In this document: positions 1 to 64,000 of the stretch, piece after piece | How the letters are laid out: every line of letters starts with the position of its first letter | How positions within the stretch are numbered: position 1 is the stretch's first letter | Source of the DNA: Deltaproteobacteria bacterium | GTDB taxonomy: Bacteria > Desulfobacterota > Desulfomonilia > UBA1062 | Direction of reading: 5' to 3' | Length of the DNA stretch: 64,000 nt | Assembly (NCBI GenBank): GCA_015486075.1 | Contig: WFSG01000041.1 | Location: 95,396 to 159,395 of the forward strand | Made by a program: the position numbers and the translations under genes | Notes under the pieces: generated by a model | What the model was told of the DNA's origin: nothing | The model's input: only the letters and a program-made list of their open reading frames with translations | Databases searched by the model: none

Positions 1-235
1 GCACTATGTAAGGCCTTTTCTCTGGGTAAGATATGGCCTCAGCCATGTCCCTCCACCTGTAGGATACCTTCGGAGATATCTTCTTGGCTTCATTGTCCAC
101 TATCTCCCAGTCGCTTCCAGCAAAGTGCCTTATGGTTTTTTGAAGGAACAGATCATCCCTATAGTAATCCACATTTTTTCTCCACTCTAGAAACGCATCA
201 AAATTGTAAGGATTATCCCTTGTAGGTAATGACAT
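1..235 (-). CDS. Partial CDS (N-terminus only), probably acyl-CoA dehydrogenase family
   Basis: Reverse strand reads MSLPTRDNPYNFDAFLEWRKNVDYYRDDLFLQKTIRHFAGSDWEIVDNEAKKISPKVSYRWRDMAEAISYPEKRPYIV from ATG at 235 and runs off the window edge; resembles the N-terminus of deltaproteobacterial acyl-CoA dehydrogenase-like proteins. Confidence 0.5.
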   Translation of the reverse strand, partial: MSLPTRDNPYNFDAFLEWRKNVDYYRDDLFLQKTIRHFAGSDWEIVDNEAKKISPKVSYRWRDMAEAISYPEKRPYIV

Positions 236-515
236 TTTATACCCCCTTTATAAAGTTATGTTCATATTTGTGAACACAGTTTACAATTACCATTTAGGCC
301 TTGTGAAGTCAATATAGAACATATGTATCAGGTAAGGGAAGATGTGTTGCCTGAGTACCAAGGTAACACATCTTGTTTTCATGATATATTAGTTTTGTTT
401 ATAATTTCTGATATTGCATAGCCTTTATGCATTTGACAATGGCATGGTTTTGGTTGAAAGTATTTGGGCTCACGGGGATAACACCCTATAATGCATACAC
501 ATTAAGGAGGAAGTC

Positions 516-1565
516 TTGCAAGAGGACAAATCTCTTTGTTTTGACAGCACTATACTAGGTGGTGGGTGAGGCACAAAGCTGGGTCCGGGTGACCTGAAGG
601 AGGCCTTGAGCATGATATCAAGGTCAGATGATCCAAACCTGCTCACTGGTCTGGATGATGACGCCGGTGTATACAGGCTTACTGATGACCTGGCGATAAT
701 TGTGACCATAGACTACTTCACTCCCATAGTGGAGGATGCCTACGCGTATGGCCAGATTGCAGCAGCCAATGCATTGAGTGATGTCTACGCAATGGGAGGG
801 AAGCCGGTTGTTGCATTGAATGTTGTGTGCTTCCCGGTATCTGTACTTGACATGTCATTTCTAGAGGAAATCCTTAGAGGCGGTGCTGATAAACTTGTGG
901 AAGCAGGTGTAATCCTTGCAGGGGGTCATACAGTCATAGATCCAAAGGAGATAAAATACGGTCTTTCTGTTGTGGGAGTTGTAAACCCAAACAAAATATT
1001 GACCAAGGGTAATCTCAGAAAAGGGGACAGGTTGATATTGACCAAGGCCCTTGGCACTGGGATTATCAATAATGCACTTAAGGGCGGACTCCTCGATAAG
1101 GCCACGGAGAACGAGGTTACCGGGAGCATGGCGCAGTTAAACATGAAGGCATCAAAGGCTGCTGTTGATAGCGCTGTAAATGCATGTACTGATGTTACTG
1201 GTTTTGGCCTTGCAGGCCATTTACTCGAGATGATAGAGGCAAGCCAGGGCATGGGTGCAAGGATTTACTCCAATGCCCTTCCTTTGTTCTCAAGGGTAGA
1301 GGAATTTTCCAAGATGGGTTTTATACCCCCTGGAACGCAGAGAAACAGAAAATTCCGGGGAGAAAAGGTTGACTTCGCCAAGGACGTGCCAGACTGGAAG
1401 AAATGGGTAATCTTTGATGCCCAGACCTCCGGAGGCTTACTATTATCCGTGGCGCCAGAAGATACCGATGTACTCTTGAAGAGGCTCACAGAGGATGGCC
1501 ATACAAGGGCCTCTGTCATTGGAGAGGTAGTTGAAGATCCTCGCGGACATGTAACAGTAATCTGA
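516..1565 (+). CDS. selD: Selenide, water dikinase SelD with in-frame TGA (selenocysteine) at 567-569
   Basis: AAGGAGG at 504-510 then TTG start at 516; reads (M)QEDKSLCFDSTILGGGUGTKLGPGDLKEALSMISRSDDPNLLTGLDDDAGVY... in the same frame as the tracked ORF 606-1565; U sits at the SelD catalytic Cys/Sec position followed by the conserved Lys; body has SelD motifs (AANALSDVYAMGGKP, LAGGHT, TDVTGFGLAGH, QTSGGLL). Confidence 0.9.
567..597 (+). promoter_or_regulatory. Candidate bacterial SECIS hairpin immediately 3' of the TGA
   Basis: Stem GGGTC (581-585)/GACCT (591-595, one G-T) with loop CGGGT (586-590), apical loop about 17-20 nt after the UGA, containing G/U as in bacterial SECIS loops. Confidence 0.55.
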
Positions 1566-1592
1566 TAATGGCATGTGTTTCCTGCTAGAAAA

Positions 1593-1620
1593 GGCTCTTG
1601 TGTCCTCAAGAGCCAATCTT
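1593..1620 (+). terminator. Terminator-like hairpin downstream of selD
   Basis: GGCTCTTG (1593-1600) TGTCCT CAAGAGCC (1607-1614), perfect 8-bp stem, but only a weak T run (AATCTTT). Confidence 0.5.
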
Positions 1621-1928
1621 TAAACAAGAAAATGGGGAAACCGGTCTTTTCCATGATATTTCTCCTATTCTTGGTTAATAGACCAGAGGGATATTCAAGT
1701 ACGGAAAAATCTGCCAAGGCATTAACTGCATAGTTCTACATTGGAGTCTGCTCTAGGTGCAATATTGGCCAAGCTCTAATGCTTAAGGTAGCTTAGGAAG
1801 CCAGTTGGTAAATGTCATTTAAAATTTAAAAACCATCTTGGCTGCCACGTTTTGGTAATTGCTGCTGTACCTTGTACTTAATAATACCTGTCAATCTTGC
1901 AATGCATTCTTGCTTTTTCGAGGGATAT

Positions 1929-3632
1929 ATGGGATCCTTTAGGTTTCTTATGAAAGATAATTACAAACCAATCATTGTGCAAAGCGATGGTAGTATTTTA
2001 CTGGAGGTAATGTCCGAGGCATACGAGGACGCCAGGGATGCTATCCTACCATTTAGCGAACTCGTTAAATCACCAGAGTACGTGCATACTTATAGGATAA
2101 CACCGCTTAGCATATGGAATGCCGCTGCGACAGGCATGACGTGTGACGAAGTGGTGGCAAGGCTGGAAAGGTTTTCCAGGTACGATATTCCTAGAGGCGT
2201 TATTTTACGCATCAATGAAGCATTTTCGCGCTGGGGATCTGTGAGACTCTTAAGGGCTGACCAGTCGAATATCATTGTCGAGGTTAGGGACGAGCACATC
2301 TTGGAAGAGATTATGTCAAACAGGAAATTAGTGCCGATTGTAAAGGATGTGATGTCAGCTAGGAGGTTCGTTATTCCATCCGATGCAAGGGGCAGGTTCA
2401 AACATCTACTTATAAAGGTGGGTTATCCTGCAGATGACCTGGTTGGTTATGATGATGGAGAGCCCCTAGATTTCCGTCTGAGAAGAAAGGCGCTTTCTGG
2501 AGAGGCCTTTGGTCTCAGGCAGTATCAGAAGGAAGCGGTTGAGAATTTTTGGGCAAATGGGAGCCCGAGAGGAGGCCAGGGCATAGTAGTGCTTCCATGT
2601 GGATCAGGCAAGACCATGGTAGGTATGGGCGTAATGGAAAAATTAAAGACCTGCACACTTATTCTGTGCACTAGTGTTGCAGCAGTACGCCAGTGGATTT
2701 CTGAACTGGTTGACAAGACGAACCTAACAGATGACAAAATCGGGGAATACACGGGGCCGAAAAAGGAGATAAAACCTGTCACTATAACAACCTATCAGAT
2801 ACTGACATACAGGAAATCAAGAAGAGGAAATTTTGAACATATGAACCTGATGAGGGCAAGAAACTGGGGTCTCATCATATACGACGAGGTACATGTGCTA
2901 CCTGCACCAGTGTTTAGAGCGACGATAGAAATACAGGCCAAGAGAAGACTTGGCCTTACTGCAACCTTGATCAGGGAAGATGGTCTGGAAGAGGATACTT
3001 TCTCCCTCATCGGGCCCAAGTGTTATGATGTGCCGTGGAAAGAACTCGAACAAAAAGGATTTATTGCCGAGGCTGTCTGCTACGAGATGAGGATACCGTT
3101 ACCAAGGCACATGGAGGGTAAATACCGTGCTGCAAGTGACAGGATACAGTTCAGGATTGCTTCCGAGAATCCATACAAGGATATGCTCGTAAGGCAAATT
3201 GTAAGAAGGCACAGAGGGGAGTCGATTTTAATAATTGGACAGTACATAGATCAGCTTAAAAGGTTGTCTTCCATGCTAGATGTGCCCCTGATAACAGGAA
3301 GTACTAACGAGTCAAGAAGAGACATGCTTTACAGGGCTTTTAGGCAGGGAGACATACCAGTGCTCGTTGTTTCAAAGGTTGCCAACTTTGCAATTGACCT
3401 GCCCGATGCGTCAGTGGCAATCCAGGTGTCAGGCACGTTTGGGTCTAGGCAGGAAGAGGCACAACGTCTAGGCCGTATACTAAGGCCTAAGAAAAAGGTC
3501 TCTACCTTCTATACCCTTGTTACCTCGGAAAGCCCAGAGGAAAACTTCGCCCACAAAAGGCAGGTTTTCCTAGCAGAACAAGGTTACAGATATATGATTA
3601 GGGAACTTTCTTATGCGGATCTCGACAGCTGA
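1929..3632 (+). CDS. XPB/Ssl2-type DEAD/DEAH-family DNA repair helicase
   Basis: PIIVQSDGSILLEV N-terminus, Walker A PCGSGKT, DEVH box, SF2 C-terminal motifs (QRLGRILRPKKK); tracked ORF starts at 1872 but ATG 1929 follows GAGGG. Confidence 0.88.
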   Translation: MGSFRFLMKDNYKPIIVQSDGSILLEVMSEAYEDARDAILPFSELVKSPEYVHTYRITPLSIWNAAATGMTCDEVVARLERFSRYDIPRGVILRINEAFSRWGSVRLLRADQSNIIVEVRDEHILEEIMSNRKLVPIVKDVMSARRFVIPSDARGRFKHLLIKVGYPADDLVGYDDGEPLDFRLRRKALSGEAFGLRQYQKEAVENFWANGSPRGGQGIVVLPCGSGKTMVGMGVMEKLKTCTLILCTSVAAVRQWISELVDKTNLTDDKIGEYTGPKKEIKPVTITTYQILTYRKSRRGNFEHMNLMRARNWGLIIYDEVHVLPAPVFRATIEIQAKRRLGLTATLIREDGLEEDTFSLIGPKCYDVPWKELEQKGFIAEAVCYEMRIPLPRHMEGKYRAASDRIQFRIASENPYKDMLVRQIVRRHRGESILIIGQYIDQLKRLSSMLDVPLITGSTNESRRDMLYRAFRQGDIPVLVVSKVANFAIDLPDASVAIQVSGTFGSRQEEAQRLGRILRPKKKVSTFYTLVTSESPEENFAHKRQVFLAEQGYRYMIRELSYADLDS

Positions 3633-5361
3633 ACTCATCAATAGCCTTCCCCCTTACATGCTAGAGCTTATGTCTTCAAGGATAATGGGAGAGAAGACGG
3701 ATGCGGAGACACTTACTAGGGCACTTGGCGATGCCAAGATGCTGGGCAGGGTCCTAGCTGGATTATCACCCGAGGACAGGGCAGTGCTTGAAGATCTACG
3801 TGACCTGGGCGGTCAGGTGGCATGGCATGTTGTCATGGGTATATACTCCGACAGACTGGACGAGATTAAGGAGAGGCTTGAAAGGCTCGGAAACCTGGGG
3901 CTGGTTTTCCAGGGAGGTCTCACCGGTAGGGATCCACTGATATTATTACCCACGGTAGAGCCTATACTTGAATCGCACTGTAAGAATATCCTGGCACGCG
4001 ATATGGACTGGGCAGAACGTGAGGGGTATTGCATATCTGAACACGTACTCATGATAAATGTAATCCAGTCCAGGAAAATCAGGTGCCGCCCTGGCATGGA
4101 ACCGTTCAAAAAGGGATGGGCAATTCTGGAAGAGACCCTGGGTTCCCTGATGGATGTAGAGAGGGTCTACAAGGAACTTGTACGCTTGGGATGCCTCGAG
4201 GAAAAGGAGGGCAGGATAGTAGTCAACTCGGGTCGATCCATGGCACTTGCCATGGATGGCGATATACACTACAGGTTGTGGCGTTTCTTTGAATCCTTAA
4301 AGCATATACCGGGATTGGACTCTAGGATTTACACGCTTATCAGTGATGGTGCAATATCTCTGGACAGGCTTAAGAGGGTTCTGTTCCTGAACATGAAGAG
4401 ATTCTCCCCAGATATGCCTAATGCCGAGGATACTGCCGGTACACTTGTAGATCTCTGGACAGGTCTCGGCATATTACAGGTAGATGCCAGTGGAAAATGG
4501 GTCAGGTTTTCACCAGATGTTTACAGTGCCCTGAGCACGGGTAACATAGAGGTCTCCTATAGTTATTACAGTGAGGATGTAATAGTGCAGCCAAACATGG
4601 AAGTGCTTGTACCCATGGAATTTGATCCCCTAGATCATCTGAACCTGGGCGAGGTGGCTGACCTCAAGAAGGCGGATGTCGTGAATATATACCGGCTCAC
4701 CAAGGCCTCTATATTACGATCGCTTATAAAGGGATGGATACCAGAGAAGATACAGCAATTTCTGGAGCGTATATCAAAGCACGAGGTGGCCGACAACGTT
4801 TTGCAGACCATCAAGGGCTGGGCCAAAAGTCTCAAGGAAGCACATATCATAAAGGGTACGTTTCTGGTTTTCCCTGGAGGAAAGGACAATGTACCTCGTG
4901 GGCTTGAGGAGATATTGCCTGGTATATACCAAGTACCCGAGAAATGTGAGATTAACGTTATTTCGTTCCTTAACAAAAAAGGTGTGATGGTGAATTCCCC
5001 TGGGACCAGGGCGGAAGTTGATGAGCACATAAACTGGGGTAGGGCACTACCCCTGAAGACCGACATTGAAGAAGAGGATAAGGTTCCCCGTCTTGATGGC
5101 GTTTACCCATACGGTATGCTCATCCCTTTGCCGTATGGTCCCAAAAGGATTGAAGTGTTCAGGGAGGCGATAAAACAAGGGAAGGGTCTCATAATCTTTT
5201 ACCCAAAGATGGGTTATGGAGAGATCCAGATGAAAAGGATAAACCCTGTCTACGTATACATAAGATCGGGCGTTCCTTTTCTGGAAGCCTTCTGCGAGGA
5301 TACGGGAGAAGGAGAGGTTTTCGATATAAACAAGATAAGGGCTATCTTCAAACAAGATTAA
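3613..5361 (+). CDS. Helicase-associated (Helicase_C_3 / XPB-Ssl2 N-terminal-like) protein, partner of the XPB-type helicase
   Basis: Overlaps the helicase gene by about 20 nt; VIVQPNMEVLVPMEFDP...YRLTKASILRSLIKGW motif typical of the helicase-associated domain protein. Confidence 0.65.
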   Translation: MRISTAELINSLPPYMLELMSSRIMGEKTDAETLTRALGDAKMLGRVLAGLSPEDRAVLEDLRDLGGQVAWHVVMGIYSDRLDEIKERLERLGNLGLVFQGGLTGRDPLILLPTVEPILESHCKNILARDMDWAEREGYCISEHVLMINVIQSRKIRCRPGMEPFKKGWAILEETLGSLMDVERVYKELVRLGCLEEKEGRIVVNSGRSMALAMDGDIHYRLWRFFESLKHIPGLDSRIYTLISDGAISLDRLKRVLFLNMKRFSPDMPNAEDTAGTLVDLWTGLGILQVDASGKWVRFSPDVYSALSTGNIEVSYSYYSEDVIVQPNMEVLVPMEFDPLDHLNLGEVADLKKADVVNIYRLTKASILRSLIKGWIPEKIQQFLERISKHEVADNVLQTIKGWAKSLKEAHIIKGTFLVFPGGKDNVPRGLEEILPGIYQVPEKCEINVISFLNKKGVMVNSPGTRAEVDEHINWGRALPLKTDIEEEDKVPRLDGVYPYGMLIPLPYGPKRIEVFREAIKQGKGLIIFYPKMGYGEIQMKRINPVYVYIRSGVPFLEAFCEDTGEGEVFDINKIRAIFKQD

Positions 5362-5363
5362 AG

Positions 5364-6713
5364 TCAATCACTTGCCTGCTTCTCTATCCTTTTTATCTCC
5401 TTTAGCATGTCAACTAGTTCGTCTTTTGTGGAGTCGTCGAGTTTGCCCTTGTTATCAAGGGCCTGCCTTATGTGATAATAGCATGACTTGTAATGGCCCG
5501 TGTAATAGAAATACCTGGCATAGGCAACATGGGCCTTTGTTTGCCTACCCGTCTTATCGTATAGATTGCCCAATAGATATGCGATGCGCGGGTGGTACCT
5601 CTGGAACGGTTGTAGTACCTTTATAGCCTGTTGTGGCTTGCCTTGCCTGTCCAGTATACAGGCTATGGCCAGCCTTGACCTTGCAGATATCTCGTAGTTC
5701 TCTAGGTAGGGTAGAGCCGACTTGTATTCACCCATGTGGTACAATGCAATACCGTACCATTCATATGCCTGGGGAAGATCAATTCCCTTGAGGTATGTCA
5801 ACGCCTTCCTGTACATACCTGATCTGGTTGCAACCACGCCTAGTACGAATCTCTTGTACATATCCGGAAGCTCGGCCGCTCTTGACCTTGCCTCTTCAAG
5901 CGGCAACAGGTATGCAATCGTGGATGAGTACAGAGACCAGTAGCGCCCGTCAGGTTTTGGCTTTCCGGGTTGCCTGTCTATTGATGCTATCCTTTGTTCA
6001 GCGTAAGGGTGTGTTAGCAAGTATTCTGGTATGCCGTACGTACCCTCATATGTCCTCAACCTGATCAGGAAGCGTGTAAGTCCAGACGGATCGAACCCTG
6101 CTAGGGGGAGTATGTTCCTGCTGAACTCGTCGGCCTCGAACTCGTGCTTCCTTGAGTACTTCAGCCTTATGTTCTGGCTTCCACCCAAGGAGGAGTAAAT
6201 AAGGGCTGAACCCACCTCAGGGTTCTTTGCGGACAATATTGTCCCGGCCAGTACACCCAGTAGTGTTGCCATGGATATCCTTTTTTGTGTTTCCATGTCT
6301 TCCGGTATGTGCCTTAGCTGACAGTGACCCATCTCGTGGCCGATCACACCTGCGAGTTCATTTGTATCCCTGACGAAAAGTAATGTGCCGAGATTGATGA
6401 ATATCTGTCCACCCGGTATGGCAAATGCGTTTATGGAGCGGTCCTTCACAAGGTGTATCCTGAAAGAGTAGACAGGGTTCTTTATTTGGTCAGATAACTG
6501 GTCTGCAATAGACTGGAGCTTGCCAGTAATCTCCACGTCGTGGATTATAAGGCCCCTTGAGTCTAGGTATGATATGAAATCATTAGCAATCTTGTTCTCG
6601 TCCTCGTATGTCATGGCATGGGCAGTACCTGCCTCTAGGTAAAGAAATATTGCTATCATGGCAACTAGCTTCTTCATTATGAATAGCATCGCACGTATGC
6701 AACGCTTTTTCAA
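5364..6713 (-). CDS. M48-family metalloprotease with TPR C-terminus (BepA/YfgC-like), signal peptide
   Basis: HExxH in GVIGHEMGHCQLRH, EFEADEF downstream motif, N-terminal hydrophobic segment. Confidence 0.85.
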   Translation of the reverse strand: MKKRCIRAMLFIMKKLVAMIAIFLYLEAGTAHAMTYEDENKIANDFISYLDSRGLIIHDVEITGKLQSIADQLSDQIKNPVYSFRIHLVKDRSINAFAIPGGQIFINLGTLLFVRDTNELAGVIGHEMGHCQLRHIPEDMETQKRISMATLLGVLAGTILSAKNPEVGSALIYSSLGGSQNIRLKYSRKHEFEADEFSRNILPLAGFDPSGLTRFLIRLRTYEGTYGIPEYLLTHPYAEQRIASIDRQPGKPKPDGRYWSLYSSTIAYLLPLEEARSRAAELPDMYKRFVLGVVATRSGMYRKALTYLKGIDLPQAYEWYGIALYHMGEYKSALPYLENYEISARSRLAIACILDRQGKPQQAIKVLQPFQRYHPRIAYLLGNLYDKTGRQTKAHVAYARYFYYTGHYKSCYYHIRQALDNKGKLDDSTKDELVDMLKEIKRIEKQASD

Positions 6714-6758
6714 GTAGGTAGGCCTATGGTCTTCGGCTAGTCCTGGTACCTTGACAGA

Positions 6759-7361
6759 TTAATGAATAGATTTTAATTTCTCAAGGACTTCCATGGTTTC
6801 TATCTTTGTATGTTCAAGGTCAAAACTGTTGTCTATGATGTATTTAGCAAAGCCCTTCTTCTGCTCCATGGGCATCTGAGACCGTATCCTCTTCAGAGCG
6901 GCATCTTCGGATATGTTGTCCCGTGCCATCAGCCTAGCCAGTTGTATCTTCTCGGGTGCGTATACAAGTATAACATTAGAAAGCAGCTTGTGTAGGCCAG
7001 ATTCTATGAGTAATGGGATGTCCAATATGATTACTGACCCGGGCGCCTTTTGTTTTATATCATCCATTTCTTTCGCCATCTCCTCGAATACCCTTGGGTG
7101 GACAATCTTGTTCAGTATCTTTAGTTTCTCCGGTGAACCAAAGACGATGTCACCAAGCAATTCCCTATCTATCTCGCCGTTTTCCTTGAGAATATTTCTG
7201 CCAAAATGTTCGGTTATTTCCTTCCACGCGGGAAGCCCTTTTCTGACCACGTCTCTGGCTATTTTGTCCGCGTCTATCACGTAGACACCTGCTTCTGCCA
7301 TGATATGTGCTACTGTAGACTTTCCAGTTGCTATCCCACCCGTAAGCCCGGCAATGACCAT
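6759..7361 (-). CDS. coaE: Dephospho-CoA kinase
   Basis: MVIAGLTGGIATGKSTVA P-loop, DADKIARDVV, DIPLLIESG. Confidence 0.93.
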   Translation of the reverse strand: MVIAGLTGGIATGKSTVAHIMAEAGVYVIDADKIARDVVRKGLPAWKEITEHFGRNILKENGEIDRELLGDIVFGSPEKLKILNKIVHPRVFEEMAKEMDDIKQKAPGSVIILDIPLLIESGLHKLLSNVILVYAPEKIQLARLMARDNISEDAALKRIRSQMPMEQKKGFAKYIIDNSFDLEHTKIETMEVLEKLKSIH

Positions 7362-8005
7362 GAATTCTCTCCTATCAAGGATATATTTCTTCCAGAATCT
7401 CTAGCATCCCTCCTAAACGAATGGAACAGCTCATTGTAACACGAGGTGCAAATCCTTGTTACATGTATCATGTGCTCTGCAATACCTGCATTTTTAGCCT
7501 GGAACACTGCTGCGCTCCACAGGTCAACATAATAGGCTCCACGAATCGACCTAACCCTGGCTATACCTTTCATACGTTCCATTACATCCTCACCTACCTG
7601 GTAGCAGCATGGACCTATTGCCGGTCCTATAAATACCCTTATGTCCTGTGCACCAAGGGATTTCATGGCATCAAGGCCTTTTTTCACCACGCCCAAGCAT
7701 AGGCCCCTCCAGCCGGCATGAATAGCGCCTAGGTACGCTCCGTTAGATGAACAAGCAAGTACAGGTACACAATCTGCGGTACGTATACATAGTATCTTTG
7801 TCCTATCAGACGATACTATGGCATCTGCTTCAGGGATTTCATCCACGCTTATATCATCGGCATTTACAACGCGGTCCGAGTGAACCTGGTTCAGCACGTG
7901 TACCTCTGTCTTTGGCAGATAGGACCTGAGTGCTTCTAATGTTGCCTCTGGGCCCTTATCAGGGTTCTCAAACAGACTCCTCGTTGAGAAAAGCCCCTTT
8001 GTCAT
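7331..8005 (-). CDS. pgeF: Laccase-domain protein / purine nucleoside phosphorylase YfiH (PgeF) family
   Basis: NQVHSDRV, DAIVSS, TADCVPVL, GAIHAGWRG, GPAIGPCCYQVG motifs. Confidence 0.9.
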   Translation of the reverse strand: MTKGLFSTRSLFENPDKGPEATLEALRSYLPKTEVHVLNQVHSDRVVNADDISVDEIPEADAIVSSDRTKILCIRTADCVPVLACSSNGAYLGAIHAGWRGLCLGVVKKGLDAMKSLGAQDIRVFIGPAIGPCCYQVGEDVMERMKGIARVRSIRGAYYVDLWSAAVFQAKNAGIAEHMIHVTRICTSCYNELFHSFRRDARDSGRNISLIGENSWSLPGLRVG

Positions 8006-8213
8006 TTATGCTTCCTTTCCTGGATTCCTAAAATAAGTATATAACATGGTTCTTTGTCAGGCAAGGTACGTAAGATCTTGCAATCGATGAAGTATATACT
8101 GCTACATACACCAAGATGCCAGGGATAGCTATAATTGTATATACTGCAGAATGCCTTAATCCATGGGTCATCATCACTTGACAGACATTTTACCAAGCCT
8201 TATGTTAAAATCT

Positions 8214-8714
8214 ATGGCAATGAAGGATATAGCAATATACCCTGAAAGGGTACTCAGGAAGAGGGCAGAAGAGGTAAAGGATATTGACTTCGAGATCATA
8301 ACCCTTGTCCAAGACATGGAAGACACCATGTACGCAGCTCCAGGCGTTGGCCTGGCGGCGCCACAGGTTAGTGTACCAAAGAGGTTGATCCTAGTGGATC
8401 CCACGGGCCACAGGGATTCCGGTAAACTTACCGTGATGATAAATCCAGAGATAATAGAGATGGAAGGAGAGGAGACTGCCGGCGAGATGTGCCTGAGCGT
8501 TCCAGAACTCCAGGTAGATGTACCTAGGGCCACGCGCATACTTGTAAAGGGTTTTGACCTAAATGGAAAAGAGCTCAGGTTCGAGGCAGAGGGTTTCCTT
8601 GCAAGGATTTTTCAGCACGAGATAGACCATCTCAACGGCATAACCATCGCGGAGTATGCATCGAGTCTCAAGAGGTCCATATATCTGAAGAAAAGGAAAA
8701 AAGGAAAGATATGA
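8214..8714 (+). CDS. def: Peptide deformylase
   Basis: GVGLAAPQV, EMCLSVPE (EGCLS variant), QHEIDHLNGI; tracked ORF extended upstream to 8163. Confidence 0.93.
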   Translation: MAMKDIAIYPERVLRKRAEEVKDIDFEIITLVQDMEDTMYAAPGVGLAAPQVSVPKRLILVDPTGHRDSGKLTVMINPEIIEMEGEETAGEMCLSVPELQVDVPRATRILVKGFDLNGKELRFEAEGFLARIFQHEIDHLNGITIAEYASSLKRSIYLKKRKKGKI

Positions 8715-9640
8715 GGCTTGTATTCTTGGGTACACCTGACTTTGCCGTACCCAGTCTTAATGCCCTCATTGATTCAGGGCATGATGTGATCCTTGTCATA
8801 ACACAGCCCGACAGGCCACGTGGAAGGGGGAAAAAACGCCTTGGCCCTCCGGTGAAGCAGGAGGCCCTAAAAAAGGCCATACCTGTTGTCCAGCCTGAGA
8901 GAATAAGGGAGATGGAGATTTATGATAGGCTCACAGGGATAAAGCCAGATGCCGTGGTAGTGGTCGCATACGGTCAAATTATACCTGAAGACATGCTTTT
9001 AATACCAAGGTATGGATTTATAAACGTGCATGCCTCCCTGTTACCCCTTTACAGGGGAGCTGCTCCTATAAACAGGGCGATAATGGATGGTATAGATGTG
9101 ACGGGCGTGAGTATTATGAAACTAGATGCTGGCCTTGATACTGGGCCTGTATACATGCAGGCGAAAGAGAGAATACTTAGTACAGATGATGCTATAAGCC
9201 TTGGTAAGAGGCTTGCAGTCCTGGGTGCAGAGAAGCTAGTAGAGATTATTGACCTGATAGAGCGTGGCAAGATTAGGGCTGTACCGCAGGATCATGAAAG
9301 GGCTACGTATGCCCCCATGCTCAAGAAGGAAGAGGGATTAATAGATTGGTCTATGGATGTTGTCACCATATTTAACAGGATAAGAGGCCTTGTACCATGG
9401 CCATGTGCGTATACCTACATGGACTCCAGATTACTCAAGATCTGGAAGGCAACGTTCGTAAAGGAAGACCACCTGCAGGAGCATGGCATGCTTATAAAGG
9501 ATGGTAAGGGCATTAAGGTGGCTTGCAAGGGTGGATTTATAATACCACAAAAGGTACAGCTCGAGGGAAAAAAGATAATGGATAGCCAGGCCTTTGCCTG
9601 TGGTCTTAAAAGATCGAATGTGCTATTGGGAGGTAGATAA
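8711..9640 (+). CDS. fmt: Methionyl-tRNA formyltransferase
   Basis: MRLVFLGTPDFAVPSL, NVHASLLPLYRGAAPINRAI, overlaps def by 4 nt. Confidence 0.95.
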   Translation: MRLVFLGTPDFAVPSLNALIDSGHDVILVITQPDRPRGRGKKRLGPPVKQEALKKAIPVVQPERIREMEIYDRLTGIKPDAVVVVAYGQIIPEDMLLIPRYGFINVHASLLPLYRGAAPINRAIMDGIDVTGVSIMKLDAGLDTGPVYMQAKERILSTDDAISLGKRLAVLGAEKLVEIIDLIERGKIRAVPQDHERATYAPMLKKEEGLIDWSMDVVTIFNRIRGLVPWPCAYTYMDSRLLKIWKATFVKEDHLQEHGMLIKDGKGIKVACKGGFIIPQKVQLEGKKIMDSQAFACGLKRSNVLLGGR

Positions 9641-9682
9641 ATATCCACTTGTTAAGGATGCTCTGAGGAGAGAGGTTAACTG

Positions 9683-10339
9683 ATGATTATTGCTCCTTCA
9701 ATACTGTCAGCTGATTTTTCCCGTCTCGGTGACGAGGTGAAAAAGGTGGTCTCAGCAGGTGCAGAGTGGATTCACCTTGATGTAATGGACGGGGTATTCG
9801 TGCCCAACATAACCATAGGGCCTGTGGTGATAAAGGGTGTAAGGGATACAACAGATGCCTTCTTGGACTGTCACCTAATGATTGCATCTCCAGAACAGTA
9901 CATCAATGCATTTGCAGATGTAGGGGTGGATGGTATTACCATACATGCAGAGGCTACTAGTCATCTTCACAGGGCACTTTCCATGATAAAAGAAAGGGGT
10001 CTTAAGGCAGGGGTGGCACTTAACCCATCTACACCACTTGACGTTGTTGAATATTGCTTGGATATAATGGACTTGTTATTGATAATGAGTGTTAATCCTG
10101 GTTTTGGAGGACAGAGGTTTATTGAGTCTGTCTTGCCAAAGATTATAAGGGCAAAGGCAATGTTAACTGGCCGCGACATATTAATACAGGTGGACGGGGG
10201 GGTTGATAAGGATAATATAAAGCGGCTGTATGACGCCGGTGTTGATGTGTTTGTTGCAGGTTCAAGCGTGTTCAAGAGCCAAAACCCTGCAAAAACAGTA
10301 CAGGAGATGTTGATACTTGCCACATCCGAAGAATGTTAA
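9683..10339 (+). CDS. rpe: Ribulose-phosphate 3-epimerase
   Basis: MIIAPSILSADFSRLGDEV, HLDVMDGVFVPNITIGP, MSVNPGFGGQRFI, QVDGGV. Confidence 0.95.
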   Translation: MIIAPSILSADFSRLGDEVKKVVSAGAEWIHLDVMDGVFVPNITIGPVVIKGVRDTTDAFLDCHLMIASPEQYINAFADVGVDGITIHAEATSHLHRALSMIKERGLKAGVALNPSTPLDVVEYCLDIMDLLLIMSVNPGFGGQRFIESVLPKIIRAKAMLTGRDILIQVDGGVDKDNIKRLYDAGVDVFVAGSSVFKSQNPAKTVQEMLILATSEEC

Positions 10340-11951
10340 GCTGATTGCCCTGATTCTGGGCGCGATTGTTTACCTTGCTGGTTGTTCTCACATCTCAGGT
10401 GATATGGTCCATGCAAGGAACACGAACAAACATGCACCTAAGAATCCTTACTACTACTTTGTCAGTGCTAGGTATGCTCAGGATAACGGGAATCTCAAGG
10501 AAGCATTGGATCTTTACTCCCACGTCGATGATCCCTATTCATGGCTTGCCGAGGCTAGAATATACTATGTGATCGGTGATACTGACAAGGCATTATACCT
10601 AGTGAAACGTGTGATAAGCAAAGGCATGTACATGTGTGATGCCCTTGAGCTGAGGGCAGAGATACATGCTAGCAACAGCCAGTGGGATGAAGCCATTGAA
10701 GATGCAAGCAAGCTCTTTGAGAGACATCCAGATAACAGGAGATATGGGCTCTTTCTTGCAGATTTAGAGATGTGCGTATCGCATTTCAAGGATGCAAGAA
10801 AGATACTGGCAAAGTTGCTTAACACCTACAGTGATGATCCCGGAATTTTGTACATGCTTTCAAAGGCCTGCCTGGGTGACAAAGACTTTAAGTGCGCAAT
10901 GCACTCACTAGAAAAGGTGGTGAAATACCAGCCGGATATGGGGCAGGCCTACATGGACCTGGGAAAGGTACAGCAAATACTCGGTGATCTGGATGGAGAG
11001 GAGAAGACCTACAAAGCACTATTGGCAGAACTACCCGGTTCCGCGGCAGGATACATTGCTCTGAGTGACCTTTACATAAGACAAAAAAGGTACGGCGATG
11101 CACTGGATACCTTGAAACAGCTAATGAAGTTAAAACCAAGCAAAGAAGTAAAGGAAAAGGTCATGCTTCTGGAACTCAAGAAGGGTGAATATAATGAGGC
11201 CCTTGATATTCTTAAGGCAAAGAAGCATCCGAATGATAGGGACAGATATTACATGGCTTTTGCGTATGCAGGATTGAAAAGATGGAAAGATGCCTTGATG
11301 GTGCTTCCAGAGACCTCAAGTGACACAGGGTTTAAATGCGATTTGGTTTTGCTCAGGTCAAGCATCCTTGAGAGTATGGGCAATGTGGATAATGCTATAG
11401 AGGTGCTTGAGGATGCGTGGGATGTGGATACTTCATGCAAGGAGATTGGCTACAAGTTGGCAAACCTGATGGAATCACACGGGAAATGTAATAAGGGTAT
11501 CAAGGTGGCAGAAGAGATACTTAAAAGGTATCCCAAGGATCCCATAGCACTTAACTTTCTGGGCTACGTGTGGGCTGACAAGGGTGTAAGACTAGAGAAA
11601 GCCAGGGAGATGATAAAGACTGCTTTAAACGCGAGGCCTGATGACTGTTTTATAATGGATTCCATGGCGTGGGTGTTGTTCAGGTTGCATAGGTTAAAGA
11701 GTTCCATGCATTACATGAAGATGGCACTGGATAAATGTGGACAGGATCCAGTACTCAATGAACACATGGGAGATATACAATCCGCCATGGGCAGAAAGTC
11801 TAGGGCACTTGACTATTATCTAAAGGCATGGGTGAACAGAGGCAAGTCCAAGCAACCTGGACTACGTATAAAGATAAACAGCTTGCTAGAGAAGCTCAAG
11901 CGTGCTAGGTTTAATGGACAATCCGGTAGTAGGTACTCCCATGAACAATGA
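10317..11951 (+). CDS. TPR-repeat lipoprotein
   Basis: TTG start overlapping rpe; signal peptide with lipobox-like LAGC; multiple TPR units. Confidence 0.75.
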   Translation: MPHPKNVKLIALILGAIVYLAGCSHISGDMVHARNTNKHAPKNPYYYFVSARYAQDNGNLKEALDLYSHVDDPYSWLAEARIYYVIGDTDKALYLVKRVISKGMYMCDALELRAEIHASNSQWDEAIEDASKLFERHPDNRRYGLFLADLEMCVSHFKDARKILAKLLNTYSDDPGILYMLSKACLGDKDFKCAMHSLEKVVKYQPDMGQAYMDLGKVQQILGDLDGEEKTYKALLAELPGSAAGYIALSDLYIRQKRYGDALDTLKQLMKLKPSKEVKEKVMLLELKKGEYNEALDILKAKKHPNDRDRYYMAFAYAGLKRWKDALMVLPETSSDTGFKCDLVLLRSSILESMGNVDNAIEVLEDAWDVDTSCKEIGYKLANLMESHGKCNKGIKVAEEILKRYPKDPIALNFLGYVWADKGVRLEKAREMIKTALNARPDDCFIMDSMAWVLFRLHRLKSSMHYMKMALDKCGQDPVLNEHMGDIQSAMGRKSRALDYYLKAWVNRGKSKQPGLRIKINSLLEKLKRARFNGQSGSRYSHEQ

Positions 11952-12978
11952 AACGCGTGTAGGAATATTCGTATTTATAGTCATCGTTATATTTATAATA
12001 CTATCCGTGAAGATAGGAGAACTTGGCTTTCACAAGAACAAGACATACCCCATAACCATGGTATTCTCAACCGTGGAGGGTCTGCGTCCTGGTGCTCCTC
12101 TGGAGGTTGCAGGTGTAAAGGTCGGGAGCGTCAAGGGTATTGCCCTTAACAGGGATTATTCCGCTGTTGTAACGGCCGATATTTATAGGCAAGTGCAGCT
12201 TCCCATAGATACTATTGCTTCCATAGCCACGAGAGGCATAATAGGGGACAAGATTATAATACTTACGCCAGGTATATCAAAAGACATGCTCGGGGTGGGT
12301 GGGAATCTCGCCAGGACAGAGGTCCCTCCTTCCATAGATTTTCTGCTTACAAAACTGGGTGATATATCTGAAAACCTCTCTGAACTCACTTCAACACTGA
12401 ACAATGCACTAGGCGGAGGGGGTGGCATGTCCAGGCTTGCCACCCTTATGGACAGGTTGAACAACATTGCAGGTGAATTATCTAGTTTGTTATCTGAAAA
12501 CGAGGGCAACCTGTCGTCTATAGCAGTAAACTTGAAAGGTGTTACTGCCAACGTAAACGAGATAACAACCGATCTAAGGGGGGTTGGCCAGAGGATAAAC
12601 TCCATTGTAGAAAATATTGAATTAGGAAAGGGTACGCTGGGTAGGCTAGTGACCGACGATACCCTTTACCTCTCGCTCAGGGACACGGCAGAAAACCTGA
12701 ATAAGATTAGCGCTAGGCTGGAGCAAAGTAAGAATCTAAACCTCCTACTATCCGATGATACGCTGTACTACAACCTTGTTTCCATAACCGAAAACCTTAA
12801 GCTCATAAGTCAGGACATAGCTGAGGGAAAGGGAACATTGGGTAGACTCCTGGTAGATGATGAACTGTACAGAGAACTGGGCGATACCCTGCAAAATGCA
12901 AATGAGGCTGCTCAGGGTATAAAGGAACAGACACCAATAACCGTTATGGGCACTGTGCTGGGTACTGTGCTGAAATAG
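11941..12978 (+). CDS. MlaD/MCE-domain protein
   Basis: MNNETRVGIFVFIVIVIFIILSVKIGEL TM then FSTVEGLRPGAPLEVAGVKVGSV MCE domain; ATG 11941. Confidence 0.85.
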   Translation: MNNETRVGIFVFIVIVIFIILSVKIGELGFHKNKTYPITMVFSTVEGLRPGAPLEVAGVKVGSVKGIALNRDYSAVVTADIYRQVQLPIDTIASIATRGIIGDKIIILTPGISKDMLGVGGNLARTEVPPSIDFLLTKLGDISENLSELTSTLNNALGGGGGMSRLATLMDRLNNIAGELSSLLSENEGNLSSIAVNLKGVTANVNEITTDLRGVGQRINSIVENIELGKGTLGRLVTDDTLYLSLRDTAENLNKISARLEQSKNLNLLLSDDTLYYNLVSITENLKLISQDIAEGKGTLGRLLVDDELYRELGDTLQNANEAAQGIKEQTPITVMGTVLGTVLK

Positions 12979-12984
12979 TGCCGG

Positions 12985-14253
12985 ATGCGTTGGGTTTATG
13001 AACACCTGTTAAGCCTTCTTCCAGTATTTCTTGCGTTGTTCTTCTTTACTGTAGATGCTCATAGTTACGAGTTCAACCTAGCGCCTGGCTTGTATTACAG
13101 GTCTGATAATAACGGCACAGAAATCAAGGTACTAGGTCCATTGCTGGAGCTCACATCCGATCACCTGGCGATAAGGCCTCTTCTTTACAAGGATAATGAA
13201 CACATGGACTTTCTTTATCCCCTTGGTAAGTACGGTAACAAGGGTACGAGGTTCTCTCCACTCTTCTCCTATTACAAGTCTGGTAAAATTTATTCTTTTA
13301 ACCTGTTCCCATTTTTTTGTGGTAACAACGGCAAGAGGTCGTACCATGGTCTTTTCCCCGTGTACGGTAGCCTTTATGATCGTTTTGGTTTCAGGGAAGC
13401 AAGGTTTGTTCTATGGCCACTTTACTCGAGGACAGTAAGAGATAAAGACGTAGTCACGTATTCAATACTTTGGCCCGTATTTACGTACTCAAGGGACCGT
13501 GAATTCAAGATATTCCCCATATATGGTATGGAGAAAAGCCCGAAGAGGTCCTACATGTATATGCTTTGGCCATTGTTTCATGTCAGGAAGACACCTGGTA
13601 GCAGCATGCACGCATTTCTTCCTCTGTTCATGCTTGATAGGGGGGCTTACCACATGAACCTGTCTTTGCTCTGGCCTTTCTTTACCTACAACAGCGACTA
13701 TCGATTTGACCACAGGAGTATTGAGTGTCCATGGCCCATATTGAGGTTTGCATCGGGAGGATACAGGGAGATAAGGATTTTCCCCTTTTACTGGGTAAAG
13801 CAGCAGGGCTTTAAGAAGAGAGTAAGTGTATTATGGCCATTGTATCAATACAAGACCAATGGAGTAGACATAACCCAGAGGAGATACTTGCTCCTGTCGA
13901 GTGATACTGTAGAGATAAAAAAACAAGGTAATGCTGTTCGTACCATCCATGCATGGCCCATACTTTACAGGAGAAGCAAGGGCAGGTCCGTTGACTGGCA
14001 TTTCCCCGATATCATTCCCTTTACGGGCAAGTGCTACAGAGAGAACATCGAGCCAATCCTTACGCTTGTTAGTTCATCTAGCAGGAAAGATTCTTACACA
14101 CTGGACATACTATGGCATACATTGTACTTCAGGAGAAAAGGCACCTTTAGGAGATTTTCCGTATCATTACTGTTTTCATATGAGTGGGATAGATCCTACA
14201 GTAGACTGGGATTCTTGTGTGATCTTCTGAGGGTAAATCTCAATCACCCATAA
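12985..14253 (+). CDS. Uncharacterised secreted, probable outer-membrane beta-rich protein with repeated LWP[LF][FY]/FP[LIF][FY] motifs
   Basis: Signal peptide, then recurring LFPFF, LFPVY, LWPLY, LWPVF, IFPIY, LWPLF, FLPLF, LWPFF, IFPFY, LWPLY. Confidence 0.7.
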   Translation: MRWVYEHLLSLLPVFLALFFFTVDAHSYEFNLAPGLYYRSDNNGTEIKVLGPLLELTSDHLAIRPLLYKDNEHMDFLYPLGKYGNKGTRFSPLFSYYKSGKIYSFNLFPFFCGNNGKRSYHGLFPVYGSLYDRFGFREARFVLWPLYSRTVRDKDVVTYSILWPVFTYSRDREFKIFPIYGMEKSPKRSYMYMLWPLFHVRKTPGSSMHAFLPLFMLDRGAYHMNLSLLWPFFTYNSDYRFDHRSIECPWPILRFASGGYREIRIFPFYWVKQQGFKKRVSVLWPLYQYKTNGVDITQRRYLLLSSDTVEIKKQGNAVRTIHAWPILYRRSKGRSVDWHFPDIIPFTGKCYRENIEPILTLVSSSSRKDSYTLDILWHTLYFRRKGTFRRFSVSLLFSYEWDRSYSRLGFLCDLLRVNLNHP

Positions 14254-14344
14254 GCTTAAGGAAACAAGCGACTGTGGCGCTAAAGACTGCAGCTTATGCT
14301 GTCCAGGTACACGAGATGTTTAGATAAAGACCCATACATTTTTT

Positions 14345-14373
14345 TTGACAACATACGATTTTGGCTGTATAAT
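14345..14373 (+). promoter_or_regulatory. Perfect-consensus sigma70 promoter
   Basis: TTGACA (14345-14350), 17-nt spacer, TATAAT (14368-14373). Confidence 0.8.
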
Positions 14374-14377
14374 AAGA

Positions 14378-14445
14378 GCCTTGGGTCCGCACCAAAAGTA
14401 AGGGCCTATGGGGTTTGGCTCACTTAGGTAAAGGGACCCAAGGCC
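14378..14445 (+). ncRNA. Candidate structured small RNA
   Basis: Starts at the predicted TSS of the above promoter; GCCTTGGGTCC (14378-14388) pairs perfectly with GGACCCAAGGC (14434-14444); inner helix 14396-14406/14417-14425; no ORF; lies between convergent genes. The 3' end is not defined by an obvious terminator. Confidence 0.55.
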
Positions 14446-14601
14446 TACTAATATGTTAACGTTAGCCTATTATAAGTCAAGTTGCGAAATGAAATTTTTA
14501 ACTAACTTTTCATCTTTGTTTGTGATTTTCTTTCATGTCAATATGAGGCGAAAAAACTAAAGTATAGTGTGAATCCTTAACCGTATTAAAGACTTTATGT
14601 T

Positions 14602-14988
14602 CTATATAATTTTACTTATGTCAGTGGGGCCATGCATGTAAAACAGGTGGCTTATACACTTACAATCAGAGCATCCAAAGCCAGGGACAGGCCTTGTAGC
14701 ATTTATTCTGTGTAGCTTCCTGGCAGTTTCGCACTCCCCTCCAGTAGTAAGGTAGATGGAACTCACTTCACAGTCTGTCTCCTTAAGTAAATAATCTATG
14801 TGCCAGTGAATCCTTTTGTCCCTTCTTAGGTGCCTTTGTATTCTTTTGAACATATTCAGCTTAGCAGAGCCAACGTAAAGGTATACGCCTTTCTTGAAAT
14901 CTATAGTCCCAAGTGCACCTATGGAGATAGTGCTGTTGCATGATTTCGTGATCTCGAGCACATAGGTTGAGCTTTTCAGTATATGCAT
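14602..14988 (-). CDS. GIY-YIG nuclease-like protein (DUF123 type)
   Basis: GVYLYVGSAKLNMFKRIQRHLR and HWHIDYLL. Confidence 0.8.
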   Translation of the reverse strand: MHILKSSTYVLEITKSCNSTISIGALGTIDFKKGVYLYVGSAKLNMFKRIQRHLRRDKRIHWHIDYLLKETDCEVSSIYLTTGGECETARKLHRINATRPVPGFGCSDCKCISHLFYMHGPTDISKII

Positions 14989-15671
14989 CTGTTTTCCCTA
15001 ATACTGTAAACCCCTTGGTTTGTCACAATCAGGTGGTCGTGGATAGTGATCCCCAAGGGTAACGCAATCCCCCTAAGCCTTTCAGTAAGATTCAGATCAT
15101 CCTGGGATGCCATTAATGTACCTGAGGGGTGGTTATGGACCAGTATAATGCCAGAGGCATTGTTGGAAAGGGCATACCTTATTACCTCGCGAGGATATAC
15201 ATGGGCATGGTCCGTGGTTCCAGTTGTTATGATATCCTTACGCAATAGGTGAAGACCTGCATCAAGGCATACAACCATGAAGCACTCCTTCTTGGTATTA
15301 CCAATCTCTGTCTTTATATAGTCATATAACCTTTCCGGTGTACTAAGTATGGGCACATTGGGTTCAACTGGTTCAAGGTAAGTAAGCATGAATTCCTTGA
15401 CTAGATGAATAAGCGTGCTTGCATATTCTCCTACACCCGCATTTGATTCGAGCTCTTCCATGTCCGTGTCCAGGACGTTTGCAAGTGACCCGTACTTTGC
15501 AAGAATATCCTTTGCCATTGGTTTTACGTCTTTTCTTGGCAGGGCATAGGTAAGAAGAAGTTCCAACATCTCGTAGTCATTTAAACCTTTTCTGCCAGTA
15601 GATCTAAATCTATTTCTCAATCTTTTCCTGTGGCCTGTATAGTGAGGTATTTCCCCGGGCACGAGTATCAT
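14976..15671 (-). CDS. radC: RadC / JAB-domain protein
   Basis: HxH...D motif LVHNHPSGTLMASQDD; RFRSTGRKGLNDYEMLELLLTYALPRKDVKP. Confidence 0.92.
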   Translation of the reverse strand: MILVPGEIPHYTGHRKRLRNRFRSTGRKGLNDYEMLELLLTYALPRKDVKPMAKDILAKYGSLANVLDTDMEELESNAGVGEYASTLIHLVKEFMLTYLEPVEPNVPILSTPERLYDYIKTEIGNTKKECFMVVCLDAGLHLLRKDIITTGTTDHAHVYPREVIRYALSNNASGIILVHNHPSGTLMASQDDLNLTERLRGIALPLGITIHDHLIVTNQGVYSIRENRCIY

Positions 15672-15683
15672 CTCCCCTTAATC

Positions 15684-17210
15684 TCAGTATCCGTAGAAAG
15701 ACCATGGCAAGATCTCTTTAGGATCTCTTTTCCTTAGTGCGTAGTAGTCAGGGTTTCTTGGCCATTGGTTCATAACCTCCCTCCATTCAGAGCTCTCAGT
15801 CTCAGCCATTCTAATTAAAAGATCTAGTACATCCCTGTCACCCCTGGCAAGGAGAGACTGTATGTAAGCCCATTTAGGACCCTCGTAGCCTACGAACACA
15901 TTGTTGATGCCGGACAGACCCTTTGCTATTCTTTTTATGCGTGATCTTGCTTCACGTGGGTCCAGCATGGGCGCTCTCTCAAAAGGCGTATGCGGTTTTG
16001 GTACCATGGTATTTATGCTCACGGTTATCTGGCCTAGTCTCTTGTTTCCCTTGGATACCTTCACGAAGACATGCCTTATCCTCTTTACAAGTTCGACTAT
16101 TGCGTTCACGTGCACTATTTCCTCTCCTGGGAGGCCTACTAGGAAATATAACTTTATATTCTTGATGCCCGAGGACACTAGGTTTTCAACGTCTTCCAGT
16201 ATTGCCTCATCCGTTATTTGTTTACCAACGCTATATCTTAGGTCTTGGGAGCCTGTCTCTGGTGCCAGTGTTACGCCTCTCACCTTGGATGACCTTAAGA
16301 GTTCAATCAGGCCAGGTGATATTCTTCCGACTCTTAAAGAGGGTGGGGCTATCTTCAGTCCCGCCTCCATGATTTTGACATACATGTGGTCTGCCTTTGG
16401 ATGATCGTTAAGGGCTGAACTAACAAGGCCTAGTCTCAACCTCGATTCAAGGGCCTTATCGAAGAGATCTTTCAGGACATCCAGCGGTACAGGTCTGAAG
16501 GGTGAATAAACTGCCCTTGCAGAGCAGAACTTGCATCTCCACGGGCATCCCCTTGCTGTTTCAATCATGAACATGTCACCGAAGACAGTCTTAGATGTTA
16601 TAATTGCCGTGTGGGCAGGTGAATTCAGTGGGTTTGTTACTGATATCAAGGGCCTTGGTCCAACAAAGGAAGTTATAGCGTCACATGAGATCTCGGGATA
16701 TGTGTATGATGGTATGTATACGCCCTTTACCCTTGAGAGTTTTTCTAGGAGTTCGTCCATATTTCCTGAGTCAAAGAAGCTTTTGTATATGCTCTCAGCA
16801 AACCCTTCACCATCACCAAGGAAGAGGATATCCATAGCATTTGCAAGAGGCTCTGGATTGAGTGTGATGGAAGGTCCACCAGCAATGATGATAGGTCCCG
16901 ATTTTCTGTCTGTCCTTTTAACCGGGATCCTGTTGTCTAGTAGGATTTTAATCGCGTTTATCCAGTCAAGCTCATAGGGTATAGAGAAAGCAATTACGTG
17001 GAAGTCTTGAATGGGCCTGGAATGTTCGACTGAACGGGGCACGTCTAGGAAGAACCTCTCGCAAACAATACCCGGGTGTGCATTAAGATCCCTATACACA
17101 GCGTGGAGACCTAGGTTAGACATTCCCACCCAGTAAGTATTAGGGTATACCAAGGCGATATTTAGCTTTCCACCGGGATCCTTACGTATTGCGTTTTTTT
17201 CACTGGGCAT
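15684..17210 (-). CDS. B12-binding-type radical SAM protein (TIGR03960-like)
   Basis: ARGCPWRCKFCSARAVYSPFR CxxxCxxC; LVYPNTYWVGMSNLGLHAVY N-terminus; tracked ORF begins at 17255, likely ATG at 17210. Confidence 0.82.
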   Translation of the reverse strand: MPSEKNAIRKDPGGKLNIALVYPNTYWVGMSNLGLHAVYRDLNAHPGIVCERFFLDVPRSVEHSRPIQDFHVIAFSIPYELDWINAIKILLDNRIPVKRTDRKSGPIIIAGGPSITLNPEPLANAMDILFLGDGEGFAESIYKSFFDSGNMDELLEKLSRVKGVYIPSYTYPEISCDAITSFVGPRPLISVTNPLNSPAHTAIITSKTVFGDMFMIETARGCPWRCKFCSARAVYSPFRPVPLDVLKDLFDKALESRLRLGLVSSALNDHPKADHMYVKIMEAGLKIAPPSLRVGRISPGLIELLRSSKVRGVTLAPETGSQDLRYSVGKQITDEAILEDVENLVSSGIKNIKLYFLVGLPGEEIVHVNAIVELVKRIRHVFVKVSKGNKRLGQITVSINTMVPKPHTPFERAPMLDPREARSRIKRIAKGLSGINNVFVGYEGPKWAYIQSLLARGDRDVLDLLIRMAETESSEWREVMNQWPRNPDYYALRKRDPKEILPWSFYGY

Positions 17211-18552
17211 CGATACCCAGACCCTTGATCTTCCTATGTAGGTTGCTTCTTTCAAGGCCTATGAGATCTGCTGTCTTCGATATGTTGTAACCACACTGCG
17301 CAAGCTTCCTCTCTATGAAGCGCCTTTCGAACTCTGTCCTAGCCTCCTTTAAAGAAGAGATCTCGAGCAGGTCGTCCATGTCCGTTGCTACGCCCGACAT
17401 AAACAGAGGGACATCCTCTTCCTTGATGGTATCTCCCTGCGTCATTATCACCATGCGTTCCACTATGTTCTTGAGTTCTCTGACATTACCCGGCCAGCTG
17501 TGTTTTATCAGCCTTTTGATGGCCTCATCGGTTATCCTTTTTTTCTTGCCGTCGTTTAACATGGCAAATGTGCTAAGAAAATGATCCACCAGCTTAGGGA
17601 TATCTTTTTTCCTGTCTCTCAATGGTGGTACGTAGATTGGGATAACATTTAGCCTGTAGTATAGGTCTTCCCTGAATTTCCCCTGTTCTATCTCTTTTTC
17701 CAGGTTTTTGTTTGTGGCTGTTATAACGCGGATATCCACCTGTATGGTTGTAGACCCACCAACCCTCTCGAACCTTTGCTCCTGGAGCACTCTCAAGACC
17801 TTTGCCTGGGTGGCAAGGCTCATGTCACCTATCTCATCCAAGAAAAGCGTTCCCTTATCAGCAAGCTCGAATTTTCCCCTCTTTCTCTCGGTTGCACCTG
17901 TGAAAGAGCCTTTTTCATGGCCCATAAGCTCACTTTCTATGAGTTCCTCCGGTATTGCCGCGCAGTTTACCTCTACAAAGGGTTTGTCAGCCCTTCTGCT
18001 GAGATTATGCAACCTCCTTGCCACGAGTTCTTTACCTGTGCCATTCTCTCCTAGGATCAGGACCCATGCATCTGAAGGCGCTGCCAGTTTTATCTCTTTC
18101 TTTAATCTGGTTATTGCTGGCGAGTCTCCTATTATTTCGTCTTCTTTCTCTGTTTTCTTTCTGAGTAAGGCGTTCTCTTCCTCCAGAGCCTTTATCCTGA
18201 GTGCATTGTTAATCGTTACAATTATCTTGTTGAGATCCAGTGGCTTTTCTATGAAGTCCATGGCTCCCAGTTTGAGGGCCTTTACCGCTGTGTCGATGGT
18301 TCCATGCCCGGTCATTATTACAACAGCTGTTTCAGGCTCAGATTTCTTTATCTCTTTCAATACCTCTAGGCCATCTTTTCCCGGTAGCCATACATCGAGT
18401 AAAACCAAGTCAATCTCCTGAGAATCTATTGTCTTGAGGGCCTGTTCGCCTGTTGAAGCGAGTATGGGAGAAAAGCCTTCATCCTCTAGGGAACCTTTCA
18501 ATGTTGCAAGTATGCTCTCCTCATCATCAACTATTAGTATCTTATGCTGCAT
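17200..18552 (-). CDS. Sigma-54-dependent response regulator (NtrC/NtrX-like)
   Basis: Receiver domain ILIVDDEESI; GENGTGKE; GAFTGA-type ESELMGHEKGSFTGA; Fis-type HTH C-terminus. Confidence 0.93.
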   Translation of the reverse strand: MQHKILIVDDEESILATLKGSLEDEGFSPILASTGEQALKTIDSQEIDLVLLDVWLPGKDGLEVLKEIKKSEPETAVVIMTGHGTIDTAVKALKLGAMDFIEKPLDLNKIIVTINNALRIKALEEENALLRKKTEKEDEIIGDSPAITRLKKEIKLAAPSDAWVLILGENGTGKELVARRLHNLSRRADKPFVEVNCAAIPEELIESELMGHEKGSFTGATERKRGKFELADKGTLFLDEIGDMSLATQAKVLRVLQEQRFERVGGSTTIQVDIRVITATNKNLEKEIEQGKFREDLYYRLNVIPIYVPPLRDRKKDIPKLVDHFLSTFAMLNDGKKKRITDEAIKRLIKHSWPGNVRELKNIVERMVIMTQGDTIKEEDVPLFMSGVATDMDDLLEISSLKEARTEFERRFIERKLAQCGYNISKTADLIGLERSNLHRKIKGLGIDAQ

Positions 18553-18554
18553 CT

Positions 18555-20762
18555 CTAACCTCTTGCCGGTAGTTCTATGGTAAAGATTGTTCCTCTTGGG
18601 TGGTTCTGTCTCACACGTATAAACCCGTTATGATCGGTAACAATCCTGCTAACTATGGCAAGACCCAGGCCCGTGCCTCCTTTTTTGGTGGAGAAGTAAG
18701 GTTCAAAAAGCCTGTCCTTTGCATTCCTTGGAATCCCCGGCCCTGTGTCTATGACCTGCATGCTTGCTATGCGGAGCTGTGGGTCGTACATTGTGCGTAC
18801 GGTTATTTCCTTTAGCGAGTTCCCATCTTCCTCGACCGCGGTCGTTGCATTCTCCAGCAGGTTTACTATAGCCCTTTTTATTTGTGCCCTGTCCAGTTCT
18901 AGTTGTGGGAGTCTACTATCGGTCTCCACTAGGTAAGTAACCTGTGGATGTGCCTGTTTGTAAAGGCTTATTGTCTCCTTTATTATGGTGTTCAGGTCAT
19001 CCGGTACAGGCATTGCGCTGGGCATCTTTGCAAAGGCCGAGAACTCATCCACAAGTCTCTTCATGTCGTCTACCTGTTCTATTATTATCCTGGTGCACTC
19101 GTCGAATACGCCCTTGTCCTCTTCTAGCTTGTCGAGATATCTTCTTCTTAATCTTTGGGCTGACAGTTGTATAGGAGTGAGGGGATTCTTTACCTCGTGA
19201 GCTATTCTCCTTGCAACCTCACGCCATGCAGCCATCCTCTGCATTTTTTGTAATTGTGTCAGGTCGTCGAATACGAGTACCATGCCCATGTATTCATTGT
19301 TGTGGTCATACAGTAAAGATGCGTGCGTCATTAATGTTATCTTTTTCTCGTCTATGCTCAACGTGATCTGCCTTTCAGTAAGGCCGCCTTTTGTTTCCTT
19401 TAACCTGTTAACTATGTCCTCGGCAATGGGTATGTGTTCCTCCTTAAGTACCTCCATGAATGGCCTTCCCAGTACCTTCTTGGTCTTTATTGATAACATT
19501 TTCTGTGCAGAAGGGTTTATCATGGATATGCAGTCCTTGTTGTTTATGGAGATAACCCCTGTCGAGATATTATTCAACACGGTTTGTATATACCGATTTC
19601 TATATGCCAGCTCATTGTACGTGTCCTCGAGCTTTACCCTGGATTCCCTGATATCTTTTATCATTGCATTGAAATCCTTTACCAGTATACCCAGTTCGTC
19701 GTCTGACTCCACGTCTATAGTGAATTCGAGGTCACCCCTTGAAAGCCTTTGCGTACCTTCGACAAGCTTCTCTATAGGCGTGGTGAGGCCCTTGGATATA
19801 TTCAATGCAAACCATATAGCAGAGAATATGACAAGCAGGGTAACCGATGTTAGGGTAATCATATAACCCGTCTTTATTGGGCCTTTTAACTTTAGGCTCT
19901 CTATGTAGCCTGAAAAAGAGGACCGTATAGCAAATAGTTTACTCGATAGGCTCTCCGGTATGTAGTAATTAACCACGAGAACGCCCACTATATCCTTTTT
20001 ATTATAGGAAGATCTGATTGGTACTATCCCTTCTATGATATCTGATTTGCCTGTATGTACGATGGTGGGTATGGTGTTACCGCTCATTGCCGATTTTACA
20101 TTCTTGGACTCTGGGCTCGGTAGCCTTGCAATTCCAAGGGACGGTGATATAATTTTTACAAGTTCTTCTCCCTGGGAAGAGAAAACCTCTACCGCTGAAA
20201 GTCTGAATAGTGACATTTTTTCCTCGAGCAAGGCCTTTAATATCTCTAGGTTACCCTCCTTGAGGAGTCTCCTTTCTGTTATCTCTTTTGATATGGATGA
20301 TGCATAATGGATAGCATCGGCCGAGGCCTCCCTGTAATATACGTTTGCAACCCTCATTGATTCCTCCAGGGCATGCTTTACCTCCCTGGATAGCCATGTC
20401 TCCATGCTCCTGTTGAGAAATATTATACTGGCAATAAATAGGACCATTGTCGGTATAATGGTGAGCGTTACAAATGCAACTACCAGCTTGGACCTGAGCT
20501 TTGCTCCTAGAATTCCTCTCTTTCGCTCAATGAGAAGCTTTACAACGTTTCGCGTAACAAGAAAGATAACAAGTATGAGTAGTACTATGTTCAGGTTTAT
20601 AAGGGCAAATACGAGTATGCTGCTTGATGGAAGTGCATTGGGCGAGATGGCCTTTATATTGGTCTCTGCGACGGTGAGGAGTATTATGAGACCAATGATG
20701 GCAAGTACAATAACCATCTCCTTGGTCTTTTTGGACACGTTCTTCCCTTTATCTCCTTTCAT
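18555..20762 (-). CDS. NtrY-like membrane sensor histidine kinase
   Basis: TM segments, HAMP, PAS, RIAHEVKNPLTPIQLSAQRLRRRY H-box, ATPase GTGLGLAIVSRIV. Confidence 0.93.
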   Translation of the reverse strand: MKGDKGKNVSKKTKEMVIVLAIIGLIILLTVAETNIKAISPNALPSSSILVFALINLNIVLLILVIFLVTRNVVKLLIERKRGILGAKLRSKLVVAFVTLTIIPTMVLFIASIIFLNRSMETWLSREVKHALEESMRVANVYYREASADAIHYASSISKEITERRLLKEGNLEILKALLEEKMSLFRLSAVEVFSSQGEELVKIISPSLGIARLPSPESKNVKSAMSGNTIPTIVHTGKSDIIEGIVPIRSSYNKKDIVGVLVVNYYIPESLSSKLFAIRSSFSGYIESLKLKGPIKTGYMITLTSVTLLVIFSAIWFALNISKGLTTPIEKLVEGTQRLSRGDLEFTIDVESDDELGILVKDFNAMIKDIRESRVKLEDTYNELAYRNRYIQTVLNNISTGVISINNKDCISMINPSAQKMLSIKTKKVLGRPFMEVLKEEHIPIAEDIVNRLKETKGGLTERQITLSIDEKKITLMTHASLLYDHNNEYMGMVLVFDDLTQLQKMQRMAAWREVARRIAHEVKNPLTPIQLSAQRLRRRYLDKLEEDKGVFDECTRIIIEQVDDMKRLVDEFSAFAKMPSAMPVPDDLNTIIKETISLYKQAHPQVTYLVETDSRLPQLELDRAQIKRAIVNLLENATTAVEEDGNSLKEITVRTMYDPQLRIASMQVIDTGPGIPRNAKDRLFEPYFSTKKGGTGLGLAIVSRIVTDHNGFIRVRQNHPRGTIFTIELPARG

Positions 20763-21561
20763 GGGCTACTTCTTTGACCTTCAACGCCATAGCAACGTGA
20801 AGACCATGATTCGCCCTGTATGCATGGAACCCTCCTAGTACGGGTCTTCCCAGTAACCACAGGTCTCCTAGCATGTCCAGGACCTTGTGCCGTATGCACT
20901 CGTCTTTGAAACGCCTGCCATCCGGGTTCAGCGGTTTGTTGTCGTTGAATATGAGGGCATTATGAAACCCGCCTCCGAGGGCAAAACCCATGGATACCAT
21001 GTCCTTTACATCGCTCAATAGGCCAAATGTCCTTGCTGGTGCAATCTCTTGCACGTAACCCTTGCCTTCGTACATATAGGTCTGTCTACCTATAGCCACA
21101 TTATCAAACGATATCTCGTAGCTGAGACTGAACATGCCTGGATCAACCTTGATCCATGCATGTTCTCCCTCTACACTCATTGGTTTATCTATTACTATGG
21201 GCTTTGTCTCCCCATCAAGTTCCTTTACCTCTGCAGCCTGTATCATCTGTACAAACGGAAGGGCAGAGCCATCCATAGAGGGGATCTCGTCGCCTGATAT
21301 CTCTATCATGCAGTCCGTTATCCCCATTCCATAGAGTGCGGACATTAAGTGCTCGACCGTAGCTATGCTTACTCCTCCTGTCCCCAGCGTTGTGTTGAGA
21401 CGTGTGTCTATAACGTTCTCGGGTATGGCAGGTATCTCGACTCCATTCCTTTTAAATACTATGCCGCTATCGTAAGGACTTAATGTCATCTCTGCATACT
21501 CCCCGCTGTGTAAGCCAAAACCTCCTGACGTGATAGCCCCTGCAATGGTCTTGCGCCTCAT
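20749..21561 (-). CDS. lpxC: UDP-3-O-acyl-N-acetylglucosamine deacetylase
   Basis: GLHSGEYAEMTLSP, TVEHLMSALYGMGITD, PARTFG, RHKVLDMLGDLWLLG; ATG at 21561 within the longer tracked ORF. Confidence 0.94.
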   Translation of the reverse strand: MRRKTIAGAITSGGFGLHSGEYAEMTLSPYDSGIVFKRNGVEIPAIPENVIDTRLNTTLGTGGVSIATVEHLMSALYGMGITDCMIEISGDEIPSMDGSALPFVQMIQAAEVKELDGETKPIVIDKPMSVEGEHAWIKVDPGMFSLSYEISFDNVAIGRQTYMYEGKGYVQEIAPARTFGLLSDVKDMVSMGFALGGGFHNALIFNDNKPLNPDGRRFKDECIRHKVLDMLGDLWLLGRPVLGGFHAYRANHGLHVAMALKVKEVAHERR

Positions 21562-21816
21562 AGGTTCTAGATTATTTAACTTGCAACTATTAGTCAAATG
21601 TATAATGGCCCTGTTTGTGTCTTTAGACAGTCCCTGAATCTCAATCTGGCAACGCAAAACAATCTTTCTGTTGTCCTTCCTCATCTATAAGGCAGCACGT
21701 TTCTCGACCTGCTGTACCTAGTTTGTTGGAGGAGATGACTTTTTTACAAACTCTGAATTGAAAAGTGTGTTCTCGATGTGGTATGCAAACGTATCTGCAG
21801 TTTTGGAGGTGAGGTG

Positions 21817-22215
21817 GTGAAGAAAAAACCAGTAAGCATGGATGATATAGTGGGCTTACTTGGCAAGGGTACGGAGTTCGATGGTAAACTCATATTCGAA
21901 GGTGCTGTTCGCATAGATGGCAAGTTCAAGGGTGAGATATACACAAAGGGCATACTTATCATAGGAGAGGGGGCCATAGTTCATGCAGAGATTGACGCGG
22001 ACACTATTATTATAAGCGGAGAAGTACATGGGAACCTAAAGGCGTCCAACAGGATTGAAATACGCTCTACTGGAAGGCTCTACGGCAACATGAAGACATC
22101 AACACTGATAATAGAAGAGGGTGTTATCTTTGAAGGCAGTTGTCAGATGGGTGGGCATAAAGAGGGGATTCCAGACGAAGCCAACGAAAAAGATAAAATT
22201 CTTGACAGCATGTAA
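21817..22215 (+). CDS. Bactofilin (polymer-forming cytoskeletal protein)
   Basis: GTEFDGKLIFEGAVRIDGKFKGEI beta-helix repeats; GTG 21817 after GGAGG. Confidence 0.88.
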   Translation: MKKKPVSMDDIVGLLGKGTEFDGKLIFEGAVRIDGKFKGEIYTKGILIIGEGAIVHAEIDADTIIISGEVHGNLKASNRIEIRSTGRLYGNMKTSTLIIEEGVIFEGSCQMGGHKEGIPDEANEKDKILDSM

Positions 22216-22240
22216 ATACTTTTGCTAGAGATGTGTGCAA

Positions 22241-22531
22241 ATGAGTGAGCCGCCATTCATTAGAAAGCCCAAGAGGGGGCTTTTTAATGTAAAGGAAAGA
22301 GACTCCAAGGTAATAGAGGAGCTTGCCATAGTAACACAAGTGGGTCTTACCATGGCAGGTTCTATTGGCTTATGCTTTTGGGTGGGATACAGGTTGGATA
22401 AATGGCTGGGAACTCATGGCATTTTGTTGACACTCTTTATAATACTGGGGATACTTGGCGGTGGCTGGACTGTCTATAGGGAAATTAAGGACCTCGATGG
22501 TTCAGGTGGGCGGCGTGATGGAAGTTGTTGA
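22241..22531 (+). CDS. AtpZ/AtpI-like small membrane protein, ATP synthase-associated
   Basis: Two TM hairpin GLTMAGSIGLCFWVGYRLDKWLG...LGILGGGWTVYREIK directly upstream of the atp genes. Confidence 0.75.
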   Translation: MSEPPFIRKPKRGLFNVKERDSKVIEELAIVTQVGLTMAGSIGLCFWVGYRLDKWLGTHGILLTLFIILGILGGGWTVYREIKDLDGSGGRRDGSC

Positions 22532-22856
22532 CTTCGTCAGAAGAACTTTGATCATAGTGGTGCCTAGTGCTGTTGTTTTCTCTGTATTTATCTTTTTGAT
22601 GGGCCACTCTGACCTATCCATGGGATTTCTTCTGGGTGTATCCTCAGGCCTGCTGGATGTCACAATAATGGCTGCATTTACCCTGAAGGCCACCAATTAC
22701 ATTAAGTCATTCATTGTAAGGTATGTGGTTGTGGGTCTTATTTTTGTTTTAGCGGTCCTGATAAATATACCTTCTTTCTTTGCCTGCGTTGGTGGCTTCT
22801 TTTTTGCTAAGGTGGTGTTTGTAGCGGATCAGATCAGGACAGGAGACAGGGAGTAA
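22518..22856 (+). CDS. atpI: ATP synthase subunit I-like protein
   Basis: Four hydrophobic segments, upstream of and overlapping atpB; ATG 22518. Confidence 0.65.
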   Translation: MEVVDFVRRTLIIVVPSAVVFSVFIFLMGHSDLSMGFLLGVSSGLLDVTIMAAFTLKATNYIKSFIVRYVVVGLIFVLAVLINIPSFFACVGGFFFAKVVFVADQIRTGDRE

Positions 22857-23527
22857 TGGAAGAAATAGGTAAAGTACCACACTGGATATTACACTTTGGA
22901 AACTATCAGATGGTTTTCGATAAGGAGACCCTGATAATGACCTGGATCGTGATGGCATTCTGGGTTCTTTTCGCTCTTCTTGCCACCAGAGAGACAAAGA
23001 TTATACCAAATCCATTGCAGAGTGCAGCAGAACTCCTTATTGGTACATGGGATGAACTTGTAAAGGATAGCCTGAACCTGACTGACAGGAGATATTTTCC
23101 ATTTGTTACTACGGTTTTTCTTCTTTTTTGGATATCCAACATGCTCGGTGTAATACCCTTTTTGTCAGAGCCTACCAAGGATCTGAACACTCCGTTGAGC
23201 CTTGGGGTCATGGGTTTCTTCGTAGCCCATTATTCAGGCATAAAGTTCAAGGGATTCAAGGCATACATAAAGGGTTATTTCGAACCAATCTTTTTCATGA
23301 TGCCCCTTAATATAATAGGCGAATTGGCTAAGGTGGTCTCCATCTCCTTTCGTTTGTTTGGCAACATCATGGGTGGCTCAATAATCATACTAGTCGTGAG
23401 TTATCTGGTGTATTCACTGGTGTTACCACCTTTCTTGAATGCATTCTTTGGGCTATTTGTTGGTACGATACAGGCGTTTGTTTTTGCCATGCTGACGCTT
23501 GTCTACATATCGGTTCAGATAAGGTAG
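22856..23527 (+). CDS. atpB: F-type ATP synthase subunit a
   Basis: SISFRLFGNIMGG with essential Arg; TIQAFVFAMLTLVYI. Confidence 0.94.
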   Translation: MEEIGKVPHWILHFGNYQMVFDKETLIMTWIVMAFWVLFALLATRETKIIPNPLQSAAELLIGTWDELVKDSLNLTDRRYFPFVTTVFLLFWISNMLGVIPFLSEPTKDLNTPLSLGVMGFFVAHYSGIKFKGFKAYIKGYFEPIFFMMPLNIIGELAKVVSISFRLFGNIMGGSIIILVVSYLVYSLVLPPFLNAFFGLFVGTIQAFVFAMLTLVYISVQIR

Positions 23528-23536
23528 GTGGTTCAG

Positions 23537-24785
<1,249 letters not shown>

Positions 24786-24795
24786 GGGGCTTGGC

Positions 24796-25227
24796 ATGAT
24801 TGAACTCAATTGGACCTTTTTTGTCCAGATGATCAATTTCCTGATCCTTATGTTTATCCTGGAGAGGATCCTTTACAGACCCATATTGAAGGTGCTTGAC
24901 GAAAGGGACAAGAAGATTGAGACAGGCCAGGAAAGAGCCAAAGATCTACTCGACAAGAGCGAGTACATGCTGAAGGATTACAAGGAAAGGATCTCTGATG
25001 CAAAGGTAGAGGCACTTGAGATAAAAAACTCTGCCATGAGGGAGGCAGAGGAAGAGGCCAACCGCGTTATCAACGATGGCAGAAAGAAGGCCGAGGAGAT
25101 ACTTGAGCAGATAAGGGCTGATGCTGAGAGGCAGGTTGAGGCAGCGAGAAAGGAACTTGAGTCTGAGGTGGGTTCCATTGCTTCATCCATAGTGAACCAG
25201 GTGCTGGGGAGGGAGGTTGCCCAATGA
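24796..25227 (+). CDS. atpF: ATP synthase subunit b (b')
   Basis: N-terminal TM then long coiled coil; operon position. Confidence 0.88.
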   Translation: MIELNWTFFVQMINFLILMFILERILYRPILKVLDERDKKIETGQERAKDLLDKSEYMLKDYKERISDAKVEALEIKNSAMREAEEEANRVINDGRKKAEEILEQIRADAERQVEAARKELESEVGSIASSIVNQVLGREVAQ

Positions 25228-25805
25228 GAATGAGTAAGCTCAAAAGGGTTTTACCTCTTTTTGCCGTGATTTTTTTTACAATGCTTGGTGTATGCTTGGC
25301 CGCCCAAGAGCACACGAGCGAAGCCAGAAAAATCTGGGACATGGTATGGAGGATTATCAATTTCACCATCCTCGTGGTAATACTTTACAGGCTCCTTGCT
25401 GACAGGGTACGTAAGTACTTCGTGGAAAGGCGTTCAGAGATCGTTAAGGTGCTTGGTGAGGTTGAGAGGGCTGAGAAAGAGGCCCAAAAAAGATACGAGG
25501 AATCAAAGGCAAAACTTGAAGAGGTTGAGAAAGACGTTGAGAACATACGGAATATGCTCATAGGAGAGATAGAGAAGGAAAAGGCACGCATCATAGAAGA
25601 AGGTAAGGCCACGTCCGAAAGGATAATAGAACAGGCCAAGAGTTCTGCACAGCAAGAGGTACTGAAGGCAGAGGCGAACTTAAGAGAACTGGTTGCAGAC
25701 ATGGCCTGCAACATGGCGTCCGATATCATTTCAAAACAGATATCAAAAGATGACCAGAAAAGGATTATTAGAGAATACCTAGATAAGGTGGTGACGGAAA
25801 ATTGA
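25224..25805 (+). CDS. atpF: ATP synthase subunit b (second copy)
   Basis: Signal-like N-terminus, TM, coiled coil; overlaps b' by 4 nt. Confidence 0.88.
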   Translation: MRMSKLKRVLPLFAVIFFTMLGVCLAAQEHTSEARKIWDMVWRIINFTILVVILYRLLADRVRKYFVERRSEIVKVLGEVERAEKEAQKRYEESKAKLEEVEKDVENIRNMLIGEIEKEKARIIEEGKATSERIIEQAKSSAQQEVLKAEANLRELVADMACNMASDIISKQISKDDQKRIIREYLDKVVTEN

Positions 25806-26341
25806 GAAGCGAATTGATTGCAAATAGGTATGCCAAGGCCTTGTTTGAGCTTGCCCGTGAGGAAGGTAAGGAAGAAGAGTTTCTCACTGAGCTTGATGCC
25901 CTTGTGAAGATAATAGGGGAAAGCGAGGACCTCAAGTCTATACTTGAGAGTCCGCTTTATGATCTTTTCTTAAAGAAGAAGATCCTTAATAGTGTTACTT
26001 CTAGAATGGAACTCTCTCAATACATATCCAGGTTTCTTGACCTCCTGCTAGAGAAAGACAGGTTTAGTTACTTAGGGGATATCTACAAGGCCTATATAGA
26101 AATTATGGACGAGGCATCTGGTAAGGTAAGGGCAAAGATAGTCACTGCCATTGAGATAGACAACAGGGAAGTGGAAGAGATCTCAGAGGCACTTTCCCGT
26201 GTCATAAAGAAAAAGGTCTCGCCAGAGGTAAGCGTTGATCCTTCACTTATTGGTGGAATTGTCGCTGAGGTCCAGGGTATGGTATACGACGGAAGTATAA
26301 AAAAGCAATTGGAAAAAATAAAACAGACTATAAAGAGGTGA
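25802..26341 (+). CDS. atpH: ATP synthase subunit delta
   Basis: IANRYAKALFELARE; DPSLIGGIVAEVQGMVYDGSIKKQL. Confidence 0.93.
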   Translation: MRSELIANRYAKALFELAREEGKEEEFLTELDALVKIIGESEDLKSILESPLYDLFLKKKILNSVTSRMELSQYISRFLDLLLEKDRFSYLGDIYKAYIEIMDEASGKVRAKIVTAIEIDNREVEEISEALSRVIKKKVSPEVSVDPSLIGGIVAEVQGMVYDGSIKKQLEKIKQTIKR

Positions 26342-27862
<1,521 letters not shown>

Positions 27863-27871
27863 GGTGAGATA

Positions 27872-28732
27872 ATGCCAAGTTTAAAGGAACTGAAAAACCG
27901 TATAGATTCTGTAAAGAAGACAGAGCAGATAACCAAGGCCATGAGGATGGTCGCCGCAGCAAAACTCAGAAGAGCCCAGAACAGTATTATTGCGGCAAGA
28001 CCATATGCTATAAAGATGAACGAGGTGTTGGTTTCCCTTGTGACCAGGGCTGATCCCGAGATGCATCCATTACTGAGGGTGAGAGAACCAAGGCGTGGGG
28101 TTGTGGTTGCTGTTGCCTCAGACAGGGGTTTGTGCGGTGCCTTTAACCAGAACGTGTTTAGGAGTACCGAGAGGTTTATAAAGGAAAACAGCTCAAGGTA
28201 CGAGGAGCTATCGCTTGTTTTGGTTGGCAGGAGAAGCGTTGACTACTTCAGGAACAAGGGCATAAAGATAAGGAAGTCAGACATGATAGGCACCCCCAGT
28301 TATGAACTAGCATCTAGTATAGCAGACAATATTATAAGCGGTTACGAGGCAGAGGAGTTTGATGAACTTACTGTTATATTCAATGAGTTCAGGTCAGCCA
28401 TGCGTCAGATTTTACATGTTGACAAGCTTTTACCTATTGAGCCCATAGAAGCAGATGACGAGATGGTAAGGGTTGATTATCTATACGAGCCCTCCGAAGA
28501 TGTGCTTCTAAACACGTTGCTTCCCCTTAGCTTGAGGGTGTTTTTCTACAGGGTACTCTTGGAATCTAATGCATCTGAACACGGAGCAAGAATGACGGCA
28601 ATGGAGAACGCGTCCAGGAATGCTTCCGAAATGATAGACAAATTAACGCTTAGATATAATCGCCAGAGGCAGTCTGCCATAACCACCGAGCTTATGGAAG
28701 TAGTAGGCGGTGCAGAGGCCTTGAAAGGATAA
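27872..28732 (+). CDS. atpG: ATP synthase subunit gamma
   Basis: LKNRIDSVKKTEQITKAMRMVAAAKLRRAQ; SDRGLCGAFNQ; C-terminal TLRYNRQRQSAITTELMEVVGGAEAL. Confidence 0.96.
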   Translation: MPSLKELKNRIDSVKKTEQITKAMRMVAAAKLRRAQNSIIAARPYAIKMNEVLVSLVTRADPEMHPLLRVREPRRGVVVAVASDRGLCGAFNQNVFRSTERFIKENSSRYEELSLVLVGRRSVDYFRNKGIKIRKSDMIGTPSYELASSIADNIISGYEAEEFDELTVIFNEFRSAMRQILHVDKLLPIEPIEADDEMVRVDYLYEPSEDVLLNTLLPLSLRVFFYRVLLESNASEHGARMTAMENASRNASEMIDKLTLRYNRQRQSAITTELMEVVGGAEALKG

Positions 28733-28736
28733 ATAG

Positions 28737-30173
<1,437 letters not shown>

Positions 30174-30189
30174 CAAGCAGGAGATACTA

Positions 30190-30603
30190 ATGGCAGAATA
30201 CTTACAGCTGGAAATAGTCTCGCCCCAGGGGGAGGTACTAAGCCGCAGAGTAGAAGAGGTAGTTGCGCCAGGTATGATAGGTGAATTTGGGGTTCTCCCT
30301 GGGCATACCCCTTTTCTCACAACATTAAGGCCCGGAGTTGTGATTGCCAAGGCAGAGGACAAGGATATATACATTGCAGTTACAAGTGGTTTTGCAGAGG
30401 TAGAGGCCACACGGGTAATCATCCTTGCCGAGGGAGCTCAGAGGGCTGAGGATATAGATGTCGAACAGACAGAAAAAGACTTGGAGCTGGCAAAGAAAAA
30501 ACTTGAGTCGCTTTCCAAGGATGATTCGGAGTATAGTACCTGGGAACTGCGTGCAAAGCAAGCAGAGGTAAAGCTAAGTGCGGTAGAGGCGAGTAAGCAA
30601 TAG
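30190..30603 (+). CDS. atpC: ATP synthase subunit epsilon
   Basis: LQLEIVSPQGEVLS...GEFGVLPGHTPFLTTLRPG; ATG 30190. Confidence 0.93.
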   Translation: MAEYLQLEIVSPQGEVLSRRVEEVVAPGMIGEFGVLPGHTPFLTTLRPGVVIAKAEDKDIYIAVTSGFAEVEATRVIILAEGAQRAEDIDVEQTEKDLELAKKKLESLSKDDSEYSTWELRAKQAEVKLSAVEASKQ

Positions 30604-30717
30604 AAAAGAAACTTAGCCTATCTCGATTCACAATAATAGGGATCTTTTATATACTATACTTCTTCCCTCCCATTGACTCAGGATATGCATGTCTTGTATT
30701 ATGCTTTTTAGAGGTAT

Positions 30718-30794
30718 GCGCCCATAGCTCAGTTGGATAGAGCGTCGGACTACGAATCCGAAGGTCGGGCGTTCGAGTCGCCCTGGGCGCACCA
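30718..30794 (+). tRNA. tRNA-Arg (anticodon ACG), CCA encoded
   Basis: GCGCCCA...TGGGCGC acceptor, GCTC/GAGC D-stem, TCGGA CTACGAA TCCGA anticodon arm, GGGCG TTCGAGT CGCCC T-arm, ACCA. Confidence 0.97.
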
Positions 30795-30913
30795 TAATTC
30801 TTTGATTCGTCTTTAAACCTTTCCCATGGTTGTATCGACAAGGTAGCCTAGAGGTCCCAGGAGTAGGATGACCTAAGCGCAGAGAGGTTAAACACCGAGA
30901 AAAATTTTTAGAC

Positions 30914-32524
30914 TTAATCCCGACTGATCAAAACATCTGGGTTTAATATCCATTTCGGGTCGATGGTTGTCTTAACCTGTCGGAGTATCCGGCCATACAA
31001 TGGCGGTAATGATTTCTCAAACCATGGACGATGTACCCGGCCAACTGCATGATGGTGTGTTATAGGGCCACCAAACCCGATAATCGCATCTGAAGCAGCT
31101 TTTTTTATGCTGTCCCACTGTTCAATCTCAGATCCGCGCTTTCCAGCAGCAATAACCGTATAGTAAATTGCTGGGCCATCTGGGTAAATATGCGTAAAAC
31201 GCCACATTACAACACCCTTACCACATACTTCATTAATAGCATTTTGCGTTTTTGTAAGAATATTCTCATGAAATTTATTAAGATTATCCCAGGTCGTTGC
31301 TGTCTCAAATGTTTCTATAATCATTCCACAGCGTATCATGTAATCTCTTATATAGGGTGCTCTGAGAAACGCATCTTTCCACCTTTCACTTGTGCTGGAT
31401 GCATCAACCTTATCTCTTGTACCTGAAAATACATCCTTGTCATTCCATCTCCCATTATTTTCCTTGCATATCTCAAGGGCCCGTTTCAGCTTTACATCCT
31501 GTGGGTGATCATGAGATTCAAATCCCAAGATGAGAACAGAGTCATTGCCTTTGCCAATGCCCATGGTTAAACATTCTATCGCTGAAATCAAACGACAGTT
31601 TGAGGGATACAAACCTGACTGACTTATCTGGCGTACAGCCTCAAACGCGTTTGATTCGTCTGAAAATCGAACAGAGGCCGATGCCTTTATGGAAGGCCTA
31701 GTTTGCAACTTAACGGTTGCTTCCGTAATAATTCCGAATATTCCTTCAGATCCTATAAAGAACCGGTTTGCATCCGGGCCATCACCTGTCCCAGGAAGTT
31801 CTCTTGTCTCGATCATACCCTGAGGGGTAATCAGCCGGAGGCGCTGAACAAACTCATCAATATGTGTATATAATGTTGCAAAATGTCCACCAGCACGGGT
31901 TGCGATCCATCCTCCCAAGGTGGAAAACTCAAAGCTCTGAGGAAAATGACGCAAGGTTAAACCATAGGGCTTTAAACCGGCCTCCAAATCAGGACCGTAA
32001 ATTCCAGCCTGTATTCTTGCCGTGCGCGAAATTGGATTGACGGCAAGGATTTTATCAAACAGAGACATGTCGCAGGAGATGGCCCCCTTATAACGGCCTG
32101 AGAGGGGCTGTTCAACACCGCCAACCACACTTGAACCACCGCCGTAAGGAATTAGGGCAATAGAATTTGCTGCACAATATTCCATCAGCTCAATAATGTC
32201 CTTTTCCTCTCTCGGGTAGGCCACATAATCCGGAGGATTGTCAAACTGTCCATACAAGCCACGGACTACATCCCGGTATGATTTACCATATGTGTGTCCG
32301 GCCCGATCATAGTCCTTGTCAGAGCAAAAGGCAGACAGAAATTCCGGCAGCCCGAAACGGGGTGTTCTCAGTGAAATATCTCCCAGGCGTGGTGGATCCA
32401 TTACCTTGATCTCTGAGAGCCCCAAAAACAATTTTGCCTGTCTCTCAAAGTCCTGTAAGATACTCTTGGGTAAATCTTTATCGTAATACCCCCAACCCCA
32501 GAAACTGCGTTTACTTAGTTCCAT
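30914..32524 (-). CDS. FAD-binding oxidase, alkyldihydroxyacetonephosphate synthase-like
   Basis: PYGGGSSVVGGVE FAD motif, RFGLPEFL, HHAVGRVH. Confidence 0.82.
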   Translation of the reverse strand: MELSKRSFWGWGYYDKDLPKSILQDFERQAKLFLGLSEIKVMDPPRLGDISLRTPRFGLPEFLSAFCSDKDYDRAGHTYGKSYRDVVRGLYGQFDNPPDYVAYPREEKDIIELMEYCAANSIALIPYGGGSSVVGGVEQPLSGRYKGAISCDMSLFDKILAVNPISRTARIQAGIYGPDLEAGLKPYGLTLRHFPQSFEFSTLGGWIATRAGGHFATLYTHIDEFVQRLRLITPQGMIETRELPGTGDGPDANRFFIGSEGIFGIITEATVKLQTRPSIKASASVRFSDESNAFEAVRQISQSGLYPSNCRLISAIECLTMGIGKGNDSVLILGFESHDHPQDVKLKRALEICKENNGRWNDKDVFSGTRDKVDASSTSERWKDAFLRAPYIRDYMIRCGMIIETFETATTWDNLNKFHENILTKTQNAINEVCGKGVVMWRFTHIYPDGPAIYYTVIAAGKRGSEIEQWDSIKKAASDAIIGFGGPITHHHAVGRVHRPWFEKSLPPLYGRILRQVKTTIDPKWILNPDVLISRD

Positions 32525-32766
32525 TGGTATTCCTCCATAGTATTGCTATGTGAAAGCCAAACTAATATAACCTCTCCATTAGCTGTACAGTTCCTCATTA
32601 GTCAAGCTGAAGATCCTAGAGTGTTTGTCCAGTATTCAAACTTATCAGGGTGCGTATAGTCAAATAACGAGCAAGACTGGTCCATCTTGTGAGGTGTACT
32701 CCATACTCAGCATAAACAAGAATTAAATCTGGGCATTAATATACTGTTTCGAATCCCTAAAAAGCT

Positions 32767-33660
32767 TCAACACTTATATTTTGCCAGCACCACTCGAGGT
32801 GCTACTCCATCTGTCAAGGATGTTTCTGAATCTAGGAATCCTATCTGTTTCAGCTCATCTATGGCTTTCTTGATGTCTGCCAACAATGCTGCAAAAGGTC
32901 TTCTACCATCAAGGTTCAATGCATCTACCAAAAAATCAATGGTTCCACTCCATCTTTCTTCCCTGTGCAAGGATAGAAATCGCATCATAGCCTTGGCTGT
33001 TTGGCTTCTCAATCGCATTCTAAGGTCAAGATCAATCCTGTCTATTTTCCCTACCCGGTATAGCTCAAGCAAATATGGACTGAATACCACATACAACTCC
33101 CTTTTGAACCTTTCGCCAGTAGGCCTCCAGTAAGTGCTCGGAAACAGAGGTATTATCTCCCATTCATCTTCCTCCATCACAAAATCGCCCTTGGACCTGG
33201 CATGATATATAGCCGCCTCAAGGTTTACATTACTTATCCTGGCAATTGATCTAAGTACACTCCTTACAACGGGCCTCTTCTGTTCCTGACCTGTAAGACT
33301 AATTACTTCATCTATTGGTCCCAGGTACGCATAGGTCTTTATGCCAGACATCTTGGCATTTATACGATATTCCTCTTTCTCGCTCACAAGTCTCAACAGA
33401 GCTAGGAATACATCCTCATCTGCTATGGATAACATAGGACCCCTAAAAAATAACGCACCCCAACGAGACCCCAAGAGAAGGTTCCCAATCTTCATGTTCT
33501 CTATATACTGAGTCTTATCATTTTTCCCCGTAACAAAGAAAGGACAAGGTACTTCATACATCCACGAGAGATATACCTTCTGCTTGTTATTACTTCCCCT
33601 CCAGTCTTTTATATCTATAACCAAACCCACTATACACTCCTCAAAAATCCCTACTGTCAA
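32767..33660 (-). CDS. TrfA/RepA-like plasmid-type replication initiator (winged-helix) candidate
   Basis: RGPMLSIADEDVFLALLRL ... ELYRVGKIDRIDLDLRMRLRSQTAKAMMRFLSLHREE resembles the RepA/TrfA fold family layout. Confidence 0.5.
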   Translation of the reverse strand: MTVGIFEECIVGLVIDIKDWRGSNNKQKVYLSWMYEVPCPFFVTGKNDKTQYIENMKIGNLLLGSRWGALFFRGPMLSIADEDVFLALLRLVSEKEEYRINAKMSGIKTYAYLGPIDEVISLTGQEQKRPVVRSVLRSIARISNVNLEAAIYHARSKGDFVMEEDEWEIIPLFPSTYWRPTGERFKRELYVVFSPYLLELYRVGKIDRIDLDLRMRLRSQTAKAMMRFLSLHREERWSGTIDFLVDALNLDGRRPFAALLADIKKAIDELKQIGFLDSETSLTDGVAPRVVLAKYKC

Positions 33661-33731
33661 ACCTTATATGTGGTGCATATTTGCCTTCTGTACAAACTGG
33701 AAAGGCATGTATACCCTTCAATGGTTTTTTG

Positions 33732-34967
33732 TTATGCCTGTAGAGATTTGATAACTCTAATGCAATCCTCTTTGTTCATGATCTTTGGAACCGGATATAA
33801 AGGATTACACTCTATTAATGCACGTTCCGCGATTGTTGAGATATCTTCATCCTTGATGCAATCAAACTTCTCCGGAATGTTTAACCTTTTCTTGAGATCT
33901 TTAATGGCCTCGATGAAAGCTTTGGCCTTTTGAGGCTGTGTCATGTCAGACGTAGCAACTCCGACAACCTCGGCAAGTTCAGCAAGAGGTTTGTGTGCTG
34001 CTTCACCATACCACTCGAGGACATAGGGTATGATGACTGACATGGCAAGACCATGAGGAACGCCATACATGCCACCGAGATTATGGCCTATCCCATGAAC
34101 GTATCCAACACCACCACGTGTGAATGAGTATCCCGCATAGTGTGCAGCAATAAGCAACTGTCCTCGTGCCTCAAGATCTTTACCGTCTTTAAATGCCTTT
34201 TCAACGTTGCTGAAGATCATCTTTGTGGCCAAGACAGCCTTCACACTTGTAGCTGTATTGTTATAAAACTTATTGATATAAGACTCAACCGCATGTGTTA
34301 AGGCATCCATGGCTGTTGTTGCTGTAATCTGAGGAGGAAGGCTAACTGTAAGTTCAGGGTCTAGAACTGCGTACCTTGGACGCAAAACAGGGTCGGTAAT
34401 AGGATATTTCTCTCGTGTCTGTGGATTCGATACAACCGCGGCTATCGTGGTTTCGGAACCCGTTCCTGCTGTTGTAGGCACTGCGAAAATGGTCGGGGGC
34501 AGAAGGGATCCCATCTTGGCAGCAGGGAGTATTACCTTGAACAGGCCTCTCATTTGGGTAATTGAGCGACTTGGGCGAGCAACCCTCGCTGCTGTAATCT
34601 TTGCACAGTCCATAGGTGAACCGCCACCAAAAGCTATTATAGCCTGACAATGATTTGTATTATAGGTTTTCAGGGATGCTTCTATGTTGTCTATGGTAGG
34701 ATTTGGTTGTACCTGGTCATAGAGTGAATATTTAATGCCTGCCGAGTCAAGCGCTTTGAAGAGGGGATCGAGAAGCTTAAGACTCATTAGTCCAGGGTCA
34801 GTAACCACAAGGACGTTTGTGAGCCCTTTTTTCTTGATAACAGAGGGCAATTCCTTCACACTACCTGGGCCGCTAATAACGATAGGCTCAATCCAAGGCA
34901 TGAGTTTCATTCCTACACCCATAACGAACTGGAATATACGGTAATACAGCTTCTTTAGTGCCCACAT
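33732..34967 (-). CDS. Iron-containing alcohol dehydrogenase
   Basis: AFGGGSPMDCAK, PTTAGTGSE, MDALTHAVESYI, HGIGHNLGGMYGVPHG. Confidence 0.93.
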   Translation of the reverse strand: MWALKKLYYRIFQFVMGVGMKLMPWIEPIVISGPGSVKELPSVIKKKGLTNVLVVTDPGLMSLKLLDPLFKALDSAGIKYSLYDQVQPNPTIDNIEASLKTYNTNHCQAIIAFGGGSPMDCAKITAARVARPSRSITQMRGLFKVILPAAKMGSLLPPTIFAVPTTAGTGSETTIAAVVSNPQTREKYPITDPVLRPRYAVLDPELTVSLPPQITATTAMDALTHAVESYINKFYNNTATSVKAVLATKMIFSNVEKAFKDGKDLEARGQLLIAAHYAGYSFTRGGVGYVHGIGHNLGGMYGVPHGLAMSVIIPYVLEWYGEAAHKPLAELAEVVGVATSDMTQPQKAKAFIEAIKDLKKRLNIPEKFDCIKDEDISTIAERALIECNPLYPVPKIMNKEDCIRVIKSLQA

Positions 34968-35364
34968 GTTTATTACCTCCTTATTTTAATTTTATTAGGA
35001 CATTATAGCATTGCATGGTGCCAATAGTCTAGTTCTCATACAGAAAAGGCAATTTATACTGTTCCTCGTTGGTTGCGAGGCTTTAGCTTGGATTTCGCAT
35101 GCTGAATGGTCTGAATATGGATGCTGATGATTTGGTAGAATAAGTGAAGAAGGTGAAATAGTCTCGGTATCAATAATGGACACGGTATACGCCTAGGTCT
35201 GCTATGTATTTTGAAGCATATCAAGTCAGGCTTTCTTGGGCTTGGGCAACGGGTAAAACTTGGTTGTATATGAGCCTTGAGAATAGTATTATTGTTAACA
35301 TATTTTGTCAGGGATTTTGTCCATGGTATCTTCTCAGCACTAGGTAATAACAGGGGCGTGCAAC

Positions 35365-36153
35365 ATGCGGAAAGGACTGGATGAACTAGAGGATATAGGC
35401 TTTGTTGATGCCTACGAATGGCACGAAGGAAGATTTAAGAGAATAAGGTTGCCCATAGTTCATGAGTATGGCTTTACCTTGGTAGTTAACGGGCATGCGT
35501 TTGCCTCTGTGTCCTGCGCAGGCAGAAACCTTAAGGCCCTGATATACGGGTTTCTTGCAAGTGAGAGGGTTATAAGGAGTAATTCAGACGTTATTTCATT
35601 GGATGTTGACATGGATGAAGGGAAAATAGATGTGAGGCTCTCGGGTGACGGCTATGTGGAGGACAGGTTAAGAGAGATTGGAAATGTGCTTTCCGGCTGT
35701 GCACAGGGAGTGAGGCTGGATGTTGAGCTTCCGCCCGGAGACGTTGATGTGATGCTGAAACCGCATGTTGTAATAGAGTCCATGAATACCTTTCTTTCGT
35801 CATCGGATGTGCACAGGCTCACCGGGGGTGTACATAGCGCTGCCTTGTTCAGCCTGAATGGTAAAATGTTCTGCTGTTTCGATGACGTGGGCAGGCACAA
35901 CGCCGTTGACAAGATCATCGGCCATGCCCTGCTGGAGCACATCGGGCTTGTCGACAAGATGCTATTCACCACGGGAAGACTCTCTGTCGACATAGTGAAG
36001 AAGGCCGTTGTGTCGGGTGTTCCTGTACTTGTTTCAAGGGCATCACCTACTGTTGAGGGTATTGTAGTTGCACAGAGATCAGGCTTGGTAATGATAGCCA
36101 GGGTGCGTACCCGCTCGTTTCAACTATTCAGCGGCAAGGACCAACTGGTATAG
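35365..36153 (+). CDS. fdhD: FdhD-family formate dehydrogenase accessory sulfurtransferase
   Basis: SGCAQG Cys motif, TGGVHSAAL, DDVGRHNAVDKIIG, GRLSVDIVKKA...SRASPT. Confidence 0.88.
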   Translation: MRKGLDELEDIGFVDAYEWHEGRFKRIRLPIVHEYGFTLVVNGHAFASVSCAGRNLKALIYGFLASERVIRSNSDVISLDVDMDEGKIDVRLSGDGYVEDRLREIGNVLSGCAQGVRLDVELPPGDVDVMLKPHVVIESMNTFLSSSDVHRLTGGVHSAALFSLNGKMFCCFDDVGRHNAVDKIIGHALLEHIGLVDKMLFTTGRLSVDIVKKAVVSGVPVLVSRASPTVEGIVVAQRSGLVMIARVRTRSFQLFSGKDQLV

Positions 36154-36288
36154 GGAAGGATCAGGTTTATTATGGCCTTGTAGATTCATTGACTGGTAAA
36201 TACCTTTTGTCCGTTATCTTGGTGGTACCTAGCACGGCAGTTAAAGGGGGACATATTAGCTTTGCTAACACAACTCATAGTTTAGGTA

Positions 36289-36317
36289 TTGACAAATACA
36301 ACATAAATAAATATAAT
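36289..36317 (+). promoter_or_regulatory. Perfect-consensus sigma70 promoter upstream of the LarA-like gene
   Basis: TTGACA (36289-36294), 17-nt spacer, TATAAT (36312-36317), 58 nt before ATG 36375. Confidence 0.8.
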
Positions 36318-36374
36318 TCACTATAGTATAAAATTATTCTAGCATGTAATCATTTGAATTGTACTGGAGGTCAG

Positions 36375-37811
36375 ATGTCGATAAAAAGGACTATCTTTTG
36401 CGGAAACAACTTCGTAGATGTTGAGTTTCCTGATGACACTAGGATTCTGACAGCCCCGATACATGATGATATTCTTGATAATCCTCGGGAAAAGGTTCTC
36501 GAAGCAATAAAAAATCCCATTGGGATGAAGCCTCTGAAGGAACTCGCTAGAAGTGGGTCAAGGGTGATGATTGCCTTTGATGATCTTGCTGTGCCTGTTC
36601 CACCAATGGTACCTAACCCGGATAACAGGATGATCGCTATTGAGGCAATTATAGAGGAGTTATACTCGGCTGGTGTCAAGAAAAAGGACATAATCCTTGT
36701 ATGTGCCAATGGCCTGCACAGGAAGTGGAAAAGAAGCGAGATTTCAAGCATACTTGGACCTAGGATAATGAAAGAGTTTAGTATTGGCCAGATTATATGC
36801 CACGATGCCGAGGATAAAGAACATTTAATTCACCTAGGCCTTACAGAGAATGGCTGTGATGTGGAGGTAAACAGCAGGCTTGTTGGATCGGACCTGTCCA
36901 TATATGTAAACCTGAACTGGGTACCTTTTAACGGGGGCTGGAAATCAACTATGATAGGCCTTGGTACATATAATTCTATACGGCATATACATAATAATGA
37001 GATATATCTGGATGAGGCACCTGCATCCTGTATGGAACCCGAGAGAAACCTGATGCATGCACGTATCAGGGAGATGGGTCGGCACCTTGCAAAGTACATG
37101 GATACACTGGGCAAAAAGGTTTTCCAGGTAGAGACCATGATAAACAGCAAACTTCCTCCTGAGATGTCAATGGTCTATGCAGGTGATGTGGATATGGTTC
37201 ACGAGAAGACACTTGCCTATCTTGATAAATACAAGGTTCTGGACGTCAGGGGACAATCAGATGTCTTGGTCTTTGGCCTTCCAGACTTTATGCCTTACTC
37301 CATGGGGACCTATATAAATCCTATATTGGTAGCTAGAATGGGGCTAGGTTACTTGTTTGCAAATTACAAGAACATGCCTCTTGTAAGGGAAGGCGGTATT
37401 TTAATCCTTGCAAATCCGTTGATAGATCAGGTGGATCCCATACACCACCCTTCCTATGTGACCCTGTGGAATGAGGGGTTTGAACGAACTAATGATGCCT
37501 GGGAACTCTACGATATATTTGCCGAGGATTATGCCCATCGTCCGGACTTCATACATAAGTATCGTTACGCTTATGGTTTTCATGGCGTACATCCGGTTCA
37601 AGCATACGCAACTACCATATATCCCAAGAGATATTTATCGAAGGTATTTGCAGCTGGTTGCACAGACAATAGGGTAGCAGAAAAACTCGAATGGGATCCG
37701 TTTGCCACAGTTGAGGACGCATTATCACAGGCGAAGAAAGAGCTGGGCAGTGATATTCATATAACGTATGTCAGTCTTCCACCTTTATTTATACCGAGGG
37801 TTGAAGCATAG
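36375..37811 (+). CDS. LarA-like (DUF2088) nickel-pincer-dependent racemase/epimerase family protein
   Basis: MIAFDDLAVPVPPM, VCANGLHRKW, ICHDAEDKEHLIHLG. Confidence 0.75.
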   Translation: MSIKRTIFCGNNFVDVEFPDDTRILTAPIHDDILDNPREKVLEAIKNPIGMKPLKELARSGSRVMIAFDDLAVPVPPMVPNPDNRMIAIEAIIEELYSAGVKKKDIILVCANGLHRKWKRSEISSILGPRIMKEFSIGQIICHDAEDKEHLIHLGLTENGCDVEVNSRLVGSDLSIYVNLNWVPFNGGWKSTMIGLGTYNSIRHIHNNEIYLDEAPASCMEPERNLMHARIREMGRHLAKYMDTLGKKVFQVETMINSKLPPEMSMVYAGDVDMVHEKTLAYLDKYKVLDVRGQSDVLVFGLPDFMPYSMGTYINPILVARMGLGYLFANYKNMPLVREGGILILANPLIDQVDPIHHPSYVTLWNEGFERTNDAWELYDIFAEDYAHRPDFIHKYRYAYGFHGVHPVQAYATTIYPKRYLSKVFAAGCTDNRVAEKLEWDPFATVEDALSQAKKELGSDIHITYVSLPPLFIPRVEA

Positions 37812-37930
37812 CATTGGTAGTTAAATTTTGGAGGATAGTAAAATTTTGGAATACTTACTCTGTAGCATAGATGTGTACCGTGGGTTAGCAATACGAATTT
37901 GGTAAATGCACATATAGTGAAGGATATTTT

Positions 37931-38848
37931 ATGGGTGAAGAAATAAGAAAGATAAGTGTTGTTGGGGCAGGATTCATGGGACCGCAGATAGCTTCCCGGG
38001 CGGCTATCTTTGGTTTTGATGTTAATATCTTTGATATAGATTCCTCTGCCCTGGCAAGGGGAAGTCAGATGCTGGCCTATTTTACAGAGGAATATTTAAA
38101 GAGGCATGGCATAGAAGGTGATGCCGAAGTAGCTCTTAGAAGAGTCAGTTTCCATAGCAGTCTTGTAGATGCTGTTGCTGACTCTGATCTTGTTATCGAA
38201 GCAGTTACGGAAGACGTGGGGATCAAGAAAAAGGTTTTTTATGATCTTGATAAGCTTTGTAAAGCTCACGCCATCATAGGTACCAACAGCTCTTCCATAC
38301 CAGTATCGTGGATCGAGGGTGTCGTTGAACGTAAGGACAAGGTTATAAACATTCATTTTTATACACCAATATCTGACCTTTACTTCGTGGATATTATGCG
38401 AGGAAGCAAAACTAGTAACGAAACCCTGGATAAGACGTTAGAATGGGTCAGGGATATTGAATGTCTTCCTCTTGTGGCAAAGAAAGAATGCTTGGGATTT
38501 GTATTCAACAGAGTATGGCATGGTGCTAGGAGAGAAGCCTTGAAGTCATGGGCAGAAGGCTATGCAGACTACAGGGATATAGATAAGGGCTGGATGCTGT
38601 TTACAGGGATGCCTCTAGGGCCATTTGGGATCATGGATTATATAGGTCTTGATGTCGTATACAAGGTTCAGAACATGTACTTCGAGGAAACAGGAGATCC
38701 TTCTTTAAAGCCTCCAGGTGCATTAAAGGACATGGTGGAACGTGGAGAACTCGGGATGAAGTCAGGAAAGGGATTCTATACTTGGCCAGATCCCGAATGC
38801 CTAAAGCCCGATTTCTTAAATCCTAAGAAAGTGAAAACTAAGAAATGA
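37931..38848 (+). CDS. 3-hydroxyacyl-CoA dehydrogenase family protein
   Basis: ISVVGAGFMGPQIA Rossmann, SDLVIEAVTED, GTNSSSIPVSWI, HFYTPI, GFVFNRVW. Confidence 0.9.
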   Translation: MGEEIRKISVVGAGFMGPQIASRAAIFGFDVNIFDIDSSALARGSQMLAYFTEEYLKRHGIEGDAEVALRRVSFHSSLVDAVADSDLVIEAVTEDVGIKKKVFYDLDKLCKAHAIIGTNSSSIPVSWIEGVVERKDKVINIHFYTPISDLYFVDIMRGSKTSNETLDKTLEWVRDIECLPLVAKKECLGFVFNRVWHGARREALKSWAEGYADYRDIDKGWMLFTGMPLGPFGIMDYIGLDVVYKVQNMYFEETGDPSLKPPGALKDMVERGELGMKSGKGFYTWPDPECLKPDFLNPKKVKTKK

Positions 38849-38877
38849 AATAAATATTCGGGAAAGGAGCAATTCTC

Positions 38878-39759
38878 ATGAAGCCCAACATAATGTCTCA
38901 GGACAAGGTTATTATTACTGCGGCTATTACAGGTGGTATACATGGAAAAGAGACCAATCCTAATATACCCATAACGCCGGAAGAACAGGCACAGGCAGCT
39001 TACGATTGCTATAATGCGGGTGCAGCCGTGCTTCACCTACATGTGAGAGACGAGAGGGGGATGAATACCCCGGATATCAATGTGTATAACAAGGCAGTAA
39101 GGCTAATAGGAGAGAAATGTCCGATAATAAGGCAGATAGGTAATGGTATAGGTGCGTACATGGAAGAAGACGGTACAGTGGTGGTGGCAACACTGGAACA
39201 GAGATTGAACCTGCTCAAAATAGAACCTAGACCAGAGATGCATACAATTAACGGTGGAACGTTTGAATTCAGAACACCTCTAGGCGGAGCGGTTTTTAGT
39301 AACCCCATGTCATTCAATGAAGAGTACGTGAGAAGGTGCAATGAGAAGGGGTTTGGTATAGAAGTTGAAGTGTATGACTTGAGCCATATTGCCAATGTCA
39401 TGGAACTGGCGGACAGGGGTCTTCTCCGTCCTCCACTTCATTTCAGCATTGTCCTAGGTATCCATGGTGGAGCTCCTGCGACACCCGAGAATCTTTTGCA
39501 CATGCTTGGCCAAATACCAGATGGCTCATCGTGGCAGGTTGTTACCGTAGGTAAATACAACTTGAGGACTACCATGATTGCTATGGCCATGGGGGGAAAC
39601 GTTAGGACCGGCATGGAGGATAGCGTGTATTACAGGGAAGGGGAGCTTGTTAAGAGCAATGCCCAGCTTGTAGACAGAATGGTAAGGCTGGCGAGGGAGA
39701 TTGGCAGGGAACCTGCCACTGTGGAGGAAGCAAAGTCCATGCTAAATTTGAGCAAATAA
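38878..39759 (+). CDS. BKACE (3-keto-5-aminohexanoate cleavage enzyme) family protein
   Basis: KVIITAAITGGIHGKETNPNIPITPEEQAQAAYDCYNAGAAVLHLHVRD; GNVRTGMEDSVY. Confidence 0.92.
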   Translation: MKPNIMSQDKVIITAAITGGIHGKETNPNIPITPEEQAQAAYDCYNAGAAVLHLHVRDERGMNTPDINVYNKAVRLIGEKCPIIRQIGNGIGAYMEEDGTVVVATLEQRLNLLKIEPRPEMHTINGGTFEFRTPLGGAVFSNPMSFNEEYVRRCNEKGFGIEVEVYDLSHIANVMELADRGLLRPPLHFSIVLGIHGGAPATPENLLHMLGQIPDGSSWQVVTVGKYNLRTTMIAMAMGGNVRTGMEDSVYYREGELVKSNAQLVDRMVRLAREIGREPATVEEAKSMLNLSK

Positions 39760-39779
39760 CCAGCTAAAGGAGGGAATAT

Positions 39780-41117
39780 CTGGAACCTGAAATCAATCAG
39801 GAAAGTAAATTAAAGAGAAGGGTAGGTTTTCTTGGCCTCCTAGCGATGTGCGTAGGACTTAACATAGGTGGAGCACTCTTTTCATTGACCAGCCTTGCAG
39901 CTGGTCTTACAGGGCCATCACTTCCCATCGCCATGATTGTCTCTTCAATACCTGTAATGCTGACAGTCCTGCCGTATAGCATGTTTACATCAGCATGGCC
40001 TACAACGAGTGCAACCTACAGGTACTCGCAGCTATTAAGTCCAACCTTGGCGGTGGTAAGTGGATTGACATTATTCACGTGCATCATGATTGGCGGACAG
40101 CCCTTATTCTCGCTTACCTTTGGGCTCTATCTAAGCAAGCTGGTCCCCGTATCCCCAGTGTTAACCGGTCTAATTGTACTTACCACGTTTTACCTCGTCA
40201 ATTTGTTCGGCATAAGGCTCACAGGTGGAGTACAGACCATCTTGTTCTTCGTGTTACTGTCAGCTCTCTTCCTGTACATTGCCCTTGGCATGGGTCATAT
40301 AGATCTGGCCTATTTCTCAAATCCTTTTCCGCATGGTATAGGAGGGCTTATGGCTGCTTCAGGTCTTCTGTTTACCTTTTGTGCAGGCGGTCTTTTTGTA
40401 ATAGACCTAGGAGGGGAAATAATAAGGGCAGAAAAGAACTTCCCGAGGGCATTGCTACTGGGAATGATAATAGTGGTTATCATATACGCTCTTATTCACG
40501 TAATAACAGTAGGATCCGTAGGCTGGACAGCATTGAAAGGCAAAACCCTAATAACTGTTGCCAGGGAATTCATGGGCCCTGTAGCCTTGAGTTACTTTAT
40601 CATTGGAGGTGCACTGGTTGCCTGTGCAACGACCATAAACATCATATTCTCAATAGCGTCTAGGGGGTTACTAGTGATATCTGAAGACGGTATCTTGCCG
40701 TCTTTCTTAGGCAGGGTTAACGAGCGCTTTGGTACACCCCACTGGGGTTTGACTGTAAGCTACTTGATTTGTGCAATATCCTTGGTGACCGTACCATCTC
40801 TCATGTTTTTCGGTTCTATGTTGAACTTTGGTCTGATTTTATCCATAAGCGTTGTGTGCCTTTCAGCCATAGGGGTTATGGGTAGGTTTCCAGGGATTTA
40901 TGAAAGATCAGGTTTGAGCGTTTCTCTTGGTACAATAAAGTTTGTAAGCTACATCATAGTTATTATGAATACCCTTATATTCCTATTTTTCAGTATTGTG
41001 CTTAAGAAGGTAACCTTGCTTTTCTTTGGGATCATACTGTGTACCTATTTGTATTCCTTGACTAAAAAACAGGTGCTCGCATCTATAAAAGCGAAACATA
41101 TGGCCGATTTCAGCTGA
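39780..41117 (+). CDS. APC-family amino acid permease, possible CTG start
   Basis: Multiple TM helices; frame stays open upstream of ATG 39846 to CTG 39780, which follows AAAGGAGG by 6 nt: (M)EPEINQESKLKRRVGFLGLLAMCVGLNIGGALF. Confidence 0.75.
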   Translation: MEPEINQESKLKRRVGFLGLLAMCVGLNIGGALFSLTSLAAGLTGPSLPIAMIVSSIPVMLTVLPYSMFTSAWPTTSATYRYSQLLSPTLAVVSGLTLFTCIMIGGQPLFSLTFGLYLSKLVPVSPVLTGLIVLTTFYLVNLFGIRLTGGVQTILFFVLLSALFLYIALGMGHIDLAYFSNPFPHGIGGLMAASGLLFTFCAGGLFVIDLGGEIIRAEKNFPRALLLGMIIVVIIYALIHVITVGSVGWTALKGKTLITVAREFMGPVALSYFIIGGALVACATTINIIFSIASRGLLVISEDGILPSFLGRVNERFGTPHWGLTVSYLICAISLVTVPSLMFFGSMLNFGLILSISVVCLSAIGVMGRFPGIYERSGLSVSLGTIKFVSYIIVIMNTLIFLFFSIVLKKVTLLFFGIILCTYLYSLTKKQVLASIKAKHMADFS

Positions 41118-41368
41118 GCTATGTGGCTTCTATTTACTATTAAGATATTCCACGTCAAGAGTTTCCTCCTAAACACTTGGTATTCGGATATGAAAAGAAT
41201 TTGTGCTAGGATCATTATAGAGAGCCTGCGTACGGTTAAGTGATATGTTCATGTGTGCTAAGGCCACAGTGGATCGTGGTGATTGGTAAAAAATGGATGG
41301 ACGAAGCGGGGTAATCTTATGCAACCTGTCTTTGGGTAAAGCTCTTTCTATCTAATGAGGAAAGGGCC

Positions 41369-42136
41369 TTGGATGTTCTCACTCTAATTATATTCGGCAT
41401 TATTGTCCTTGCGACATACTTCTCCGGCGGTATGACCGGCTTTGGTAGCGGCATACTTGCACTTCCTTTATGTACAGTTATCGTTGGTATAAAGACGGCA
41501 ATTCCCTCGCTCGTTGTCCTTGGTCTTTTACAGAGCATCTACGTGGTAGGAATCTCTTTCCGTTACATTGTGTGGAAGGAATATCTCAGAATAGTTATCC
41601 TTGTAGGGCTGGGCCTTCCGTTTGGAATGATCATTTTCTCCATGTTCCCAGAGAGACTGCTCAGGGAGATTTTAGCTATAATCGTTGTTATAGTCGCCAT
41701 AAAGGGTCTCTATTCAGAGTACAACCAAAAAGAATATCACTCGCACAGGATAAAACATGGGTGGATTCTTTTGGGTAACCGTATGCTAGATCTTGTTCTT
41801 TTTCTAGGTGGTTGTGTACATGGGGCCTACGGAACTGGTGGGCCATTGATAATAATATATGCCACGCAGAAGATTAAAGATAAACGGAATTTCAGGGCAA
41901 CGCTATGCTTAATGTGGGTAACTGTAAACATGTACATGGTAGTACAGTATATCAGGCATAATGTGTTAAAACTTGGGCTCTCGGACAAGATTACCCAGAT
42001 TATTCTTTTCAGCAGTTTATTCATGCTAGCTGGGACCATACTTGGAGATTTTGCCCATGAGCGAGTAACTAATAGGCTATTCAATAAGGTAGTTTGCTTT
42101 ATATTGTTGCTCTCGTCTGTCTTCCTTTTTTTGTAA
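41369..42136 (+). CDS. TauE/SafE-family membrane transporter
   Basis: GGMTGFGSGILALPL repeat 1 and GGCVHGAYGTGGPLIIIY repeat 2. Confidence 0.8.
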   Translation: MDVLTLIIFGIIVLATYFSGGMTGFGSGILALPLCTVIVGIKTAIPSLVVLGLLQSIYVVGISFRYIVWKEYLRIVILVGLGLPFGMIIFSMFPERLLREILAIIVVIVAIKGLYSEYNQKEYHSHRIKHGWILLGNRMLDLVLFLGGCVHGAYGTGGPLIIIYATQKIKDKRNFRATLCLMWVTVNMYMVVQYIRHNVLKLGLSDKITQIILFSSLFMLAGTILGDFAHERVTNRLFNKVVCFILLLSSVFLFL

Positions 42137-42214
42137 GATTCCACAGGGCCTGAGCCTGTAATAACGTTTAGGGATAAACAGGAATTATCCTGCATACATG
42201 ATAGCACAAGCACA

Positions 42215-42868
42215 CTATTTACCCAGCGACTTTTCAACCATTGTTATAAAATTGAGGAATATGTCTTCCGGAGTTATTCCGTAGGTGTCTTGAAGCAGGC
42301 CCTTTCTTGTTGCTATGGTTTCCATGACACCAGACAATTCTCCCCATAGGATGAGCATTAGCTGGAGAGGGGAAAGGGACGATTTAATAGCACCTACATT
42401 CATAGCATCCTCTATCGCCTTTATGGCCATGTCAGCGAGTCTATCGAATATCCGCTGGCATTTCATCTTGAAGAAGCTGTCTTCTTCTAGGCTGGTAGAC
42501 CTGTGATAATATCTGTTCTTGTGATCAAACATAACCATAAACTTGAATGAAAGAGGTTCCTCTGACCAGAAACGAAAGTATGTCCAGGCCATGGCATGGA
42601 TCTTATCGAGCCCGTTGTTGGCAGTCTCCATGGCCTCTTCCATTTTCTCTTCTAGTTTCTCCAGTCCTTTTAAGACGATGGCTGCAAAGAGATCTTCCTT
42701 ATCCTTAAAATAAAGGTATAATGTTCTTTTGCAGTAACCGGCTTCCTTTGCTATTCTGTCCATTGTTGTACCGCCATATCCCTGTTCAACGAATATCTTT
42801 TGAGAGATATCTATGATTCTATTCTGACGCTGGTGTTTCTCCCATTCCTTCCTTTTCCTGGCGTACAT
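42215..42868 (-). CDS. TetR-family transcriptional regulator
   Basis: IIDISQKIFVEQGYGGTTMDRIAKEAGYCKRTLYLYFKDKEDLFAAIV HTH. Confidence 0.92.
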   Translation of the reverse strand: MYARKRKEWEKHQRQNRIIDISQKIFVEQGYGGTTMDRIAKEAGYCKRTLYLYFKDKEDLFAAIVLKGLEKLEEKMEEAMETANNGLDKIHAMAWTYFRFWSEEPLSFKFMVMFDHKNRYYHRSTSLEEDSFFKMKCQRIFDRLADMAIKAIEDAMNVGAIKSSLSPLQLMLILWGELSGVMETIATRKGLLQDTYGITPEDIFLNFITMVEKSLGK

Positions 42869-43034
42869 ACATATCGTCCTTTTATGATATCGGTTATCTA
42901 ACCTTAATCTATTTTATTTCTACATAGTATAACATAGTTCATAGTAGTGTCAATTTCTGCATGATTTCTTGAGCATAATAGTTTAGAATCTATAAAAGAC
43001 AAATAGAGCTTGGCCAAGGCTGAAGGGAGGCGAT

Positions 43035-44018
43035 ATGAAGGTCTTTGTTACGGGTGCAACCGGCTTTGTTGGAAGATCCATTGTGAAAAGATTGCTCATG
43101 GAAGGATATGAGATTACAGCATTGGTCTTGCCAACAGAGCCGACTAGCATCGGTGGCCAAGGTGTTAAGATAGTCCGTGGGGATATTACAGAGCTTTCCA
43201 GCCTCAAAGGAAAGATGAAAGGTAATGATGCGCTTGTCCATCTTGCAGGTGCTGTGGGCTATGGGCAGACCATGGATACGTGCATGAGAATAAACAGAAA
43301 TGGTACCTATAACGTTGCAAGAGAGGCTATCGACTCTGGTATCCGGCGTTTCATACATTTTAGTTCGGTATCTGTCTACGGTAGGATCCCTAACATTCCT
43401 ATTATAGAGGAGCAGCCCCTCAGAAAAATAAGGGACCCCTACGGTGATACTAAGATTGATGCAGAAAATATCCTAAAAGAGTTTGCAGATAAAGGAAGAC
43501 TTAGCCTTACCATTGTGAGGCCAACGGTTATTTATGGTCCTGGTGATGACAAGTTTTTACCCAAACTAGTGGAAAATTTGAGGTCTGGTAAAGCAAGAAT
43601 CATAGGTTCGGGTAAGAATACTGTCGATCTAATCCATGTTAATGACGTGGCAGATTTTATAGCTATTTTGCTAAAGAACGAAAGATCCATTGGACAGGTA
43701 TACAACTTGACAAATCCTGATAATCCTTCCTGGAAAGATTTTTTGTTCATCGTGGCTTCAGTTATGGGAGTGCCTATACCTGAAAAGCGTATTCCTTACA
43801 GCCTAGCACTAGTCCTAGCTGGCATGATGGAATTTTTTGCATTCTTGAGAGGAAAAGAGCCTAAGCTCACAAGATACAGTGTAAGAGTGGTTGGGCGGCA
43901 ATATCACTATGTAACTGATAAAGCCTCAAGGGAGCTCGACTTTAGGCCTCGTATAGACCTGGTAGAGGGCATAAGGAAATGCGTGGCTGAGTATGTAGGC
44001 CAAAAGATGTGGGTCTAG
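43035..44018 (+). CDS. NAD-dependent epimerase/dehydratase
   Basis: VTGATGFVGRSIVKRL; HFSSVSVYG; YGDTK. Confidence 0.9.
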   Translation: MKVFVTGATGFVGRSIVKRLLMEGYEITALVLPTEPTSIGGQGVKIVRGDITELSSLKGKMKGNDALVHLAGAVGYGQTMDTCMRINRNGTYNVAREAIDSGIRRFIHFSSVSVYGRIPNIPIIEEQPLRKIRDPYGDTKIDAENILKEFADKGRLSLTIVRPTVIYGPGDDKFLPKLVENLRSGKARIIGSGKNTVDLIHVNDVADFIAILLKNERSIGQVYNLTNPDNPSWKDFLFIVASVMGVPIPEKRIPYSLALVLAGMMEFFAFLRGKEPKLTRYSVRVVGRQYHYVTDKASRELDFRPRIDLVEGIRKCVAEYVGQKMWV

Positions 44019-44647
44019 AGAGCCAACTTTAGGCCTGATCTGAAGGCCTTGAGGTTTGTTTGGCCCGTGCCTGGAGGGGTGTTCTCAAGTATATGGTTCT
44101 CTAGAGTATCCACTTCAACTGGAATCATGCGCGAAGAATAAGCAGCCCCTAGCATCACCATGTTAAGGCACCTATTGCTACCGGTCTCCTTGAAGGATAT
44201 ATCTGTTCCGCTGACTATCCTCACTTTATCTATGCCAAGTCCTGCCATATGGCCTAGTATCCCCTCTATATCAGGGTACTTGTGAGCGGGGAGACCAGAC
44301 ATGTCCCTAGAACCGTCGCGAGACAGGCCCCTTGTTTCCACGGTATAGTCATTCATGATCACTAGGGCATCTTCTTTTCCATACACGGCCGAGACTTGGA
44401 GCCCTACAAGCGGCTCAAATGCAATTATGATATCAGCAGCACCCTCCGGTATCCTGGGAGAATACAGCTTTTCGCCCATCCTTATATGGCAGTATGTAAG
44501 TGCGTTCCTGTGAGTCCATGGGGGCACGTCTGCTGAGAGCACATTCCTACCCTCCTGTGCCAGGGACATGACAAGTAGTCTCTCGACCATTATTATCCCT
44601 TGGCCGGATAATCCAGCGATCATGAGATTTAGGTGATTATCCTCCAT
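44015..44647 (-). CDS. Indolepyruvate:ferredoxin oxidoreductase beta-like (2-oxoacid oxidoreductase gamma domain)
   Basis: NLMIAGLSGQGIIMVERLL; small subunit next to IorA-like gene. Confidence 0.8.
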   Translation of the reverse strand: MEDNHLNLMIAGLSGQGIIMVERLLVMSLAQEGRNVLSADVPPWTHRNALTYCHIRMGEKLYSPRIPEGAADIIIAFEPLVGLQVSAVYGKEDALVIMNDYTVETRGLSRDGSRDMSGLPAHKYPDIEGILGHMAGLGIDKVRIVSGTDISFKETGSNRCLNMVMLGAAYSSRMIPVEVDTLENHILENTPPGTGQTNLKAFRSGLKLAL

Positions 44648-46271
44648 CCCTTATCTCCTCTATGGCCTTGTGCGGGCATATCTGGCCGCATACTCCGCAG
44701 CCAACGCACAAGGCGAGGTCGATCTCAGGTACTCTATAAGGTAGATCTGGATTTGTTGTCCACACCATAGCAATGCAGCCGAAGTTTTCAATGCAGTACC
44801 CACAGATGCCGCAGTTCAAGCATCTGCTAGCCTCCCTCACTGCTTCCTTTTCTCGATATCCAGTGGATATTTCCTTAAATGTACCCTTTCTGCTAGCAGG
44901 ATCCAGCTGAGCAATATCTTGTCTCTTCCTCCTTATTATGCCACGCGGTATAGGCCATTCCTCGGCCAAGGATGGGCTATTATTTCTCCTCGTCTGAAGG
45001 GTTTTAAGGTCTCGTCCACCAAGGAAGCTGTCTATAGCTTCGGATACCATGTGTCCTGATTGAACTGCTTCAACAAAACTGGCTGGACCACTCACGCAAT
45101 CTCCTGCTGCAAACACACCAGGAACACTTGTCTCGAGTGTTAGGGGATCCACCTTGAACGTGCCACTAGGTGTGATCTCGATGTCTTCGAACCCTTTGAT
45201 GTCTATCTCCTGGCCTATTGCTATGATTATTGTATCTGCCTTTATGATGGACAGGCTGTCTTCTTCAAACGTGGGGCTGAACTTGCCATCTTTATCAAAG
45301 ACATTCGTGCACTTGATCGTCTCAAGACCGGTTACCCTGTTATTACTGGTTATTATCCTGAAAGGCCCCAGAGATGTATGGAGCATTACACCTTCTTCCA
45401 GTGCCTCTTGCACCTGCCATTCGTGCGCTGGCATCTCTTCCCTTTTCTCTAGGCATATTATGTGTACCTTTTTAGCACCTAGTCTTACTGTGCTCTGGGC
45501 GCAGTCAATAGCAACGTTACCACCACCCATAACGATCACGCGCTCTCCAAGTTCCGGTCTTTTCCCATTTTTTATATCCCTGAGAAAGCTAAGACCAGAA
45601 ATAACACCCTTTGCATGCATTCCACTTATATTGATGCTTTTTGGCTTCTTTGCGCCCATTGCAAGGAGTACCGCCTGGAATCCATTTTCAAAAAGCTTCG
45701 AATAGCCGGTTATTCTCTCTCCTGTTCTAAGTTTTATACCAGTCTCTAGCAACAGGTTTATCTCTTTTTCAGCAATATCGATGGGTATCCTGTAGTCTGG
45801 TATGCAACTTGTTACCATGCCACCTGGTTTTTCTAATTCCTCGAATACAGTTACCTTGTAACCCATAAGCGCCAGATCATGCGCAGCTGTAAGTCCAGCC
45901 GGTCCTGAGCCTATTATAGCTACACTTTGCTTTTTTGTTTGCTTTATCTCCTGATTTGGCCTTTCTCCGATTAGTCGGTCACCAACGAAACGTTTTAAAT
46001 CGCGTATCGCAATAGGCTGATCTATTTTGTTCCTTATGCACGCAGATTCACAGGGATGGTGGCACACGCGTCCACATATCGAAGGAAAGGGCATTTTCTC
46101 CATGATCACATCTAGGGCTTCACTGTACTTTCCCTTGGAGATAAGTGTTACATAACCTGGTACATCTATATCAACAGGGCAGGCACTTCTGCATGGAGGT
46201 CTTTTTGCGTTCCATGCCTGGCAGGCATCTATGTTTATCCTTAGCTGGTTTCCGATTGGCTTGAGGCTCAT
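44637..46271 (-). CDS. GltD-like FAD/NAD(P) oxidoreductase with a C-terminal IorA-type ferredoxin domain
   Basis: CRSACPVDIDVPGYV N-terminal FeS, VAIIGSGPAGLTAAHDLA, VIVMGGGNVAIDCA; C-terminus CLNCGICGYCIENFGC...CVGCGVCGQICPHKAIEEI. Confidence 0.88.
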   Translation of the reverse strand: MSLKPIGNQLRINIDACQAWNAKRPPCRSACPVDIDVPGYVTLISKGKYSEALDVIMEKMPFPSICGRVCHHPCESACIRNKIDQPIAIRDLKRFVGDRLIGERPNQEIKQTKKQSVAIIGSGPAGLTAAHDLALMGYKVTVFEELEKPGGMVTSCIPDYRIPIDIAEKEINLLLETGIKLRTGERITGYSKLFENGFQAVLLAMGAKKPKSINISGMHAKGVISGLSFLRDIKNGKRPELGERVIVMGGGNVAIDCAQSTVRLGAKKVHIICLEKREEMPAHEWQVQEALEEGVMLHTSLGPFRIITSNNRVTGLETIKCTNVFDKDGKFSPTFEEDSLSIIKADTIIIAIGQEIDIKGFEDIEITPSGTFKVDPLTLETSVPGVFAAGDCVSGPASFVEAVQSGHMVSEAIDSFLGGRDLKTLQTRRNNSPSLAEEWPIPRGIIRRKRQDIAQLDPASRKGTFKEISTGYREKEAVREASRCLNCGICGYCIENFGCIAMVWTTNPDLPYRVPEIDLALCVGCGVCGQICPHKAIEEIRDGG

Positions 46272-48097
46272 TTTTCCATAAGTCCCATGATTCTCTGCGC
46301 AAGGAGTGCGCAGGTGCGCCTTGCTATTACTACCGATACACCCTCCACTTCTAGCGCTTTTTTCAACACCGTTGTTGTCTCTTCAAAGTCGTACGGATCG
46401 ACAACCTTTACAAAGTCGACCTGAAAGGCCTTTACGATCTCCTCTATGTCGAGCATCTTGGTCGCTTGTTTGGTGGCAGTTATACCGAATGCTCCGGGAT
46501 GTGGCTGGTGTCCTGTATTCCCCGTTGTCCTGTTGTCAAGCACGTAGAGAAGGAGGTTTGCTTTGTTGTAGACGGCATTTACCAGTGCAGGCATGCCTGA
46601 ATGAAAGAACGTGCTGTCGCCTATGTAAGCGATTATCTTGTCTTTTGATCCTGCGTGGTATATGCCACTTGCTATGCTGATACCTGATCCCATGCTTAGG
46701 TTCGCATATGATGCATTAAGGGGCGGCACAGTCATCATGCCGTAGCAACCCACGTCACCTATGTAGGTGACTTCCTCGCCATAGAGCTCGTTGCATACTG
46801 TTTTAAGGGCAAAACCAGCTGCAAGTTCTGGGCATCCCGGACAGAATCTAGGAGGTGATATGAAGGATAGTTCCTTTAGGAGCAAGTCTTTTCCTTTTTC
46901 AATCCTTTTTTCCTCTTCCTCTGGAAGGAAGTTGCGGCCAAGCATTTTACCCAGTGCCTTTCCTATGATGTTCCTTGTTACCTCGTTGCATACGGGTATA
47001 TCACCGGTGAGCTTGCCAAGTATCTTGGCGTGACTATTCATGTTGGCAGCTACTGCACAAACCTGTGCCTCAACGAATGGCTCGATCTGTTCCACGACCA
47101 GGACGCTGCCGGTTTTCTTTAGGACCTCCCTTACCCTGTTCTCAGGTATTGGGAAGGATGTGACTAGTTTTAATATTGCTACATTGCTCTCTACACCAAG
47201 GTATCTTATTGCCTCCATGGTGTCCTGGTAACATTCCCCCACCGCTATAACACCTGCAACAGGTCTGTCAGGCAAGATAAGTTCATTCCATTCAAGACGT
47301 TCTATAACCTCTTTGGTGAAGCTAGCCTTTGGCAGGCTTCCCACTGTTCCTTCCCATTCTTTTACAGGGAGCTCGTCGTGGAATCTCATATGCTTTGCAC
47401 CAAAAGGTTTCATTGGCCAGGGAAAGGCATCACCCAGGATCCAGCGTCTGTTTTTATCGAAGCTTACATCCCTTTCCCTTATCTCATGGTGAATCTTTCC
47501 AAACACCACGGGGGACCTCTGATAAGCAAGGCCGGTTGTAATCCTTACAATGACCGGCAGCCTGATCTTTTCTGAGAGTTCGAATGCCATCAGGGTGTAG
47601 TCTTTCACTTCCTGAATAGAGGTTGGTTCGAGCACCGGTATCTCGGCGTATCTTGCAAGGTACCTCGTGTCCATCTCGTTTTCTGTCTCTAGTGCACCCG
47701 GGTCGTCACCTACTGCCAGGACAAAACCCGCTGGACCAAGATTTGCACCCTGCACAAGGGAATCGATAACTACATTCATACCCAGCTGTTTCATAGGCGT
47801 GAATGCCCTCATCCCTGCCATGGCCGCGCCTAGTGTGACGTCGTAGGCCACCTTCTCATTAGATGACCACTCTACGTGCATGGAGGGATAGATGCTGGAG
47901 GCAATAGCAAGGCTTTCTATGGTATACTGAAGGGGTGAACCAGGATAGGCTGCAACTACCCTTACGCCTGCTTCCACAGCACCCCTTGCAAGTGCCTCAT
48001 TGCAGCTTATTATGAATGTCTTGCCAGGATAGTCCTTTGCTACGTCTCCACTTGCCCATTTCAGGAAGGTAGGGGGTACATATTTTTCTTCAGGCAT
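46268..48097 (-). CDS. Indolepyruvate:ferredoxin oxidoreductase alpha-like, lacking the C-terminal ferredoxin domain
   Basis: Pyrimidine/core domains (AYPGSPLQYTIESL, FCPGCPELA, IGDVGCYGM, GDSTFFHSGMPALVNAVYNKAN); ends after IARRTCALLAQRIMGLMEK. Confidence 0.85.
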   Translation of the reverse strand: MPEEKYVPPTFLKWASGDVAKDYPGKTFIISCNEALARGAVEAGVRVVAAYPGSPLQYTIESLAIASSIYPSMHVEWSSNEKVAYDVTLGAAMAGMRAFTPMKQLGMNVVIDSLVQGANLGPAGFVLAVGDDPGALETENEMDTRYLARYAEIPVLEPTSIQEVKDYTLMAFELSEKIRLPVIVRITTGLAYQRSPVVFGKIHHEIRERDVSFDKNRRWILGDAFPWPMKPFGAKHMRFHDELPVKEWEGTVGSLPKASFTKEVIERLEWNELILPDRPVAGVIAVGECYQDTMEAIRYLGVESNVAILKLVTSFPIPENRVREVLKKTGSVLVVEQIEPFVEAQVCAVAANMNSHAKILGKLTGDIPVCNEVTRNIIGKALGKMLGRNFLPEEEEKRIEKGKDLLLKELSFISPPRFCPGCPELAAGFALKTVCNELYGEEVTYIGDVGCYGMMTVPPLNASYANLSMGSGISIASGIYHAGSKDKIIAYIGDSTFFHSGMPALVNAVYNKANLLLYVLDNRTTGNTGHQPHPGAFGITATKQATKMLDIEEIVKAFQVDFVKVVDPYDFEETTTVLKKALEVEGVSVVIARRTCALLAQRIMGLMEK

Positions 48098-48392
48098 TAC
48101 CTGTCTCCATGTATAGTATAAATGCATATAAACATATAAAATAAATAATGGCTGAGTTTACATTAAATATTATACGTCCTGCAAGATGAAATGTTCGACT
48201 GGGAATAGGACAAAAAGCTTCCAGCTATTCATAGTTATTTGCCCGTAGGGGGGGATCTCGATGTCAAGGCCGTTTTCTTTGATCTGAGCGGAGGTTTATG
48301 GATCTCTTGTAGGTGAGAGGCCCATAAGACATAGTCCAGATGTTGTTTCAGCGGTCACGGTCATCTAGTATGATCAACCATGAAAGAGCCTC

Positions 48393-49463
48393 TTATTCCA
48401 GCCCTGTCTCAGTATTAAAGCCAATAGGGATATCGACGATGTCTTTGTTAGTGAACGGTTCCCTGATCCCTTTCCTAGCTAGGCCGTATACAATGTCATT
48501 TATACCCAGCAAGTAATCCTTTTTATACTTTTCCCTAAGCGCTAGGACTTTCTTGTACATAGAACGGGCATAATCTCTAGCGCCCTAAAGGTCATATGCC
48601 TGGCCAAGGAGAAGATATGTGAGTGCCTTTTTGCTTGCTTTGTCTTTCCATCTGTCTTAGCACCGTCAAACGCCATGAAATGTCCACCTATGACTATACC
48701 TTCTTCGTTCATGGCAGAATTGCACTTTATTAATCCTGCGCTAGATATCTTTACGTAGGAATGTTCATCTTTTGGTTCATAGAATACAATGGTTTGATGC
48801 TTAGCCCATCGCCCCTGGCCACTGTAGTCTGTGTTACGGCCAAATACGAGATCTCCGTTGGACGTAGCAGGGCCAGATACAGCAAGACTTGAACACCCAT
48901 CAGATAAACCAAGTTCAGTAAGCTTCTTCTTGATTATTACAGGCATCATGGCCATTGTAAGATCGGATTTAAAGTTGGCCCTAAAGACGGTCTTGTAGTC
49001 TAGGCCGCATCCATCGGCTATTCCCCTTAGCTCCTCGAGATATTCTCTCGGTGTATTTCTCTCTATGGATGCGTAGATCTTAAAATCCAGATACTTTAGA
49101 AACAGCTTTCTTATCCACCATGGTTTATCCCTATACAAAGGATTGTGGGATACTGGGTCAGAGAAGACAGGTACAACACCTTTTAAGATATCATGTTTTA
49201 AGAGTCTTCCGTGCTCATAACCCATTACATAAGGTGTACCTTTCAGGCGCAGGATTATATTTCCTGCTTTTCTCTCCATGCGGGCGTCACCAAATATGTA
49301 CACTCCACCCTTTTTATGGACATGCATTGTTTTGAGTTTTTCCAAGACATTTCTACTAGGGAGGTATCTGTATCCAGAACTTAAGCTTTTTGAGTCTAAA
49401 TAGAGATACCTGGCTCCAGCAAGTACTGATAGTATAATAATTATCTTAAGGAATTTTTTTAAT
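48393..49463 (-). pseudogene. Decayed C45-type autoproteolytic acyltransferase/hydrolase gene
   Basis: DGCSSLAVSGPATSNGDLVFGRNTDYSGQGRW core is intact (ORF 48542-49345), but the signal-peptide extension LKKFLKIIIILSVLAG upstream lacks a start codon, and the C-terminus continues in another frame as KALTYLLLGQAYDL*GARDYARSMYKKVLALREKYKKDYLLGINDIVYGLARKGIREPFTNKDIVDIPIGFNTETGLE*. Confidence 0.65.
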
Positions 49464-49526
49464 CGTTACACCTTGCCTTTCTGTTTTTAAATATCTTAGA
49501 TTTTTAGCATGGTTACCATCACAGTC

Positions 49527-49557
49527 AACATGGTTTAAACTGTTAACAAACCATGTT
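49527..49557. repeat. 10-bp perfect inverted repeat
   Basis: AACATGGTTT (49527-49536) - 11 nt - AAACCATGTT (49548-49557). Confidence 0.75.
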
Positions 49558-49670
49558 CTAGGGTTATCTTACTTGATTCTTGCATGCGCAAGTAAAACAG
49601 CATACAACCCCTATCACTCAAGCAGATAATCTGAGAGTGTATGTCCATTAAAATTGTTCGAACTTATGAG

Positions 49671-50123
49671 TTATTTTCGTTTTTTATCTTTTGTAATAAT
49701 AAGATCCTTATAGCCCATCTCTTCCAGTATTACTGGAAACATCTTGAAAGCAGGCCTTACTACCGGGAGAAGTTTAAGCATGGCAGTGATCTTGCCGCCT
49801 TGCTTTATTTTTCCCTTGGTTACCCCTGCTATGGGGTTTTCAAAACCATGCCAGAAACTGTGTGAGAAATCAGCGGTCTGCTTGGACCACACATCTTCCT
49901 TAAGGTCGCAAGGACCCAGGTAATAAGTACCGTAATACCCGGGTTTTGAGGGGGGATTCTTAAGGTCAATTGTAATTTCGCAGTCAGGATCCGTATAGAT
50001 AAACTTGATGATTATGTTGGCCTTGGCCATCTTTGGCCCTATCTTGGGATCAGTAAGTATCCTATCAAGAAAGTATCTATAGATCTCGTAAAGGTGATCA
50101 GCATCCCTGTAATAACGTCCCAT
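49671..50123 (-). CDS. SCP2 sterol-binding-domain-like protein
   Basis: Length and fold-like pattern; IIIKFIYTDPDCEITIDL...GKIKQGGKITAMLKLLPVVRPAF; ATG at 50123. Confidence 0.6.
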   Translation of the reverse strand: MGRYYRDADHLYEIYRYFLDRILTDPKIGPKMAKANIIIKFIYTDPDCEITIDLKNPPSKPGYYGTYYLGPCDLKEDVWSKQTADFSHSFWHGFENPIAGVTKGKIKQGGKITAMLKLLPVVRPAFKMFPVILEEMGYKDLIITKDKKRK

Positions 50124-50172
50124 CTTATACCTCCTTAAGTTGATTCTATTTAAACCCTTGAGATTTATATTT

Positions 50173-51336
50173 TTAATCTTTACGCTGGTTAAAACGCCTG
50201 CCAAATATAAGGCTCGCTATGGTGATCCTCAACATCTGCATGGTGCCTCCAGCTGTCCTCCATGCCCTTCCATCGCGAAGCATCCTCTCAACCGGAAACT
50301 CCTTTGAATACCCATAACCGCCAAACACCTCCATAGCACGGTTAGTAACATCCATTACCATCTCGTTGGCAAAGCACTTTGCAATTGCAGACTCGTAGAT
50401 GGAAGGCAGCCCCTGACCTGCACCAGTGGCAGCCCGGTAGACGAGTAGCCTTGCTGCATCCAGGTTCATTGCCATGTCCACGATCATGAACTGTATGGCC
50501 TGGAATTCGCATATGGGACGCCCAAAGGCCTGGCGCTCCTGGGCGTATGCCTTTGCCTCTTCTAGAGCACCGCCTGCAACACCAAGGCACATGGCGGCAT
50601 TACCACAGCGCTCGATATCAAAGGTCAGCATCAGGTTTTTGAAATCACCAGGTTTCACCACCACGTTCTCCTTTGGTATATGTACATCCTCGAAGATAAG
50701 GTCACAGGAAGGCATGCCACGGAGTCCCATGTATTCCTCCTGCTTTCCGAAGCTGAACCCGGGCATGCCTTTCTCAACAATGATAGCGCCTATGCCCTTG
50801 TATCCAGGGATGTTTCCGAATCTTACGTAAACCAAGTAATGGCTTGCCTCTCCTCCACCAGTGATAAATGCTTTTCTGCCATTAAGGATGTAATGATCGC
50901 CATCTTCTTTTACATTCGTGGATAGGGCAGTGAGGTCAGAACCTGCCCCGGGCTCAGTCATGCAGACTGAGACACTGTACTCACCCTTGCATACACCAGG
51001 TATGATGCCACTCTTTTGCTTTTCAGTTCCAAAGAGATCAATAACTTTTATTGGTCCTACATTTGATTCGAACACAGGGCCAGCGATCATGGGGCTGAAC
51101 TTTGCAAGTTCTTCAATTGCAAGTACGGCATCTATGGCTGGCCTGCCCCCTCCACCGTATTCGGTAGATAGTGTCATGCCAAGTAGGCCCATATCCCCAT
51201 ATTTCTTCATGAGGTGTCTAGGAAACTTCCCGGTCGCATCGATATTGGAAGCAAGTTCTTTGAAATTTTCCCTCTTGGCCATTGTTCTTAAGGTGTTGAT
51301 GAGCATCTGCTGCTCTTCACTAAGACTGAAATCCAT
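50173..51336 (-). CDS. Acyl-CoA dehydrogenase
   Basis: VCMTEPGAGSDLTAL, YAQERQAFGRPICEFQAIQFMIVDMAM, EVFGGYGYSKEFPVERMLRD. Confidence 0.95.
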   Translation of the reverse strand: MDFSLSEEQQMLINTLRTMAKRENFKELASNIDATGKFPRHLMKKYGDMGLLGMTLSTEYGGGGRPAIDAVLAIEELAKFSPMIAGPVFESNVGPIKVIDLFGTEKQKSGIIPGVCKGEYSVSVCMTEPGAGSDLTALSTNVKEDGDHYILNGRKAFITGGGEASHYLVYVRFGNIPGYKGIGAIIVEKGMPGFSFGKQEEYMGLRGMPSCDLIFEDVHIPKENVVVKPGDFKNLMLTFDIERCGNAAMCLGVAGGALEEAKAYAQERQAFGRPICEFQAIQFMIVDMAMNLDAARLLVYRAATGAGQGLPSIYESAIAKCFANEMVMDVTNRAMEVFGGYGYSKEFPVERMLRDGRAWRTAGGTMQMLRITIASLIFGRRFNQRKD

Positions 51337-51359
51337 GGTAACTCCTCTCCTGTTTTGGT

Positions 51360-52727
51360 CTAGATGATTCTTGTTAATTCTTTTATGTTCTCAACATTAT
51401 CCAGATCCATGGTCATGTCGATTATTTCTGCTACTTTTCCTTTATCCCTTGAGCCTGAGAAGATCACAACCTTGTCTGATATGTCCTTTTCATCCATGGG
51501 GTACCTTGGGTCCCCCTTTGGTATATTGATCTGTCTTTCAAGCTTTCTTCCTCCTTTTAGATGTATCTCCACCCGGGTTGCTGTAAAATCAGGATACATA
51601 CCGTTAAGCTCGTCATCCATGCTTACCTTTACCCTCATGGAAAGATCTAGTATGGAAGGATCCATTATTCTGTCTTTATGCAACTGTCTTGGTCCTAGCT
51701 CCCTATCCATTAGGCAGGCTGATACACAGTACGGTATGGAAAACTGGGCAGAGACAAAGGTATCTTTTTCTCTGATACCCTTTCCTACGGCTATAACTGC
51801 GATTCCATACGTAAGCACATCGATATTTTCTATCTCTTCGATCTCAAAAGATTCACTATTTAGGATTTCCAGGGTTGCCTGTATGGCACCGTGCGTATGG
51901 CGGCATGCAGTGTATGGCTTAAAGTAAACGTCCATGATGGAAAATTGCTTACCTAGCTCTTCATGTATCTTGTCTAGTTTTGTTTCCATTTTTGTTGTTA
52001 TCTGTGTAAAACCGCCATTTAGTGGTGACCCTTCGAGCACATAGGGTTCTCCTGTGATACCCAGGGTGGCAAGATCAGCAGCAGTAATACCGGCCTTTGC
52101 TGCTTGGCCACCCTGTATTATCTTTACTGTATATCCACCCATGAGTTGCTCTGCCATGGATATGGGAAGGATGTACCCGGCAATACCAAGTGAGTTTAGC
52201 ATACCGTCGGTTCCCATGCCTTTGAGCTTAGATACAGCAGCAGCAGCCCCAAAGGTGCCGCATGTCCCTGTGGGAAGGAATCCAGAGAGCGTATGTCCTG
52301 GGTGCACGGCCTGGGCCACCCTGTTTGCAGCCTCGTAGCCTGCTATTATTCCCTCTATCACGTCCTTCCCACCTAGCCCCATGTCCTCGGCCACGGCAAG
52401 GGTGGCTGGAATTACTGCAACACCTGGATGGTTACCACCAAATCGAAGGCCATCCTGCGCTTCTATGGCCTCTGCTGCAGTACCGTTTATGAATGCAGCA
52501 TCTTGCACGCCTGTAGAGAATCCCCAGCCCAAGGCAGTAGCCCTCTCAGGTTCACCAAGGGAATGTATGTAACCTGCAATGGACTTGAGAGGGTCCAACA
52601 CTGAAGATCCATAGACATTTGCTATAAAGTCAAGCACACAGAGCTTGGCCTTGTGTATAACCTCGGGTGGTAGCTCATCTATTGACACGTTTGCACATGT
52701 ATCTGCTAGCATCCTTGTATACTCCAT
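51360..52727 (-). CDS. MmgE/PrpD-family protein
   Basis: FINGTAAEAIEAQDGLRFGGNHPGVAVIPATLAVAE; KPYTACRHTHGAIQA. Confidence 0.9.
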   Translation of the reverse strand: MEYTRMLADTCANVSIDELPPEVIHKAKLCVLDFIANVYGSSVLDPLKSIAGYIHSLGEPERATALGWGFSTGVQDAAFINGTAAEAIEAQDGLRFGGNHPGVAVIPATLAVAEDMGLGGKDVIEGIIAGYEAANRVAQAVHPGHTLSGFLPTGTCGTFGAAAAVSKLKGMGTDGMLNSLGIAGYILPISMAEQLMGGYTVKIIQGGQAAKAGITAADLATLGITGEPYVLEGSPLNGGFTQITTKMETKLDKIHEELGKQFSIMDVYFKPYTACRHTHGAIQATLEILNSESFEIEEIENIDVLTYGIAVIAVGKGIREKDTFVSAQFSIPYCVSACLMDRELGPRQLHKDRIMDPSILDLSMRVKVSMDDELNGMYPDFTATRVEIHLKGGRKLERQINIPKGDPRYPMDEKDISDKVVIFSGSRDKGKVAEIIDMTMDLDNVENIKELTRII

Positions 52728-52824
52728 TCAATCCCCCCTGACCAGTAGTCCTGCTGGATTATGCCTTGCTCAGCCCGACCTACGTTTTAGTTCCCAGCTT
52801 CCAACAAAAACTTTAAAACATAAA

Positions 52825-52872
52825 CCTTGTACCTTATGCCTTCCGCCTTGTGCCTTATACCCTATACCTTAT
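52825..52872. repeat. Degenerate 7-nt tandem repeat block A
   Basis: CCTTGTA CCTTATG CCTTCCG CCTTGTG CCTTATA CCCTATA CCTTATT. Confidence 0.85.
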
Positions 52873-53673
52873 TTACACATATCCTCTTGACTCGTAGATC
52901 CTTATCATCCTTAGGGGGTCAAGTATCTCGCGTAGGACCTTGAGTTCTTCTTCGCGCGGAGGTTCTGTCTCATGCACATCGTCTGCAACTCTCAATTCCC
53001 ATGGTGTAAGGCTTATTATCTCATCAACAGAGGTGTCAGGGTGGTAGGTGGCCAGGTATGCCTCTTTTGTATCCTTATCAAACCTCATTACTGCCTTGTT
53101 AGTGATAATAACATGTGGGCCTGTATTGTCGGGTAGACCCCATTTCTCCCTTGAGCCAGGGCCATCTATGTACCCGGGTGTTGTTATGAAGTCCACGTGT
53201 TCAGCTAGCCTTTTCTTGTTATGGAGGGCTATTATGAGTACTTTCTTTGCCAGTGAACCAATGGGATTTGCGCCGCCACTACCTGGGAGACGACTCTTGG
53301 GCTTGTTGTAATCACCTATAACTGTGGTATTGATGTTTCCAAACTTGTCTACCTGGCTTCCTGATAAGAATCCCACGTCGACCCATCCTGCTTGTAAAAA
53401 CATTCCCATTATATCCACTAGCCCACCTATCATGGCAGCTCCGGGGTTGAGGCAGGGGTCACCAACCGATAGGGCAGGTCTCCTTGGCCGTGCATCGATT
53501 ACACCTGACTCTTGCATTAAGGTTGCATTTGGTGCATGTGTGTATTTTGCTATGTTGGCTGCCATGGTTGGAAAACCCGTACCAACGATTACTATGTCGC
53601 CGTCCTTTATTTCCCTTGACCCGCAGCATGCCATTAGTTCGGGCTTTATATAGTCGTCCGGGTGCCTGTGCAT
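52873..53673 (-). CDS. CoA-transferase beta subunit (GctB/IpdB-like)
   Basis: LMACCGSREIKDGDIVIVGTGFPTMAANIAK; MQESGVID; FLSGSQVDKFGNINTT. Confidence 0.85.
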   Translation of the reverse strand: MHRHPDDYIKPELMACCGSREIKDGDIVIVGTGFPTMAANIAKYTHAPNATLMQESGVIDARPRRPALSVGDPCLNPGAAMIGGLVDIMGMFLQAGWVDVGFLSGSQVDKFGNINTTVIGDYNKPKSRLPGSGGANPIGSLAKKVLIIALHNKKRLAEHVDFITTPGYIDGPGSREKWGLPDNTGPHVIITNKAVMRFDKDTKEAYLATYHPDTSVDEIISLTPWELRVADDVHETEPPREEELKVLREILDPLRMIRIYESRGYV

Positions 53674-53700
53674 GGTATACCTCCTATAGCTTGTAAATGT

Positions 53701-54636
53701 TCAATACTCGTAGCTCACAGGGTATCCGTAGCCGAACCTCGCCTGAAGCTCTTTAAACCTGGAATATCCAAAGCTCTGTATGTAATGCTGTATGTAGGCT
53801 GTCCTGTCTTCAATATCAAAGACCCATTCTTTCAAGAAGTCATTAAATCCCTCGACTGTGTTCGATGCTTTCTGGTACAGGGCGCCAAAGGCAAAGTCTA
53901 CATCGTAGAAGCCTGGTGTATAGCCTGGATGGGCGCCATAGGGTTCCTCGACAACGGCTACTACCTTGAAAGACGGTACAATGGTCCTTGATGGGTCCCT
54001 ACCAATTGTCTCCCTATCCACGATTCTCTCGCAGCTCACGATGACCTTTTTTGCAGCATTGGCGCCTACCTTGCAGTCCCCTCCAATGCCCCATATCTGG
54101 GCATTACCATCTTCATCTGCCTGCTGGACATGTATTATTGCCACGTCAGGATTTAAGGCAGGTACGAGTAATGTGGGCTTGCCATCAAAGGGTGAATCTA
54201 TGAGCTTGTACTTGTTCTCACCCATGAAGGCCTTAACGTTCAGCAAGTCAGTACCTAGCATGTCTTTTACCGGTACGAAAGGCATTCCCATGGAGCCTGC
54301 TAGTAGCATCATTGGTAGAGAGAGGTTTGTGTATTCCTCCACCTCTATCCTGCGGGGTATTCCCTTTTCAATGGAGCGTCTGTAACAACGTCCAAGCCCG
54401 TATACCCCGAGTGATAGGAACGTGCTTATGAATCGTCTCACAACACCGGCTCCTATCATAATGTCAAAGTCGTCGGCAGCATTGCTTCTTGTTATGGTCA
54501 GGTCCTTCTTTTTCTGCCTTATGATCTCGTGAATGGCAGCAAACGGAGTTCTGCATATGTAGCCGCCTATGAATACTAGGTCTTCATCATTTACATGGCT
54601 GGCTATGGCCTGTTTCATGGTTACGACCTTCCCCAT
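53701..54636 (-). CDS. CoA-transferase alpha subunit (GctA/IpdA-like)
   Basis: MKQAIASHVNDEDLVFIGGYICRTPFAAIHEIIRQ; ALNPDVAIIHVQQADEDGNAQIWG. Confidence 0.87.
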   Translation of the reverse strand: MGKVVTMKQAIASHVNDEDLVFIGGYICRTPFAAIHEIIRQKKKDLTITRSNAADDFDIMIGAGVVRRFISTFLSLGVYGLGRCYRRSIEKGIPRRIEVEEYTNLSLPMMLLAGSMGMPFVPVKDMLGTDLLNVKAFMGENKYKLIDSPFDGKPTLLVPALNPDVAIIHVQQADEDGNAQIWGIGGDCKVGANAAKKVIVSCERIVDRETIGRDPSRTIVPSFKVVAVVEEPYGAHPGYTPGFYDVDFAFGALYQKASNTVEGFNDFLKEWVFDIEDRTAYIQHYIQSFGYSRFKELQARFGYGYPVSYEY

Positions 54637-54725
54637 CTTTAACCTCCCCTGTTGTCAGTTTCAAAAGTATCTCGTAAGGACATCTTTGTTTTCGAGGGTA
54701 TTATCCATGTCCTGACCTATTCAAC

Positions 54726-54913
54726 CCTGTACCTTGTGCCTCTCTTTTAAACTCTGTATCTTTGTTCCTTTTCTTTCTCCCATTACCTAGTACCCAACCC
54801 GCGGACTATGAACTTATCCACTGTCCGTAGTGTGTTGTAAGGACCTGTGCCTTTTCTCCTTGTCTTTTACCCTAAACCTTAAACCTTATACCCTGTACCT
54901 TTTACCTTATACC
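54726..54913. repeat. Degenerate 7-nt tandem repeat block B
   Basis: CCCTGTA CCTTGTG CCTCTCT at 54726 onward and CCCTAAA CCTTAAA CCTTATA CCCTGTA CCTTTTA CCTTATA CCC at about 54869-54913. Confidence 0.8.
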
Positions 54914-55001
54914 CGTCTTTTATTACCCGATGCCGAGGGTCCTGCTCCTGTGTTTTAAAACTAATAGCCCTGATAGCTCTAATAGCTGATAACCTTCACA
55001 A

Positions 55002-57383
55002 TCATAGTTCATACTCGGTCCTGCTTATGATCTCGTCCTGGGCTGTCTCACTCAGGCCAGTAAACAGGGCGGAATATCCACTGATTCTTACTACCAGGTC
55101 CTTGTACTTCTCTGGCCTTATCTTGGCGTCCTTCAGTGTCTCGGGCTCTATTATGTTAAATTGGACCTGGATACCCCCTTTCTTGAAATAGGTATCTATA
55201 AGGGCCTTGAATTTATCTTCATTGATACGCTTGCCATTAAACCTCATGTTCAGGTTGGCGCCGTTGTATACCCGCGTAAGTGGTAACTTGGTGATTGAGT
55301 TCATTACAGCGGTTGGCCCGTTTAGTTCATTACCTGTAGTGGGGCTGAGGCCGTTTCCCAGGACATCCCCTGAATAACGCCCATCAGGGGTTGCCCCTGT
55401 GAAGGAGCCAAAGGCAATGTGAAAGCCAACAGAGAATACACCTGGCCAGAATGCACCGCCCCGAAAGTTCCTGTATTTCTGCAGCTCGTCGCAGAAGTGG
55501 TTTAGGACCCTCGCTGCCATGTCATCCACTTCATCGATGTCGTTTCCATACTTGGGGATCTTGTTCAGGAAATAGGCCCGCTTGTCTTCGGCATCCATCC
55601 AGTCATTGGCTAACCATTCAGTGAGATCCTCTATGGATACTGATCTATCGTCAAATACAGCCTTTCTAACTGCAAAGAGACTGTCTGCCACGTTTGCAAA
55701 GCCTATGAACTGAACGCCGGTTGAGTTGTATAGGGCACCACCCTTGGTCAGATCCATGCCCTTTTCCAGGGGGCCTTCTATCATGGCCGATGCAAAGGGG
55801 GATGGAACCCTCTCTGCAATAGCCTTGTCCAGGCAGGCCATTCCCCTTACCATCTGGTTTATAAAGTGTGATAGCTGGGTATCATATGCGTTCCAGACAT
55901 CCTCGAATGATTTAAAGGACGCAGGGTCTCCGGTCTCCAGGCCCGATACATAGCCAAAGATATTATCCACGCCGTTACTGAGTGCCAGTTCCACGCATTT
56001 TATGCCGTTTAATTGCACAGCAAATGTTGAACCAAATGTCTTGCCCTGGGCATTTGGTTCCAGGCAACCAACAACACCGTAGTCCCTGGCATCTTCGAGC
56101 GTTAGCCCAGCTTTCATCAAGGTCTTGATAATGGTATCGTCATTGAAGAAATGCATGACCACCCCGTCCTTTGCATACCTTGCTGCTCTCACGAAGAAGT
56201 CTTCTGGTGCCTTGGAAGATAGCCTGACCCCAAAGTTCGGTTGCACAGTACGTATGTCAGCATAGGCATCAAGACCTATGTAACTGAGTTCATTGGTCGC
56301 ATCCTCGCCGTCTTTGCCGAGACCTCCCACGGTTACATTCTGGGTTGTCTTGCCCTCTGTTCCTTCCCCGCCAGGGCTGAAGACCTCTTCCAGTACATTC
56401 CATATCTCGTTGGTCTTTATGAAGAGTAGAGATAATAGCTCCCTTGCCTTGTCCTGGGTAATTCTGCCTGCCTCGATGTCTGCCCTGTAGAAAGGATATA
56501 ATACCTGGTCAATGCGACCCAGCGAAATGGAGTTCCCCCCTGACTCTATCTGGGCAATCAGGTGTATGAAGTAAAGGCTCTGGACTGCCTCGTGAAAGGT
56601 CTGCGCCGGGTATTCAGGAACACGGTAACATACCTGAGCTATGGTCCTGAGCTCTTCTGCTCGAACAGGATCCTTTTCCTTTCTAGCCATGGTCTCTGCA
56701 AGCGCAGCATAACGACGAGCAAACCTTATGGCTGCCTTGAGGGAGCGTACGACTGCGTCGTAAAAGAGGCCCTTTTCTCCTGACTGCTCTCCTGGTGCTA
56801 GGGCATTGTAGAGATCTTCAGTCTCCTTGATGATTCCCTTTAGACCCGATGATAGTACCTTCGGGTGGTTCATGGTAAAATGGCCGATGCCGTATGTAAT
56901 CTCTAACATCATGGTAAAGATGTACTTATCCATGTCCTCTGCCACGTCAGGGGGCAGGGTATCGTACAACAGGTCTTCGACTGTCTTTCCATTCCAGAAC
57001 GGCAAGATCTCTTCCCTTAATTCCTGTTTTTCTTCCTCTGTGATGAGTGCCCTCTGCACGATCCTCTTCTCAAAGGTATCCAGGTCTCCCTTTATCCACT
57101 CTGACTTGTTCTCTGGGAATAATGGTGCACCTTTCAGCTTCTTTGTCCTGCAGCCGACTATGAGTTCATCGTCCCTTATGGTAACAGTGATGTTGTCAAG
57201 GATATTCTCTAAAGCCAGGCTCATGCGTGTCAATGGATGCTTGTCCCAGTTCTGGGACATGGACTGAGTGAGGTAGCGTGCCCTCTCTATGCAGACCTCC
57301 TGGGGTGCACCTATTATACGTTCTCTTAACCTCCAGACACGCGAGTTAGGAGATTCTTTAATGGATTTTTCTCTTGCCAACAT
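55002..57383 (-). CDS. Glycyl radical enzyme (PFL/glycerol dehydratase superfamily)
   Basis: C-terminal glycyl radical motif VVRISGYSALF; active-site VVGCLEPNAQGKT; ATG at 57383. Confidence 0.95.
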   Translation of the reverse strand: MLAREKSIKESPNSRVWRLRERIIGAPQEVCIERARYLTQSMSQNWDKHPLTRMSLALENILDNITVTIRDDELIVGCRTKKLKGAPLFPENKSEWIKGDLDTFEKRIVQRALITEEEKQELREEILPFWNGKTVEDLLYDTLPPDVAEDMDKYIFTMMLEITYGIGHFTMNHPKVLSSGLKGIIKETEDLYNALAPGEQSGEKGLFYDAVVRSLKAAIRFARRYAALAETMARKEKDPVRAEELRTIAQVCYRVPEYPAQTFHEAVQSLYFIHLIAQIESGGNSISLGRIDQVLYPFYRADIEAGRITQDKARELLSLLFIKTNEIWNVLEEVFSPGGEGTEGKTTQNVTVGGLGKDGEDATNELSYIGLDAYADIRTVQPNFGVRLSSKAPEDFFVRAARYAKDGVVMHFFNDDTIIKTLMKAGLTLEDARDYGVVGCLEPNAQGKTFGSTFAVQLNGIKCVELALSNGVDNIFGYVSGLETGDPASFKSFEDVWNAYDTQLSHFINQMVRGMACLDKAIAERVPSPFASAMIEGPLEKGMDLTKGGALYNSTGVQFIGFANVADSLFAVRKAVFDDRSVSIEDLTEWLANDWMDAEDKRAYFLNKIPKYGNDIDEVDDMAARVLNHFCDELQKYRNFRGGAFWPGVFSVGFHIAFGSFTGATPDGRYSGDVLGNGLSPTTGNELNGPTAVMNSITKLPLTRVYNGANLNMRFNGKRINEDKFKALIDTYFKKGGIQVQFNIIEPETLKDAKIRPEKYKDLVVRISGYSALFTGLSETAQDEIISRTEYEL

Positions 57384-57434
57384 TACTTTACCTCCTTTTA
57401 CCTGCAATATTGACTAGGTAGCCTCAAATGTTTG

Positions 57435-58280
57435 TTATACCTCGATGTCCATGTGTTTAAGCAGGATTGCGTCCCTTATCTTCATGGGTAGAAACTTGTT
57501 CAGGAACAGGAAGAATGTACTCATGCCATCTACCTGGTTAAATATCTTTGGTTTCCGTGCCATCACTACCTTTGCTATCTTTTCCGCGGCCTGGATAGGT
57601 GTGGGTGCTGTCTTTATAAGTTCATCATCCCTGTTGATAAACCTCGCTGCGCGCTCCCTGTAAGGGGAACCCTCGGGCGGGAGCTTGTGTATCTTCTCTG
57701 CAAAGCTAGTTGATACCTGGGCTGGTTCTATGAGCGCCACGTGGATACCAAAGGGTTCCACCTCGTAGCGTAAGGACATGACCATGCCCTCTATGGCGAA
57801 CTTGCTGGCAGAGTATATTGACTCAAAGGGAAAGGGGACCTGGCCTACCAATGATGACATGGCTATGAGCTTACCATAACCCTTCTCACGCATGGAGGGG
57901 ATGAAGGCCTGGAATATGGCTGCAGCACCTATTACATTTATTTCCAGACACTTTAGGGCCTTTTCAAGGTCTACCTCCTCGAAAGGACTGAAAAAACCTA
58001 TGCCCACGTTGGATAGCACTGTATTTACTTCTCCGAACCTTTGTATGACCTTGTCCCTGAATGCAAGGATCCCCGGTCGATCCGTGATGTCCATGGGCTG
58101 AAGCAGATGTTTGCTCCCTGTATCCTCTAGCTCTTTCTCAAGGGAACGTATTCCATTTTCATCAGTGTCAAAGCCAGCAATGCTCCATCCCTGTCTTGCA
58201 AGGAGCTTAGCCACCTCCCGACCCATGCCCTGGGCCAGCCCTGTAATAACCACGACATTACCCATAAGATCTCCTTTCAT
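57435..58280 (-). CDS. SDR-family oxidoreductase
   Basis: VVITGLAQGMGREVAKLL, SNVGIGFF, YSASKFAIEG. Confidence 0.92.
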   Translation of the reverse strand: MKGDLMGNVVVITGLAQGMGREVAKLLARQGWSIAGFDTDENGIRSLEKELEDTGSKHLLQPMDITDRPGILAFRDKVIQRFGEVNTVLSNVGIGFFSPFEEVDLEKALKCLEINVIGAAAIFQAFIPSMREKGYGKLIAMSSLVGQVPFPFESIYSASKFAIEGMVMSLRYEVEPFGIHVALIEPAQVSTSFAEKIHKLPPEGSPYRERAARFINRDDELIKTAPTPIQAAEKIAKVVMARKPKIFNQVDGMSTFFLFLNKFLPMKIRDAILLKHMDIEV

Positions 58281-58286
58281 ATGTCA

Positions 58287-58495
58287 TTTATAATAAGGCA
58301 TAAGGCAAAAAGCCCTTTTAAGGTTGTCCATTATCAGCGCCTTTGTTGGGTTCCGTTTCCCAAGATCAAGGTACATTTTAGCAGTTACCTATCAGAGAGC
58401 CATTAGCCTTATGCCTTTGCCTAACCCCTCTATCTTACTTGGTACCCGATACCTGATATCTGGCGCCTTGAGCCTTACACCTTTTACACCTTAGT
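58287..58495. repeat. Degenerate 7-nt tandem repeat block C (both orientations)
   Basis: AAGGCAT AAGGCAA near 58294; CCTTATG CCTTTGC CTAACCC near 58408; CCTTGAG CCTTACA CCTTTTA CACCTTA near 58466-58493. Confidence 0.65.
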
Positions 58496-58496
58496 C

Positions 58497-59486
58497 CTAT
58501 CCTTGGCCCTGAGAATTATACCATTGCCTTATCTGGTCCATTGAGCTCTTGAAATCAGGATAAATGAGCTTATAGCCGGTCTTCTTGAGTTTTGTATTGT
58601 CAACCACGTAGTCATCGTAGAGGTATCTAACGGCATCATATTCCAGGTCAGGGATCCTGTTGCTTAATCTAGAGATAACACCATCCAACAGGGAAGCTAG
58701 CTTAACGATTCCGAGCGGGAGGTGGATGCTAGGGGGCTTTGTACCAAAAGCATAAGATGCCAGTCTCAATGCCTCTTCCAGCGTGGGGTTGCTATCGTCT
58801 GATATATTGTATGCCTGTCCAACAGCCTCGTCTATATGCGATAGGTATTCTACTGCAGCAGCCACATCCTCTGCCCTCACGTTGGATAAAAGCTGCTTTC
58901 CGCTTCCCGGGATGGCCTTAATGGCGGTTGGCCTGGAGAAGGCCTTGCCTGCCCCTTCGGTGCATCCCGGGCCATAGACCGTGCATGGCCGTGTAATAAT
59001 TGCGGGTAGCCCCTCCTGTATCCTTTTCCACACCATGTCCTCCCCGTCCCGTTTGCTCTTGCCATAACTATCTTGGGGTATACGTGGGGTGTCCTCGACA
59101 AATGGGGTGCCCCTGTACGGGCCGTAGACGCTGGTTGAGCTCACCTGTACATAGCGCTTGACCCCGAACTTTAGGGCAAGGCCTGTTATGTGATACACGC
59201 CCAGGACGTTTATGGGGTAGAGCTTGTCATAAGGAGTGGAAAAGTTGCAGACTGCTCCCAGGTGAAATACCCTGTCCACGTTTCCTTCAAAGAGCCTAGG
59301 GAGGGTATCAGGCCTGGTGAGGTCGCTTGGTACGTATTCTACGCCGAGTAGATCAAAAAAAGAGGTATCCTTGCGTGGTCTTGCAGTTGCCCTGACCTTA
59401 ACACCGAGACCTGCAAGATGCTCTACAAGGTGTCTTCCTATAAAACCTGTAGCCCCTGTTATAAGGGTTATTCCTTTGAACTCCAT
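58497..59486 (-). CDS. NAD-dependent epimerase/dehydratase
   Basis: LITGATGFIGRHLVEHL; VSSTSVYG; YGKSK. Confidence 0.92.
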   Translation of the reverse strand: MEFKGITLITGATGFIGRHLVEHLAGLGVKVRATARPRKDTSFFDLLGVEYVPSDLTRPDTLPRLFEGNVDRVFHLGAVCNFSTPYDKLYPINVLGVYHITGLALKFGVKRYVQVSSTSVYGPYRGTPFVEDTPRIPQDSYGKSKRDGEDMVWKRIQEGLPAIITRPCTVYGPGCTEGAGKAFSRPTAIKAIPGSGKQLLSNVRAEDVAAAVEYLSHIDEAVGQAYNISDDSNPTLEEALRLASYAFGTKPPSIHLPLGIVKLASLLDGVISRLSNRIPDLEYDAVRYLYDDYVVDNTKLKKTGYKLIYPDFKSSMDQIRQWYNSQGQG

Positions 59487-59582
59487 GAGCTACCTCCCAA
59501 GTAATCAAGCTGCATTATGAAACGCTCATACAATCTTTGCCTGGTTCTACCGTATCCCAACATGACTCCAACTAGCCTTTTT

Positions 59583-60152
59583 CTATGTTAGACCACCTAG
59601 CGCCTGTTGGCCCTGTTCACCACGGGTCTTTTCCATGTCCTTTGATATCTCGTGGTAGGCATACCTCAACCAGCTGAGAAACATCTCGTTTAGCCTCACC
59701 CCCAGTTCTGCTATGAGGCGCACGTATATATCCTGTCTCTGCCACCTTACAAGGTTATCCTGGCGTTTCTTAAGGTATTTCTCATACAGTTTTATCTGCT
59801 CACCAATGATCTCCAGCGCCCTTTCTTTACTGCCAAAACCAAAGAACACGAACCTTGTGAGAAACGGGTCTCTAAGGAGCATATTTTTTTCAGGATCACT
59901 CTCAAGCCAGGACCTGAACGTATGCATTCCTTTTTCTGATATGGAATAGACCTTTCTTGATGGTCTTCCCTCCTGGTCTACCCTTGTGACCGTGACCAGG
60001 CCTTCATCTTCCATCTTTTTTAGGGCTGGATAGATCTGGCCATGGTTTATGGTCCACATGTGCCCGAAGTTTTGTTCTATATGTTTTTTTATCTTGTAAC
60101 CGTGCATGTCCTTGTAATGCAAGAGTCCTAGTATGGCATACTTGACAGACAT
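59583..60152 (-). CDS. PadR-family transcriptional regulator
   Basis: YAILGLLHYKDMHGYKIKKHIEQNFGHMWTINHGQIYPALKKMEDEGLV winged helix. Confidence 0.93.
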   Translation of the reverse strand: MSVKYAILGLLHYKDMHGYKIKKHIEQNFGHMWTINHGQIYPALKKMEDEGLVTVTRVDQEGRPSRKVYSISEKGMHTFRSWLESDPEKNMLLRDPFLTRFVFFGFGSKERALEIIGEQIKLYEKYLKKRQDNLVRWQRQDIYVRLIAELGVRLNEMFLSWLRYAYHEISKDMEKTRGEQGQQALGGLT

Positions 60153-60182
60153 CTTACCTCCAAGTTCAAAAGTTTTTAAGAT

Positions 60183-60222
60183 TATATGTTTAAAGTATAT
60201 ATGTTTAAAGTATATATGTCAA
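60183..60222. promoter_or_regulatory. Three direct repeats, period 15 nt, upstream of padR (candidate operator)
   Basis: TTATATGTTTAAAGT / ATATATGTTTAAAGT / ATATATGTCAAGT, with ATG cores at 60186, 60201 and 60216. Confidence 0.6.
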
Positions 60223-60516
60223 GTATAAAATTTTGGCATGTAGAAGCCTCAAGAGTTTTCCTAAACACAATGAGCTGGCCTACATCAGTTATAAATCTGA
60301 TTTCTAGCCTGCAGTCTGACCCAAGGCTTCGGCCATATGCCTACCTATTGACTTTGTATCTACGTCTTTTATTATAAATCATTATTAATCACTGTAGACT
60401 GATCTTTTATACGGTATGGCCTGGACGGTATACTGGATTACACGGAGTCTATTTCTGGTAACATATTCTTGATGTCTACAAGTTAGCGGGCTAATACACG
60501 CGTAAGGAGGTGCATT

Positions 60517-62322
60517 ATGCAGGGAGGATACATGGGCAAGGTCCTTAGGGTGGACCTTTCAACTGAGAAAGTTAGCGAGGAAGAAGTAAAAGAGGACATT
60601 GCAAGGGCATTTATAGGTGGCAGGGGCTACGGCGCAAAGATCATCTACGACGAGGTTGGACCAGATGTAGATCCGCTGGGGCCTGAGAACAGACTTATTT
60701 TTGCCACTGGTCCACTTACTCTTACGCCTGCCCCCACAGGCGGACGCTACGTCGTTGTGACCAAAAGTCCTTTAAACGGAGTGATTGCAGGATCCAACTC
60801 TGGTGGTTTCTGGGGGCCAGAGCTCAAAAAGGCGGGTTATGACATTCTAGTTGTCCAAGGTAAGGCAGAAAGACCAGTCTATCTCTGGATAACGGATGGT
60901 ACGGTGGAAATAAGGGATGCATCGCACTTGTGGGGAAAGGATGTGTTCGAGACTACGGATATGATCATAAAAGAACTTGGCCCTGACAAGAAGATAAGGG
61001 TTGCCTGCATTGGTCCAGCAGGGGAGAGACTGGTGAAGTTTGCCACTGTTTCGAATGACAAGGCAAGGACAGCAGGTAGAACAGGCGTTGGCGCTGTTAT
61101 GGGTTCAAAGAAACTCAAGGCGATCGCGGTTAGGGGCAGTAAAAAGGTCAGGATAGCAAATCCTGGAAAGTTCAAGGAAGCATTGAGAACAGCTATGGAA
61201 AAGATAAAGGCGAACACAGTCACTTCTCAGGGACTACCAACCTACGGTACAATGGTTCTTAACCACATAATTGATTCCAACGGGCTTTATCCAACTAGGA
61301 ATTTCCAGACAGGTGTGTTCGAGGGCGTAGACAATGTGTCGGGTGAAAGGCTTGTAGAGACATATCTAGTAAAGAGGAAGCCCTGCTTTGGATGTCCAAT
61401 AGGTTGCGGTAGGGTTACTAGACTACCTGACGGCGAGGAGGGCGAAGGTCCTGAATACGAGACTAGCTGGGCATTTAGCGCGGACTGTGGTATTGACGAC
61501 CTTGTGTCGGTTATCAAGGCAAATAATATATGCAACCGCCTTGGACTTGATACGATCTCCACTGGAGCTACTATTGCCTGTGCCATGGAACTGTACGAAA
61601 GGGGTTATCTTAAGGAGGATGAATTCAAGGGAGAGCCAGAGCCCAGGTTTGGTAATGCAGAGGCCATTGTCCACTATGCAGAGGCTATAGGTTATAGGAA
61701 GGGCCTTGGAGACGGATTGGCAGAGGGTTCATACAGGTTCGCAGAAGAACATGGGCATCCAGAACTCTCCATGAGCGTGAAAAAACAGGAGTTGCCTGCC
61801 TATGACCCTCGTGGTGCACAGGGACATGCGCTCGAGTATGCCACGTCAAACAGAGGAGGGTGCCATGTAAGGGGTTATATGATATCGCCCGAGATACTGG
61901 GTAGTCCCGAGAAATTAGACCCCTTTGCAACACAAGGCAAGGCGCAGTGGGTGAAGACATTCCAGGACCTCACAGCGGTCATTGACTCAGAAGGGTTATG
62001 TCTGTTCAGTTCATTCGCGCTAGGTGCCGAGGACTATGCGGCTCTTCTCTCTGCTGCTACAGGTTTTCACTACACGGTGGACGAGGCCTTGAAGGCAGGG
62101 GAAAGGATCTGGAACCTGGAGAGGTTGTGGAATATAGGGGTAGGGCTAGGTAAGAAAGACGATACACTGCCCAGGAGATTTACAGAGGAACCCATGCCAG
62201 ACGGGGCATCAAAGGGGCAGGTCGTACGTCTTGACGTGACTCTTCCGGAGTACTACAAGCTCAGGGGATGGAATACAGAGGGCCAACCCCTTGAAGAAAA
62301 ATTACAGGAACTCGGCTTATGA
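60517..62322 (+). CDS. Aldehyde:ferredoxin oxidoreductase (tungsten/molybdopterin type)
   Basis: GGYMGKVLRVDLSTEKVSEE, ARAFIGGRGYGAKI, CFGCPIGCGR FeS ligands, DSEGLCLFS. Confidence 0.95.
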   Translation: MQGGYMGKVLRVDLSTEKVSEEEVKEDIARAFIGGRGYGAKIIYDEVGPDVDPLGPENRLIFATGPLTLTPAPTGGRYVVVTKSPLNGVIAGSNSGGFWGPELKKAGYDILVVQGKAERPVYLWITDGTVEIRDASHLWGKDVFETTDMIIKELGPDKKIRVACIGPAGERLVKFATVSNDKARTAGRTGVGAVMGSKKLKAIAVRGSKKVRIANPGKFKEALRTAMEKIKANTVTSQGLPTYGTMVLNHIIDSNGLYPTRNFQTGVFEGVDNVSGERLVETYLVKRKPCFGCPIGCGRVTRLPDGEEGEGPEYETSWAFSADCGIDDLVSVIKANNICNRLGLDTISTGATIACAMELYERGYLKEDEFKGEPEPRFGNAEAIVHYAEAIGYRKGLGDGLAEGSYRFAEEHGHPELSMSVKKQELPAYDPRGAQGHALEYATSNRGGCHVRGYMISPEILGSPEKLDPFATQGKAQWVKTFQDLTAVIDSEGLCLFSSFALGAEDYAALLSAATGFHYTVDEALKAGERIWNLERLWNIGVGLGKKDDTLPRRFTEEPMPDGASKGQVVRLDVTLPEYYKLRGWNTEGQPLEEKLQELGL

Positions 62323-62344
62323 GTCAGGATACAAGAACTATGAT

Positions 62345-62368
62345 AAGGGGGCAATGCCCCCTTTTTTG
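62345..62368 (+). terminator. Rho-independent terminator after AOR
   Basis: AAGGGGGC (62345-62352) AAT GCCCCCTT (62356-62363) followed by T tract. Confidence 0.85.
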
Positions 62369-62411
62369 TTGGTTTCACTAAGCTAAGGCACTTGCTATTG
62401 AGAACAGCTGC

Positions 62412-63512
62412 ATGAAAAGAGACGTTGAACTCAATTTTGATGACTACCGTGTTGTAATACCCAGGAAGAGAGATCTCAAGAGACTTTACGTAGAGATCAC
62501 CAACAGGTGTAACCTGAACTGCAGGATGTGTTTCAGGAATTTTTGGAACTGTGACCTGGGAGAGATGTCTCTTGAACAGTTCAGGGTCATAATCGATGAG
62601 CTGAGTGAATTCCCTGAGCTTGAGACCATATATCTGGGTGGTATAGGCGAACCCACGGTACATCCGGATTTCCTCCAGATCATAAGGCTTGTAAAGGAAT
62701 CTGGATACAGGCTGGAATTTGGAACAAACGGTACTTTACTCTCCACTTTAGAAAAGGAATTGGTCGGATACGGGGTCGACAGGGTAGTGGTATCTATAGA
62801 TGCTCCTCAGCCGGATATTTATATGAACATACGTGGTACTGAATTCTCAAACGTTGTTGAGAATGTGATGGCTCTTCAAAAAGCAAAGGTTGCAAGAGGC
62901 AAATCTTTACCTGAGGTGGCACTTGAGGCAGTAGTAATGAAAAGCAATATCCATGTACTGCATAAGTTGCTTCCCCTTGCCTACAAGCTGGGCATAAACC
63001 AGTTATTGTTTACAAATCTGATGCCCTTTGATACATCACTTTCAAGTGAGATCGTTTACAATGGCTCGGTAGATTGCACGGAACTTGTGGATGGCTTAAG
63101 TACCGACATTGGCAAGTACAAGGTAAGGCTGGATTTTCCCAGGTTTGACTTGCAGACAGAGAGGATATGCAGGTTCATGGAAACAAAGTCGGCCGTTATC
63201 AGGTGGGATGGAGAGGTTGCACCCTGTTACAGGTTTCTCCACAGCTACACCGAATATATCTTTGGAAGAGTAAAGAAAGTCCTGGCACATTCATTCGGAA
63301 ACGTGTTTGAAAGAGGACTCCAAAATATATGGACAGATGCAGACTACATCACGTTCAGATACATGATAAAAAACTCCCTTTATCCATCCTGCACAGATTG
63401 TTCTTTAAGAGATGTATGTGACTTTGCAAAGGATACAGACTACGATTGCTGGGGAACGCATCCCTCGTGCGGCGATTGTCTCTGGGCAAGGGGATTAATT
63501 CAATGTCCGTAA
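62412..63512 (+). CDS. Radical SAM protein with C-terminal Cys-rich (SPASM-like) domain, AOR-associated maturase type
   Basis: YVEITNRCNLNCRMCFRNFW CxxxCxxC; C-terminal CTDCSLRDVCDFAKDTDYDCWGTHPSCGDCLWARG; adjacent to AOR. Confidence 0.85.
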   Translation: MKRDVELNFDDYRVVIPRKRDLKRLYVEITNRCNLNCRMCFRNFWNCDLGEMSLEQFRVIIDELSEFPELETIYLGGIGEPTVHPDFLQIIRLVKESGYRLEFGTNGTLLSTLEKELVGYGVDRVVVSIDAPQPDIYMNIRGTEFSNVVENVMALQKAKVARGKSLPEVALEAVVMKSNIHVLHKLLPLAYKLGINQLLFTNLMPFDTSLSSEIVYNGSVDCTELVDGLSTDIGKYKVRLDFPRFDLQTERICRFMETKSAVIRWDGEVAPCYRFLHSYTEYIFGRVKKVLAHSFGNVFERGLQNIWTDADYITFRYMIKNSLYPSCTDCSLRDVCDFAKDTDYDCWGTHPSCGDCLWARGLIQCP

Positions 63513-63660
63513 TACCGAGGACTGGCGCTAAAACATGCAAAACATCGTCAAGGCAGTTTTCCGTATGTATACCAGGATAGTTATCATGAGATTACCGGAA
63601 GGTAATATTTGAATAATTCATTGGTAAGGTAAGAGGCCTATTATTTAGATCATCTGAAAG

Positions 63661-64000
63661 ATGGCTGAGGATAAGGGAAAATATACTCCTCCCTTTTTAT
63701 CCACCACAGGCATGATCCCAAGGCGGAAGGCCAAGAGGATTGCTTTTTCCCCTGTAGTATTGGTTATGTGTTTGCTTTTCCTCCTTGTACCTGTAGGTTG
63801 TGCAACCATGCGTGAAACCAACTCCTGGGGCAAGGATGTAAATTTTTTTCCAGGGTGGCAACATGTGGGTAGGGCTGCTACGGATGCTCTGAAGTCACCT
63901 GGGGTGTGGCTACCTGCCTTCACTGCACTTGCACTGCAGTTAGATGACATGGACGGAAGGCTAACCCACTGGGGTTCAAAGCATAGGCCTGTCTTTGGAT
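63661..64000 (+). CDS. Partial lipoprotein, possibly PAP2-superfamily phosphatase (runs off window)
   Basis: MAEDKGKYTPP...VVLVMCLLFLLVPVGCATMRETNSWGKDVNFFPGWQHVGRAATDALKSPGVWLPAFTALALQLDDMDGRLTHWGSKHRPVFG; lipobox-like VPVGC. Confidence 0.5.
   Translation, partial: MAEDKGKYTPPFLSTTGMIPRRKAKRIAFSPVVLVMCLLFLLVPVGCATMRETNSWGKDVNFFPGWQHVGRAATDALKSPGVWLPAFTALALQLDDMDGRLTHWGSKHRPVFG

Follow-up and report, generated by a model that had tools for sequence, protein, structure and literature searches.

A previously uncatalogued small RNA predicted to block translation of an RpoH-like sigma factor across a bacterial family

The window analysed here, a stretch of 64,000 nucleotides of deltaproteobacterial DNA, holds a candidate gene for a small RNA (sRNA) whose loop is complementary to the start of a sigma-factor gene at a separate locus. 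We assign a probability of roughly 0.8 to the reading that it is a trans-acting, base-pairing sRNA with its own promoter and terminator that blocks translation of this alternative sigma factor. Comparison of related genomes established the RNA family, its strand and structure, the conserved complementarity, and a family-level distribution that the RNA shares with the sigma factor. From the anatomy of the two partners we infer how they would act in the cell. The sRNA would be made from its own sigma-70-type promoter, and its loop, CCCCAUAGRCCC, would meet the AUGGGG of the sigma mRNA. Pairing would then extend through the Shine-Dalgarno sequence and exclude the ribosome, with repression as the result, and the sigma factor would stay off until synthesis of the sRNA stops or the sRNA is titrated away. 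Hfq, which is encoded in the genome, may assist the sRNA. Judged by its sequence and that of its partner, the sRNA is most likely an off-switch for a stress-type regulator.

If this is true, a global regulator is controlled by a dedicated RNA switch that is co-inherited family-wide, with the pairing site frozen in both partners. Little sRNA biology is known in bacteria of this kind. An uncharacterised sigma factor also gains a testable regulator, together with an exact prediction: 13-17 bp of pairing over the ribosome-binding site and start codon.

Strand and structure of the RNA gene

The initial annotation, made from the letters of the window, proposed a small structured RNA transcribed from the plus strand by a sigma-70 promoter of exact consensus, TTGACA-17-TATAAT. 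Much of the anatomy that it described is present, including that promoter, the two arms of an 11-bp stem (GCCTTGGGTCC at 14378-14388 and GGACCCAAGGC at 14434-14444), an inner helix within this stem, and flanking genes that converge on the element (the 422-aa ORF of Table 1 and a 128-aa ORF on the minus strand that ends at 14602). It was also right that no ORF covers the sRNA locus, at least none of 80 aa or more in the window, and that no U-tract follows the stem on the plus strand. The element has a fold energy of -34.7 kcal/mol, compared with -24.8 +/- 3.3 for shuffled sequences (z = -3.0). Two features of the minus strand were overlooked: it has a conserved promoter of its own, TTGACT-16-TAACAT, and a U-rich tail.

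Table 1. Features of the sRNA locus and its proposed target. Positions are those of the window unless a contig is named.
Feature	Position	Strand	Remarks
sRNA gene, ~79 nt	14368..14446	-	Start near 14446, end in U-rich tail near 14368; ends inferred from promoter and tail
Conserved sRNA promoter, TTGACT-16-TAACAT	14453..14480	-	Promoter type found in 18/19 members
Outer 11-bp stem, 5' arm (helix 1)	14434..14444	-	93% of cells paired; five pairs altered on both sides
Outer 11-bp stem, 3' arm	14378..14388	-	25 G-U and 0 A-C pairs in outer stem
Loop core CCCCAUAGGCCC (CCCCAUAGACCC in most relatives), proposed pairing seed	14402..14413	-	Near-invariant in all members
U-rich tail CUCUUAUUAU, probable terminator	14368..14377	-	Directly after the stem; read from sequence
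Exact sigma-70-type promoter	14345..14373	+	Exact sequence match; reads into the sRNA gene from the 3' end
422-aa ORF, function not assigned, follows an MlaD-like ORF	12985..14253	+	Convergent to the sRNA in the window; also flanks the sRNA in G002, G003 and G006
252-aa RpoH-like sigma factor	G000:C33:130169-130912		Target gene, separate locus; orthologues L095-L115

We take the minus strand to be the RNA strand because the promoter is kept there, the G-U wobbles fit it and the U-rich tail lies on it. Lined up from the members, the promoter has the consensus cTTGAC[A/T], 16 nt, TA[T/A]CAT, with a further ~8-9 nt separating it from the stem. In 18 of the 19 genomes with the sRNA, a promoter of the TTGAC[A/T]-16/17-TA type scores 9-11 of 12 and lies 6-10 nt before the stem; in G003 no promoter was recognisable on the sRNA strand. 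The outer stems of 18 members contain 25 G-U and no A-C pairs when read as the minus strand, and the reverse would be expected of a plus-strand RNA. The tail follows the minus-strand stem in most members, where relatives have CUUUUAUUUU, CUUUUUUUCU, CUUUUUGU and similar sequences at this position.

Thus, what stands of the original proposal is a small structured RNA gene that is present and conserved with compensatory changes, whereas its strand and promoter were wrongly assigned for the conserved RNA: the promoter kept in 18 of 19 genomes is the weaker-looking one on the minus strand. Without comparative data, even a perfect promoter can suggest the wrong strand. As far as sequence comparison goes, this is a previously uncatalogued small RNA gene on the minus strand, predicted to run from about 14446 to 14368. 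In the window, the TATAAT of the plus-strand promoter is the complement of the sRNA's U-rich tail. Exact TTGACA/TATAAT pairs with a spacer of 16-18 are expected 0.03 times per window and were observed twice, at 14345 and 36289. The second (TTGACA-17-TATAAT, 36289-36317, plus strand) precedes a 485-aa ORF that starts near 36354-36375.

The predicted fold has a closed outer stem and, inside it, a hairpin that displays the C-rich loop CCCCAUAGRCCC. Relatives show the compensatory changes that a structured RNA was expected to have: 10 of 21 pairs have both of their bases altered in one species or more, compared with 4.8 in shuffles, and none of 500 shuffles reaches 10, in an alignment that was fitted to the structure, so that these counts lean towards it. 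When the partner is shifted by one column, the share of paired cells falls from 90% to 57% or less.

Members of the family and known RNA classes

The genomes analysed, that of the window being G000, comprised a family sample of 24, a sister-family sample of 18 and a phylum sample of 396. At the DNA level, a search through 60 related genomes yielded a single clear relative. It is in G002, from a different genus within the family, and occupies the same place next to the 422-aa ORF. A two-sequence covariance model of the plus strand returned true members plus chance matches, among the latter L028-L032, which proved on inspection by eye to be unrelated sequence. A seven-sequence model of the minus strand (alignment A3) scored 77 bits in the window's own genome (E 1.3e-18) and detected a single copy in 19 of the 24 family genomes. 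Seventeen of these are strong (E 1e-8 to 1e-23); the two weaker copies, in G003 and G006, were accepted on the agreement of stem, loop and neighbouring gene. With the same model, neither the 18 sister-family genomes nor the other families among the 396 phylum genomes gave a convincing copy, and the weak matches there (one short match, L063, in the sister family and three, L125-L127, in other families) are short or without the loop.

A repeat in G038 and G028, CCCCATAGGCGCTAAC, shares CCCCATAGG with the sRNA and was rejected as a dispersed repeat and not the same RNA. Its core (L004 in G038, L010 in G028) occurs in about a dozen places in G038 and resembles a mobile-element or REP-type repeat.

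The sRNA has two or more genomic addresses. It lies beside the MlaD-associated 422-aa ORF in four genera (L039, L041, L055, L051) and near another gene set elsewhere (L042-L049, L033-L040). Judging from these neighbourhoods, the single-copy sRNA appears to have moved, or its surroundings to have been rearranged, within the family. In G003 (L055) and G005 (L048) it is directly downstream of a trpA-like ORF, and a small TrpR/YerC-like ORF is found near the locus in many of the other genera; both may be chance neighbourhoods.

The element has no match in Rfam 15, in keeping with the initial annotation, which saw no fit to 4.5S RNA, tmRNA, tRNA or the c-di-GMP-I riboswitch pattern. In the window only a tRNA reached its gathering score, and the best matches at the locus were at chance level, 11-15 bits against gathering scores of 37-52. 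For 6S RNA (RF00013) there is no match at the locus, and its bulged duplex of ~180 nt contrasts with the ~79 nt found here. The whole G000 genome also gave no RF00013 match, though it is listed as 100% complete, and its family may carry a diverged 6S RNA. The bacterial small SRP RNA (RF00169) of this genome is located elsewhere (G000:C9:19385-19483, 60.5 bits). A riboswitch or other cis-regulatory leader was rejected because transcription of the sRNA runs towards a convergent gene, both in the window and in most of the relatives inspected. The element has instead the properties of a trans-encoded sRNA: it forms a unit of its own (promoter in 18 of 19 genomes, U-rich tail in most, no ORF of at least 80 aa), its secondary structure is conserved, and so is a seed complementary to the mRNA of a separate locus.

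Complementarity to the start of a sigma-factor gene

We searched the family for the complement of the loop core with wobbles allowed, GGGTYTRTGGGG. Besides the sRNA locus itself, this revealed a repeated context, AAGGAGGGTCTATGGGGAGC, where a 252-aa sigma factor has its ribosome-binding site and start. It is the one other conserved place to which the loop CCCCAUAGRCCC is complementary, at the Shine-Dalgarno sequence and start codon GGAGGGUCUAUGGGGAG. Orthologues of the sigma factor (E <= 1e-40) are encoded by 22 of the 24 family genomes and by none of the 18 sister-family genomes, and matches beyond the family, among the 396 phylum genomes, are 1e-36 or weaker. The close sigma orthologue and the sRNA have the same family-level distribution. 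In one genome that is 94% complete (G012) the sigma gene is present and the sRNA was not detected; the genomes in which one of the two partners was not found are mostly incomplete.

The best-scoring protein family for the sigma factor is NCBIfam rpoH_proteo, with 185.8 bits for the G000 protein and 175.5 for that of G007, below the cut-off of 323 bits. Sigma-70 regions 1.2, 2 and 4 are present, as read on the G007 protein. On the basis of these scores the protein is RpoH-like only, and not a confirmed RpoH. The start regions of two paralogous sigma genes, in G007 and G015, lack the pairing motif. About 30-90 bases before the sigma start, the orthologues L095-L115 carry a conserved TTGAC-n-TGTGAAA..TAT..TAAC block, which is probably the sigma promoter together with a TGTGA half-site resembling an operator. 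Of the 24 family genomes, 21 encode Hfq, G000 among them; in about 14 genomes it lies ~6-7 kb from the sigma gene, which is not the case in G000.

Both partners are present in 17 genomes. In 14 of these, the longest helix that they can form at the sigma start without a break has 13-17 bp and runs from the Shine-Dalgarno sequence through the start codon into codons 2-3. The pairing in G000 is 13 bp, composed of 6 + 7 with one bulged A (sRNA CCCCAU-A-GGCCCUU and target AGGGGCC-AUGGGG), and there is one bulged base in G023 and one mismatch in G002. On a 240-kb contig of G017, no site other than the sRNA's own complement scores better than the sigma start (-54.3 kcal/mol; mean -17.8, sd 4.6). Among 1803 candidate starts in ~300 kb of G000, it ranks first for the 20-nt loop core and tenth for the longer loop.

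The target side is constrained at the level of codons. Codon 2 of the sigma gene is GGG in 19 of 21 cases, compared with 28% of the other Gly codons in the same genes, and codon 3 is AGY in all 20 cases of Ser, compared with 33% elsewhere. The TCT spacer is likewise retained, and beyond the pairing site the conservation declines. Some changes occur in both partners. The A-to-G substitution in the sRNA loop of G000 and G002 (CCCCAUAGGCCC, AGGCCC) accompanies a change of the target from GGGUCU to GGGGCC, and in G006 a loop with five C faces a target with at least five G. These events are few. When sRNAs were swapped between species, the mean duplex energy was -38.8, compared with -40.8 for cognate pairs, which is no strong cognate preference; the energies barely differ because all of the sRNAs share the loop core, so that co-evolution at the species level is weakly shown. 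Full pairing would require that part of the sRNA inner stem opens. The net energies from RNAcofold, a tool that cannot represent such loop (pseudoknotted) pairing, are about zero in many genomes and uninformative for this interaction.

Alternative readings and comparison with known systems

One proposal would add to the repression reading: both strands may be transcribed in the window's lineage, with the minus-strand RNA as the regulator and the plus-strand RNA, a copy of the sigma start, as a sponge or a source of collision. Convergent promoters occur in G000, G005 and G006, and the plus strand reads AAGGGCCTATGGGG, which resembles the sigma start region. We consider the addition unlikely, given that it would apply to a minority of genera, that the plus transcript is without a terminator, and that the plus promoter could be a leftover or have a different role. 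A complete two-strand RNA switch in this lineage, in which the minus-strand sRNA shuts the sigma start and the antisense copy mimics that start and releases repression, is a shade more doubtful again. The plus-strand promoter itself may be real in G000 and give an RNA antisense to the sRNA; it may serve as a sponge or for collision, or it may be a relic.

The sRNA could also pair with the sigma start and activate it, for instance if it opened a hairpin in which the Shine-Dalgarno sequence is hidden. In many sigma leaders a short hairpin is indeed predicted upstream, with the Shine-Dalgarno sequence paired in it (mean z -1.4), which may be a weak hint of a second control layer. We regard activation as very improbable, however, since the pairing covers the Shine-Dalgarno sequence and start codon themselves and would block the ribosome. 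It is about equally improbable that the shared sequence is a protein-binding motif, or was left behind when the sigma start was duplicated in inverted form, and involves no regulation by base pairing: in some species (G017, G023) the similarity to the sigma start extends past the loop, but synonymous positions are frozen within the pairing site only, and the maintained promoter, the maintained fold and the one copy per genome argue for a function in trans. Just as poorly placed is the original view of the conserved RNA as a plus-strand transcript from TTGACA-17-TATAAT with the minus-strand promoter incidental, as a promoter on that side scores at least 10 of 12 in only four of the 19 genomes (12 in the window; 12, 11 and 10 in G003, G005 and G006, which represent three other genera) and is absent from the other 15, whereas the minus-strand promoter is found in 18, the outer-stem wobbles (25 to 0) fit the minus strand only, and the U-rich tail sits there as well.

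The predicted repressor has partial parallels among described RNAs. RsaE/RoxS of Gram-positive bacteria are sRNAs with C-rich loops that mask Shine-Dalgarno sequences, and the window sRNA likewise presents an unpaired C-rich motif to a G-rich Shine-Dalgarno sequence. Unlike them, it matched no Rfam family and has one near-perfect, conserved target site that spans the start codon, rather than many targets. For Salmonella Typhi, a cis-antisense RNA on the opposite strand of the rpoH gene has been described (PMC5963218). Taken in outline, it resembles the window sRNA in its complementarity to an rpoH-type gene and differs in its origin, as the sRNA comes from a separate locus and would pair by a short seed.

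In the open-access literature on described sRNAs of similar kind in related bacteria, we found nothing closer than UdsC of Rhodobacter sphaeroides. UdsC binds the 5' region of the rpoHII mRNA and lowers its expression, as determined by EMSA and mVenus fusions; its source is a 3' UTR, and the binding site predicted for it begins two nt from the mRNA 5' end (PMC9779115). The likeness in mechanism lies in a small RNA directed against the 5' region of an mRNA for an RpoH-type sigma factor, an interaction that is predicted in the present case. In contrast to UdsC, the window sRNA has its own promoter and probable terminator and is predicted to cover the start codon when it pairs; across the family, sRNA and target are conserved as a pair.
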